From: Polytrichum commune
Lineage: Eukaryota; Streptophyta; Polytrichopsida; Polytrichales; Polytrichaceae
DNA: 64,000 bases
Assembly (NCBI GenBank): GCA_950295325.1
Contig: OX485803.1
Location: 41,681,554-41,745,553, forward strand
Direction: 5' to 3'
Of the stretch, positions 1 through 64,000 are shown piece after piece; position 1 is the stretch's first letter; the number at the start of each line of letters is the position of its first letter. The notes beneath the pieces were generated by a model that saw only the letters and a program-made list of their open reading frames with translations, was not told where the DNA came from and searched no databases. Both the position numbers and the translations under genes were made by a program.

Positions 1-88
1 AACCACACACCAATCAACAATAGATGTCCCATCAGGAAAAGTAACCGAATAACACCCCGCCTACCTTATAGTGAAGTGGAGATGCACA
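1..88. repeat. End of a dispersed noncoding repeat
   Basis: The opening bases (accacacaccaatcaac ... aaaagtaaccgaataacac) match, with divergence, the ends of copies near 26330-26410 and 59735-59800. It is the right end of a longer repeat whose body lies outside the window. It ends about 140 bp before the nicastrin start codon, so it lies in or next to that gene's promoter or 5' UTR. No coding content is seen. Confidence 0.55.
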
Positions 89-231
89 AATTTGGTGTAG
101 AGGGCGCCGGTGGAATGCTGGCCACGATTACACAAGGCTCTGCGGCGTAGGTGGTGGAGTCGGAAGTCGAAGAAAGCTTCGTAGCGGAGAAGGGGAGAGA
201 ACGAGACGCCATAGCTGCGACGCGACCAGCC

Positions 232-3200
232 ATGGCGGCCCTCCTCCTGCTCGTGCTCCTGCTTCTACAAACCTCCTGCGCCATCGCACACACGAAGAAC
301 GTCGCGGAGCTCGAGAAGCGCATGTACACCGCCGTAGACGCAAACGCCTGCGTCCGCCTTCTCAATTTGACAGGGCAGCTCGGCTGCGGCAACCCGCGGC
401 GGAGTTTGGTGGTCGCGCCCATTCTCAGGTTCGACACCGCATCGTCGGTGACATTGGATGCCCCGACGAGTGTTCTGATCCCGGCGTCGGAGCTTCAATC
501 GTTTCTGGGGCGGCTTGGAGATACTCCCTCGCTCTTGGAGCAAGTCGCAGGTGTCATTGTGGAGCCCGGGAGTAGTGGTGAGTTTCTAGGGTTAGGGTTC
601 TCTGCCGATTCCAAGTTCCCGCAATCCGATTTCGCACCTTATGATCGCAAGGATTACGAATGGAATCCCGCGGGCTCCGGCATCATGCAGCTCGGCCTCG
701 ATTTTCCCGTTTTCCTTCTCTCCTCCCAGGTTGGATTACTTTGGTGATTCTTTTGTTGTCCTTGTGTGGTGGTTCTGCTGGCATTGTGTTTGAATTTGAA
801 GATGACACCAATTGAGCTGGAGTGACTTTTGACACATTAATTTAGTCGTCGTCGTTGTCGTCGTCGATGATTTTGAGCAATTTTTTTGATAGGGGTACAG
901 ATTCCAGCAATTATGATTATGGCATCGATTGGGGTTTAGATTTTGGTTATTATTCGGGTAGGATGCTTAGTCCTGGCGATTGCAATTCTGCTCATAAATG
1001 CAACTTGTGACGAAACTATGGTCAATGCAATCGTTGCACTGCAGTAAAATTGTAAGACTTAGTTTTATTGTTTGCGTTCTAAAATTCTCGCACGTTAAGA
1101 GCTTAAATTTGGACTTGCAATTGTGGGTTGATTTTTTCGATTCTTGTTGTCCTTGTGTGGTGGTGCTGGCAGTCTGTTTGAATTTGAAGATGACACCGAT
1201 TGAGCTAAAGTAGATATTTCTGTAAGCGCTGAGCATAGATCCTATCATGAGATCTATTTTTTTTTAATAATGTTCGTTAGCAATTGACAGGGTTTTCCAA
1301 CGCATCAAAGTATGTCTTATTTGAACTCCGCATGCAAAAGTTACAAGGGTTTAAAGTTTCATTGGTAGATGATCCAAAACCAATAACATGGGAGCTTGAT
1401 GTTACAGTGATGGACATTCATAGAATCAGTATCTACTTATTGTGCAAGATTTTAGGGGTTGGGTTTTGGGTGGGGCTTTCATTTGCACACCATCTACCTT
1501 AGAGTGATTTAGACACATTAGTCACTGCCATTGTTGTTCTGAGCAAAATTTGTGATAGGGGGTAGAGATTCCAGCACTTGTAATGGGTATGGCATCGATT
1601 GGGGTTCAGATTTTGGTTATTGTGGGGGTAGGATGCTTAGTCCTGATGATTGCAATTCTGCTCATCAATGCAACTGTGCGTAATGGAACCATGGTCACTG
1701 CAATTGTTGCACTTCAGCACTTTGTTTGAATTTGGTGATGACACCAATTTATTTGGAGTGATTTTAGGCATATTAGTCACGATGGTTGCCATTTTGAATT
1801 GAGCAGATTTTATAAGAGGGGTAGAGATTCCAGCACTTGTAACAGCTGTGGCATTAATTGGCGTTAAGATTTGTTTATTATTGGGGTAGGATGCTTAGTC
1901 CTGATTGCACTTCATAATGAAAATGCAATTGTGTGTGGAAAAAGTATGTCCAATGCAATCATTACACTTCAGCAAGATTGTACCTTTTAGTTTTGTTATT
2001 TGTGGATGAGAACTCTGCCAAGTTAAGATCTCAAATTAGACTGGGTTGATTGATTTCCGTGTGTGCAATTCAAGGAGCATCCTACCGTACCTGTGCGATA
2101 CGTCATAATTATTGCAGGCAGGTGCCTCATGGTGCATGGGATGGGTAGCTCCGCTAAGTGCAAGTGGTTTTTCTATCATCATCAGGTCCAGTTGAACTGC
2201 TGTGATAAGGGTTGGAGGATGGTCTCTGAGCTGGCTTTGATGGTGGTTTTCATAACAGGAGAGTACAGCAATTGTACAACAAATGGCAGCAAAAAACGCA
2301 GGCAAAGGTAGCAATAGCCCTGCATTTGTTGCAGAATTCAATGCCATGATGCAGACAACGAAAGAGAAAACTCTCACATCGGAGTCCTGTTTGACAGAGC
2401 TCTCTTGTCTACCATTAGGAGGTTACAGTGTCCTGTCAACCATGCCGGCTGTCAATGTGTCAGCTCCCACAGTGAAGCCCACTGTCTTGGCTATGGCTTC
2501 AATGGACTCGGCTTCATTCTTCCGTGATGTGGCTCCTGGGGCAGACTCTCGCATGTCAGGTCTGTAATATTCTTTATCAGTGTGACTTCCTTCTGTGATG
2601 GAGCATGTGTGGGAAAAATTGATGTGATATAGGTGTCTTGTTTTGGTGTTGATATCGAATTAGCAGCTTCTCCTTCTGAATTGGACAAGTAAAAATCCCT
2701 GTGAGCATTCTGTGGAATTCATGGACTAACTATCCTGATTTTGCTTCAGGTGTTCTGGCGTTGCTTGCAGCTGTTGATGCACTTTCACATGTTGGTGGGA
2801 TGGAAATACTCCCCAACAGGCTTTTATTTCTCATACTTACAGGGGAGTCTATGGGCTATTTAGGGAGTCGTCAGTTCCTTGTGCAGCTCCAGAAGGGTAG
2901 TTTGTCAAATTTGGGCATTGAAGCTTCATCCATTGTACGGACTGTGGAGGTTGGATCTGTTGGGCAAGCATCTGACTCCACATTTTTCATTCATAAGCAT
3001 GCCATTGCAGCAACTGTTCCCACACAGGAGATTATTGACTCTTTGCAGTCATCTGCTACTGCCAGCTCTTTAAATGTGAAGTTGGCCAGTACATCTAATC
3101 CAGGAATTCCTCCATCCAGTCTCATGCCTTTTGTCCAGATTGATTCTGCAACTGCAGGTATGAGTAACTTCCTGTACACTGCAGTACATTTCCTTCACTA

Positions 3201-5114
3201 TGAAGGGCAGTTTTGATAGTCTCCCTAAGGGTCGTGTTTGGCTGCATGGCCTGTAGTCTGGTTCATACTAAAGTCAATTCTAAGACATAAATTCTAGCAT
3301 TTACATATCTTGATGTTCTGTCATCCAAACCTCCAAAACTGATCTTGGATATTATAATGCATATTAAACTTTAGTCTTGAGTGCTGGACGACAGTAGTTA
3401 CAGTGCATCATTGATGTTTCACAGAATGAGTAAAATTCGAAATCTTTATGGAAGTCTAGAGTATTGACATCTTTCTGGCACTTTGATGTTGAATTGTGTA
3501 GGTATTGTCATTGAAGAATTTGACACAGCATTCAAAAACCGCTTCTATCATAGCCAATATGACGACTTGACAAATGTGAACACAACAGCTATTGTGGCAG
3601 CAGCATCTTTGGTGGCCCGGTCACTGCTTATTCTTGCAAGTGGCAATTTGTTGAGATCTGATTCACCAGCTGTGACATCGATTCAGGTTATTGTCTGGTT
3701 TATTGCAAGGACAGAGGGAATAAGCTACCAGTAGAGACCCTAAACAAGATTTCAGTTGTGTATTTCTGTTTCCGGTATAGAATATGTTGAACACATTCTC
3801 CCACATGATGATTGAGAAGGGTCACTGACTTTGCCATCCTCCGATGTGATCTTTTTTTTCCTGGAAATAAACAGGTGAATGCGTCTCTGGTGGATGAAAT
3901 GGTGGAATGCTTTTACAATGCTACACCTGGCTTGAGGTGCAGATTAGTCGAGAGTCTGATGACAGCATCTCAAGACTCTGCTAATCACTACGTGGGGGTA
4001 TTCACGGCAGACCCTGGATCATCTCCAGAGGTCTATGATGACACCTCACGTTTTGTTTGGAACTTTTTAGCTGATCGCACCAAGTTGCAAGACACTCAAC
4101 AAGCAAACTCTTCATCTCATGCAGAGTGCACATTCTCCTGCAAGAAACCAGAGGAAGTATGTGTTGGCGCCACAGAGAAGCACATGGGCCAGTGTGTTGT
4201 GTCTTCCACAAGGTAATTTCTTTATCAATTTTGAGGCAGGATGCACTGCGACTGCAGAATGCTCAAGACATAGAGTTTTTCTTGTGTCTGCCTATTTGTT
4301 AAAGCTTCCATATTTAATCCTTGTTTACATGGGGGTGGCTTAAACCCAAGGCCTTAACTTGGATCCCATGGGAACTCTGAGGTGAAGTTGCCCAAGGCTG
4401 GAATAGTGCTCAAATGGGTGACCTTTGTAGTACTTGATTTTTGGTGCACCCTACCACGTATGATCCACCCAATCACAGCCGGGGTATTCGGGTGAACCTG
4501 ATATTGTCAACCAACCTTGTGGGAACCTAAGGGCTTGCCCTTGGGAGAGATAGGTGCACGCTGGCTTGTCTATGCCTGTTCAAGGTGTTCACCTTAGAAA
4601 GAGTGGCAGTAGTCTTCGGGGGCTCTCAACTTCTCGTGATGCTTGTTTTGGGATTACATATAGACTTCGACCAACTCGAACATGAAGCAACATCATGTTT
4701 CACGCCTGGTGGCAACACCGGAGTCATCTTTCTTTTTGTTTACATGTGTTTCAGCGTCCACATTGAAGATGTCAATAAACGCTAGAGTGGTTCTGGGATA
4801 CCAGCCAAATGAAATGTAAGTTCTTATTTCTGTGGTCTATGTTGTACAGGTATTTGCCTGCATATTCTCCCCGGTTGACATTTGATTCATCAGGTTGGCG
4901 GCTTCTCCCTTTAAAGACAGGTGACAAGATGGGTGCTGCAGATCCTGTTTACACAGAGAGCTTCTGGGGCAGCATCAGTTTACAAGTATACCAACAAGAA
5001 AACTCTTGGTATGAAGAAGTTGTACTCTTTTTTGGGGTCTGTGTTGCACTAATATCTATCCTCTGCACATTCAGCTCCTCTGCCATTCTTCAAAAGCGAA
5101 TGAAGTGGGCCTAA
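232..5114 (+). CDS. NCSTN: Nicastrin, gamma-secretase subunit (6 coding exons, 664 aa)
   Basis: Nicastrin is the large glycosylated ectodomain subunit of gamma-secretase, the intramembrane aspartyl protease built with presenilin, APH-1 and PEN-2. Coding exons are 232-729, 2259-2559, 2750-3157, 3502-3686, 3875-4212 and 4850-5114. All introns are GT-AG and the phases join to 1995 nt ending in TAA, close to the length of plant nicastrins. Residues 1-20 form a hydrophobic signal peptide. Family landmarks are CVRLLNLTGQLGC, the PLGGYS stretch, GESMGYLGSR (GYLGS at about 302-306, the plant counterpart of animal DYIGS), NPGIPPSSLM, FYHSQYDDL and CVVSSTRYLPAYSPRL. A single membrane span lies at about 634-651, followed by a short basic tail. 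The ATG at 232 is chosen because the signal peptide starts there. The intron 1 donor (gttgga) is weak, but joining 729 to 2259 restores alignment to the family. Confidence 0.95.
786..2050 (+). repeat. Degenerate tandem triplication in nicastrin intron 1
   Basis: Three diverged units start near 786, 1170 and 1722. Each begins with a stretch like ttgaatttgaagatgacacc, followed by gattccagca, ggcatcgattgggg, ggtaggatgcttagtcctg and gcaattctgctcat. The second unit carries about 280 bp of extra sequence (about 1214-1490) absent from the others. The units are noncoding and broken by indels, so the duplication is old. The whole array lies inside the 1.53-kb first intron. Confidence 0.8.
4333..4560 (+). 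mobile_element. 5S rRNA-derived element (SINE3-like or Cassandra-like remnant) in nicastrin intron 5
   Basis: Positions 4333-4451 follow the plan of plant 5S rRNA over its full length of about 120 nt. There is a GGGTG start, then GGATCCCAT, GAACTC, an A-box-like AGGTGAAGTTGCCC, the C-box core ATGGGTGACCT and an end GGTGCACCCT. Spacing between blocks matches 5S. About 110 bp of unrelated tail follow. It sits in sense orientation in the 637-bp intron 5 (4213-4849). A 5S head with an unrelated tail fits a 5S-derived SINE. Cassandra TRIM LTRs also carry 5S sequence, but no primer-binding site is seen after it. Divergence makes it unlikely to be a functional 5S gene. Confidence 0.7.
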
Positions 5115-8100
5115 GCAAGTGAGGCATTCCTCTTCTCGACTTGTAACAAATTTTGCACTCACAAACATGCTGGTGAAGGACCACAATGATGTCATAAGCT
5201 ATCCTCACTTCAGCACATTTGTATATACGTCTTAGATCACATTTCTCACTTCGATACTGAACCATTGACATGGGATTCCACTTGATTTGACCTTAGTGGC
5301 CTGAGTGCCCACTACAAAAGATGGCAAATATTTCTGACGTTTGAAGGTTGGCAATATGGTGGTCAAGCTTACCATCATCAACAAGGCAACACTGGGCTGT
5401 TAAAGCAACTGGCTTGTAACACTGGGCTGTATATTAGTTCTGGATCTGTTTAGATGATAACAGGTTAACATTTAGATGAGCTATTGATAGACAGATTCAC
5501 ACGTTACAAGATAAGATTACATTTGAGCAGATAGCTCTTTGGAAGTCTCTCATAAGTTTACAACTGAATTTATCACAAAATCCTGGCTATTTTCTTGTGT
5601 CAGTAACAATTGCAAGAGGCTTTGTAATCAATTTTTGAAGTCTGCGGGAGGAAACCTCCCTTTCATTCATATTTTTAAGATTCAGATGTGTACCTTTGAC
5701 ATGTTTCTGAGATTTCTGGCCTCATCCTCATGTGTGGTGTTGGTTTGCTCTGTTTAGCCAATTGTTGCGTAGTTATTTACTTTTTAGATGTGCCTGGAAA
5801 GAGGACATTTGATCTGGTCACTACACTACACTACACATCTGATTTAGTGCGGCATTAAAATTGGTTTTCCTTTTAATTAGATTGGTCTTTGTTACTTGTC
5901 ATATAGCACCAAGTGCCATGTGACACCCTCTATGTTGCCACCCCAGTTATTTCAAGACAATTAATGTGGGTTGATGGTGAATAATGTGGGCCACACTACA
6001 TCAGATATCTTAGTTTTTTAGTGCATGCTTGTTGTGATTGACTGGGGGTTCCACATGGTCTCTTGTGTTTAATGCACGCCTCAACTAGCAGAACAATGAC
6101 TTGAATTGGTTGATACTTCTAATGTGGCACAATTGTGCAACAAATCTGTTCACTATGAAGAAGGTTTAGTTGAGTTAATGCAATACTGGATGTGGTTACG
6201 TACTTTAGATACCATATCACTTTGGTTTGGAGTTGGTGATTAAATTTGATAACAAGTCAGGATTCAAGTTTTCCAAGATTTTATTCAGGACTTGTGTGTG
6301 TACATAAGTAGTGTGGGATAATAAAAAATAGAGGCTTGGTGTCATTCATAGAGTGGGTTGTCTGTAGCCTGCATACTTCTCGCATGCAATGTGAGGAATT
6401 GGTGTAGGAAATTAGTGTGGTCAAGCAAAATGGGAGGACTTCAACTATAGTGATGACACTGTAGAAGAGTACACATGGGAAAGAGAATAGAACTAACTTC
6501 TGGATTGAAATGTATGAAAGAAATGTATTAAGTCAGAAAGCTCCTTGATGGTCTTGATCAGGGAGCAGTATCTAATGAGGTGGGCTTAAAATGAACACAA
6601 TGGACTTGTGATATTAAACAAATGATTATAATGAGATGTTTAACATATCCAGTTCGTGGTTGTAGATATTTCCCTCATATTTTTGGATCTCATATGAACA
6701 TCATCTTTACAAATTGTAGAGCAACTATTCGCTTTCTTCTTAACTAATCATATAGGTCCTCTCAATTGTGTTAACTATAGAGTCTTGAATGATTAACAAA
6801 TTTTAAGCATATCTCCTTTAGTCATTTCATCAAAATTTTGGAGCTCATGTGAACAACAACTTACACATTATATAGCAACAATTCATTTTTTTCTCAAATT
6901 AAAGATCATATAACATCAAGCAAATCGACTAAAGCCAAGCCAAGGAATAAGGAGCCAGAGACACCAATCATTGACACCTAAAATTTCAACTAGTATCACT
7001 AATAGCCAATAGCCAATAGCTAGTATCTAGGATTTTAGTATATTTGGGTTTATGCATGACTTTTGGACAATTCCAATTGCCAATATGACATACACTACAT
7101 CATAAACCTACACAAATATGATGGTTGGCAAACATGGAATACAAAACATTCAAAGTTGCAGTTGTTGCTTTTGCTACTATTATTTGATATTTTTGTCCCC
7201 ACAAGTGCACATCCCTTATTATTGTGAACGAGTGGTTTGTCCAAATATACTTAAACGTCAATTAAGTAACCACCCACCCCAACACCTAGGCATAAGCACT
7301 ACAAGCATATGAGACTTAGGCAACTTAGACTTTTGCGCAAGTGAAATTGTCTTTGGAAAGACTTTTGTGTCATTGGAAAATCTTTAAAATCTACCACTGA
7401 GTAGATTTGCAAGAAAATTCACCAATGCAACATGAGTTGCCTAGGTCTTATATAGCTTATATTGAAGCCAAGTTAACATCCTACTGTTAGAAATGCACAC
7501 CCCTTTGAATAGAGGGGCAAGTATACATTAGACAACCATTAAACTTTTTGTCCATCTCCCTTGCACATTATCCATTGGGGTTACAACCTCAAGTGGTGCA
7601 CGATACACTAATGCGTTTTGATTGCGTTAATGTCAACTTATTGAGCACAATAATGTCACAAATATGCCATTTCCTCTTAGTGAAAACTAAGAATGTCACA
7701 AAGTTGACAAACGAATATGACATTAAATCCATTGGATTCTAGCAATGATACATAATGCTTGTTGGAGTAACAATTCCAATCTCTTTCAAACGCATGTCAT
7801 TTTCATGTCTGTTCTTAGATCCACACCTAACCTCATGGCACACACCTCTCAAATCATGGTGATTTTATTAAGGTAAGTGACAGAATTAAACCTGTTGACC
7901 TTCCTCAATGTTGACAATAGAAAGAAAGCATATATAAAAAGAGAGCATCCCAGAGCCTAGCTGCCGAGTGATCTGGATTCTGAAGCTGCTTCTAAAGTCC
8001 AAACAACTGTCTACAGGGCGAGCTTATGTTACCAACTTTTCTGCTAAAATTAGGTCATGGCACGATGCCATGGAACTGAAATAAGTACAGTATCTCACAT

Positions 8101-8600
8101 CTCATGATCCCATTCCTCTTGAATTTAGTATTATGTTTTATTCGAGACAATGGTACGTATTGCCGACTAATTGAATGCAAGCTGGGGTGCAAGCAGGCCA
8201 CGACACACAATCAAGTTGGAGCAAAGCGTGCAAGCCTACGTGATTATAATCAGATGGAGAGCAAGTGATTCCATTTTTTTAATTTTTAATTTTTTCCTTT
8301 TGTGTACTTCAGCTGCCTTTATCATAATGATGCAAGTTCTCGGTGAATTATACTCACGTTATTCTCCAAAGTCACCTTCAAGTTACTTGAGCCTTGGAAG
8401 ACTGGACGTTGTTAATACCAAAAAGCTTGGCCTTTCTACAGAGAGATTAAGGTTAGAGATTCATCGGATAGACTAAATGTGGCAATCGACCAAGAAATGG
8501 TGTCTTACAGAACACGTGAGAATACTCAAAGTCTGCATTTGCTCATGCGCAGGTTGCAGCCATTCTCCATGATGCTTGCAGGTGTCGGCGGAGAAAAGCG
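5115..8600. other. Intergenic, no gene seen
   Basis: The first few hundred bases probably include the nicastrin 3' UTR. The rest is AT-rich with only short spurious reading frames. A CACTACAAAA motif at about 5310 resembles a CACTA transposon end, but no partner end was found. A dispersed repeat lies at 7085-7255. Confidence 0.5.
7085..7255 (+). repeat. Dispersed repeat, inverted copy at about 31700-31870
   Basis: Shared blocks include acacaaatatgatggttggc, aaacatggaatacaaa, a gttgttgctttt tract and cacaagtgcacatccctta. The second copy is in opposite orientation at 31700-31870, with its gtt/caa tract expanded. Similarity also continues a little way upstream. No coding potential is seen; element type unknown. 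Confidence 0.6.
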
Positions 8601-8619
8601 TAATAAACAATTGCACGCG

Positions 8620-9500
8620 ATTCTAGTACTTGTGTCGAATCAGCTCAGTCTGTCTTGTAACACTGCTTCTGGCATGATCCTCTGCACTTTTCGAGTTCGT
8701 GTTAATTTTTAGTGATTGATCTGTTGATTCGAGCATCCTAAACTTGGTTGGAGGAGCAAAGGCTATGAACCATTTCAAGATGCCTGCAACGTAGTAGCAA
8801 GTCACATCGACTCTCAGACTTTCTCAATATCCGATCGACGACATTTGCTTGAGGCTGCACTGATGGGAAGAAGATGATCGGTTCCGACAAATATTCATAC
8901 ATACATCATCGATGCACTGGCGTTCATCTCTCTACATCTCCATTAGTACCTCTTCTTGCGGTGTAATTTTTGCGCTTCTCGACTAATCGACTTGTTCACT
9001 CTTTCATCATCTTCAGAAAGAGGTTGACCCTCGGAGTTTGCTCTTTGTCGTTGCCTAAGTCGTGCAACAATATTTGCCCCTGGCACGATCTTCTGCACTT
9101 TTGAAGTTTGTAAAGTTTAGCAATTCTAATCCTCGCATCCTCGCACTGAACTTGCAGGTCGGAGGATCGATGGTTATGTTGGCGAAGGGACTGCTTTCCA
9201 CCATGCCTGCATTAACGTTGTGGTAACTAGCAAGTCATGTCTTTCGGTTCTTCTCTACTCGACTTGGCGCTTGAGCACTGACCGTATCGGAAAAAGATGA
9301 TCGGACGGAGCAGAGACGAAGATCTTCGACATTGCAATAGCTTTGATCTCTATACATCTCATCAAACTCTTCTTGCAGTCTGAGTTATATTTTCCCCCCT
9401 TCTTGACTCGACGTCACTGTTCACTCTTTCAGCTTTCAGAAGACGAGGTTTACCCTCGGAACATCTTGCTCTTTCTCGTTGCCAAAGTTATGCATACTAG
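8620..9500 (+). repeat. Two-unit tandem duplication upstream of UXS
   Basis: Two diverged units of about 420 bp lie back to back, roughly 8620-9050 and 9070-9490. Shared blocks include the pair tggcatgatcctctgcactt / tggcacgatcttctgcactt, plus aagatgatcgg, tctctacatctc, cctcttcttgc, tgttcactctttca and gttgaccctcgga / tttaccctcgga. The second unit ends about 130 bp before the UXS start codon, so the duplicated material probably contains promoter or 5' UTR. Confidence 0.7.
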
Positions 9501-9621
9501 CTATGTAAACCTCACATGATCAGCAGTCAACCGGTATCTTATAACCGAGCTTGCAGACAAAGTATTATCGAAGGAAATAACTTAGCAGAGAAGGAGATTC
9601 ACTCGTTCAAAATTGACAACC

Positions 9622-12600
9622 ATGTCAACTGTGGTGATGAACTTGAATCACCGGCGCCACGAAGATTGCAGTCCTCGATCCCTCGAGGCGAAGTACACTC
9701 CGAAGCCTGACAAGCCTTGGAGCTGGTCGCAACCTCTCCGTTACCTTCTACAAGAGCAGCGCCTACTATGCACGGTCATAGGGATCGCACTCACTTCTGC
9801 ATTCTTCTATCTCCAGCCAGACTACGGATTCCAATACGGATTCCACGGCAAGCAGCAACAACCGGTCGAACTTCTCGATGCTTCCTCCAGCTCGCAGATC
9901 GGTGCGACTTTCGATCGTCACGCGCGTGAGCTTGGGGCTAGGGTTCGGGATGCCATGGGGGTTGCCGGCTCCGGCAAACTGCCGCTAGGGTTGCGGCGGA
10001 GGCCGTTGCGGATTGTTGTGACGGGCGGGGCGGGATTCGTAGGGAGCCATCTGGTCGACAAGCTCATCCTGCGCGGCGACAGAGTGATTGTGGTGGACAA
10101 TTTGTTCACGGGACGGAAGGAGAATGTGATGCACCACTTTGGTAACCCGCAGTTCGAGCTCATCCGCCATGACATCGTGGAGCCGCTCATGCTGGAGGTC
10201 GACCACATCTACCATCTCGCTTGCCCTGCCTCGCCGGTGCATTACAAATTCAATCCTGTCAAGACCATCATATCCTCCTCGTCTCATCTCACCTAGGTTT
10301 TCTTCATCAAAATTTTGATCTGTCTGTGCTTCAGTGAGCCTCCGAAACGTGTCGGATGTAGTCGGATGTATGTCGGATCTACACCCGAAACATGTCGGAT
10401 GTAGGTCTACCATGCATTTCGCTTGCCCTGCCTCGCTGGTGCATTACAAATTCAATCCTGTCAAGACCGTCACATCCTCCTCTTCCTCCAATACATGTCG
10501 ATGATGATTTTCGGTTTCCGTTAAGGGCCGTTTGCACTACAACACAGGCGGTTGTGGTTGTGGTTAACCACAATAATCAACCACAACTGGGAATGGTTTT
10601 TTCCATTCACTTGTCCTGTGCGAATCCTTTTAAGGTCGCGATTAATGGTGGGGTTGGTCTTCTAGATTGCAATCAGTTCTTGGCGGAGAGAGGGAGTTAT
10701 TTTATAAATAAGAGTGTACCTCTCATTCATCCAACATAAAAATTTGACTTGTCGATTCATCTCAACTAACCTCGATTAAATTACATTCTGGATCTTTAAA
10801 GCTAATTTCAGTGTCAAATCAACTAACAAAAGTCATCTCCGTGTTATTATGTTGGATGGATGAGAGGTGTGCCCATATATGAAAATTCCTTCTCTTCATC
10901 ATTTTTATTTGGCTTAGGTCTTCAGTTCGAGACGAGATTGAAGTGACATTATTCTTGTTGGTCTTGGAATGTAGTGTCAAAGTGGAAACCTCCTCAAGTT
11001 TTTCCTTAGACCTTGGCATTGAAGTGCTCTAGCGATGCCACATCAGCATGAATGATCACCCCAAGGGTGGTTAACCATGTGGAGTGGTGGGCTTTGATGG
11101 GGTAGACTCAGGTGGTCGTGGTTGTAGTTAGGATTTGTTGTGCCATTCCCATGAAAATAAAACCAAAAGAAAATAAACCACAACCATAACCAATGTAAAC
11201 AACCCTTGATAGATGGACAAAGAAGTATGTTGACTATGAACTCATAGTTGATTTTGGATATGTCTGGCTGATGTGTTGTGTCGTGATTGGGTTGGAGCAC
11301 ACTAGGTACACCATAGGTAAGGTCATTCCCCAACTCGACTTAAATCCAATCATTTGGCTTTGTCCGGTATTGGGCCAGGCAAGGATACCCAACTTACATA
11401 TAGCTTTTCAGGTCTTGGTGTTCCCATGCCCAAGCATCACAAAATTTGGCTATGGTTAGTAGGCATGCTCACCCCATACAACACATGGTGTGATCACCTT
11501 AGTTGCTCCAAGCCATAGACGATTTTGTTACATGTCTTGTTGATGTGTTGCAATGTGATTGCCTGAAAGCACGCTTCATACCTGTTGTAGGCAACGCTCT
11601 CCGATATGCACTTTAAACGGCTTGACCTATCCCGATCATGTGACTGTGTCCACTATTGGTATGAAATTCACAAAGCTACCAGGATTCATGTCTTGATGGG
11701 TGATGTTTCGTAGCACCTACCAAGGGGGAGGGTGACAAAGTTGATTTTCTATGTAGAGTCCGGGAGTTCCTTTTTAGGCAAAAGAAACACTTAAAACTGG
11801 GGTTAGAGATCCTAAAGTAGCCTTGTGAGATTAAATTCGGATGAATCAACAACAAATCTACAATGGGGTAGGTTTCCACCCCACCCCCTACATCAACACT
11901 TTGTTTGGAAAACGAAATACGTCTTGACGCACTTGCATCTTGAGCACGACAAACTACAATTGCTAGTTGTGCTCATCCCATACAATACCTAGTCCAATCA
12001 CAGTGTCATAGGATGATGTATGGTTTGTCACAAAACAATTGATTTTTGAAACCAATTGTCCATGTCATATCCACATCGATCAAGACCATGTTGAATCCAG
12101 CATGGAAATTAACTTTCGGCACTCCAAGTGTTGAACCAGACAACAACCTATGAGAGATCTATGAGTAGATTAATTATTTCCCAGTTGCTCCTTAATTTGC
12201 AATGTTCACAAGACCAATGTTGTGGGTACTCTGAACATGCTTGGGCTAGCAAAGCGTGTGGGTGCTCGCTTCTTGCTCACGAGTACAAGCGAAGTGTATG
12301 GAGACCCTCTCGAGCATCCCCAAACAGGTCTTTACTCACGATCTCTGCAATTTGGGTCCTTCTTGAATTGAACACTTTGATGAGTGGCCGCTTGATTAGT
12401 TTCTAGTGAACCCTTTCTAAATGCTCGTGGCTTGTGGTCGGGTATGGGTCGAACGTTCCACAATATCGAATTCCATGGAGTAGAGACATATTGGGGAAAC
12501 GTGAATCCAATCGGTAAGGACACCACTTTATGCCCCGTGATTTTGTACCACTTGTCTCATTACAAATTCCACATTCATTACATACAGCCATGGCCCATTG

Positions 12601-15044
12601 TAAGTAAAAGGAAGTACTTGGATGAATGTCAAAATGGAAATCTTGGTGAGGCCCATCAATCAACCCTTGCATAAATTTGTGATTTAACCATGGTTTCAAA
12701 ATGTTACCAGGTGTTCGAAGTTGTTACGATGAAGGAAAACGAACAGCAGAGACATTAGCTATGGATTACCATAGAGGCGCCGGTGTTCAGGTGGGACATT
12801 TTCAAGTGCTTCTTGCTATCTATGGGATAAATGTGCCTCTGTACTCTGATTTTGTTGGTGTTTTCATAGTGTTGTGGCTGGGGCGGGGACGTGTGAGATT
12901 GTAAATTTCACTGTGTAAAATGATGGAATGCTTTATTCTTAGGTTCGGATAGCTCGGATTTTCAACACTTACGGTCCTCGGATGTGCATTGATGATGGCC
13001 GTGTGGTCAGCAACTTTGTAGCCCAGGTTTGCCCGATTCCAAATTTACTCCTTAATCCCCAAGTTCAAATCAAATCAAAGATAAAATATGAGTTGAGACC
13101 TCATTTGGATTGAATACAAGAGAAAATTGTGAAGGCTGAATTTAGACTACGTCTATATAGTTCCAATAAGGCTCATTTGTCATTATGCCCACCAAGTCAG
13201 TCTGGAAGCATATTTTTCCGAAAATAGTTGAAATTTCAAGATAAATCAAGAATACTTACATTTTTCTCTCTATATTTAGCTTAACCTACATGACTTTCTT
13301 AGCTTGATGGAAAGAGGAACATTTGATCATGTTGCTAACCTTACCACTTCTATATGTATCCCATGTAAAGATCACATTTCAAAATACCTTTTATCAATAA
13401 GCTTTTAGAAGTGATGGACAGTTTTGATAGCTATGATCCAAATTCTTTTTTTTTGCTAAGAATCAATGTCTGATAAATTAAAACTGAGAGTCCCTTTTTG
13501 AGACATGTAGGCCATTAAGTGTTGAATGACCAAAACCTCATGATGTAGAGCCTAACCAGTCAAAGTTGCAATCAAAATATTGCATTCGATTCAAGTTTGA
13601 ACTGAAGGATCCAGATTATTGCCTGTTATTTTCCCACAGGCACTTCGCAGAGAGCCCATGACAATATATGGTGATGGAATGCAAACGCGGAGCTTTCAGT
13701 ACGTAGATGATCTGGTAAGCTCGCTTTATGTGACCACTAAATCTCGCTGATTATATCAATTCCTGTAAATTCCTTGACCACATTCCACGATGTTTCAATC
13801 TTGCTTTACAAATGCAAATCATCTCATCTTCAATCCTTACAAGAACATTAAATTCAATATATAATTTGCAGGTGGAGGGTCTTGTGCGGTTGATGGAAAG
13901 TGAGCATGTGGGCCCATTCAATCTTGGAAACCCTGGCGAGTTCACGATGCTAGAGCTTGCAGAGGTATGATAAATCAATTGCCGTTTGATTTAGATCCAA
14001 GATATAAAAGTTACTACAACAGCTTGGCCATCCATAATTTTCTCTTTGGCAGAAATGATGTTGGAATTGGATTCCTAGACCCCACATTAGCATCAGATCA
14101 TCTCCGGACATCCTTAAAGTCTCGCTTCGTGCAGATTTTGGAATTTGTAGGGTTTGGATAGTAAAATGTGACAAACTACCTGCTTAATCTAGTTCATTAA
14201 GCTTGAATTTTATATATAACATCGTTGGGGGTCATTAAAGAAAGTTTACATTCAAAAGGAAGACATTACTCCAAGAGGTTGTGAAAAGATAATGGACCTT
14301 ACCATGCGAGTGTGACATTACAAAAAATTCGATCTCGGCCTTTCATGAAAGTCTTACAACAATTTGTGATGTCCCGGTTGGAGTCCACCAATGTTGGACT
14401 AATATTGTCTTTCTCTTCACTACCATTTGGGTATCTAAAATGAGGATTTCGCAATTTTTAATATCAATAGGGTAAGGATGTTTGAAAATATAGTTATTAT
14501 CCATATCATTTGGTTCTATATATCATGCAAGAACCTTCATACCTAGGTAAAGTCATGTAGTATCAATATGTTTTAAAATAGTATTGACCCAAATTCAAGT
14601 AACAAAGATTCTTTAATGTTAATATCTGATTGATATTACAATTTTGAAACCCATGGGTAGGTTCTTTGATACCATTGTTAGTGTTGTTTATTGATACTAT
14701 GCGTTCACCTATATATTGGTCCAATATAGGAGTCCACCATGGAGAGGAGGATTTGTCGACGAAAAATTAGAAATGCTTGCCACTCCCTTGCATGGAAGTT
14801 GACCCTAATTATTCAATTTGTTTTTTGTCAGGTTGTGAAGGAGGTAATAGATCCTTCAGCACAGATAGAGTTTCAAAACAACACATCAGATGATCCTCAC
14901 AAGCGGAAACCAGACATCACAAAGGCTAAGAATTTATTGGGGTGGGAGCCTAAGATACCTTTGAAAGAAGGCCTCCCTCATATGGTCCGGGACTTCCGCC
15001 TGCGTATATTCGGCGACAATGTTCAAGAAGAAGAAGGCAATTAA
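9622..15044 (+). CDS. UXS: UDP-glucuronate decarboxylase, membrane-anchored (UDP-xylose synthase; 8 exons, 446 aa)
   Basis: UXS converts UDP-glucuronate to UDP-xylose with bound NAD, supplying xylose for wall polysaccharides and glycoproteins. Exons are 9622-10269, 12210-12327, 12484-12513 (a 30-nt microexon), 12711-12790, 12943-13026, 13640-13714, 13872-13964 and 14832-15044, summing to 1341 nt in one frame. Residues about 49-64 are a hydrophobic type II anchor after a short cytosolic tail, as in Golgi-type UXS. The Rossmann motif GGAGFVG is at 135-141, and the SDR catalytic pair YDEGK at 271-275 follows [10 protein letters not shown]. Other landmarks are [49 protein letters not shown] and [10 protein letters not shown]. 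The length equals that of plant membrane UXS isoforms. Intron 1 is AT-AC; the others are GT-AG. Confidence 0.95.
10407..10490 (+). pseudogene. Partial duplicate of UXS exon 1 end and its 5' splice site
   Basis: About 80 bp repeat the end of exon 1 and the intron start (10209-10285) roughly 200 bp downstream. The shared core includes cgcttgccctgcctcg and gcattacaaattcaatcctg. In the copy the donor ATATCC has become ACATCC, which breaks the U12 signal. Between the copies are several tcggatgta repeats (10346-10404). Confidence 0.85.
10524..11206. mobile_element. Possible TIR element in UXS intron 1, interrupted by another MITE
   Basis: The left edge AGGGCCGTTTG and right edge GTAAACAACCCT are imperfect inverted repeats, continued by gttgtggttgtggtt on the left and aaccacaacc on the right. 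Flanks are TTA and TGA, an imperfect fit to a Tourist-type duplication. Another TIR element (10686-10898) lies within. Boundaries are tentative. Confidence 0.4.
10686..10898. mobile_element. MITE of the TCTCATTCATCCAACAT family
   Basis: Long inverted ends of about 45 bp: a G-rich edge (gagagagggag), then acctctcattcatccaacat, mirrored by atgttggatggatgaggt-like sequence (atgttggatggatgagaggt) and a ccttctcttc edge. A related element is at 41605-41851 and a left half near 31488. No coding content. The superfamily is not assigned. Confidence 0.7.
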
Positions 15045-16529
15045 AAATGGAGGGAAAATGTGAGATAAGTTTGCCATTTTTTTTAAAAACTCACCGAACT
15101 TGACAATTAGAGCTCCATATTTGTTTGGAAAAATTTCCTGCAATTTGCAATTCAAGTTCATTTGAGAAAAGCACAATAATACAAAGATCTCTCTCTTTAA
15201 GTTATGTACATGGTCTAAAGAATTCACCACATCAAACACGAGTTGGTAGCTCATCTCAAACCACCATCACTTGTGAAAGGTCCACTCATTGTGGCTCTTG
15301 TCTTAAAATACAAAATGATTAGGGTGCATTAGTGTTGATACAAATCCTCTAGAATTTGTAACTGTAACTGTAGGTTTTAGCATGCTAAACTGACATTTAG
15401 CTAATAATTCATGTGACATAGATTCAATTACAATTCAACCCTCTATACTTTGTTACTATAGAATACAAAATTGGAACTTACAACCTTGTGTTGATAGGCA
15501 TTGATTCAATGTTATAGTTTGATGTGAGTGACTCAATGTGATCACAATGTTGGTAAATGGGTGTATAAGAGGATTATGATGCTCGATTGCAAGAAGTGAG
15601 TGAGTGCAAATTTATTCTTTGTCCAAACATCATAGTCAAGAGACAAACGCAACATTGTAGACAATCGCAATTATCTTTCCATAAATCTACAATGTCATAC
15701 CACATTGTATCAGAAAGTAATTTTTGCACGGTTGAGACATGCACAATGCAAAACAAACTATTTGGAGAAAGAAACTAGAAGTATGTATTTGAAAACCTTA
15801 ATTCCACTTACTTTGAGAAGCAATGTGGTCAAATGTTCCCTCTAGACATGTAATTTTTCACAAATACTTTATAATGTGCATGCAACTAATACATGCTACA
15901 ACAAGAGAATCTACAATCCACATATAGGATTAGTTGCTGTCATTTTTATTATAGGGTTCACCGATAGAATTGCACATGTGTTTCACTATGTCCATAATCA
16001 CAAATAAGTCTTGATGTGCTTCAAAATAGTGAGACTGCACGACATCTGTGACATTGGATCAAGTCTAAACATCGGATGCACTAGAGTTTAAACCCAAAAT
16101 GTGCATCATTGCTTTCTTATATCATGAAATAAACACAACAGAAACATAGGAATGTTGCACAGTTCCTGCACTAAGAGTAAGCTAAGGTGTCCATGCGTTT
16201 GTACATAATTATACTAAAGTCTAAGTTAATATCTCCTCGAAACTTACTTTGTACATTTAAGAAAAAGATCATAAACAAGCGGAGTTCTGTTTCCTGAAAG
16301 TGAGAGCATGAAATGACTCCTGGACACCATCATCTTATTAAGCAGATAATGGTAATATTTCCAATCTAGCCGACCACATGAGTCCACGTTAGAGTCTCAG
16401 ACTTGCAATATTAACATGCAGGCCTTTGCCAGATTCAAAAAAAAAAAAATTGCTCTAATCCTTGCAAGAGCAGATCCTCAAATGCTTCATGATGACTATA
16501 AGACTTGTGCAGATGAAAGTTGCTGCTAC
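15045..16529. other. Intergenic between UXS and the convergent AP2-like gene
   Basis: This holds the 3' flanks of two convergent genes. Blocks at 15780-15930 recur near 31170-31290 (tactttgagaag, tgcatgcaact / tacatgcaact), so part is a dispersed repeat. A further piece near 15905-15970 resembles 18690-18760. No gene is seen. Confidence 0.5.
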
Positions 16530-18443
16530 TCAGAATGTAGGAGCAGCAGCTTCTGCAACAAAATGCAGCATGAGGAGTGGGTCACTCTTGAGCTCCTCCA
16601 ATTCCCCAGCACTCTTGTGTTCAAGCTGTAGCAGTATAGATGCTTCTGAAATGAGCTCCTGAGGTAGCCTGCACAATGTAAGATTTCGTCGTGGTTCAGA
16701 TTTTAAAAAATCATGTAGACTTAGGGACGGTTCACACGGGTCCCAAGTCCTGAGTCCAAAGTATGACATGCATGCCTAAATGGCAACACTTTTTGGAGGT
16801 GAGGCTTGGGACTTATGTTGAGAGTTGGGTTGAGCAAAAAGCTAGACCCAACTCTCAACACATGTCCCGTGAATATATTTGCACAAAATAATCAAGATGC
16901 AACTTCAATGATAATTCACCATATTTCGATGATTTCTTGAGACTCAAAAGTTGGGACTTTGCATCCATGTTGGAACTTGCTAGCATGAATGGGACTCGGG
17001 ACTTGGGAGCGCATGTGAACCGGCCCTTACATCCAAACTTGACAAACCATTACTTTCATGTGGAGATTAAGTTACTAAGTTGGGGTGGCAACTATGTTTA
17101 GCACCTGCAACGAATTGGCCTCTCTGGAACAAGAATGATGGAGCTTTAGTGATATAGTTCTTGATTGTACTTACTCGGCAACATCTAATACGGGTTCAAT
17201 TCCAAGTAGTCCTTCAGGAGGAGCACCTCCCGCCAGCTCTTCGGCCAGAAATTTCTGTAAACCTGCAGTGACAATATCCAATTCCTTTGACAATCATGAA
17301 AAGAACTAACAACTTGCATGGTTGATGTAGCAAGCTTAATAGAGGATTAGCATATCGTCACAATTTCCATGTTAAGAATCGATGAAATTTGAGTTATTTA
17401 TGAAGAATGTTTGCTTAAGTTTTTTCTAGCTATTTACGAATAAGTTAGTCACTAGATCTGCACAAATTAGCAGCTTGGTATATGAATATCTTACAGGCTG
17501 ATGAATCGGATATTTTGTAAGCTCCCCTGCTTTCTGATCGCAGAAGGTCCACAAAAGCGGGGATGCTGAGGGAGTTTCTCTGAAAGTGACATTAGATTAA
17601 TATGTAAGACCTTTGTACCACAAACTAAGATTTCTTTTGCATATTATCATTGTGCTCAACGGTCAACTTGTGTATGAACTTAGTATTTTACCAGAGGCTC
17701 ATCTTCATCATAATCACTTCTGTTGAAATAGAGAGGTATTGGCTCTTCTGTCCAAATTTTGAGCCTTGCACGGTCCTGGCATCTGCAGAAGGATAAAATA
17801 GAAGTGTCCGATGTAATACACTACATTTATGTTAAAAAAAATGCCACAACACTCGAGAGAATTTGTAATTAAGAACAGGAGATTCGCCAAAACATTGGAA
17901 TATCACCCTCTAATTAGACATTGGGGGAGACAAGGAACCGTTTAAAATGATGAATTACCTTGCGGCCAGGTACTTGGAAGAGTGCGTCCCTATAAACATA
18001 TTCCAAAGCAATGGCAAGGTTTAGAGCTTGTGTAAGACAATCGACCGACTTCACACATCTTTCACTAATTGTCAACAATCCTATAAATTGTTTTTTTATC
18101 TTATGGGTTACACATAATTTTAAAATTCATGATAAAGGTAGATACAAACCAAGATAGATGCGCTTCCCTCCAATACGGGGTTCTCTGCACATCATACGAA
18201 ACATCACGTATGTGAGGTATCTTTCTAATTCATGTATAGAAGTTGAAGAAAAACAAAGTTACAGAATGCTTATGTGAGATGAGATGAGATATGATAGGTT
18301 CAAACGCACTTCAGCCAAGCACCCCATCGGTTAGTCCTTGGGTACAAATGCAGGTTGAAGAATTTTGGACCAGACATATGTTCATCCTCACTGTCGGAAC
18401 GATCTGCTGCAGGTTGCGCATGGGCCCTTGTAATGGGTGCCAT
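16530..18443 (-). CDS. Divergent single-AP2-domain protein (7 exons, 200 aa)
   Basis: Exons on the minus strand are 18310-18443, 18150-18184, 17959-17989, 17692-17782, 17495-17579, 17175-17262 and 16530-16668. All introns are GT-AG and the phases give one 603-nt frame ending in TGA. Residues about 34-85 resemble an AP2/ERF DNA-binding domain: RWGAWLKEPRIGGKRIYLGT (strands), then KYLAARCQDRARLKIW (helix, cf. AARAYD in the family), then YFN. The usual YRGVR start is replaced by LYPRTNRW, so the call is by pattern only. An acidic segment DYDEDEP and a Glu/Leu-rich C-terminus follow. Two exons of 35 and 31 nt encode the strand region. The ATG at 18443 has an upstream in-frame stop, but an unseen 5' exon is possible. 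A transcription-related role is inference. Confidence 0.65.
16724..17026. mobile_element. Tourist-like (PIF/Harbinger) MITE in the last intron of the AP2-like gene
   Basis: Flanked by TTA on both sides (16721-16723 and 17027-17029). The inverted ends are GGGACGGTTCACACGGG and the complement of GCATGTGAACCGGCCC, continuing with tcccaagtcc / ggacttggga. Length is 303 bp with no coding capacity. It lies between exons 6 and 7 of the minus-strand gene. Confidence 0.85.
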
Positions 18444-19019
18444 GTGATAAAAAAATTATAATATCTGTCAGCTCACAAATATGCACATTGCATGAGAACC
18501 AAAAGGTTAATTACTTGCTAAGATGCACCGCACCTCATACCCCTCAGATGCACACAAACTAGTCGCAGACAAGACAAGTTTGCCATGCGGAGCTTCTGAC
18601 TATTGCTATTCTCTGCAACGGATTGCCAGTGCAAGGCGAGGTTTCCTCTCCACTTTCAAAGATTTTGGAGCTTACCTCAAGGCATAAAATTTAGATGCAA
18701 TCCACATCTAGGATTAGTTGATGTCATGTCTATCATAGGGTCTGTTGATAGATTCACTTTCAGACAATTACCCGGACAAAAGGACCCAGATTACCCAACA
18801 TGGAAGCTAGAGTTGACTCACAAGCATTCACAAATTGAGCTGTGAGAGAGAAAAGGGTTCATTTGCTTATAAGATGCACAACACACCTCAGAGAGCTGTT
18901 GCACTCCACAGCACAGTAGGAAATCACCTTCAATGGCTGTTTCTGCCAAAACCACGCCATTGCATATCCCTCAGATGTACAAAAAAATCAAGATTCTGAA
19001 GCTCTAACCTTGCAAGTGA

Positions 19020-21880
19020 GCCAATACTGAGAATGCAGCAGACAGAAAATGGCTTGTCACGCAATGTCACAAGCTTTCAGGCAACCAACCACTTGAAACT
19101 ACCCCGAGATTCTGCAAGACAGTCAGTTCCTAGAACCAAAGGACCAAGTCCACTAGTTGCACAGCGGAAGCGTGAATGTGGACTTCTTCGCATAAAAACA
19201 TTCCATACACTGATTCTATCATACACTAGCAAACAGCGTGACATGGCTTAACTTACAGAGTTGCTGCAAACTTTCAGACGGTTACCAACTTGAACATACA
19301 CCAAGGAAGCCAGTAACCCCTGGAACTACGAAGTAGGCGACCTGCACAACAGTCGAAGCACAAATGAGCAAATTTTCACATGCTAATTCTTCCACATACT
19401 CATTCTTCCTTCCAGCAAACAGCACATGGCTTATCCCGCAAACCACCTGAAACTACCCCAAGATGCTGCAAAGAAGCGAGTTCATGGAACTAGGAGCAAG
19501 TCCACTAGTTGAACAGCCGAAGCAGGAATGTGGAATTTTTCACAAGAAAACATTCCACATACTCATGCTATGCACATGGAAAACAGCGTGACATATTTGC
19601 TTAACCCACAGTCTAGCCGCAGCAAACCTTCAGACTATCACCCGCTTGAGGATACCCCAAGAGTTTGCAAGTTATAATATGCGGCTGTTGGCTACTGTTG
19701 TCCCTCGTTCTAACATGTTTGGTTGCACAGATTTTTTTTCGTATTAGCCAAATGTCACATTCTCAGTAACATGACATTTTGGCCTCAAATGTCGCAGTAT
19801 TGAGGTTTATGAAGAACACGACCTATTTCAGTGTAAAATGCCATTTTGTATACATAAGTATGGAAGAACATTTGTATTCATGGGAAATATGCTCACAATG
19901 TTCTCCAAGGTTCACCAAGGTTTGCAAGGTTCCCCCAAGGTTCCCACAGCTCACAATGTTCCCCAAGGTCCCCTTGCATGTTCTAAAGTACTAATCACTT
20001 ATGAACCTTGAAATACATGTAGATCCCACTGCTTATGCACATTTATTACCTCTACTATATGACAAATCGGACCTAAAAAATGTCATTTTTTGAGTGTCAT
20101 AGACGTCATAGTTTGGAGGTCAACGAACACTAGAAACTTTGGTCGATGAGAAATGCATTGTATAGTCGAGGTATTGTATAATCGAGTGTCATAATAAGGA
20201 GGTTAGACCGTAATTCTGAAACCCTCCAGGAACTCGACTTGGGAATGTGGCAGAGAAGACATGGAAGATTCAAAATGAATGCCAGTACCTGAATGCGGAC
20301 TTTTGGACATGAAAACCTTCCACATACTCAATCTATCATACAGCAAACAGCCTGACATGGCTAAACCCACAGAGCCGCCGCTTCAGACACTTACCCACTT
20401 GAACTCACCCAAAGAATTTGCACGAAAGAGAGTAGGTCCTCCTGGAACTACGAACTAGTCAACCTGCACAGCAGAGGCATAAATGTCCACTATCTCACAT
20501 GAAAACAATCCACATACTCATTGTTTTATTACAGAAAACAGCACATGGCTTATCCTGCAAGGTTTCCAATCAACCACTTGAAACTACACAAAGATTCTGC
20601 AGGAAAGTCAGTTCCTGGAACTAGGAACAGGTTCACTTGCACAGGAGAAGCATGGAATTTGTGGATTTTTTCACATGACAGCATTCAGTATACTCATTCT
20701 AATTTCTATAATACAGAAGACAGCGTGAGATGGCTTAACTCACAGAGCATCCGCAAACTTACAGACACTCACCCACTTGAGGATACCCCAAGACCTTGCA
20801 AGAAAGCCAGCAACTCCTGGAACTACGAACTGTCCACCTGCACAGTAGAAGGATAAATGTGCACTTTCGCATATAAAGACGTTCCACATGCTCATTCTTT
20901 CATACAGCTAACAACACATGGATTACATTGGTGCACAGTGTCAGACTTTGGAAAATCAACCACTTAAAACTACCCCAAGATGCTACAAGAAAGACAGTTC
21001 CTGTAACTAGGAGCAAGTCCACTAGGTGCACAGCAGAATGTAGGATTTTTCACAAGAAAACATTCCACATACTCGTTCTACTCATTGGCTTAACGCAAAG
21101 TCTAGCCGCCGCAAAGTTGCAGACACTTACCCACTAATTGAGCATAACCCAAGAGTTTGCAAGAAACCCAGCAACTCCTGGACCTACGAATTCGAACTAG
21201 TCGACCACCTGCACAGCAGAGGCACAAATGCGCACTTTTTCACACTAAAACAATCCACATGATACTCATGCTTTCATATAGCAAACAGCATTATTATTGC
21301 TTATCATCCCGCAAAGTTGCACATTTTTTGGACAGTGAACAACCACTTGAGCATACCCCAAGACTTGGAAAGAAAGCCAGTAACTCCTGGGACTACGAAC
21401 TTGTCCACCTGCACAACAGAAGCATGAATGAACAATTTCATCAAATGAAAAAACTCCCCATACTCATTCTTTCACCAAGCAAACAGCACATGGCATATCC
21501 CGCAAACTCTCAAATTTTCGGACAAACAACCATTTGAAACTACCCCAAGGTTCGGCAAGAATGCCGGTTCCTGGAACTAGGAGCAAGTCCACTACTTGAA
21601 CGCAGAAAGCATAAATGTAGATTTTTTGGCATGGAAACATTCCACATACTCATCCATACATACAGCAAAGAGCGAGACACAATACTAATCTGACTAAACC
21701 CAGTGTGTAAGCCCCCGTGCAAACTCAGACCACTTCAGCATACCCCAAGAGTTTACTTGAAGGCAAGTTACACAATGTGGCTGTCGGCTAATTCTCAAAC
21801 CTTGAAGAACTCTTCGGAATGCGGAAGAGGAGAAAGGGAAGACTCAAAATGAATGCCAGTACCTGCAAATTCCAGCCAGA
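19020..21880 (-). repeat. Satellite-like array of alternating A and B monomers
   Basis: About 12 diverged monomers, roughly 190-200 bp each, in two subtypes. Type A carries gaaactaccccaagattctg and aactaggagcaagtccac (near 19090, 19445, 20570, 20955, 21527). Type B carries gagcataccccaagagtttg and ctcctggaactacgaact (near 19287, 19640, 20395, 20763, 21125, 21338, 21733). Both share tccacatactcattct and cagcaaacagc. The order is mostly A-B with a B-B step near 21125-21338, so the working unit is a dimer of about 390 bp. The array lies just 5' of the AP2-like gene and is interrupted at about 19697-20212. Strand is nominal. Confidence 0.85.
19697..20212. mobile_element. Insertion of about 515 bp interrupting the satellite array
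   Basis: A B-type monomer is split. The sequence runs ctgttggcta, then foreign DNA, then resumes attctgaaacc, while the intact monomer near 21785 reads ctgtcggctaattctcaaacc. Inside are short ccaaggttc repeats (about 19898-19970). Terminal repeats are weak and a TA target duplication is possible but not proven. Class unknown. Confidence 0.55.
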
Positions 21881-24084
21881 GTAAAAAGTACAGAAGTAAC
21901 TGTCTGTGAAGATGCTGGAGTAGAGTCGCATATTAATTTAGTGAGAGGCCGGAGAAGGTGGTAGGAAGGTGGCCACCCATGTACCACCAACACTGCAATG
22001 CCCTTTTCTTTTCTGTTGACATATTTAAGACAAACGAAACATCAGTAATTGGATGGGAGCCAATTGTGTATTAACAATTCGGCAATTTTTTTGCTATGGA
22101 ATTTTATTTTTCTCACTTGCATCTCAAAAAAATAAAGAATTTCATTTAGCAATCTTCCCCGTCTCAGTACATCAAATTCCTTGAAATGAACTCCACTATA
22201 TATCTAATTTAGTGTGGGTGGTCATACTCATCATCATCGACCCACGGTCAAGCATTCTTGAAATGAGCATTAATTTTCATTAAAATAACCTTTTCTCATC
22301 CATGTTTATCATTGTGGACCACATGATTTACTGTGACTGGAGATTAACGCAGGTAAGAAAACTTGCAATCATGTAAGGAAATTCGTGACAAGTGAAGCCT
22401 CAGTGATTTTTTCATTTTCTGATTATAGTTTTAATTTGGTTTGTTTTTGTGAAAAGTGGCAAAGAAAATAATACAAGTAGCGGATAAATTAATGATTGAA
22501 AATGGCATTAGAGAATCTGCCAGAAAGTAACACCCAGACACAAGGTCACACGATAACATTGTTACCAATTTTAACTCATTTGAAAATAAATGTGCCCAGT
22601 GGTAAATATGTGGCACATTAATTCTAGTGCCACATGAAAATCAGATATATAGTGTTCTGGGGGTCAAGATTGAGTTGATTTTGTGCAACAAACCGAAGAT
22701 CAAGGATAAGTGGAAGCAATGCTAACTTCTAAGAGAGGTAACCAGTTATGGAATGTTATTGACCAGTCAACCCTATCACCAGTGTCCCAATGCGGGGTAG
22801 TAGGCTACAACAATGATTCAAGCGTGAGATGGAGCTTGATGAAAGACCTATAAATCAAGTTGAAAAAGGTATATTTATATGTTTAATTATTTATAATGTT
22901 TGAGAGACAGATGAAGCAAGTTTGCCAAAAAAATAGACAAGGCCACCATGATCTAAAACAAATAGAGGGGCAACTCTTTGGAGACTGGCCGGGTGCACAT
23001 GCTCCAACCACACAATGCTCCCAATGCATACCTCTATTTGAGTGGTGTATATTTAGGTGAAGATCTACGAGAGGGCTGCACAAAAATATTTACTACATGT
23101 TTGTATCAAAAAAATTAAAAAACAAATAGTAATGTATTACGCGTGTTTAGAATAGATTGGACTAGGTGCTCAAAGTTTGTCATCGACTATTATAGGTTCA
23201 ATTATTCATATGGTCTTAGTTAGTTTCTAGTCCACAAATGCACTCAATGCCAGGAATTTGTACCATGAGAAACAACTAAGCAAATAAACAACTTTGCCTA
23301 CAATATGAAGTTCCTAGTTGGATGCCCATTCCTCCTCTTGTCTGCCAAGAACAATAATACCTATAGAATTCTGATGCACTTATTATGTTGTCACATATGT
23401 ACGACTTTTAAGTTAGAGCCTCCAGAAAGTCATGAACTTTTAGTTGATTCGTAGTTGTTATCATGATCAATTTAGAAGAAAAAGGCTAATCTTCACTAAA
23501 TGATATTGAAGAAGATCGCCGTCATGGTATGACCTCCAAAATTCAGGAGGAAAATGGCTGCACGCTACAACAGTTTTGATTTAATTTGGACTATTTGTTA
23601 ATCATCTCATCCTGATCTCAGGTTTATTATTAAATGAATATCCGTGGAAGAAGTGGCGGAGATTACGAAGCTGATGGAATTCCCTCCTCCTCTTCCACCA
23701 CCACTTGACTTATAAGTTGTGTAACGCTCTTCATGCAGCCACGTTGATGATGGAGAAGTAGAGTACGGCAGGCATATTGTGCTCACGATGTAATCAAGCT
23801 GCCAGGTTGCTGTTTGTTACCAGGGTATTTACATCATCATGATCGCCTCAGAATTTTGGACAAACAAACCGGAATTATCCATAGCCGTTGAAACCAGGGG
23901 TAAATTTCTACTAATTTAATGACACCGTTTGCAACCAAAGGTAAATAATATATCATTGGATTCGAAGCTCCAAACCAGAGTTTACCCAGCTTCGATAACC
24001 TGGTTAATTGCTTTGGAGCTGCAGCTGCTTGAGTGAACCCCAGGCAGCAGCTTCTTTTTTTCTTTTTTTCTTTTTTTTTCCCCT
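21881..24084. other. Gene-free AT-rich stretch
   Basis: No supported coding region, RNA gene or clear transposon end was seen. Short runs such as aaaaaaattaaaaaac near 23110 and a T-rich tract at 24054-24100 mark it as noncoding. Confidence 0.45.
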
Positions 24085-24119
24085 TTGAATCCTTTTTTTT
24101 CCGTTAAGTTCTTGAGACA

Positions 24120-24740
24120 GGTACTGAAATATCTTATGTCGTTTGGCAAAAACTTACATCCAGGCTACTTGGACCCTAAGAAAAGTGACCTTGGGAAATT
24201 CTGGGTTGCACACAACCCTAAGAGAGCTGGATCTCCTACGCATGAGAAACCAACCCTAAGAAGGGAGTTGAACATTATTCCAGGAGATTTTGTCGCTGGT
24301 CGAACTAGCAGTGACGAGATGCATGCGCATCGGCTCCCTAATTAATTAAGCATCGTCGAAGCAGCTCATCATGTAATGTTCCTCGAAGCTGTAGGGTTGG
24401 GTTCCCTCCGCTTATAACTTGCAGAAGGATCTTCACTCAGTAATCTTGATTGGGATTTTGTTGCCGAATAGGATTTGGTGTCAGTCAAAAGGTGTACTCC
24501 TGCAGCTTAAGAAACACTGCTTCTACTGTAAATAACATGCATCGACAATTGGAAGACTTGCAAACTGAACCTTCTGTATCAAAGAAAATGGCCCCCACTG
24601 GATTCCTCAATGAACTATCATCGCAGTCATCAAAAACCTTAGATTCAGTCATTTCGATCGAAACAGTTTGTTCGCAAGGGGAGGAGAGTTGCCAGCAACC
24701 TGCCATCCTGAGCGTACAGGCCGGGCCTTTGCAGGATTAA
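24120..24740 (+). other. Two coding-like fragments, unassigned
   Basis: After an acceptor-like gagacag (24120) a frame opens to 24345 encoding a basic segment with GKNLHPGYLDPKKSDLGKFW. A second segment from about 24470 to a stop at 24740 encodes a Ser/Thr/Gln-rich stretch (LEDLQTEPSVSKKMAPTGFL) after another acceptor-like aatag. Composition is more codon-like than the flanks. I recognise no family. These could be 3' exons of a gene or debris of one. Confidence 0.25.
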
Positions 24741-24856
24741 AGTTCATTCTGAAACACAGAGTTGTTCAAGTTTTTGTCTCATTGATCACTTGGTCAAGTT
24801 TGGATTTTTTGATGCACCACATCTTAAACCTAAAATGAGGTGTCCACCGCTGCATT

Positions 24857-24875
24857 CCCCCCCCCCCCCCCCCCC
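24857..24875 (+). repeat. Poly-C tract of 19
   Basis: An unbroken run of 19 C followed by a pyrimidine-rich ttctttttcttcttcttc. Shorter C runs occur at 44963-44973 and 47103-47116. Lengths of such runs are error-prone in assemblies. Confidence 0.9.
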
Positions 24876-25253
24876 TTCTTTTTCTTCTTCTTCAAACTGG
24901 GCAGGCCCCCAGCACAACGGAAATTTACAGGAGACTGTGTTCCACTGAGAACGAAACCAAGCTAACTTGGTGTCCGTGTACTTTTTCTACACATTTTTAA
25001 AAACAAAGTCTAGTAAGCTGATATAAACTTACTTTGTACAGAGTAAAACACATACAAGACTTCAGTAAATTTGTTTCCCGAAAACGACGGCATTGATTGC
25101 TCCACATGTATACGTACTATGCAGTGGGTCAGTACGCTTGAGCTCCTCCTCCATTAAGTTCCCGCAGGTGCTCTTGAGTTCGAATTCTTGTTACCAAATT
25201 GCTTCTTCTAATTCCAGTGCAGAATAAGGTACAGCTCTAGCTTCGGTGTCAAA

Positions 25254-25479
25254 AAGTGTCCGGGAGATTTTTGGGCATAATCGGTCGACATTTTCGTGTT
25301 TCCAAGTCCAACCGGCGACATGTTAACATCTCTCGGGTTTTCCTTATTAAATTAGGGTATATTCTCCAAATTCATCTACAATGATGGGGTAATTCTCTTA
25401 AAGTCTTGAACTTCGACCGGTTAATTCTCAAACTCAACTGGTTCATCTGTAACCAGCAGCCAGTCCTCCCCGTTCATTG
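25254..25479 (-). mobile_element. hAT-like MITE, family 1 (TSD GTGTCAAA)
   Basis: A 226-bp noncoding element with 8-bp duplications GTGTCAAA at 25246-25253 and 25480-25487. The ends are AAGTGTCCGGGAGATTTTTG and CCTCCCCGTTCATTG. The internal signature of family 1 is present in reverse: cataatcgg, aaccggcgacatgtt, ttgaacttcgaccggtta, ggttcatctgtaac. Confidence 0.85.
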
Positions 25480-26009
25480 GTGTCAAAGGATGTGTCAAGC
25501 TTCAGCTTTGCGATCGAGTGATGCTGCATATTTATTCAAAATAAAAATAAATACGTACCCATTCGGATTCATTAGAACCAGGATCAGATTTGATTCTGAG
25601 ATTACAGTTGTTCTAAATGGGAGAGATTGTAATGCCACCCCGGGGCTTATACTGATCAGTGGAGTGCTCATTTCAACCTCCAATCACACAGTGACCTTAG
25701 CCTGCAAGCATTCAAACAACATGTACCACGAATATATAATGGGCGTCCCGAAAATATGAAACATAACCGACCGCTCATCCAAGAGCAGATAGGGTTATCA
25801 GAACTCGCTGTGAAATTTTCATTCATGGGGACAAGATATCATCCATAGTTTTAAGATTTTGTTCATGAGATGATCGATTATGTCTGATAAACGACTGGAG
25901 TAGGTGGGATGACTTGCCACTCCTGCAGCTCATCACCACTCTTTGGCTCTAGTTGGTTATCTAGTCCAAGCGAGTCACCCACCTACTTTTTTTTCTTTTT
26001 TTCTTTTTT

Positions 26010-26410
26010 TTGTTCATGTGGGTGTTATTCAATTCATTTTCCATGTTCTCTACCTTCTACCAAATAAATTTACGCAACAAAACTTATATTGCATTGGTAA
26101 ATCTATGATGATGTCTCAACAAGAAATTAGGATGAAACTTGGACTTCACATGGTGTAAGTATGATGGTTATGAGAAGTGCATATTTGTTGATTTCTTAAC
26201 TAAGTAAGTAAATAGGTTCTCCCAACTGTGTACACTATTGAGTGTGGAGTAGTTAACAAAATTTGAAGACGTATGGTCTAATCCCTATTACTTAAAACAT
26301 GTGTCTTTACGATGTTTAATTTTTTGACTTGAACCGAACCGCACACCAATTAAATATATTAGGTGTCCAATTACGAAAAGTAACCAAATAACACACACAT
26401 GCCTTAGTCC
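26010..26410 (+). repeat. Dispersed repeat, shared with 59420-59800 and the window start
   Basis: Order of shared blocks: ttcattttccatgtt, accttctacc, aatctatgatga, cttggacttc, agtgcatatttgttgat, ccaactgt, aacatgtgtctttt, caccaat, aagtaacc. The same order appears at 59420-59800 and the last blocks at 1-88. It is noncoding. No terminal repeats were identified. Confidence 0.6.
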
Positions 26411-26573
26411 ATAATAACACATGATCAAACATGTCAAGGGTATTGAGGGGTTCCTCCTTGAGGTCTCTTTGACTGAGTTGGCCAACCGAAAGTGTCCAGC
26501 TTGGGTTTGCAGTTAGAAACCGTTATGAATTTTGAAATTTTATTTAAAAATTCAATGAAACATACAAGGCCAG

Positions 26574-26889
26574 TGGTCACCAGTATCAGGGGAGGTTAAA
26601 AAAAATCAAAAAAATCAAAAAAATCAAAAAAATCAAAAAAAGTCTAGGGAGGAGCAATAACTGGGGTAGACCGATCACTGGTTATTGATGAACCGGTTGA
26701 GTTTAAGAAATAACCGGTTAAAGTTGGAGACTTATTCAGGAAAATTACCCATCATTTAAAAGGAATTTATTGAATATACCTCAAATTAATGAAGAAAAGC
26801 CAAGAGATAGCAACATGTAACCGGTGGGTTTTGGAAACACTCGGATTTTTAACCGATTGTGCCCACAAATTAATCTCTTCGGACACTTG
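26574..26889 (+). mobile_element. Degenerate family 1 hAT-like MITE with internal microsatellite
   Basis: Contains the family 1 body (gatgaaccggttgagtttaa, aataaccggtt, caacatgtaaccggt, accgattgtgccca) and a right end ctcttcggacactt. The left part is disrupted by an aaaaaatc repeat at about 26598-26642. Target duplications could not be found, so boundaries are approximate. Confidence 0.6.
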
Positions 26890-28470
26890 TGATAGAGCGG
26901 GAGGACTTTCTTGGGTACTAAGCAACCGTAAAGTATGATGAGGATGTACTATCATCACTTCTCGATTCTCTCAATCTTAGATTTGACATGTTAGATCGAC
27001 GCGAATTTATGGTGGATGCCATTGGGGCTCTAGTGCCTCATCACCCGGTCATGGGGCATGAAGAACAAGAAAAACTACAAAATAGTGTAGGCAAAGTTGT
27101 TTATTAGAGTCCCTCGAGCATGATGAAAAAAAACACGTTTTACCTCATAACTGACATTTCGAGGATTTTGCATTTTCAAGAATGAAAAATCATAATGGTC
27201 GTGGTTTTAGGTTTTTCACAACAAATGTTTTGACTTTTGGCGTGTGTTAGAGTATTGAAAAGGTCGTCTGCAAGAATAATAAGGACCGGAGTTCATTCAG
27301 GGTTGCAAAAATTATGGTGTTTTGGTTCTTGTGAGTTGGGTTGCGTTAGTGGCTTCTTGCAGTAACAAACTAACACCCAAGTGTTGAAGTGACATAACAT
27401 TAAGTAGCAATGCTAGCGGATACCCTTTGAGTACCCACAATATTATCTCAACAAGAAGCAAAAGTTTGCAAAGCAAGGGTGAATGACTAGGAAATTAATG
27501 AAAACTAGTAGCTTCAAAAAGGTTGCCAATGTCAGTTTCGGAAGACTTTTCAAGAAAGTACAACTACCTTTTTGACCCCACCAACTTTTCCGTTGCTTTA
27601 TAGCTATTTAGATGTGTTTAGAATTTAATCTAGCCTAAATTAATACCTTTTTACCACCACTTAGCAAGTTAGCATTAGTTTTGTCTTGGAAACCGACATA
27701 GTTAATTCTTAGTAGTCAAAATAACTACCCAAATAGATTTTAAATAGCCTAAGAAAAACTCAAAGATAACGCCACCTTTGCGCTCGAAAGAGTATGAAGC
27801 CAGTGCACACTAGTTTGATGCTCTTTAAAAAAGGCCATTCTAGGCTTGTTACTTAATGTTATGAACTTCTTCTGACAAATACAAACTTGACATCAAGTAT
27901 CTAGTATATCCCCACTTTATTATGTGAGTATGCCTCCATTCGTGATTTACCCTTTTATCCATTCTATACAATTTTATATGAAAATAAAAATTGGAAATCG
28001 ATATAATAGTCCTGACAACATTTGATTCAAAATGAACAAAATCAAGCTCGTGGACCTCCCTTTGCCAAGGGCATACATATGATAACAAATTGTCAAGGCC
28101 CATGAATCTCAATGTGACAAACAAAGCACCACACCAAGTAGTTCAAATAAAGATTGTTAATATGTCCTCACTAAGACTTTATTGATAAAATTGTTTCATT
28201 TGGATCCTGAAACACTAAAAGAGACGAAGAAGAAGAAGAAGAAGAGTCGTTGACCCGTGCTTGACGAGGCAAGAGTATATTTTAAGGTTACATTTATATT
28301 GTTAGTATTATTCTCAATTAAGTAGCTTGTTTCAAACTTTTGGCTTTGAGTGTCAATTGAGATGTTATTATTCATTTTAGCATGTCTCCTTTTTCTTCTT
28401 TTTTTCTTTTTGAGACAAATGGAACTATACAACCTTTGTTTTCATTATCAAAAGTCATATATACAAGGCC

Positions 28471-28883
28471 CTCGGGGAGTGCACTTAAAGTTAAGACTAG
28501 GAATCACGTGAGTGCGTACTTTTGACCCCCCTATGTAGGTACTAAAAAATCATCTAAAAATTGTAAAAAAAAATTGAAGTTGTTAAACACAATCTAAAGT
28601 TCTTGTTGTATAAATTTCAAAAAAAAATCAATTGTATATTTTTAAATTGATTTTTAAAGCAAAAAACAACGCATTTTAATTCAAACTTCTATCATTTTTA
28701 AAAAACAAATTTTAAAAACTTTTCGTCTTGAAATTTATACCAAGTGATAGATATGTACGTAATGATTTTGCACTTAAAATTTCTTAATTTAAAAACTATT
28801 TTAAGGCCAGGTATTGTAGGGGGTATGCCATTAAAACGCACTCACGTGTATTCATAATCTTAACTTTAAGTGCACTCCCCGGG
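28471..28883. mobile_element. hAT-like MITE, family 3 (TSD ACAAGGCC)
   Basis: An exact 8-bp duplication ACAAGGCC flanks the element (28463-28470 and 28884-28891). The inverted ends are about 45 bp long: CTCGGGGAGTGCACTTAAAG and its partner CTTTAAGTGCACTCCCCGGG, continuing to gtgagtgcgt / acgcactcac. The interior is very AT-rich with no coding frame. Length is 413 bp. Confidence 0.88.
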
Positions 28884-29367
28884 ACAAGGCCACTTGAACC
28901 TGAGAAAGAGAGTTGGGGGCTCTCTTGAGTGGTCACGGTGGGACAACAAAACCCCACTAGAAGTCAAATGTCTAAGCACAATTAATTAAGCCAACATTGG
29001 GCGCTCTAATGTGCCACACAATTTTATCATTAGATCAATGGTGGATAATGTCATTCCCTCCCCACATCATATCAAACTTAGCAAGACTCTCATCATAGTT
29101 GGTCTTTTCTTGGACTCTCTGAGCGATCAACATGTAACTAGGCACTTCTAGCATATTCAAGAAGACATATTCATTTTAACATGTTAGCGTGTCACATAAT
29201 CATGTGCATATTAACATCTTTTATGGCTTGTTAATTGACGTGCGACTTTTTTTTTGTGTGAATGCATGTCAATATTATTGTCATGTGAGTGTGCATTGAC
29301 TTTGTGCACAAATAAAAATTGAAGTTACAAATCTCACAAAACAAGAAGAAAGGTTGAAGCCAAGGAA

Positions 29368-29589
29368 CTACAATAAATATGATATTTAGTGTCACTTTCT
29401 ATTTGAGATTATATAGTGCTATATCTATTTATTGTATATCTCATATTTTACCAAAAAATGTGGAATTTGTACTTTGGACATTATAGAACATTAAAAACTT
29501 TACTTGACAAAAAATTACATCAATTATAAGAACATATAGCATTGTGTAAATCCAAATAGTAAGTGACACTAAATATCATGTTTAATGTG
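29368..29589. mobile_element. TAGTGTCAC-type MITE, short family
   Basis: Inverted ends: gatatttagtgtcactt on the left and aagtgacactaaatatc on the right, in a noncoding element of about 220 bp. Related copies are at 39174-39384, 45642-46067 and 50195-50418, sharing a central catcttta / aaaaattac block. Target duplications were not resolved. Confidence 0.65.
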
Positions 29590-29759
29590 GCCTGAAGCTC
29601 AAGAAATTACAATCAAGCACTTGATAATTTAAGGTTGCATGCCAGTATTTAAGGCAAGGTCTACAATTCAATTGGGATTAGAAGGTACTAAAGGCCTGCA
29701 AGACCATGTAATGTTCGGAGGCATCATATAATATTAATTGGACAGCCATTTTTGTGTAG

Positions 29760-30138
29760 CTACACTAAATATGACATTTGGTGTCATATGGTATTTTATG
29801 TCACTATGGTAACTTTTCGCATGACACTTTTTATGTATAAGTGAACAAAATATTGTCATGGATGATGGATGAGTGCATCCATTGGCCAAAACCCTACCTT
29901 CTCTTGTCAACAACTTGTGATGAAATACTATCATAGGTGATTGAAGTTTGGATGAAAAATCACTTTTAAAGCGGCAGTATTTACAACACTGCACATCTAT
30001 GATCCCCCCATAAAATTACAAGGAATGACAAATAACGTTGGGTTAATTTTCATTGTTGGTGACACTACACCACGGTTTACAAATAGTATTGGGCAAGACA
30101 ATTAGAGTTGGTGACACTAAACATCATATTTAGTGTAA
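29760..30138 (-). mobile_element. TAGTGTCAC-type MITE, long family
   Basis: About 380 bp with ends CTACACTAAATATGACAT and CATATTTAGTGTAA. It is the reverse complement of the copies at 41910-42289 and 53329-53705 across its whole length (ggatgagtgcatccattggc, aagtttggatgaaaa, tgacactaaacatcat). Noncoding. Confidence 0.75.
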
Positions 30139-32474
30139 TTTGAACTTTGACATGTAACAATTTGAATAGCAAATCATATTCATTTTTGAGACTGATGACA
30201 TGTGTATGATGTGCACCCTTGATTTCCCAAGTGCATTGCACACTGGTTTTGGGAAATTTGTAAGTTTGCGAGAGGGGCCTAGGACTTTGCCATTTGTATA
30301 ATCATTTGAAAAAAAAAAAACTTTCTCATTGGTATCCATAATATCATGAAAGCTAAACCAAATTAGAATGGTCTTTGGAGAGCTCTGGATTGGTACCATG
30401 GGATTTTTGGCAAGAATGATTGGGAATCACTTAGCCCCCACTCAACAAGTTCTCTAGAATTTGGCTCCTCCTTAGAGGCATCACTATAATATGGACCATT
30501 TATTATAATATCACTATAATATGTTGATAGATGGGATGTTAAGAAGGTTCACCAACCCAATTGGCAAGGCTTGCTTGACTACACTAGAATTGATTAGAAG
30601 AAAGCATTCAAGGATGCCGACAAGGTCACCATCTATGAGTACGCTCTCGCCAACTTTGGCAAGGGATGGTTGATAATGAACTCCTCTATGATGGCACTAA
30701 CACTAGGAAAATGGTGTGGAATAATAGAGCACCTCTTAATTAACTTGGCCCTGATGTGTTTAAGGTCTAATTTTTGAATCTGAGGTTAGGGCTAAGGGTT
30801 TCAATGCATTTGATTCAATGTGTGAGGTAATACGTTGTCATAGTTAATATATTTGCAAACGGTGTCATTCTATACCTTGTTTTATCTTCTTTGTTTTGTA
30901 TCATATGTTATTCTGAGACGTTTCAAACAGATTATTTTTAGGTTGTTATATAGGGTGCTTTTATAGGACCCTATAAAATCGTCACATAATAGCCCTCATA
31001 AAATACCCAGCAACGCATGTGTATACCAAGCATTAGGCTAAGACCAAAAAGACTAGCCCAAAAATAATAATGCATTTGACATAATTAATTCACATTGTCA
31101 TCACATGCACATTGGCCAAAACACACACACACATGTGAAGAAATACATCCAAAAACACATGAGAAAACCATGCATTATAGATACTTTGAGAAGTAATGGG
31201 GTCAAATAATCACTCTAGATGTGTACTTCCACAAATAACACAATGTACATGCAACTAAATGTGCTACAAGAATAGATGCAGTCTACATATAAATATCCAT
31301 TAACATAACATATCAGTTGTGTTAATCATGCTTAGGAGTCTTGTTACCCTTCTTGGGGTATTAAGTTTGGTTCCACCTTGTGCACCCTACAGAATCCCCC
31401 TCTTTCTATTATGGATCCCGATGACCTTGTATGTTTTAGGGCAATGGAATAAAACTTGTTTCATTTGTCTCCCTAAAATAGAATGAGTAGCAAGAAGGGC
31501 AAGAGGGAATTATCGCATACAAGTCTACCTCTCATTCATCCAATAGAAATGCTCTGAAATAGTATCTAGTAGGTTGGAAATTACTTTTTCTAGACAATTT
31601 GACATTGGACTTAGCTTCAAAGATTTTGAATCGATCATACATGATACATCTTAAATGAATTAATCACAAACTCCCTAACTGACATTCAAGTATAATCAGA
31701 AAAACCACTGTCCAAATAGAATAAGGGATGTGCACTTGTGGAGACAAAAACATCAAACAACAACAACAACAACAACAAAAGCAACAGCAACACAACAAGC
31801 ACGACTTCAAATGTTTGTATTCCATGTTTGCCAACCATCATATTTGTGTAGCATTGTAGTCTAGTGTACATTCTATTGATAGTTGAAATTATCCAAAATT
31901 CATGCATGAATCCAAGTATACTTAAATCCTACTAATACCCTACAACTTGGTGTACATATTTGCCAAGGTTTTTTTCTTAAATTTTTTAATAACGTCACCT
32001 TTCATTCGAAAATGGTGGAATTTGAAATGAATATGATGACATGTCACAGAACATTTTATCAGAATGAAAATCCTTGAACAATTATCGTGATTTGTTGATC
32101 AATCTGCCATTCAATCTGAATAGTATTGTGTCAGTGTAGTCTTCAGAACATTCCTCTCACAAAAACATACCAATTATTTTGCCAATTAATAAGCTTGTAT
32201 GTGCCTTTGGCATCTTAATCAGACTCAATATATATATATATCACAATCACAAATGCCACAAGAATTTTGACAGTGGAGGAACAATTATAATTTGTCATTA
32301 GCAATCCATCGTGCAATCTCGACCCTTGATCAACCTTCTGCATGTATGCATGCATGCAGCACGGCCATGCAAAGTCTTCTGAAGCTGTCAGTTAGCAGAT
32401 ACAGTTATAATACTTTAGTGTCACAACCAACTTAACTGCCACTAGTTGAAATCCTCGGACACAAGCTAAGGGAC
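30139..32474. other. Gene-free stretch with repeat fragments
   Basis: A short coding-like but stop-ridden piece lies at 30540-30790. Dispersed repeat fragments are at 31170-31290 (shared with 15780) and 31700-31870 (shared with 7085). The left half of a MITE related to 41605 begins near 31488. No intact gene. Confidence 0.45.
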
Positions 32475-33341
32475 CCATGATCAGGGAGCAGAGTTTGGGA
32501 AGTTTTTGAAGCCTTAGTGGCTAATTGCTGGTAGTTGCTATGAAGGGTCGGATTTTTCCCAATTTACATCGGCAAGAGCCGGTCTTTTGTAAAATCAATC
32601 GGCCAATTGCCTATATTTTCATATTTTCATTGGCCAATATTCGATTAAATGGAATTCATATCAGCACTAATTGTTTAAAAAATGTATGAAAAGTTATTAG
32701 AAATCATTTCTTACTACAAAATCTTGAATAAGTAAAAGAAAGGCATGTTCAAGACTTTAAATTTGAAGAGTCAATATTCTTGGCAGGAATTGAACCTAGC
32801 AATGCCTTCACCGCTTGAAGGCCAAGGGTCCCCCAATTCTTCATAGAAGCAATTGGATTTGGTCGTGGAAAGGTTGCATAATTCAAAAAGTTTAAAGTTT
32901 AGGGTACTTCCTCAAGTGCATCATCAGATGCCCTAGAAATCCAGTAACTCACAAGAAGAATCGGCTACATTTCCGGGACATTTTCTGGTCCATCGGCTAA
33001 TTGCCGGAGGATTCAAATTACAGTCTGATTGCCATCCAATGGTTGGAAATTTGGACCGGCCATGAGGGGAAATCCATCGACTGATAATGAACTAGCCGTC
33101 GGTTTTCCCCGACCATTGTCGGGGAGAACCGACAGTTAGTTATAGATGAACCGGTTGAGTTTGAGGAATAACCGGTTCAAGTTCAAGACTGCAGGAAAAT
33201 TACCAACCATTTTAAGAGAATCTATAGAAGAATATACCCCCATTTAATAAAGGAAAACCGAAGGATGTGAACATGTAACCGGTTGGACTTGCAAACACTA
33301 GGATCTCAACCAGTCATGCCCAAAAATCTCCCCGATCATTG
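32475..33341 (+). mobile_element. Family 1 hAT-like MITE, first of three tandem copies, split by a nested element
   Basis: The left tip CCATGATCAGGGAG (32475-32488) and the body (33119-33341) are separated by a family 2 element. The body has gagaaccgacagttagtta, gatgaaccggttgagtttga, gtaaccggttggacttgc and ends CTCCCCGATCATTG. The left flank is TAAGGGAC (32467-32474). The right flank CAAGGAAC (33342-33349) is shared with the next copy. Confidence 0.85.
32489..33118 (+). mobile_element. Family 2 hAT-like nonautonomous element, nested in a family 1 MITE
   Basis: A 630-bp noncoding element, ends CAGAGTTTGGGAAG and CCCCGACCATTG. Flanks TCAGGGAG (32481-32488) and TCGGGGAG (33119-33126) agree at 7 of 8 bases and are the two halves of the family 1 terminus it entered. 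A second copy in opposite orientation is at 36309-36969. Confidence 0.85.
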
Positions 33342-33349
33342 CAAGGAAC

Positions 33350-33584
33350 CCATGATCAGGGAGAACCGGCAGTTAGTTACAGATGAACCGGTTGAGTTTG
33401 AGGAATAACCGGTTCAAGTTCAAGATTGTAGGAAAATTACCAACCATTTTAAGAGAATCTATAGAAGAATATACCCCAATAATATTTATATGAAGGAAAA
33501 CCGAAGGATGTGAACATGTAACCGGTTGGACTTGCAAACACTAGGATCTCAACCAGTCATGCCCAAAAATCTCCCCGATCATTG
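33350..33584 (+). mobile_element. Family 1 hAT-like MITE, second tandem copy
   Basis: A 235-bp intact copy from CCATGATCAGGGAG to CTCCCCGATCATTG. It is bounded on both sides by CAAGGAAC (33342-33349 and 33585-33592). It is nearly identical to the third copy, including the aataatatttatatgaagg insertion that the first copy lacks. Confidence 0.9.
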
Positions 33585-33592
33585 CAAGGAAC

Positions 33593-33827
33593 CCATGATC
33601 AGGGAGAACCGGCAGTTAGTTACAGATGAACCGGTTGAGTTTGAGGAATAACCGGTTCAAGTTCAAGATTGTAGGAAAATTACCAACCATTTTAAGAGAA
33701 TCTATAGAAGAATATACCCCAATAATATTTATATGAAGGAAAACCGAAGGATGTCAACATGTAACTGGTTGGACTTGCAAACACTAGGATCTCAAACAAC
33801 TATGCCCAAAAATCTCCCCAATCGGTG
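33593..33827 (+). mobile_element. Family 1 hAT-like MITE, third tandem copy
   Basis: A 235-bp copy starting CCATGATCAGGGAG and ending CTCCCCAATCGGTG, flanked by CAAGGAAC on the left and CAAGGGAC (33828-33835) on the right. The outer right flank matches the outer left flank of the whole cluster (TAAGGGAC) at 7 of 8 bases. Confidence 0.9.
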
Positions 33828-33835
33828 CAAGGGAC

Positions 33836-35067
33836 ATGATTTTAATCTCCTATGTGATTTTAATGCACGAATTGATTGTCGGCAATGAATCCAAAATATC
33901 ACATGAAATCAAAATAGTGTTTTGTGGAAACTGTGCACGAGACAGCTCTTATTGATTATGGGTAAACAAACTATGTCCAGTTCTGTGCATGTAGATGAAT
34001 GTATAGGACCTATCAAAGTTCATCAATCAACATCAATACTCTCTAACCTCCTAATATCACGCTTGTGGCAACCAAAGAGCACGTGGTATCAAGGAGGTTT
34101 GCAATGTTACCATGGATGCGTGATAATAGAGAATTAGTGTAGCATGTGACATTATGGAATAACATAAAGTCAACATTGCATTGATGACAGTACTGATGAT
34201 GATGACAACATGATGCTACATGCAAGCATGTGGTTTGAATTCATTGGTGGATTGTTTTAATGTCAAGACTTGTAATATATGGGAAGGAAATGTGACAACA
34301 AGGAGGGAGATTTAAATTAAGCACATCCATTCCCTAGGGTTTCAGGATATAAGAGAGGGGGTGACATTACAAAGGACGACATTTTGGAGGTGAGGGTGTA
34401 ATGGTATCCAAGAACCTCCCTATGGGTATCAGAATTGTAATACTTGCAATCAAACATTGATATGTAGTGGGTATGTCAAGGTCAGAGAATTTCTGTATAC
34501 AAAAGTCATTATTTGGGTCGAAACTATTCTAAACCATATTTGATACCAAGACAATTTTACTTGGGATAGAAGGTTTTTACATGGTACATATATATATACA
34601 TATCCAAATGGTATTAATAATGTAAATACCATTAAATTATTATACTCTCTATTGGTATAAGAGATGTGAGATCTTCATTATAGGTATCTGAATAGTAAAA
34701 GAAAGATGACACATGTCCCACTCTGGTTGTGACGCTATTGTGATCATAAAATCTTGATGGCCCTTGACACTAATATAAAGCCCATGCAACATAAAATTAG
34801 GGGTGAATTTTGTCTGATCTACATGGGCTTTCAAGTGTAGTGTAAAGACATACATGGTTGGGTCTATAACCTGACATTATAACATTACCACCATCTTACT
34901 CATGCGGGTTCTTCTCCACAAAAAGTTATATAATATACAAAATCAAGGATTGTGAAAAATGTAATGTTTTATGATCTTCCAATTTTGTGTTAAGCTCACC
35001 TCTTTGAGGAATGGAGAAGGATGGCATGTTTGTGGCTCCATGAGTGGGGATGCTCTTTGAACCGTCA
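33836..35067. other. Gene-free spacer between MITE copies
   Basis: AT-rich with only short accidental frames, including a tatatatatacatat tract near 34588. No transposon end or gene was recognised. Confidence 0.4.
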
Positions 35068-35292
35068 CGTGTCACGGGGAGAACCGACCGCTAGTTACAG
35101 ATGAACCAGTTGAATTTGAGAGATATCCACTTGAAGTTCAAGACTTCACGAAATTTACCAACCATTTTAGAAGAATTTATAGAATACACACCAATATCAT
35201 AAAGGGAAACCAAAAGATGTCAACACGTAACCCGTTGGACTTGGAAACACTCGAATCTCGACTGATTATGTCCCAAAATCTCCCCGGACACT
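35068..35292 (+). mobile_element. Family 1 hAT-like MITE, diverged copy
   Basis: Left edge gtgtcacggggagaaccgac and right edge ccaaaatctccccggacact. The body shows gatgaaccagttgaatttga and caacacgtaacccgttggac. Target duplications are not clear, so ends are within a few bases. Confidence 0.75.
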
Positions 35293-35692
35293 AGAATTAT
35301 CTGTAAAGTGTTTCAAAGAAGGATCAGACTTCGGGTTTCATCCTTCTTTGAAAAAACTTTCTACTAGTAAGAGCTCCTTAGCTCATCATGTATAGGATCC
35401 TATTTTGAAAGCTGGGTATAAATTTTGAGACGTCCTCTTCCCACCTCTTGAGCTTTGAGAAATTGTTAGGATTTAAAATAGGGTGTGTGCATGGGACCAA
35501 CCATCCTAAATCCTAGATCGACCTATGCAAGACTAACTTGGCCCACCCATCCTAATAGAACAAGTTCGAAAGTTGGTTTTTAATAACCCAACACCACTCT
35601 TTATATATGATAATTTAAACATTTAAAAAACTGGATGACTTTGTGTCAACTCTCAGAAACTCAAGGTTTCCAACTAAACCCGTGGTTTCGTC

Positions 35693-35927
35693 CAGGGCTC
35701 GGGGAGAACCAGCGGTTAGTTACAGATGAACCGGTTGAGGTTGAGAAATAATCGGTTGAAATTTGAGACTGCAGGAGATTTACCCATCATTCTAGAGGAA
35801 TCCATGGAAGAATATACCTCAAATGAATAACGCAGCAAAACTGGAAGATGTCAACATGTAAGAGGGTGGACTTAGAATCACTAGCTAGGATCTTGACCGA
35901 CTATGCCCAAAAACTTCCCGGGCACTG
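35693..35927 (+). mobile_element. Family 1 hAT-like MITE, diverged copy
   Basis: Begins CAGGGCTCGGGGAG and ends CTTCCCGGGCACTG. The body has gatgaaccggttgaggttga and caacatgtaagagggtggac. Flanks gtttcgtc and gtttaatt agree at 5 of 8 bases, consistent with an eroded duplication. Confidence 0.78.
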
Positions 35928-36077
35928 GTTTAATTAATTCGTCTCCTTGACATGACAAATAACTCTAGATCTATTGCTGCACGGAACAATTATACAATAT
36001 CCTGTGGCAGTTAAGTTAGTTGGGAGTTGGAACTTAACTGAATCTGGTGATGGACAGCTTGAGAAGACCTGTACGTA

Positions 36078-36303
36078 CCATGATCGGGGAGAACCGGCAG
36101 TTAGTTAATTATAAATGAACCGGTTGAGTTTGGGAAATAACCGGTTGAAGCTCGAGACTGCAGGAAAATTTCCGATCATTTTAGAGGAATTTATACCCCA
36201 ATTTAAGAAAGGAAAACCGGAGGATGTCAACAACATGTAACCAGTTGGACTTGCAAACACTAGGATCTCAACCGATTATGCCCGAAAATCTCCCCGATCA
36301 CTG
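36078..36303 (+). mobile_element. Family 1 hAT-like MITE with target duplication split by a later insertion
   Basis: Runs from CCATGATCGGGGAG to CTCCCCGATCACTG, 226 bp. The left duplication is TGTACGTA (36070-36077). The right one is interrupted after TGTAC by the family 2 element. When that element and one copy of its own duplication are ignored, the flank reads TGTACGTA again. Confidence 0.88.
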
Positions 36304-36308
36304 TGTAC

Positions 36309-36969
36309 CTATGTTCGGGGAAAACCGACGGCTAGTTCATTACCAGCCGATGGATTTCTCCTCATGGCCGGTCCAAATTTCCAACCATCGGATGGCATTC
36401 CAACTGTAATTTCAATCCTCCGGCAATTAGCCGATGGACCAGAAAATGTCTCGGAAATGTAGCCGATTCTTCTTGTGAGTTACTGGATTTCAGCCGGAAG
36501 CATCTAGAGCATTATTTGTTTGGGGCATCTGATGATGCACTTGAGGAAGTACCCTAAACCTTAAACTTTTTGAAGTATACAACCTTTCCATGACCAAATC
36601 CAATTGCTTCTATGAAGAATTGGGGGACCCTTGGCCTTCAAGCGGTGAAGGCATTGCTAGGTTCAAAACCTGCCAAGGATATTAACTCTTCAAATTTAAA
36701 GTTTTGAACATGCCTTTCTTTTCACTTATTCTAAGATTTTGTACTAAGAAATGATTTCTAATAACTTTTCATACATTTTTGAAACAATTAGTGCCGATAT
36801 GAATTCCATTTAATTGGATATTGGCCAATGAAAATATGAAAATATAGGCAATTGGCCGATTGATTTTACAAAAGACCGGCTCTTGCCGATGTAAATTGGA
36901 AAAAATCCAACCCTTCGTAGCAACTACCAGCAATGAGCCACTAAGGCTTCAAAAACTTCCCGAACTCTG
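36309..36969 (-). mobile_element. Family 2 hAT-like element, inverted copy (TSD CTGTGTAC)
   Basis: A 661-bp element with exact 8-bp duplications CTGTGTAC at 36301-36308 and 36970-36977. The ends are CTATGTTCGGGGAAAACC and AACTTCCCGAACTCTG. It matches 32489-33118 in reverse over its full length (e.g. gtagccgattcttcttgtga, cttggccttcaagcggtgaa). Noncoding. Confidence 0.9.
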
Positions 36970-37318
36970 CTGTGTACGTACTAGCTAGGTCAAGGTCGAT
37001 CAAAGCCCAGTCATAATTATTCCACAATCAAATTACTATGCAAGTGCATTCTCTTATATACTATGGTGTAAAATACTATGCCAAAATCTAGCGTTCCCCA
37101 GATGGGTCAGACCATTATTGTGTACTGTCCTTCCACTGTCTAGTTGACAAGAATCGGGAATGTTTGTCAGGGGAATGTTCTCAGATTCAGAGTGTCCTTT
37201 GATTTGATAGTTGCGATCGACAAATCATACTGGGTGTCAGAGTGCTTTTGAACATTGCTGTGACATTGGAACTTCGAATCTGACTTCACATCGTACTAAT
37301 TAAGTTACTGTAAGGTGC

Positions 37319-37557
37319 CAGTGATGATCGGGGAGATTTTTGGGCATAATCGGTTGAGATCCTAGCTAGTGTTTGCATATCCAACCAGGTTACATGTTGA
37401 TGAACATCCTTCGGTTTTTCCTATATTAAGTTGAGGTAAGTTCCATTAATTCCTCTAAAGTGAGCGGTAATTCTCCTGAAGTCTTGAACTTCAACCGGTT
37501 ATTTCTCAGATTCAACCGGCTCATCTGTAACTAACTGTCGGTTCTCCCCGATCATTG
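37319..37557 (-). mobile_element. Family 1 hAT-like MITE (TSD TAAGGTGC)
   Basis: A 239-bp element with exact 8-bp duplications TAAGGTGC at 37311-37318 and 37558-37565. The ends are CAGTGATGATCGGGGAG and CTCCCCGATCATTG. The body is the reverse of the family consensus: gggcataatcggttgagatc, caaccggttatttctcag, gctcatctgtaactaactg. Confidence 0.92.
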
Positions 37558-37565
37558 TAAGGTGC

Positions 37566-39173
37566 TTTAATTTCTGGGTCAATTTTTCTCAATGTTGAAC
37601 TATAGTTTCTGGCATGTGGATCTGAATGGGTTTGCGACGTTGGAACTTAGAATCTAACTTCACATCGTACTACTGTAAGGTGCTCTCTGGTTCAATTTTC
37701 CTCAAATCATGTTGAATTATGGTTTCTGGCATGTGGATTGGAATGGGTTTGCATTGGATGACTGCCATGTGGTAAAAAATTCACAAAAACTATGAAAAGC
37801 CTATGCTGAAAAGCACTCTCTGGACAACCATCTAATACATTGACATATATCTGCAATTAAGTTGCCTTTGCGCACAGGCTGCGAATTAGCTTACAAAAAC
37901 TTATGATTGGAAATTGTGTTTATCAATCCATATGGCAACCATGGTTCTAGAAATCCATGTATTTTGTTATTGTGGTGACAAACACCCAAGATAGTGTGGA
38001 ATGTCGATAAATTATAGTGGAGCCCCCTAATTACACATACAATGCACACAATCTAAGATAAAAAAATTAATTTTTGAGGGGATGTTATGAGCCACAAGGT
38101 GTCGGATAGAGGAGGTTAAGGCTAATCATCGATACACTGTGTGCTCCATGTTGATAGTGGGGCCATCTAGAAATAGCCTACTTATGAAATGTGTTTTGTT
38201 GATATGAGCACACGGACATATAAAATGTATTATGAGGATACTTGGACTCATACAAATGACCAAGATTCAACAATATATATCATGAGCATCATTATTTCAT
38301 GTGACAAGTGCAAACATTTCAATGTTCATCTCCTATTTGTATTAGGTCAATATCATATTTTAAAAGCTCCAAGTAAAATCTTGTTCAATACTTGTTAGGG
38401 GTTTCTATACATGTAGAAATTCACCCAGGCCTTTATGGGTTAAAATGAGAACATGCTTGAAGGAAAGGATATTGTATAATGTAGGCTATGGAACCACTTG
38501 CAACTTATGAAAATCGTTTACTAGGAAGAACAACTTATTAGCACTGAGAGGCAGTTGAAATCTACCACTTGTCATAAACAAACCTAGTTCAGGTATGACT
38601 CATGAATGCATGACCGTGTCATTTCATATCTCATCTTCAGTTAGGAATTTAACGTACATTTACATGGTATACACTCAAAAGGAGAGCAGACTTGCATGGA
38701 TCCCATAATTAATCATGCAAGTTACACTTAAGTACTACACCGTTTATGGTATTTAGTGTTACACGCGTAATAGTGTCACTTATCCTATTGTGAGGCGTTT
38801 GCTAGGTTTCATTGTTGATTAACAACTTCACCATAAGTATCAACTCATGGCGCTTGGTGTTCAAGTGCGCTTACCAATATCTTGACATGAGTATGTTCAA
38901 TAATGTTATGAGGTGCATGCCTATGTTACACAACTGTTTACAAGTTGACTAAACTGTACTCAAATGACACTTGCCATTAGTATGCTCAGCAATATCTTTC
39001 TCTTGCATACTAAAATGCAAGACTATCATCTAACGTACCCCAATGTGCTACTCTAAATGTAATAATAGAGGTATTTTTTCACTCAAAGAAGTTACTTGTA
39101 TTGACAAATTAATAATTAGCAAGCGTGACACTTTGCAACCTCTAGGCATCTAGTTTAGGGCCTTTGCAAATAG
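37566..39173. other. Gene-free stretch
   Basis: AT-rich. At 37650-37750 is a partial repeat of the preceding 37560-37650 segment (aaggtgctttaattt / aaggtgctctctggtt; ggcatgtggatt). A fragment of the TAGTGTCAC family lies near 38740. No gene is seen. Confidence 0.4.
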
Positions 39174-39384
39174 TGTACGTGGCACTAAATACCATTCAAA
39201 GTTACGTTGTGCTATAACATTTTACTATGGATTGCATTTCTTACCAACGAAGGTCAAATTGGTTGTCTAGACACTATATAACGTTAACATCTTTACTTGG
39301 TAAAAAATTACACTAACAATATAATTGTTATTGAAACATGTAACTCTGAATAGTAAGTGACACTAGATACCTTAAACAATGTAG
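39174..39384. mobile_element. TAGTGTCAC-type MITE, short family
   Basis: Left part ggcactaaataccattcaaa, right part agtaagtgacactagatacc, with a central cataacatt / catctttacttgg block as in the copies near 29368 and 50195. The ends are eroded. Confidence 0.55.
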
Positions 39385-40639
39385 ATGTTGGTAAATGACA
39401 ACTTTGGGCACAACATTTCAGATTTGCGTTACAAGCACATTATCAAGAACTGATCTACTATGGAAACTAGCTTTTAAATTCACAACGCTCCTATTGGACT
39501 ACACAGAGGGACACTAGGAGATTCATTCTTCCCCAAAAAATGCATTGGTACCCAAGTGAGAGAAAATAGATCGGAGTCAAGGTATAAGATCGTATGAAGT
39601 AGAGACAGGATTTGTGGTAGTTCTGTTAAACAACATGGACGTTTCTTACTCACATACTTGTATCATTGTGACAAATACACAGATTAGAGCATAAAGTAAG
39701 TTATTAGGTGTGCACATTGACCTTGAAGCCAATTCTAATGTTAATTTCAACACAGACATCTTGATCCACTCTTGTGGAATACGGGCCTGGAGGAAATGAC
39801 TAGACATGTTGTGTCACCTAACAATGAAGTTACATGGCACCAGAAACAGGTACACCATGATGTTATTGATTACGAATATTCAACAAAGAAAGAATTCAAC
39901 TAGGAGTAGTACTCACTCACTGAGCTGCTGTGTTTCACGTTCCGGTTCCACTCAAAATGTGAGCGGAGAATTCAAGCTTCAAATATGTTCATATCAACAT
40001 GCACAATGCGTTGGTATGTCCGGCTGTGGGATGGGATTCTCAGTGTGCAATGTTATTCATAGAGTGTTTTCCGGTTCGAATCCTCATCAAAGGTTTCAAG
40101 TCTTGTTGTAGAAGACAGCTTTGCATGTTTTTTCCCACTGACTTCAGCTTCCTCCGAAAACTCCTTCCTCCACAAGTGACAGGCAAGTGATGGTCGAGTC
40201 AATGTCCTTTGATTCAATGGGACTTTTCGTCGGGAGGTGGTCCCCTGTGAAATTCCGTTTGTTGTTTTGAATTATACACTACAAGTAATTTCTCTCCACT
40301 TTGTGGTGCATGCTTGGAGATAGAGTTTGAACTTGACAAGAGCAACGTTCTATTTCAGTTCATTGAGGGCCCAACTCATCTCACCATGTCTTCGGAAGTT
40401 GGGTTGCCAGAATGAGTCTCACCTAAGCAATGGACCGGGAAATTGGAATGTGCTTCGCTCAAACTTCCACACTACCTCCAAGCGTGCACCGAAAACTTAC
40501 TGAACAAGGAATTGAAGGTGTTGTATGCAAAAACAATCAATTCCCAACCAAAAAGCCATGTTAAAACTAAAAGATAGTTACTCTAAATTTGTAGAAAGCC
40601 AGACTCATGTACAAGAAAAGCTTTTTATTTGTAGGTTCT

Positions 40640-41325
40640 GCTCGGGCTTGATCCCTCCAGAGCTAGAGCAGTAGTCTTCAGAGCTCAAGAAACTAAGCGT
40701 AGATTGAATGAAAGTAATTGGTGGACTAGCAGTTGACAATTAAATGGTGCCCTTTGATTAAGATCCACTCTACAGATCCCAGAAAATTGCAAGTGATTTA
40801 GAGGTGCAATGTAGCTAGCTGGCTTCAAAGTTTTTGCTCCAAGCTTGCTTCAAAGAATCAACAATGTCATGGATTGCTTTGGGGCTGGCCACCTCTCGCA
40901 GCTTCAAAATCCCAACATGGAACCAACTTGATGAGTGCACCTCATGTTATAGTGCATTGATTCATTCAAACAATTCTGCTTCTTGCACTACCACGAAATG
41001 TGGGAATCTTAAGTGCGGCTCGATTAAATGGAATGTGTCCTATCTAACTTTAAGTGGCCATGTCAACGGTTTTTTGGTTCATTTTGGGTTGAAAAGGTTG
41101 AATGACCACCTAAATGTCACATAGGACATGTTCCATTTGATGGTTTGTGCGCTTAAGAATCCCACATTGTGTAGTATTGTTGAGTCGCCAAAAACTTCAG
41201 AGTTTCTTTCGACCAAATCACTGCTGAAGAGTTACTCTGTATGCAAATCAACAGTGGTTTCAGATTTCTCAAGAATCGATCATCTTGAGTGCAACCTAAA
41301 CATCTCCAAGGTGCCGTCGCCATGA
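40640..41325 (+). pseudogene. Possible degenerate protease-like gene fragment
   Basis: An open segment at 40834-41124 encodes CTSCYSALIHSNNSASCTTT followed by CGNLKCG and SGHVNGFLVHFG. A second segment (41128-41325) follows in another frame. The CxxC, SNxSxxC and Gly-Phe-Leu spacing loosely recalls plant A1 aspartyl proteases of the nepenthesin type, but no catalytic DTGS or DSG motif is seen. Upstream, RARAVVFRAQETKRRLNE (about 40662-40716) looks coding. Identification is weak. Confidence 0.25.
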
Positions 41326-41604
41326 TCTTGAGCATTGCGTAGGTTGTGATCGATGAAGGAAATAAATGCCCCGGTTTTGACCAAGAGATTAAAGTTTAAC
41401 ATCCTTACCAAAAACTAGTATTTCGAATTTTCTCACTCTCCAGAACGGACTAGTCCAGTGCTGCAGTGAATGCTCATTTCCGCATTTTGTGGTCAAGTGT
41501 TTCCTTTGGATCAGTTGGAGTTCACAAGACAATTACTTCAATTTGTGGAGAGGATTTTCGAAGAACTTTTTTGTTCAAGAATCATTCATAAGTCCTCTGC
41601 CTAT

Positions 41605-41851
41605 GGGAGGGGGGGAATTATCGCATATGAGTGCAACTCTCATTCACCCAACATAAAAGCTTTGGATTAGTACGCAACCTAAATGTTTGTACTCTTTTTA
41701 GTGATTTTACACAGGAATTAGTTCTAAGGATCTCAAATAAGCCTAGTGAAGTCAATTGAGATGAATCCGTCACAAATCTATATGGGGTCAAGTTTTTTTT
41801 TTAATGTTGGATGGATGAGAGGTACGTTTGTGTATGACAATTCCCTCTCCC
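41605..41851. mobile_element. MITE of the TCTCATTCATCCAACAT family
   Basis: Inverted ends: gggggaattatcgcatatga then ctctcattcacccaacat on the left; atgttggatggatgagaggt then gacaattccctctccc on the right. The interior holds the same arrangement as the element in UXS intron 1 (10686-10898). Length is 247 bp. No coding frame. Confidence 0.78.
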
Positions 41852-41909
41852 TCAAGTTCCTATGGAGCTTGCTCACAATCTTGACTTTACCGAACACACA
41901 AGGTGGCAA

Positions 41910-42289
41910 CTACACTAAATAATATCATATGTAGTGTCACCGATTCTAATTGTCTTGCTCAATAGTAATTGTAAACCACAGTATAGTGTCACCAACACTA
42001 AATGTTAACCCAACCTTATTTGTCACTCCTTGTAAACTTTTGGGGGGATTATAGATATATAGTGTTGCAATGGCTGTCACTTACTAAATGATTTTTCATC
42101 CAAACTTTAATCATCCATGACAATATTGCATCACAAGTTGCTGACAAGAGAAGGTAGGGTTTTGGCCAATGGATTAACTCATCCATCATCCACGACAATA
42201 TTTGTTCACTTCTTCATAAGAAGTGCCATCCGAAAAGTTACTGTAGGGACATTAAATACCATATGACACTAAATAACATATTAAATGTA
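41910..42289 (+). mobile_element. TAGTGTCAC-type MITE, long family
   Basis: Begins CTACACTAAATAATATC and ends near catattaaatgtac. It shares the whole interior with 53329-53705 (gattctaattgtcttgctca, ggggggattata, ccaatggattaactcatcca), and with 29760-30138 in reverse. Confidence 0.75.
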
Positions 42290-43014
42290 CTTATCTAGAG
42301 CTAGCACTTGCAAGGCTCACCCATCTTTAAAACTTGGTTTGGAATTGCTAAACCATTTTCAAGAAGCATTCTCTTGGAGACTTTGTGTTTAATCATAATC
42401 AAATTTTTTGAGATTATGAATTTTGAGGAGATTTGTAATGGCTGTATAGTTTGGAGCCAGTAATGAGTTTAAGAATAAATTGTACATACCTAGTATAAGT
42501 AACTCCCAAAAGAGAACTAGGTTGTAAAAATATGAATAAGTCCAATATTAAATGGGCCAAAGCATAGTTACTGTAAAGTGAACAAGAAAAGTGGTTTGCT
42601 TGTCCACTATGATATAATTTTCATATATAGTAAGGGAAGTAGGCTCAAATCTATACAAAATGTCATTTCAAGATCATAAGACAGTAGATTCTACAAACTT
42701 CTATGGATGTAAATTGTGTAGTTTGTAAATATATTCATGAAAACATCATGACATACCTTAATATTAGTAACTTTGATATGAATCATTATTTTTGCTCAAT
42801 TTGCCATGCTTTGGCCCAAATCCAATGTTCCTAGCCCCAAGGGGTGCACACAATATTGGTGGTACCCCTCACTTGGGGTCTTTTTTCAAGATAAGGAATA
42901 CAAAACACACATAGTTATAGATGTACATAGTCAACACACATACATGCGTTTTTTCCTTATAAACTCCTCATATGCAGTGGGTTTTATTTCATAGTCACCC
43001 ACACACGTCATTTA
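42290..43014. other. Gene-free stretch
   Basis: AT-rich sequence without a supported gene. Short gttactgtaaag-like blocks recur locally. No element ends were identified. Confidence 0.4.
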
Positions 43015-43527
43015 TGCCCCCTCCCCACTTGACATTAGCTAAGCCTAAAAGTGGGTTCTTAAAAATGAGCGTTCACACCATCGACATTATCTAGTGCCGA
43101 GCCTAGTTGGCAAATGATGTGGCATGGCTTAAAAGTGGAGGTTTTAAGCTAAAACTACCGACCCTCCCATCAGTACCTAGACAAGAGGCAAGAATGTAGG
43201 ACCTCTAAAAGTGTTGCCTCCTGCTCTTGTGATTGGTTGCTTTTAGTCTTAGTTATGAGGGCACGAGGAGCTTCATTAACAAAAACCGATGATAAGTATT
43301 AAGGCATTTGGGGATGGGACAAAAACTATCCAACATTCATTGGTTGGTAGATAAAACAATGAACATGTGCGAAAGCCACTTAACTAAAACCTACTTGGAA
43401 ATCTCCGGAGCAAGTTCTTGTAGGTGCATTGGGATAGCCGGACGTGTCCACTATAACCGAGGGAGCTTTACCTGGGTTTTAGGGAAGTCTTTAGTTATTT
43501 GCTAATGTCAAGTGGGGAGGGGGCATT
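43015..43527 (+). mobile_element. TIR element, GCCCCCTCCCCACTTGACATT family, uninterrupted copy
   Basis: Ends ATGCCCCCTCCCCACTTGAC (continuing attagct) and GTCAAGTGGGGAGGGGGCAT (preceded by gctaat) are nearly perfect inverted repeats of about 27 bp. The 513-bp interior has no long frame. A second copy is at 54467-55390. A TA duplication is possible; superfamily not assigned. Confidence 0.8.
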
Positions 43528-43721
43528 AGAACTTCAATGAAGTGTCCAACCCGGGATTAGTATGCTCTAGCTTGAAAGTGAGAGAATGTGCAAGACTTCA
43601 GCCTAGACCTTGGCCCCAAAAATCTTTGAAAGCGGCTCTAACCTCCTTTGACAAATTGCCTTTCAATAGAATCAAGCAGCACAAAGTTGTAGTTTCTTAA
43701 GTAATCCTCAGGGAGGGCACT

Positions 43722-44064
43722 ACACTAAATAGGTAGATTAGTGTTGGAAACACTAGTAGTCGACGAAAACGCTAAATGTAAATTGTCTCTATAGTGTTAG
43801 AACACTAAATGTCAACTCTAACACTATTTGTACCAAGTAGTAAGTTTAAATATTTACATGACCGCATTTAGTGTTAGATGATATTTTGTAAATCTTGGAA
43901 TGAAGAATTGAAGGAAGAAGAATATGAGAACCTCGTAAAAGGTATAATTTGTTCAAACCCTATTCAAACACTAATTGTAATATCAGTTGAAAATTAGTGT
44001 TTTAGGTAACTATTGCATCTAACACTAATCTTCATCTAACACTAATCTACCTATTTAGTGTAGC
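43722..44064. mobile_element. MITE with inverted ends CTACACTAAATAGGTAGATT
   Basis: Ends CTACACTAAATAGGTAGATT and its complement aatctacctatttagtgtag match across about 28 bp. Internally, ctaacact / agtgttag motifs recur many times in both orientations. The tip CTACACTAAAT is shared with the other TAGTG families. Length is 343 bp. Confidence 0.8.
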
Positions 44065-45641
44065 ATTGGTGTTAAAGATAATAATAACAATAATAGGTGA
44101 GTCCAAGACAAGGTGTCGTTTATTTCTAGAAGGTAAAGAAATTCTATGGTTTTCTAAGTTACATAGGGTCACTAAACCCATGTTTGAGGATATTCCTAGC
44201 ATATTAAATTTATTATATTGAGAATATTCTAGGAGTAATTAAAACTCAAGGGTATCATTGAAATCCCCCAAAATACCGGTTGGACCCACGTGGTTCCTAA
44301 AAATACAAAGAGTAATGACCTCCCCCCGCCCCGCGTCATTGAGGCGTTGTGAACGCCTTCCATGTGGTTGGGGGCTAGGAAGATCTCGGCCGTCGATTGT
44401 GATCTGATAGATTTATTGGTTCCTATGTTACCCCAGCTTCTAGCTTCTCTTCCCTTCGGATAGAGCTTGAAAAACTTCACGTTGGATGAAATCTCCACCT
44501 CCATCCATTCACGAATCATGGATGCAATTTTTCAAACTAAGTCCTTCATTAAAAGGATTTGCGGAGGAGATGATGCCAACGGGGGGGATTCAAACTCCTA
44601 CCTCTTCCTTCTGAAAGGTAGGACCAAGGATACTAACCATCAACTGCAAGTCCCTTTTGATGATCAATCTTGAAATGATATGAAATTTAACCAGTTGTAT
44701 GAGAGCATTTGTGTGGGATTTTGAAGGTTCCTAAAGGGTTCCCTAAGTTCCCAATGGAGTTCCCACACGATGGGATGAACAACCAACCCCTTCATCTCGC
44801 AAACATTGATTTTTCATCCGCCAAATTTTCATCTGTCGAAAGTTTTTTTTCCAGGTTGCCTAAGCAGTTTCGTAGACTGTAGGATGGGGCTTTATGAAGG
44901 AATGGCTTGGATGTGGTTTGCCCACGATCACACACCCTTCATTCATAGCACCTCAGTGACATCCCCCCCCCCCTTATTTGTGTTTCCAAACCAATTTACC
45001 CTATCAAAACAAGATTAACTTCTTCTATATGTTAGGTTGTTGGTTCCTTTGCTCATTGGCCACAATAGTTTGCACCAAAATACACAATATATGTCTTTAA
45101 AACCATGCTATATTTTAACAAGAGTTGCCTCCCATAGCATGATGTTTCTTGGACCTTTGTGTTACATAGTGTAGGGTAGTAAATAGTGTGCACCCACATT
45201 ATTATCCCAATTGTTTATAGTGCGAACTCCATGTTATTAATGTGGCCCATGATATTTACCATAATCTGTGTAGCTTAAGCCTCGAGTAGGAAAAACTACA
45301 CCTTTCATACTTATTTTTGTGGGCTAAAGGGTAGCAGGGGTAGAAAGTACCATGGCCCACTATAATCTATGTGTGCAATGAAATTTAATTTGGTTAAAAA
45401 AAATTGGTATTCAAATAAAATACATTAAACATACAATGATAATGAAATATTAACATTTTATCTTCGTATGTTCTCACTCCACACACAATTTACAATCTAT
45501 GTTCTATTAAAATTCATAAATTCCATTTTTTTTTTGTTATGAACATATGTTACTGTGGGCTCAAAAGTAACATGGGTAAAAAATATTACATTGACCAAAA
45601 TTATCATGCTATGTCAGGATTGTAGTGGGCCTCAATAAATA
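44065..45641. other. Gene-free stretch
   Basis: Holds a GC-richer patch at 44320-44470 with no convincing gene, a poly-C run (44963-44973) and AT-rich DNA. Local frames are short and lack family signatures. Confidence 0.4.
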
Positions 45642-46067
45642 CTACATTGTTTATAGTATTTAGCATCACTTACTATTCAGAATTGTTTCGTTGTGCTATA
45701 AAAATTCTAACTATAGATTTTAGTTTTTATCAACAAAGGTCCAAATTCGGTGGTTTGGACACTATAAAACATCACCATCTTTACATGCCAGCAATAAAAT
45801 TACCTCAAAAATATGAATTTTTATATCAATGCGTACACCGTTTATGGTATTTAATGTCACTTGCTATTTGAAATTACGCAATGCTAGAACTATTAACTAG
45901 AAATCTCATATTGCACCAACAAAAACATAAAATTGGTTGTTTGGACATTACAAAACATGAACATCTTTACTCGGTCAAAACTAACTTTCATCAACGTGCC
46001 AAAGTTTAGAGCATAGCATTGCGTAACTCCGAATAGTAAGTGACACTGCATACCGTAAACGGTGTAG
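45642..46067. mobile_element. TAGTGTCAC-type MITE, two partial copies in tandem
   Basis: A left end tttatagtatttagcatcac starts near 45642, and a second left end accgtttatggtatttaatg lies near 45836. One right end, agtaagtgacactgcatacc then gtaaacggtgtag, closes the block. This suggests insertion or recombination between related copies. Confidence 0.55.
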
Positions 46068-47669
46068 TGCGTTCACTACAAAAAGAACTCACGAGTCACT
46101 TTGTTATGGCTAGTAATAGCCATGTGCTCAAGTACATGGGGAGTGCTCCTTATTAATTATCCGTACTATACCAAGTGGGTGCACATAAGATGTCTTAATT
46201 GTGACTATAGAATAAGGCGACATGTTTTTGTCTTTTACATGGATATGCAATCTTCAAGGATATTCCATGTTTGTCTCAAGGCTTGTCCAAATGCCCACAT
46301 GCTTGTCTTCTAAGTTTGCCCACCTTATTTTTCATTTCTTTCTTTTTGGGATACCATGCAATGTTGATGGCACACATTGTTACCACCCGTTTGAGTGGTA
46401 AACTAGTAGGCAAATTATTTTGCTACCCGTGCCAATAATTGTGGCTAAGCCTAGAAATAGGCTTTGCTATTAGTGTGGGTTACAACCATGCTTAAGTTTT
46501 GGTTGCTTGGGTGAGATGTCGGTGTTATGTCTTCTCATATTAGATTATTATCAACATGTATTATAAAGCATACACACTCAACAATACATTCAATGAGTAA
46601 CTTGTTTCCTCTCACAAAGAACAATACCCATGATACATTATGAGCCATGGCAACTAAAAGTTTGGTTGACAACAAGGGTGTTTTTGATAATTGAGATGAA
46701 TAAATAAATAAGAGATAACGCCCGTACACATGTACCGGCATGAATGTGAGCCCGTTGACCTAATATTAATCACGATTGCCGTGCTGTAGTATTAGGTGTT
46801 ATGCCTCTTTTGTAATAGAGATGAAAGTTAATATGAAGGATGTTCATTGCTCAAACATTACATATCATTCAACAAAGGCACATCCATTTGGTTGAAAGCC
46901 TGCTTGGGGAGGTTACTCGTTGTAAGATATTAAGAATCATGTGCAAAAAAATGTAGGGCAGTGCGGAATAAAATTCAAAGGAGAAACCATTATGAAACAA
47001 TTCAGATAAACATAGGATATTAAAATTTTATTTTAAGAATACACTAAGTATATTCCAAGGATGTTCATCGAATATCTCTTGAATATGCACAACATTGTAT
47101 AGCCCCCCCCCCCCCCTCGAAATACCCCTTTATCGCATGTGATTCATATCCCTACAATGGAGTTACCCCATTTGGACACAATTGGATGGGGTCATGTTGA
47201 GTTTCTTACACGGTGTGGCAGATCCTCTCGTCATCAAGGTACGCCATCAATCAAACGATATTAGAGCCTCTTACATATTCATATATGAATCTCGGATAAT
47301 AAGGAAGTGGAGATGTATTGTTGAGAGAGTTTGTTGCAAAATGTTGGCCGTTGAATGCGTTTTTATAGACGATAATACACATGGAGGTGATTGATAAAAT
47401 GTCTCCGGAGGAGCTCGTGAAGCTTTGCACCACACTAATACCAGACATGGTGACCATCATAGTTTGGACAAAGGCAGAGGTTCTCACCAAAAAAAATCCT
47501 CATGTTCGAAGAGATTCAGGTGCACACTACAAATCACTAACAAATTCTCCCCCAAATCCCCATTTCGCTACTAAAATGTTTGGAACGAGATTTGGAGCTG
47601 CTAACATGTTTTTAGAAATACACAGACTTTCAGAAGATTTGTTTTGATATCACAAGCATCTTCAAGACT
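46068..47669. other. Stretch with weak coding-like patches
   Basis: CACTACAAAAAG at 46074 resembles a CACTA-type end without a partner. Frames at 47182-47394 and 47381-47647 (MSPEELVKLCTTLIPDMV) are short, overlap and match nothing I recognise. A poly-C run is at 47103-47116. Confidence 0.3.
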
Positions 47670-48237
47670 GTAGGTTCTGATAATATTCCTCAAGGCTTAT
47701 TACGAACAGTTGAAAATGTAAAATTCCTGTCATTCAGACTCAAACGGTGTCAGTGGATTCCCTCAATGTCCTCTTTCCAAGCATGTTGCTCTTCGTTGCG
47801 AAATAACAAGTCATCAACGGATTAGATGCATTAGAAGTGATATAAGAGGAAGAAATGTTTGAAAGGGGAGAGTGTTCACTTTGGGAATTCCATTGATCGC
47901 TCCTCGCATTACCCCTCGTTGCTAACGCGCTCCTCAAAAACATTAGTTCGAAAGCCCTGTTTTGGTGTTTGAGGTATCAGATTTTTCAGACCATTAGTTC
48001 CAGGAGATTGTTAAGGTTTACTAAGAACCACATTTGAGAATGAAATATTCTCATTCAGACACAAATGGTGCCAATGAAATCCTATCTGAAATAGTTGTCT
48101 TCTTCCCAGCATGTTGCTCATCAGATTTGCAATGTAACAAACCATCGAGACATTAGAAGCAGTAGAAGTGATATATGAACAACTGGTTTAACGAGGGGAG
48201 TTGCCACCTCGGGAGTTCCATAAATCACCCCTCGCCT
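47670..48237 (+). repeat. Two-unit tandem duplication, period about 320 bp
   Basis: Shared blocks in the same order: cattcagac, caaa[ct]ggtg, tcttt/tctt, agcatgttgctc, gaagtgatat, aggggag, gggaattcca / gggagttcca, ccctcg. The first unit covers about 47670-47935 and the second about 47990-48237. Noncoding. Confidence 0.65.
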
Positions 48238-48259
48238 TAATGATTCAATTCTCCAGAAC

Positions 48260-49230
48260 GTGGAGTTTCACCATTATAACTTTTTTCTAAACTCTTCAAG
48301 ACATGTGCAGGTCCACATTGTGATCGGTGATCCACCTGGTGGAAAATCGGCGAAGGTGAGAGACGGGGATTTCTCCGCGTTGCTATCCACGGTTGGAGCT
48401 CGCAATCATGGTGGCCGACAAAATCCGGAGGCAGCAATTGCCCATCAGGTCCAGGACACCTTGGGGTTGATTGGCAGCAACAGACACAGAGCTCTTTGGC
48501 TGAAGACTCACATTTCACAATTACCACCACCGGTTTTTCTATTTGAGTCAATCTAAAGCTCAAACTTTCCATCGGTAGCATTTGAAGCCATACATGTGGA
48601 TGTCATTCCACCAAACTTTGCTGGAAATGCACCGATAGTTTTAGGTCGCAATCTAGTTGTTCATAGCTTTTTAATGGATTTATTTCGTGATCATCTGACA
48701 TCTCATGGTGGTTTCACTAATAGATTTTCTGTTGCCTAATGTCTCGATAATGCCACAGGCGTAGGTACGTGAATTTCTCCGCTGAAATCCGATAAGTCGA
48801 AGGGCTTAATGTCTAATGAATGTCTCAACGCGGTGGAGAAGGATATTTGCGGAGATGTATCAGAGTTGGGGGGGAGCTTTGCACCCTTCAGACCTTCATT
48901 TTCATCCTACTGTGAAAAAATTTCACCCTTGCTAATGTCCAGTCTTGGGTTAGTAATTGGTGAGCTATCTGCAGGTGAATGGCAAGAACTTCGACAAGAT
49001 CCGCTCTGTTTGGTATTGGTGCAACATCGTCACGTCAGTCATCCTCACATCCACCACAGTTGTGGCTTCCCTCCACTACATGTTCCACGACTCCGTGTTC
49101 CGCCACGGACTCGTTGACATCCAGTGCCCTAAGTCAACTCATAACAATTTGATGTTTCTCAATCATTCTTTGCGAAGACGTACGTGTACTATTCCAACAA
49201 CAATCGTGGCTCGACCGATCTCTTTTTGAT
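48260..49230 (+). other. Coding-like fragments, unassigned
   Basis: At 48310-48550, GC-richer sequence encodes VHIVIGDPPGGKSAKVRDGD and onward. At 48975-49130, after a perfect acceptor-like tatctgcag, an open segment encodes GKNFDKIRSVWYWCNIVTSV then a hydrophobic run and CPK, like an exon of a membrane protein. The flanks are AT-rich. No family was recognised. Captured gene fragments or remnants of a dead gene are both possible. Confidence 0.3.
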
Positions 49231-50194
49231 GCCACAACTTTCAGCAGATTTTTTGCACTCTGCAGTTTTTAAGTATCATCACACAAGCTTGAAAGCAAAG
49301 AGTATTTTAGCTAGAGTCTAAGCAGTTGAATGCAATGCTTTAGATTTGTAGAACTTCAGTAGGTGCATTTTCAGATGACTTCTTCGAACTGTCACACGGA
49401 ACACTCCAGGGATGATTGATCAATTCCCACTCAACCTTTTTGCTCACTTCAGTTCTCAGGTTCTTCCCCAACCATATGTGCAAACATTCTAGAGAGGTTG
49501 ATCTCACCAAGAAGCACAAAGCCTTCATGCCCCGATCCCACCAAAATTTCCGTCCGGTTCCAGCCGTGAAATTGCTAGGGATTATGTTGAGAAATAGATG
49601 TTGGCCCACCACTTTTCACACTATTATAGTCAAAGATTCCTATGGATGGTGTCATCAGCCGGTGTGATCAGCCCCTCATACCCTGATCACATCAAACAGA
49701 AAGTGCATTTTCAAGAGGTGAATTAGTCTCCCACAATGACTTTCATGGTGGGCCATCACCGTCCAACCTGTATGACGACGCCAGAGATGGTCATAACTTG
49801 CACTCTGACATCCACATTTGGACGCGCGTTGGATGTGTGGGGCCCATCACCAAAAAAAACTTGTGGTCTATTTACATGGCCTAGCTTTGTTGCCCCGCAG
49901 TTGTTTTTAGTCGTTGGGGAGGTAGGGCAGTCAAGCGAGCACTTGTACATCACAACAAAAGTGTTGAGCTAGCCGAGATGCTGGTGTGAACAACTTGGCA
50001 TCCGGTCGTGGTGACATCCCCAACTATTTCACACCTAGAAGTTGATGGAAAGTTGGTGTGATCAGGGCATCAGTCGGCCACCCACACTTCTCTACCTCCC
50101 ATGTTTTTCATCGTCTACTTGCATGCCAAAGAGGTCAAGGGTACCTTCCACCAAAGCCACAAGTCAGCATGCACGTAGCCTACTCCCATATAAG
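49231..50194. other. Gene-free stretch
   Basis: Only short overlapping frames in both strands. A segment at 49660-49990 has moderate GC but no family signature. No transposon ends are seen until the MITE at 50195. Confidence 0.35.
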
Positions 50195-50418
50195 CTACAC
50201 TAAACATGGTATCTAGTGTCACTTAATATTTGGATTTACACAATGCTATATTTTTTAAACTATTGATGTAATTTTTTACCAAGTCAAGTTGTTAGTGTTC
50301 TATAATGTCCAAACAACCAATTTAACATTTGTTGGAACAACACAAGATATACAGAAAATAGATATAGCATTGTGTAATTCCATATAGTGAGTGACACAAA
50401 ATATTATATTTAGTGCAC
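50195..50418. mobile_element. TAGTGTCAC-type MITE, short family
   Basis: Left ctacactaaacatggtatct followed by agtgtcactt; right gtgagtgacacaaaatatta then tttagtgcac. The central cattgtgtaattcc and gttctataatgtcc blocks match the copy near 29368. About 224 bp. Confidence 0.65.
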
Positions 50419-51383
50419 CTTTCCCATATTTTCAGGAGTTGGGCACCCCGCCCACAAGCTACACATTTTTATGACCACAGATATGGAGACTTTGTTTTTC
50501 TAGTAAGGTAAAACTAGACTTCACTGGAGGATCATAGGCGACACTCTTACACATGAAGCTTTGCTTGGGAAAATGCAGGAATTTTTCTCCAGGTGTGCGT
50601 CATAGTAGAAATGGGACCCCTCGAAATTTGCTGCAAGTTTATGTCACAATTGACATTTTTGACACCATTGTATAGGAAATGCCTTATTTATGACATTACA
50701 CCAAGTTGTACATGACACATGCCTTAGAGTAAATAATGTTTCAAAAGTAGACATTACTCAACAAGAAAACCATATATGCAGTTGCAAGCGAGGCACACAT
50801 GGTGTTGGAGTGTGCCCTCCACAACTTCATTGAAGATACGTTTCTCTCCCTATTTCATGTAGTAGTATATAAGTCTTTCTTTCAAGTGGATCATCATGTT
50901 GATATCAGCCATTATCTCAAAGAGGCCATTCACTTTGTTACTCTAGAGAATTAGCCGTTTTGCACCTTGGTGTACTTCTCATTGTAGGAGTATTTTGGCT
51001 TCTGGGACTTTAAAATTGATTTCATTTTATTTCATTGCTCTGACTTAGTAATTACTGTCTTTCAATTAAGCAAATCGTGGCATAAACTGCTCCAATAAAC
51101 AAGCAATAGAAGTGATCATTTGTGGCATAACATAGAAAGGATTGATCTCCAATTAGAGATAGACGTTCTCCATGAGGTCAAGCTGACAAGGAAAAGTCTT
51201 GAATGCCTACAACCCTTGTTTATGACCTATGCTTTGGACACATGCTTTGACCCGTGTTTATGTTTCTACCAGGAACTTGGGCATGTCATTTTGGGAGCAT
51301 TTAGAGATCATTGTATTACCAAACTCAACCCATTTACAGTCTTCACTAGGAAAATTGATGCTTCCCTCCACCAAGGTTTGTTA
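50419..51383. other. Gene-free stretch
   Basis: No supported gene. A frame at 51120-51449 lacks family features and runs into the Tourist-like element that starts at 51384. Confidence 0.35.
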
Positions 51384-51807
51384 GAGCGTCCCCACCAAAC
51401 CAGGCATGGGGCATGCCAACGCCATAAATGGGGCATCCCAGGTTCTTAGGTGGTGGTACTACCGTACTGGCATAAATTGAGCCCACCAATGTCCGGTCCC
51501 CCATAATTTAGAACCGGCCCGGGTATAGTAAAGACCTTCCCCCGCCATAAACGGTTCATATAACAACCCTCCTCCGGCCCGCCAAGAGATTACTTTAATA
51601 TCAGATACTCCGATATCCTACTTTATCCCATGTTAGATAATAGGTGTCATTGTCTTATTGATTGCTTCCTAATTATACCGGGGGTATGCCTAGGCTTTGG
51701 TGGGCTTTGACTCAAGATGAACTACCCCACCCAAGATGGAGGGCTCCCCAAAGGTATAAAATATTATATACTCTATTTGGCGTGTACCCGATCTGGTGGG
51801 GATGCTC
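51384..51807. mobile_element. Tourist-like (PIF/Harbinger) MITE (TSD TTA)
   Basis: TTA duplications at 51381-51383 and 51808-51810. Ends GAGCGTCCCCACCAAA and TCTGGTGGGGATGCTC form inverted repeats. Length is 424 bp. The interior is moderately GC-rich and noncoding. The left end resembles the element beginning at 62064. Confidence 0.85.
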
Positions 51808-52318
51808 TTAGGTTGTATCACATGTTTAAATACATGGACATCTCATTCTAAAAATGTCATGTTGTTTAACAAATAGTTTTTAAAGTTCTTTGAGAGTTAA
51901 ATGGCATGTAGTTTCAATGAAGTTTAACTTTGGAGCGAATATAGAAGAAAGTGACACGTTGTTAGCTCCCACCTGGACAACAAATTATGTACTAGCTGCA
52001 AGGGTATCATGTCGGATAAATAAGGCCAAAGCATTCTAGAGGTAAATTATTTTGCATTTATGGTAAGGCGGTATGTATCTATGTAACAAAGACCTGAATT
52101 GTACAAAGGGCTAGGTTGTGATATAACCATGAGAGATCAATAGTTTATCAATATAAAAGTTGAATATGCAATCAAATTGAATGGCTAAATACTCGGGAGG
52201 CAACAACGTCCTCTACTACTAGTCCAATTCCAAACCAAATGCTTATGGTTTAGTATGTTTGTGAAGTTGATCCCAACCATGTTTGAAAGTATATAGCTTG
52301 TTATCTCCCCCGAGAAAG

Positions 52319-53328
52319 GGGTCAAGCAGGTTTTAGGGAAGGTAGATCTACTATAGACCATGTCCTTAACTTACGTACTTTCATTGAACAAGAAATATTT
52401 GTAGGTCAATGTGTCTATTCTTGTTGTTGATTTAAAAAAAGTTTTTGTCATAGTTCCACGTGACAAGCTTTGGGAACGCCTCCAATGATTAGGTGTACCA
52501 CTTTATTAATAACAAGTTTTAAAGCCAGGGTATATTGTAGTTTACGCAAAAGTACGAATCAATAGTGACACACTTGACAAAGTAATGTCCAACATTCGTG
52601 TTAAACAAGGATGTCCCCTTACCCCCAGACTATTCGGCGTGTACATTGATGAACTTGAAAAATATTTGAACGAGATCGATGGGGATTTTCCATCTTTCAT
52701 TTAATATTGTGGTCGCCATTCTTCTTTGTGTTGATGATGTTGTTTTTGCTCTCTAAATCAGGAGCAAGCCTGCAAAGATTTTTAACAAACTACATGAATT
52801 TTGCGTTTCTTCTAGCCTTGAAGTCAATTTATCATGGAGTCTATCTCATTGTGTAATTCACAATAATTAAACAACATCAAAAATCGCATTTGATGATATC
52901 AAGAAGGTTTTCCTTGCTAAAGAGTGGAATTCTTCCCATCTCTCATAAACTAAATTACCTCCACCTCAAGGATTTTCTCAAATACGAATGTGAATTATAC
53001 TTGAAGCAACCATTGCTAGCATTACAACACAAGATCATTGCTATTTACTACACTATGGATTGTAAACTTGCAACTGAAATTGGACAATGGTTGACTATCC
53101 CTATCTCTAGAGATAGACTATGCCACTTTTGCTCTTACACTGCAGTTGAAAACACGGCACACTTTGAGTTGGAGTGTCCCTTATATAACCCCATTAGAGA
53201 TAAGTTTCCATCAATATTTGGGAATGTGGTTTTAGGGAGCCTCAAGTCTTTCTTTGAATCGGATTGTCAAGTTGGCATTAGTTCCTATCTCACAAAGGCT
53301 ACTACACTCCAGCACTCTAGGGAATTAG
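52319..53328 (+). pseudogene. Degenerate LINE (non-LTR retrotransposon) reverse transcriptase and zinc-knuckle tail
   Basis: Reverse transcriptase pieces occur in family order across several frames: AGFREGRSTIDHVLNLRTFI (52329 on), then DLKKVFVIVPRDKLWERLQ, then VKQGCPLTPRLFGVYIDELE (52596 on), then LLCVDDVVFAL and FCVSSSLEVNL. The first catalytic Asp of the usual KAFD motif is replaced (KVFV), and YADD reads CVDD. Several stops and frameshifts are visible. From 52890 an open stretch encodes the terminal zinc-knuckle region, CHFCSYTAVENTAHFELECP (CxxC ... H ... C). Sequence between the reverse transcriptase and the tail is missing. A MITE at 53329 cuts the 3' end. Confidence 0.85.
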
Positions 53329-53705
53329 CTACATTAATTATTATATTTAGTGTCACCAATTCTAATTGTCTTGCTCAATACTAACTGTAAATTATGGTAT
53401 AGTGTCACCAACACTAAGTACTAACCCAAAATTGTTTGTCATTCCTTGTAAGTTTTTTGGGGGGATTACAAATTTACAGTGTTGCAATTTTTGTCACTTA
53501 CCACGTGAGTTTTCATCCAAATTTAGTCATCCATGACAATATTTCATCACAAGTTGCTTATAACAAAAGGTAGAATTTTGGCCGATGCATGAACTCATCC
53601 ATCATCCATGACAATAATTGTAAACTTACTCACTAGAAGTGTCATCCGGAAAGTTACCATAGTGACATAAATATCATATGACACTAAATATCAAATGCAA
53701 TGTAG
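53329..53705 (+). mobile_element. TAGTGTCAC-type MITE, long family, inserted at the LINE tail
   Basis: Begins CTACATTAATTATTATATTT and ends ATATCAAATGCAATGTAG. The interior matches 41910-42289. The LINE-derived frame reads into it and stops at 53384, so that protein's last residues come from the MITE. Confidence 0.78.
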
Positions 53706-53828
53706 TTTGAAACCATCTTAATGAACTTTCAATCCCATTAGCTTTTTGGCTTTCCGGACTCAAAACCAATTTCATTGATTAAATGAAGGTGTTCTTCCCC
53801 TTTTGTGAAACACTTTTGTCAATCCTAG

Positions 53829-54033
53829 CAATGATTGGGGAGAACCGGCAGTTAGTTATAGATGAACCGGTTGAAGCTCAAAACTGTAGGAAATTTACCG
53901 ATAGTTTTAGAGTAATTTATAGAATATACCCCAATTTAATAAAGGAAAACCGGAGGATGTCAACATGTAACCGGCTAGACTTGCAAGCCCTAGGATCTCA
54001 ACCAATTATGCCCAAAAATCTCCCCAATCACTG
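53829..54033 (+). mobile_element. Family 1 hAT-like MITE (TSD AATCCTAG)
   Basis: Exact 8-bp duplications AATCCTAG at 53821-53828 and 54034-54041. Ends CAATGATTGGGGAGAACC and ATCTCCCCAATCACTG. It lacks about 25 bp relative to other copies (gatgaaccggttgaagctca joins the two halves of the usual motif). 205 bp. Confidence 0.93.
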
Positions 54034-54466
54034 AATCCTAGATTAACCATTGTGATTGACCAACGTTATTGCTCTCCTTCATGCATTCTTACATCCTTTT
54101 TTACACCACCACTATGATTGGTCAAAGTGATGCTATTTTGTACTTCACGCCCTACCTTACAATGTTTCCAACCCCTCCAACTTTACACATGTTAATGTAG
54201 TTTTCAAAAGAACATTATGGGTCAAAGACAGTAGAGGGAATATCAAGCAAGAAACAATATGCCCAAACTTCTCAGTAAACATAACACAAATTAGCCTAAG
54301 ATAGAGCATGCTTAAACCGTCACTTTAAGCGTTGAATACAGTTACTATCAATGGACCGGAAGAAACTAAAGTCTCGTGTTAGCAATTCAAAGGGGATTCC
54401 ACCACTCCAAAGTATACCTTCTTTAGATTTCGTGTGCAAAGCTTATAAATGTTCAAAGTTTCTTAT

Positions 54467-55390
54467 GCCCCCTCCCCACCTAAAAGTTTAAACTTTAGCT
54501 AAGCCTAAAAGTTGGTTTCTAAAAACCCAGCCTACACACCATCGATATTATCTAGTGCCAAGCCTAGTTGGCAAATGATGTGGCATGGCTTAAAAGTGGA
54601 GGTTTTAAACCTCAAGCACCAACCCTCCCATCAGTCCCTAAACATGAGGCAAGAATGTAGGACCTTCAAAAGTGTCGCCTCCCGCCCTTGTGATTGGTTG
54701 CTTTTAGTCTTAGCTATGAGGCCACGAGGAGCTTCATCAACAAAAACCGATGGTAAGAGTAAGCCTAGTTGTTCCTGGATCTGCATCTGCATCCGGGAAT
54801 GAAAAGTGGCCTTCACCCATAATGCAAATGCAGACCCAAGCAAAACTGCCACTCATTCTACCTTACTACCTCAGGGATTTACTCTAGATTGATTTGTAGT
54901 TTTCTGCGGCCCTACCATATTGAGCTGTCTTTAGTTAGAAGCCGCCATGAAGTTGTTTGTCCTTGGCTGACAGCAGGCTCCCTGCATATCTCGCCGAAAT
55001 GCAGGGAGTTCTGCACTTCATGTATTATTTTACATCCACTTTTAGGGTATAGCAGGGTGACTGGGACAGTATCCTGCATCTGCATCCACATCACGGATGA
55101 GAAAGCGCAAATGCAGATGCAGGTGCAGGGTCATTGGGCTTGCCCTAAGATAGGTGAGTATTAAGGCATTTGGGGATGGGACAAAAACTACCCAACATTC
55201 ATTGCTTGGTAGATAAAACAATGAACATGTGTGAAAGCTACTTAACTAAAACCTACTCAAAAATCTCCAGATCAAGTTCTTGTAGGTGCATTGGGATAGC
55301 CGGATGCCTCCTTTATAACCGAGGGAGCTTTACCCAGTTTTTAGGAAAGACTTTGATTATTTGGTAAAGTCAGGTGCGGAGGGGGCATTA
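54467..55390 (+). mobile_element. TIR element, GCCCCCTCCCC family, copy interrupted by a MITE
   Basis: Ends ATGCCCCCTCCCCACC and CGGAGGGGGCAT. The interior aligns to 43015-43527 on both sides of a 389-bp insertion (54757-55145). Shared blocks include ggcaaatgatgtggcatggc, gcatttggggatgggacaaa and gataaaacaatgaacatgtg. Confidence 0.82.
54757..55145. mobile_element. Tourist-like MITE nested in the TIR element (TSD TAA)
   Basis: TAA flanks at 54754-54756 and 55146-55148. The ends GAGTAAGCCTAGTTG and CATTGGGCTTGCCC are imperfect inverted repeats, extended by ggatctgcatctgcatc on the left and gcaaatgcagatgcagg on the right. The other copy of the host element lacks this insertion. Confidence 0.85.
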
Positions 55391-55733
55391 GTAGATTACC
55401 CAAAACCATTAGGAGTGCCTGATGTTCACAAGGTGTACATATTGATGTACATATTCAATATGTACTAATTGCACATGGGTGTTGGTTTTAGCACCTTCTA
55501 CATTAGCTACAGTATAAAACAACGCCAGACATTGGTTTGAATCAGAGAGCCATAAATTGAAACAAACCATTGTTATATGGAGAAAGAATAGCTCAAGGTC
55601 TCGAAAAAAGATTGTCATATGAACTACAAATGAAACAGAGTATGTTCATGTTTCATTGAATGAGAGCGCTGTTTGGTTGCACAAACAACCACTCTCAAGG
55701 GCTAAGAGAAATCTAAATCTAAATTTAGTCAAT

Positions 55734-58432
55734 CTATGGTACATTACCAAAGATAATCATCAATCCTGCAACTAGTAACCAGAGTATATGGACCAGTTGC
55801 AGAGACTGGGCAGCGTGCAGTGCAGTTGTTGACCCAATATTTGTAGTCCCCTCCCATATATCACAATATCCATCATGTGCTATATCTACTCCTGCGCATT
55901 TTGCCTCAGCAGCTCCACACCTGATAGAATTATTTTGTAAAAGACATAAGTTCCCGTATAGAAAAGTGGAGCTCAACAGGACAAGAAACTCCATAGATCA
56001 AGTAGAAGAGAGTGGATGGCATCCAGTAAGTGAATACTTTTCAAGACACCAGCAAGTAGCCCTAGTGATGCACATGTTTTAAACTTTTCTGCCAATTCCA
56101 GATGTTCAATGTTACACAAGCCATGTCCTAAAAAAGATTGACACAAAACACTGCTAAAATATTAGAAAGGATAGTGTCATGCTTACCAGTAAGTGACCTT
56201 GTCTGACCCACAAACCCTACAAAACAGTGATGAAAGTCACCAGGCAAATTTAGTATTAAGTCATGAAATCTTTAACAGCAGTATCAAGCCACCTCCATTA
56301 TATTAAAACAACTACCAAATTCAGAAGAGAAATGTGCTACATGAACATGGAAAAATCAGAAAGTGATGAGCTTACGGATCAGCTCTAAAGCAATTAACTG
56401 GGCAGGATTCCACTTTTCTATTCTCATTATCAAAAGCCCCTGCATCACAAACAAAGTATGAGATAGTGGTAGACATACTTTCTGACCTACTTCGATCAAT
56501 TTCCTCCCTGACACTTGAATCAGAGCACTCATTGGAGGACATCTGAATTTTTTACAGTAGGAAATGCACTAACATTAAACAGAAAACCAACGATTTCAAC
56601 ATTCTTGCATGCACTGAATGTGATTAGCACTTTTGAATAGGCTAAAACTTCCGATCTACAAAATGATACTACAATATTTTGAATTCCTGGCGACCTGACA
56701 CAGGACATGACATGTTTCAATAACAAATCACAGGAAAACAAATGCAATGCTCACAACAAGTTTAGGCAAGTGCTAGCATCAAGAAAATGCATTGTACATA
56801 ACTTGATTGTCACACTCCACAATTGGCTTCTGATATGTAACATCACCTTAAACCCCAGTAACATCTCTCAATGGACTCATTTCATTGTAACTCTATAACC
56901 TGGCATTGAGCAATGACTGAGATTAGATGCAGAGAGCATATTTACCTCTTGCAAGCACATTTACACCATTGGTGATGGCATAAGAGGCACTATTGTCTGT
57001 AGTATGTCCTTTATCCTCTTCCTGCACAGACAGGTTACACCTTAGCTGAACATCTCAAGATACTCCAAACAAAAACATTAAATTTTACAACTTCCTATCA
57101 CATTGTTTTCAGAACTTTCTGTTGTCCCAAATTCCAATAAAGTGAAACATATCTAAAACTAGCAGAAAGGTGCAGGCACAGTGCTCCAACTCGTTTGAAT
57201 TTTGAACATGCATTTGATGCAATAACTATTCCACAACAAACAATCCTCTTTTCTAACTTGCAAATCAGAACAAATAGATACACAAGCCGTTGATAGACGA
57301 ACTTCCAAACTGCATGCTCCACAGTTCATAAGAAAAGACCGACAATAGACTTACACCAAGAGTGGGACTCCTAAAGATAACTCTAACAAAGCACCATTGA
57401 GAACTGTCCAAAATGAAAATACACATAAACGGATTGAAATTGACACCGTGGAGCAGATTGTCTTCACATTGTCCACCCCACGAAAGGGAAAAAATAAATT
57501 AAAAATCCAATATAAATTAAAACCAAACAAGCCCTGTATCTGTAACCCTACAACTTGATGAAGCTTATGTGTTTTAATTAGCTCCACTAGCTGCCTACAG
57601 CATGGCATGCGTGCATCATCTCAGAACATAGAATATCTTCCTTTCTTTCTTTTACATTTTCTTCCCCGTATTCAAACCTGCGAATAATCCTAAATTGCAT
57701 TGCTCGCAAACATTTCCAGAAAGAAATGATTTAAACTTAGCATTAACAAAGCACCAATATGCATTGAGCCTGACACTTTGTGCAGCAGATTGACCTAACG
57801 TTGTCCACCCCACCGAAGAAAAATAAGAAAATTGAAAGCAACGACAAGCCCTATATCTGTGATCCTATGACTTGATGAATCTTATGTGTTTAGCTCCGCT
57901 GGCTGGCAACAGCATGCGCCCATCATCTCACAACGTACAAAATCTTTCCTTCTTTCCCCGCATTCAACCTGATAAACATAAATGCATTGAAGCTGACACT
58001 GTGCTGAAAATTGGCTTCACATTGTCCACTTCGCCAAAGAAAATAATATTTTTATTAAAAAATCAAAAATCAAAAATCAAAAATTACAAGCAACAAGCCC
58101 TGTATCTGTAACCCTACGACTTGATGAACCTCATGCGTATAAGTTAGCCCCGCTAGCTGGCAACGGCATGCGCGCATCATGTCACGACAAACAAGTATCT
58201 TTCTTTCTTTCTTTCTTTCCTCGCATTCAAGCCTGCGATAATGCTCAATGGCTTGCAAACATTCCCAAAAAGAACAAAGGCATACCTGATCGGCCAATCT
58301 GGCGTCCTGCTCGAAACGGCCGCTCACAATGATATCAACCGTGGTAGCACCCACCATCACACTAATGAGCAGCACGAGCAGCACGACAGGAACTCCGCGA
58401 AGCCACTGCTGATGGCAACCATGATGTGCCAT
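55734..58432 (-). CDS. Small plant membrane protein with Kazal-like cysteine motif (5 exons, 167 aa)
   Basis: Minus-strand exons 58286-58432, 56946-57021, 56376-56439, 56187-56216 (30 nt) and 55734-55920 join in phase to 504 nt ending TAG. All introns are GT-AG. Residues about 13-29 are a hydrophobic signal or anchor. The middle is polar. Six Cys (87, 91, 98, 107, 114, 125) lie in CPVNCFRADPVCGSDKVTYW followed by CGAAEAKC and DGYC, a Kazal-like arrangement with the typical PVCGSD..TY core. Residues about 146-164 form a C-terminal membrane span. It resembles a conserved plant family of small transmembrane proteins that I recall only as uncharacterised. Protease inhibition is not established. 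An in-frame stop lies upstream of the ATG at 58432. Confidence 0.85.
57430..58285 (-). repeat. Degenerate tandem triplication in intron 1 of the Kazal-like gene
   Basis: Three units start near 57430, 57760 and 57985. Each contains attg(a/c)(a/c)gctgacac-like sequence, cattgtccac, caagccctgtatctgt, acttgatgaa, a gctgg/gctgc step, gcatgcg and catcatctca/catgtcac, then a ttctttcttt tract. The last unit ends at the exon 1 donor. Noncoding, inside the 1264-bp intron 57022-58285. Confidence 0.8.
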
Positions 58433-58931
58433 TCCATGATTTGCTCACTCTCACTCTCACTCTCGCTCAGCAGCAGCAGCATCAAATCCACCAAACCGCC
58501 ATACCGCACAATCAACACCGGCCACAACCTCTCCTTCTTCAATCAATCAATCAATCCACCCAATCCAAACCAAACCCTGAGCTGTTGAAACTCGGCAACA
58601 ACGTGACGACTGGCGACTTTCGGGATCACAAATCGGGTGTGCGTTCTTCTTCAGAGTGCGGATTGAACGGCGAAAGCTGCAGGAGTCGGTAAGTGGAGTT
58701 AAGAGAAAGTCAAGTTTGGAATCCGCGTTGTTGCGTTGCTGCTGCTGGCGTGTGCATTCCAAGCAGCACCGTCACGCCGTGTCGCGAGGGTTGGGGTTTG
58801 TCCGCATGCGAAGTGGAATGCGAAAGACCGGAAAGGGCGATGATGGGAAAAGAAAGGGAAGGGGAAGAGAAAGGGGAAGGGAATAGGAAAGGTGAGCTTC
58901 TCAGTAGTTCGGCTGCCGCATTCTGTTCATC

Positions 58932-58937
58932 CACGTG
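58932..58937. promoter_or_regulatory. G-box CACGTG upstream of the Kazal-like gene
   Basis: A palindromic CACGTG in the context ccacgtggca lies 500 bp upstream of the ATG at 58432. bZIP and bHLH factors bind such motifs in plants. Function here is unproven, since a single hexamer occurs often by chance. Confidence 0.25.
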
Positions 58938-59049
58938 GCATGGGAGATTTCGCGCACCGTTTTTGCTGAGGTGGCATCCTAGTCACCCAAACTTACCTCG
59001 CGTGACCAAGCGCACCATTCAGGTGTTGCCAACTCAGATAAGGTAGATG

Positions 59050-61812
59050 ATGGTCTTACCTGGTTAGTTATTTCCAACTATCCCACTCCTCTTGGGATAT
59101 GAAACACACGATTTGTACGAGATGGTTAGCAAATCCATATCGAGGCCATAGCAACTTTTCTCATCATTTTTGGAATGAGTATGAATATCTTATGTATTTT
59201 TAAAGTGAGTATTATTGTGTTCACTGAATGGTGATATCTAGGTTCCTCAGTTATGTTGATTGTTGATCTTAAAATAACTAACATGAGAATTTGAGCACGT
59301 AGTCCAATCTCTTTTAAAAGACATGTCTTTTTGGTGTTCGTTTTGGGAGCCACATCCACTTAGGTATAGGTGTCTGATTAAAATAAGTAACCGAATTAGG
59401 CACATCTACCTTAAGGTGCGTGGGTGATTTTCATTCAATTTGTTTTCCATGTTATCCAACTTCTACCGATCAGATCTACATGATGAATGTTGTGTTGTAT
59501 TAGCCAATCTATGATGAAGGCCAAACAAAAAGTGGATTGAGAGTTGGACTTCCCAAGATTTATTCATGGTTCTCAAAAGTGCATGTTTGTTGATTCCTTA
59601 ACCGAAAACACACATCCTCCCAATTGTATTCACTATTGTGTGCACTAGTTCAAAAACTATGAGAACGTAGTCCAGTTTCTTTTAAGCATGTGTCTTTTTA
59701 TGGTGTTTGTTCTTTGATCTTCACCTAACCAAACACCAATCATATATGGATCAAATGTAAGTCTCCAATTGAGAAAGGTAGTTGAATGACGCTTGCATAT
59801 CTTAATAGGATGTGATGACTTCTTAAGGTGAAGTGGAGACTCCCTCATTCTAACATGATATTTTCACAACCACTTGTTCACCTATACTTACTTCAAACAT
59901 GAGCCCAAAGGTATGTGGGCCTAACATAGTAGTTTTATGTGAGCACTCTTCTTAAGGTGTGTGGTCATTGAAACAACATCCCAAAAGATTCACTTTGTTG
60001 GGGGGCTTATCCCATAACATTCCCTAGCACAGTGACTCATTTGTAGCGGGCCCCAAGAGTTAAAGTCATAGTTTGAAGCAATTTTTAAGTGTGGATAGAT
60101 ATATACACGACTCATGTGTCACCAAACATTGTAGCTCTTTAATGTTACATGTCAAAATGATATGTGGTGATAGATTCTTAAGAAACTATTCAATGTTGAG
60201 TAATGTCATGTCATCATTTCAAGAAGAAAGAATGAAGATAAAATCATATAGATAAGCAAGTGGGAGGAGCTCATATGTGTAATTTTTATTTATTTTTAAA
60301 TCATATGAAACCCTTGTAAATTCACAAAGTGAAATGTGCCATTAGTTCGTTTACAAACGGGTAGGGGGGGTCCACCAATGTTGCATATTTACGTGTGACT
60401 GACCAAAACTCAACCTTTTGACATGTGGTGAGTATGTGACCTAGTCTTACTTTGAAGTAGACTACTGTCCACCTTTTGTTGACACTTCTTACCTTGCCTC
60501 TTGGAGCTGGTGGAAATTGTTTGCAGGCATTCTAATTGGTCAAAGGTGGCACTCTTCTTCTTGCCCACCATTGTGATTGGCCAAAGTTGGCGTTGCTTTG
60601 TTCTTTATACCCCGTGTCATGTGAGTGGTTATTCTACTTGGAATACAATCACACTCACTTGCTAATAGTGGCAAGATGAAGTACATATGCAACTACCATA
60701 GGTTGAAAGCATGTTGGAGGAAATTGCGCAGTATTTAATCAAATTCAAAAAAGGTAATATGTATATTTGTTCATTAAGGCACATAGAATATGCTACATAC
60801 AAATTCATGTATTGTGACTTATTTTTCATTCATTCATGACTTTGGGTTGAGCATTTTGATGATTTTTTTGTTTCATTTAGGCCATCTAGCCTACTAATTT
60901 CCCCCCAAAATAACCTTGATTATTTTGAATTATTTTCCACCCAATAGGCTATCAACCTACACTATTAGGCTAGTGACACTCTAAGGACTACATACCTAAA
61001 CCTCTAAGAGCTTGTAGACCAAAACAAAATTTCAAGTTTTCTTCTATGTAGAGATTTTATCTATTCATTGAAATTTAGTCTACAAGAACATAGTAGGAGT
61101 CTAGAAGAATCCCGGTCTCACTTTGTCATTGTTATTACTTGTTTCAATGTTATAAATGCAATCTCCCTCTATGGCCCCTAACCCTTAAGTGCCTAGAGGA
61201 GTCCACATTCAGACCGAATGTGGGGAATATTCGGGATATTTTATGGAATATTGTTAGTCCCACATAACACAGCTATGGATCTGAATAATGTTATGTCTAT
61301 CAAGACCAATAATGTATTGTAAACTTGTGGCGTATATATATGTTGAAGGTTTATTTCCGTTGAGGAAGTGATAAGGTCCCGAAGATGGTTTCTATTCCAA
61401 CGTCAACCATTTTTTAAAGCAAACCTATTGGCGTTACCCCAAGACCCCGCAAAGACTCGCTTTGGAAATGAAATTAATTAATTATTTCTTGTCAAGGTGC
61501 GCATGTGCAGTTTGCGGTGCTCGGCAATCGGCATTGCTTTTAGTTTATTATGTCAAAGCCTCGTGTAGACACTTGTTTTGAATCTCTTAATGGACTGCTA
61601 CACAAACTGGTCAGTTTTGACCAACATGCAGATTGGATGATAAAGTCGATTAGCAGTCTCGATGGAGCCCTGAGCAAGACACTCCCAATTTTGGCACTAA
61701 TTTCACAGTTAATATTTTTTGGATTTTTTTGCATAGTGGGGTAGATCTTAGTGAAAGCAGCCAATTGCTGCACTTCTCTTCTGAATCAGATGTATATTGA
61801 TGTTGCTCCAAA
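59050..61812. other. Gene-free stretch with a dispersed repeat
   Basis: 59420-59800 repeats the blocks at 26010-26410, and 59280-59410 repeats part of its right end again (cgtagtccaatctcttttaa, aagtaaccga). The remainder to 61812 is AT-rich with short frames only. Confidence 0.5.
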
Positions 61813-62060
61813 AGGCACCACGGGCTTGGCCTAGTGGTTAGGGCTCATGGCTCCCAATGAGGAGGTTGTGGGTTCTATTACCCATGCCGGCGTGGTGCTC
61901 ACCACCTTAGTCCACCCAACTATGGTGGGGGGTCCTTGGACCTTGTTGTATGGGTACCTCAAAGCCCTTTGGGGGGATTCCATGTCCGGTATCCTCAAGG
62001 CACTAGTGGCTGGCTAGGAACTAGTATAGTGTGTCACTATAGTGGCCACCCCGAGAGGGG
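61813..62060 (+). mobile_element. tRNA-derived SINE
   Basis: The head contains a polymerase III A-box TGGCCTAGTGGTTAGG and, about 30 bp later, a B-box-like GGGTTCTATTACCC, spaced as in a tRNA but without the pairing of a working tRNA. A tRNA-unrelated body follows (ggggggtccttggacc, agccctttggggggattcc, tagtggccaccccgagaggg) up to the TTA of the next element. About 245 bp. Confidence 0.75.
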
Positions 62061-62063
62061 TTA

Positions 62064-62358
62064 GAGCATCTCCACCCTTGGGCAAAAAGGCAGGCTCTCG
62101 AAATGCGCTTTGAAGGGCTCCAAGCATGCACTAAATTTTTTTAGGGTGGCCCTCCCCCACCGTTACTTGCATATTGGCTCTTCAAGCCGAAAAATTGTCA
62201 AGAATATTCCTTGTATTCCCAAAAGTGGCACGATTCACTAAATCACAAGTGGACGAGGCCCCGGAATGTGGGCGCAGCAAGAGCAACGCTCACCCGCGAG
62301 GATAGTGAGTGGAGCCGGAAGTTTGAAGAGCCCTGGCAATCAAGGCCTCGGTGTTGGG
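62064..62358 (+). mobile_element. Left part of a Tourist-like MITE, interrupted by the LTR retrotransposon
   Basis: Begins GAGCATCTCCACCC directly after TTA, like the element at 51384. No matching right end occurs before the LTR at 62359, so the right half may lie beyond the retrotransposon outside the window. Confidence 0.55.
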
Positions 62359-62847
62359 TGTAAGGCCCTGTTAGAACGGGCTAAACACTTAAGAGGTTTT
62401 GGGTGCGGCCTTGAGCCGCACCTCTTGAGTTAGGGTTGAACCTGGTTGGGTTTCGGACTAAGGCGGGAGGACTTAGTCGCGAAGGTGGGGTGACCCGTGC
62501 GCGAGGCACAAAGGTCTTGGCCGCGAGGCTAAGGGGTGAGTCTTCGAAGAGACTCGGAGCAAATGCGGGGCATGTGGGAAATGCCCAACTCCCGGGCCGT
62601 GACGAGGGTCCGGGGTGCCGAGGGATGACTATTAATAGCCCCAAAGGAGTGTTAGGGAACTAGCACGTAAGTACTTAGGATCGGGACTCGTTGGGACTAG
62701 GCGAGACTAGTCACAACGAGCCGGGACGCGCCAGGACGCATCGGGACATGTCGGACGAGTCGGGACTCACGGTGCAAAGTGGTTTGCAGGTTGTGAGTTG
62801 TAAGCTTTGCGCGGGATGCAAGGGACGTGACATTGAGAGACGTTACA
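62359..62847 (+). mobile_element. 5' LTR of a Ty3/gypsy-like retrotransposon
   Basis: Begins TGTAAGG and ends CGTTACA, near-perfect short inverted ends in TG...CA form. It is followed 2 bp later by a primer-binding site. 489 bp, strikingly GC- and CpG-rich compared with the flanks. Positions about 62681-62770 contain a degenerate 10-bp tandem repeat, consensus tcgggac[tga]cg. The left edge is inferred from the terminal TGTAA/TTACA match, because the 3' LTR is outside the window. Confidence 0.75.
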
Positions 62848-62849
62848 TG

Positions 62850-62861
62850 TGGTATCAGAGC
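62850..62861 (+). other. Primer-binding site for initiator tRNA-Met
   Basis: TGGTATCAGAGC is the classic complement of the 3' end of plant initiator methionine tRNA, used to prime minus-strand DNA synthesis. It lies 2 bp after the LTR and 77 bp before the gag start codon. Confidence 0.92.
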
Positions 62862-62938
62862 TGATTTGAGCTCGGGATTGCATTTCGGAGCCTAAGTGCC
62901 GAGTTGGAGCCTAAGGGGGAGTTTTGGAAACTTCAAAA

Positions 62939-64000
62939 ATGGCGGCCAACAAGCGGACTAAGAGGGGCGAGGTCGAATTGCAACGAGAGGGCGATCAAGG
63001 CGAGCCCGCACCGGGAGTTGAGATGTTAACTCAAGGTGTGGACGAAAGCGGGCCGAGCAAGAAGCCTCGGGCGACCCGCAAGAAGAAAGGTCTCGAAGGA
63101 GACAAAACGGCGAGTTTGATTCGGGACGAATTTAACTTAGAGCCGATAGACTTGGACCCGAATCCGGGAGCGGATGAGGTCAACCAAGGCATGGGTGATT
63201 CGGGGCCACCTAACGAACCACCTCCGAGAGGTGATGAGGTTGATTATGAACCCGAACCCGAAGAGTCCGCAAGTGACTCGGATCGGAAGAATCCGAGGCG
63301 GAGCGAGACTAAGATGGCTCGAGTTGAAACCGAGCTAAAGGAAATGAGGGACATGATGAACCTAGTTGTGCTTCAACTTGCGAAGGCAACTAACGCGTCA
63401 TCGGGAGGCACTAGTCCCGGCCTCTACATGAAAAACGTGCCCAAACCGCCGTTTTGGGACACAAGAGACAAACGCAATATAGAAGCGTTTCTCACCGAGT
63501 ATGAGGCCTATTGTGAGGCCGCGGGTTACATTGGTGACGCCGTTCGGGTGAGAAGTTTTGGCTTCTTCTTGAAGGAAGGCGCGTCAACGACCTTCGCTAG
63601 TTGGCGGAGTTCGCAAGGTGATGACCTTGCGTGGGACGCGCTAAGGACTTGGGCGATCCGGGTGTGGCGAAAGCCGCATCAGCACTTGCTGGATGTCACA
63701 GCGCTGGGCGCGATGAGGTGGCGAAGCGAGCAAAACCTTTCCCGCTATGCCGAGGAGTACAAAGCGAGATTCTTGCAATTGGATTGCGAGAAGAATCCGG
63801 GCTTAGGAATGATGGGATCGTTTCTAGCGAGTTTGGACGAAAACATCCGCCGAAAGGTGTGGGAGCGGGAGCGGCTCCCGACTACGATGTTAGAGCTACT
63901 GGATGTAGTAATCCGACTCGGCGACGTGCGAGAGGTTAGCCGGCCCGAAACGACGAACGGCAAGCGCCCGTTCGAGAAGAGTTTCGGGGGCGGAAAGTCT
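62939..64000 (+). CDS. gag: Gag polyprotein, 5' part (at least 354 codons, open at window end)
   Basis: From the ATG at 62939 the frame is open without a stop to the last base. Residues 1-150 are charged and probably disordered, with a basic start (KRTKRGE), a KKPRATRKKK stretch and an acidic EPEPEE region. A coiled-coil-like segment, TELKEMRDMMNLVVLQLAKA, follows. From about residue 170 the retrotransposon gag domain is recognisable: FWDTRDKRNIEAFLTEYEAY, AGYIGDAVRVRSFGFFLKEG, FASWRSS, LSRYAEEYKARFLQL and LDENIRRKVWERE. The expected zinc knuckle and pol lie beyond the edge. It would form the capsid-like particle of the element. The intact frame and CpG-rich composition point to a recent insertion. 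Confidence 0.9.
   Translation, partial: MAANKRTKRGEVELQREGDQGEPAPGVEMLTQGVDESGPSKKPRATRKKKGLEGDKTASLIRDEFNLEPIDLDPNPGADEVNQGMGDSGPPNEPPPRGDEVDYEPEPEESASDSDRKNPRRSETKMARVETELKEMRDMMNLVVLQLAKATNASSGGTSPGLYMKNVPKPPFWDTRDKRNIEAFLTEYEAYCEAAGYIGDAVRVRSFGFFLKEGASTTFASWRSSQGDDLAWDALRTWAIRVWRKPHQHLLDVTALGAMRWRSEQNLSRYAEEYKARFLQLDCEKNPGLGMMGSFLASLDENIRRKVWERERLPTTMLELLDVVIRLGDVREVSRPETTNGKRPFEKSFGGGKS

Follow-up and report, generated by a model that had tools for sequence, protein, structure and literature searches.

The UDP-Xylose Synthase Gene and Its First Intron

The window (the whole 64,000-nucleotide stretch of Polytrichum commune DNA analyzed here) carries a gene that is well supported, from its predicted protein, as a UDP-xylose synthase (UXS) gene. 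The gene model comprises eight exons joined across an AT-AC intron 1 and six GT-AG introns (Table 1), and encodes 446 amino acids with zero internal stops. Residues 128-434 of this model align to human UXS1 (2b69) with an E value of 2.4e-135, compared to 3.1e-43 for the best chain without this enzyme name, and Pfam places the protein in Epimerase and GDP_Man_Dehyd, which are epimerase/dehydratase families. The gene identity given in the preliminary description is thus borne out by the human UXS1 match, the ungapped protein, and the Pfam families. By its N-terminal hydrophobic stretch (residues 48-66, mean hydropathy 1.64), the predicted enzyme is of the membrane-anchored (type II) kind, and would presumably reside in the Golgi.

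Table 1. Positions within the window of the predicted UXS exons, the AT-AC intron with its splice signals, and the repeated exon end and donor
Feature	Position	Strand	Description	Basis
UXS exon 1	9622..10269	+	N-terminal membrane anchor and NAD-binding TGGAGFVGS; NPVKTI at end	translated model, hydropathy, human UXS1 match from residue 128
71-nt direct repeat, reference copy	10213..10283	+	57 nt of exon 1 end and first 14 intron nt
Predicted intron 1, AT-AC, U12-type	10270..12209	+	phase 0, 1940 nt	splice signals; place and type common to 5/5 membrane-anchored paralogs found
U12-type 5′ splice site	10270..10277	+	ATATCCTC	sequence
71-nt repeat, second copy, intronic	10415..10485	+	93% identical, 202 nt downstream, donor ACATCCTC
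U12-type branch site	12188..12196	+	CTCCTTAAT; branch A is the 8th letter, 12195, then 14 nt
Terminal AC, 3′ splice site	12208..12209	+		sequence
UXS exon 2	12210..12327	+	KTNVVGT at start	gene model
UXS exon 3	12484..12513	+	30 nt, flanked by GT-AG introns	gene model
UXS exon 4	12711..12790	+		gene model
UXS exon 5	12943..13026	+		gene model
UXS exon 6	13640..13714	+		gene model
UXS exon 7	13872..13964	+		gene model
UXS exon 8	14832..15044	+	includes stop codon	gene model

Read directly, the letters at the junction of exons 1 and 2 are ...AAGACCATC/ATATCCTCCTC...GTTGCTCCTTAATTTGCAATGTTCAC/AAGACCAATGTT, or, in a longer form, ...AATCCTGTCAAGACCATC / ATATCCTCCTC ... GTTGCTCCTTAATTTGCAATGTTCAC / AAGACCAATGTTGTG. 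The donor fits the U12-type 5′ splice site rule RTATCCTY, and the branch site near the 3′ end has 8/9 letters of the TTCCTTRAY consensus, with no polypyrimidine tract in the stretch between the branch site and the 3′ end, TTGCAATGTTCAC (as judged by eye and unscored). We note that a stricter U12 donor rule, RTATCCTT, has also been published (PMC2846911), and that this rule fails at +8 in 4/5 of the donors of the membrane-anchored UXS genes described below. Joining the exons at the AT and AC ends gives NPVKTI/KTNVVGT, which is ungapped with respect to human UXS1 (NPIKTLKTNTIGT) in the 2b69 alignment. An AT-AC intron of the U12 class at this position, a branch site about 14 nt from its end, and an exact restoration of NPVKTIKTNV had all been proposed earlier, and all three agree with what we find, the first by virtue of the donor, the branch site, the AC end, and conservation among paralogs.

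Taking these signals together, intron 1 is almost certainly a conserved U12-type AT-AC intron that is removed by the minor spliceosome, and we infer that the window UXS transcript is indeed spliced by the AT-AC route. In the established scheme for such introns, U11 and U12 recognize the donor and the branch site together, after which U4atac/U6atac/U5 come in. For the window gene, U11 and U12 would thus jointly recognize ATATCCTC and the TCCTTAAT branch site, U4atac/U6atac/U5 would join after this recognition, and exon 1, with NPVKTI at its end, would be spliced in phase 0 onto exon 2, which starts with KTNV.

The phase 0 placement departs from the phase preference that minor introns usually show (PMC10639083). 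As for the frequency of such introns, AT-AC ends are given as about 0.06% of splice sites across the plants surveyed in PMC6310983, and AT-AC introns as 26% of the U12-type introns of Arabidopsis in one database (PMC7367187) and as 4.8% of U12 introns in another count quoted in PMC5932401. The UXS AT-AC intron is unreported in the literature we searched, but may already be listed in U12DB-type databases or supplementary tables. The kind of intron is already known, and what our sequence comparison adds is a test of its conservation among the membrane-anchored UXS paralogs.

Placement of the Splice Signals and Conservation among Membrane-Anchored Paralogs

The number of candidate signals in the window is unremarkable: ATATCCTY occurs 6 times on both strands, compared to 4.56 ± 2.02 in shuffled sequence, and TCCTTRAY occurs 10 times, compared to 11.29 expected. 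Significance by motif counts alone was dropped, as both counts are at chance level. The placement of the motifs, unlike their number, exceeds chance, because ATATCCTY would be met at any single predetermined base with a probability of 4.8e-5 (the position of the junction being set in advance by the conserved protein), because only 26 of the 7322 AC sites on both strands of the window are preceded by a branch match of 8/9 or better at a distance of 10-16 nt, and because the same arrangement recurs in 5/5 of the membrane-anchored paralogs found.

These paralogs were collected in two ways. A search of the genome with exon 1 DNA gave four further UXS genes, of which one lies on C4 (L001), two on C2 (L002 and L003), and one on C1 (L004). 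A protein search of the genome gave the remaining exons of these paralogs, a sixth UXS gene, and remoter matches at 29% identity, and the long single matches at this level of identity look like other epimerase-type genes. As a DNA query, exon 2 matched only L003 besides the window, so that this DNA search misses diverged exons, and exon 2 of each paralog was located through the protein matches and the motif AAGACCAATGT.

In all four paralogs, the exon 1 end reads ...AAGACCATC/ATATCCTY, with the donor starting at the very base where it starts in the window gene, and the far end of the intron reads ...AC/AAGACCAATGT, such that the ATATCCTY donor and the AC end are present in 5/5 of the membrane-anchored UXS genes found. 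The AT-AC introns measure 1940 nt in the window, 1521 nt in L001, 793 nt in L002, 798 nt in L003, and 528 nt in L004; in the same order, the branch sites match 8, 7, 8, 8, and 8 of nine consensus letters, and 14, 12, 11, 11, and 14 nt follow the branch A. The branch match of L001 is weak, as a score of at least 7/9 is also reached by 281 of the 7322 AC sites on both strands of the window. An N-terminal hydrophobic 19-mer, starting between residues 43 and 50, is likewise present in 5/5 genes, with mean hydropathies of 1.64-2.33 (the window gene having the lowest value).

When the 300 nt before and the 117 nt after the AT-AC intron are compared, these exon stretches are 77-84% identical between genes, except for the L002/L003 pair (99.5%), and KTIKTNV is identical in the five genes. 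BLAST comparison of the introns between genes gave L002/L003 at 96%, one 20-nt match between L004 and the window, and nothing else. Against this background, the letters of the donor and of the branch site stand out as retained. The donor letters look as though they have been kept by selection, because the intron interiors (those of L002/L003 apart) are unalignable while the donor persists between exons that are only 77-84% alike. We note that the five paralogs share descent, and thus represent at most four diverged lineages and not five independent trials. The AT-AC intron itself appears to predate the duplication of the membrane-anchored UXS subfamily, and gene predictors that rely on GT-AG introns would be expected to mis-model five UXS genes of this genome. 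L002 and L003 (C2:48.10 and 48.12 Mb) are arranged head to head, approximately 18 kb apart; judging by the identities of their exon stretches and AT-AC introns, this pair is a recent inverted duplication.

Tandem Copies of the Exon End and Donor

Part of the variation in intron length can be related to repeated sequence. The 71-nt direct repeat in the window, a feature absent from the preliminary description, spans the boundary between exon 1 and its donor (Table 1), and its inner copy matches in 27/30 letters, compared to a 99th percentile of 20 in 200 shuffles. The intron of L001 (on the reverse strand of C4) contains five tandem units of approximately 260 nt, at intron positions 1, 261, 522, 781, and 1050 (steps of 259-269 nt), each of which opens with the exon end and donor. 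The four inner donors of this intron read ATATCTTC, ATGGCCTC, GTATGCTC, and GCATCCTC, and the corresponding inner copies match in 27, 23, 23, and 21 of 30 letters, respectively, compared to a 99th percentile of 19 (again from 200 shuffles). A tandem-repeat finder run on the L001 intron returned nothing, which is unsurprising at a similarity of 61-84% between copies, and no copies above the shuffled control were found in the introns of L002, L003, and L004. In the two introns with copies, ATATCCTY is kept in 0/5 inner donors; the outer donor is intact in 5/5 genes.

The first and third units of L001 are 79% identical, and the second and fourth 84%, and this pairing suggests that the units arose via stepwise doubling. 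Tandem duplications across the exon/donor boundary have partly lengthened the introns of the window gene and of L001, with only the outermost donor keeping its sequence, and such copies illustrate one route by which introns of this kind lengthen. We take the inner copies to be relics, the decay of which could be explained by drift alone.

It could also be argued that the inner copies are active, serving either as decoys or to recruit U11 and so modulate splicing at the true donor, in a manner similar to the USSE. This is compatible with our main reading of the intron, but we consider it quite improbable. The single window copy and the four L001 copies, at their spacing of approximately 260 nt, do stand above the shuffles, and tandem U12 donors are described as recruiting U11 in the U11-48K and U11/U12-65K genes (PMC5473595), where, as in the UXS introns, U12-type donors are repeated within one pre-mRNA. 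Unlike in the USSE, however, the UXS copies lie 202-269 nt apart, include the exon end, and have altered sequences in 5/5 inner donors, such that the intact tandem U12 5′ splice sites by which a USSE is recognized are absent from the UXS introns. In addition, three of the five genes (L002, L003, and L004) manage without a copy above control, and the loss of ATATCCTY fits neutral drift, as we estimate that many octamers would be broken anyway at the identities seen. The reading of the inner copies as relics of intron growth is therefore the one that we retain.

GT-AG Pairs and Other Routes across the Junction

To consider GT-AG splicing of the same junction, pairs were scanned with donors from -60 to +120 and acceptors from -120 to +60 about the junction. 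In this range, the GT-AG pairs that keep the frame and avoid stops number 5 in the window gene, 11 in L001, 6 in L002, 6 in L003, and 38 in L004, of which 0/66 over the five genes (and 0/5 in the window) yield the protein obtained from the AT-AC join. The earlier statement that GT-AG sites are unable to produce this junction is thus correct insofar as none of the window pairs gives the conserved protein, but its wording was too strong, as five in-frame pairs do exist.

Given these five stop-free pairs close to the window junction, a GT-AG intron could in principle be used in place of the AT-AC intron. One such intron would have the exon end at 10280 and the next exon start at 12185 (GT at 10281 and AG at 12183-12184), resulting in a 12-residue insertion; the nearest other pair, CCT/GTCAAG with AG at 12211-12212, would delete five residues (VKTIK). 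We nevertheless consider the use of any of these pairs to be extremely unlikely: all of them alter a stretch that is ungapped with respect to human UXS1 and that includes the KTIKTNV shared by the five genes, the donors CTC/GTCTCA and CCT/GTCAAG appear weak (by eye, unscored), and 0/4 paralogs have a GT where the window gene has the donor of the 12-residue insertion. Removal of the AT-AC intron by the major spliceosome, which is known for other AT-AC introns (PMC2831892, PMC6310983), has a practically negligible likelihood here, as +5 is C in 5/5 of the membrane-anchored UXS genes, compared to the G described at +5 for the sodium channel AT-AC introns that the major spliceosome removes (PMC2831892), and a U12-type branch match (7-8/9) is present in all five.

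Two further configurations were considered. A twintron with a nested GT-AG intron was rejected at the level of the window's 12-residue donor, which is without a GT counterpart in 4/4 paralogs. As for a retrocopy that could stand in for a cDNA, the 50 protein search matches include no close intronless copy of UXS.

A Sixth UXS Gene and the Supply of UDP-Xylose

The sixth UXS gene (L008) differs from the other five in the type of intron that it carries in this part of the coding sequence. Its intron is of the GT-AG type, has a length of 199 nt (C1:71574060-71574258), begins with the donor AAG/GTCCTAAAC, and interrupts the coding sequence 6 nt before the point at which the AT-AC intron does so in the other genes (NPVK/TIKTN). 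Neither RTATCCYY nor YYCCTTRAY is found on the gene's own strand in the 5.5 kb read. The exon that carries TGGAGFIGS opens with QSKMRILVTGG and has no anchor, whereas in the other five genes the anchor and the NAD-binding motif share exon 1. Because its NAD-binding exon lacks an anchor, unlike those of the other five genes, L008 is probably cytosolic, although an anchor exon could lie further upstream; we take this gene to resemble the cytosolic UXS enzymes of plants.

A slid conversion between intron types is a fair reading of the L008 intron, because a similar U12 to U2 shift has been described between two nematodes, namely in an SR gene of Trichinella and Caenorhabditis, where conversion of a U12 AT-AC intron into one of the U2 GT-AG type goes along with a three-residue displacement of a splice site (PMC2846911). 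As in that gene, the GT-AG intron of L008 lies within a few codons of the AT-AC place in its homologue; unlike the nematode case, the UXS genes are paralogs within one genome, for which the conversion could have run in either direction. Independent gain of the L008 intron, or the reverse order of change, are possible alternatives to a slid conversion. Whichever holds, this is a metabolic gene family with a minor intron in 5/5 of the membrane-anchored members found and an ordinary intron 6 nt away in L008.

The presence of L008 also affects how far UDP-xylose supply may depend on minor splicing. In Arabidopsis stems, most UDP-xylose is described as being supplied by cytosolic UXS enzymes (PMC6018967). 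The preliminary description had tied UDP-xylose supply as such to the efficiency of the minor spliceosome, and this link would hold for the membrane-anchored arm, but sits poorly both with the GT-AG intron of L008 and with the mostly cytosolic origin of UDP-xylose in Arabidopsis stems. Based on the gene structures, dependence on the minor spliceosome would touch the membrane-anchored UXS arm and not the whole of the UDP-xylose supply, making the membrane-anchored genes and L008 a natural pair for asking whether minor splicing limits UDP-xylose on the Golgi side.

Minor-Spliceosome Components and an Altered U6atac

Ten land plants, mosses among them, are reported to carry an AT-AC U12 intron in the CBP20 gene (PMC5932401), which provides a point of comparison within the same genome. 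The CBP20 gene found here (L014, G000:C3 near 45.605 Mb) has a 202-nt intron of the form ATATCCTC...TTCTTTAAC...AC, removal of which yields DEYRTDYDAGRGGYGKL (DYDAGRGGYGK), and this intron offers a positive control when minor splicing is assessed in the same plant. Like plant CBP20 intron 4 as described in PMC5932401, the UXS intron has AT-AC ends, a TTCCTTRAY-like branch site, a conserved place, and a variable length; CBP20 intron 4 falls between the core and the tail of its protein, whereas the UXS intron lies within the catalytic domain, in phase 0.

The genome model search gave a single U6atac above the cut-off (91.2 bits; L007, the same locus as L012, at G000:C4:35254560-35254679, + strand), with 46 of the 23735 first-look candidates of this family being scored. 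In its donor-pairing stretch, this RNA differs from the Rfam consensus by GCCG in the position of AAGG, reading UGAGCCGAGAGAAGG as compared to UGAAAGGAGAGAAGG. The remainder of the RNA and its T-run terminator look intact, and plant-type promoter elements are seen by eye upstream. The core GAGAGAAGGTTAGCA has three matches in the genome, two of them outside of U6atac, while AAAGGAGAGAAGGTTA has zero exact genome matches, and 36 matches with one mismatch compared to 40 for the reversed control.

In the standard register, two G residues of U6atac pair with positions +5 and +6 of the donor. In this register, the altered U6atac would leave +6 and +7 unpaired, and a C at +8 would gain a G partner. 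Such a C is present in 5/6 of the AT-AC donors read (UXS and CBP20), and ATATCCTY is intact in 6/6 of the AT-AC introns read (five UXS and one CBP20). That the ATATCC introns of this genome are spliced with a U6atac of changed donor-pairing stretch nevertheless seems unlikely to us, as an assembly gap or an unread second U6atac gene could be the source of the oddity, and the U6atac change is a lead rather than a result. If it is real, and if the GCCG U6atac works, then donor choice would proceed without the classic pairing at +6 and +7, leaning instead on U11 and on CENATAC-type proteins.

In the same genome model search, U11 scored 68.9 bits, above the cut-off. CENATAC/CCDC84, described as promoting the splicing of AT-AN minor introns (PMC8280824), is represented by three pieces on C2, the best of which scores 98.1 bits, also above the cut-off, and runs through three stops, as expected of matches that span introns. 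U4atac gave no match with either a guessed pattern or the Rfam model, the control for which was silent everywhere, so that absence of this RNA is not implied. U12 snRNA was found at 87.6 bits, above the cut-off. A second U12-like copy (L006, G000:C1:4725816-4726008, + strand) scores 52.9 bits, with a gathering score of 53; its 3′ half has diverged, and its 5′ region resembles that of the better copy.
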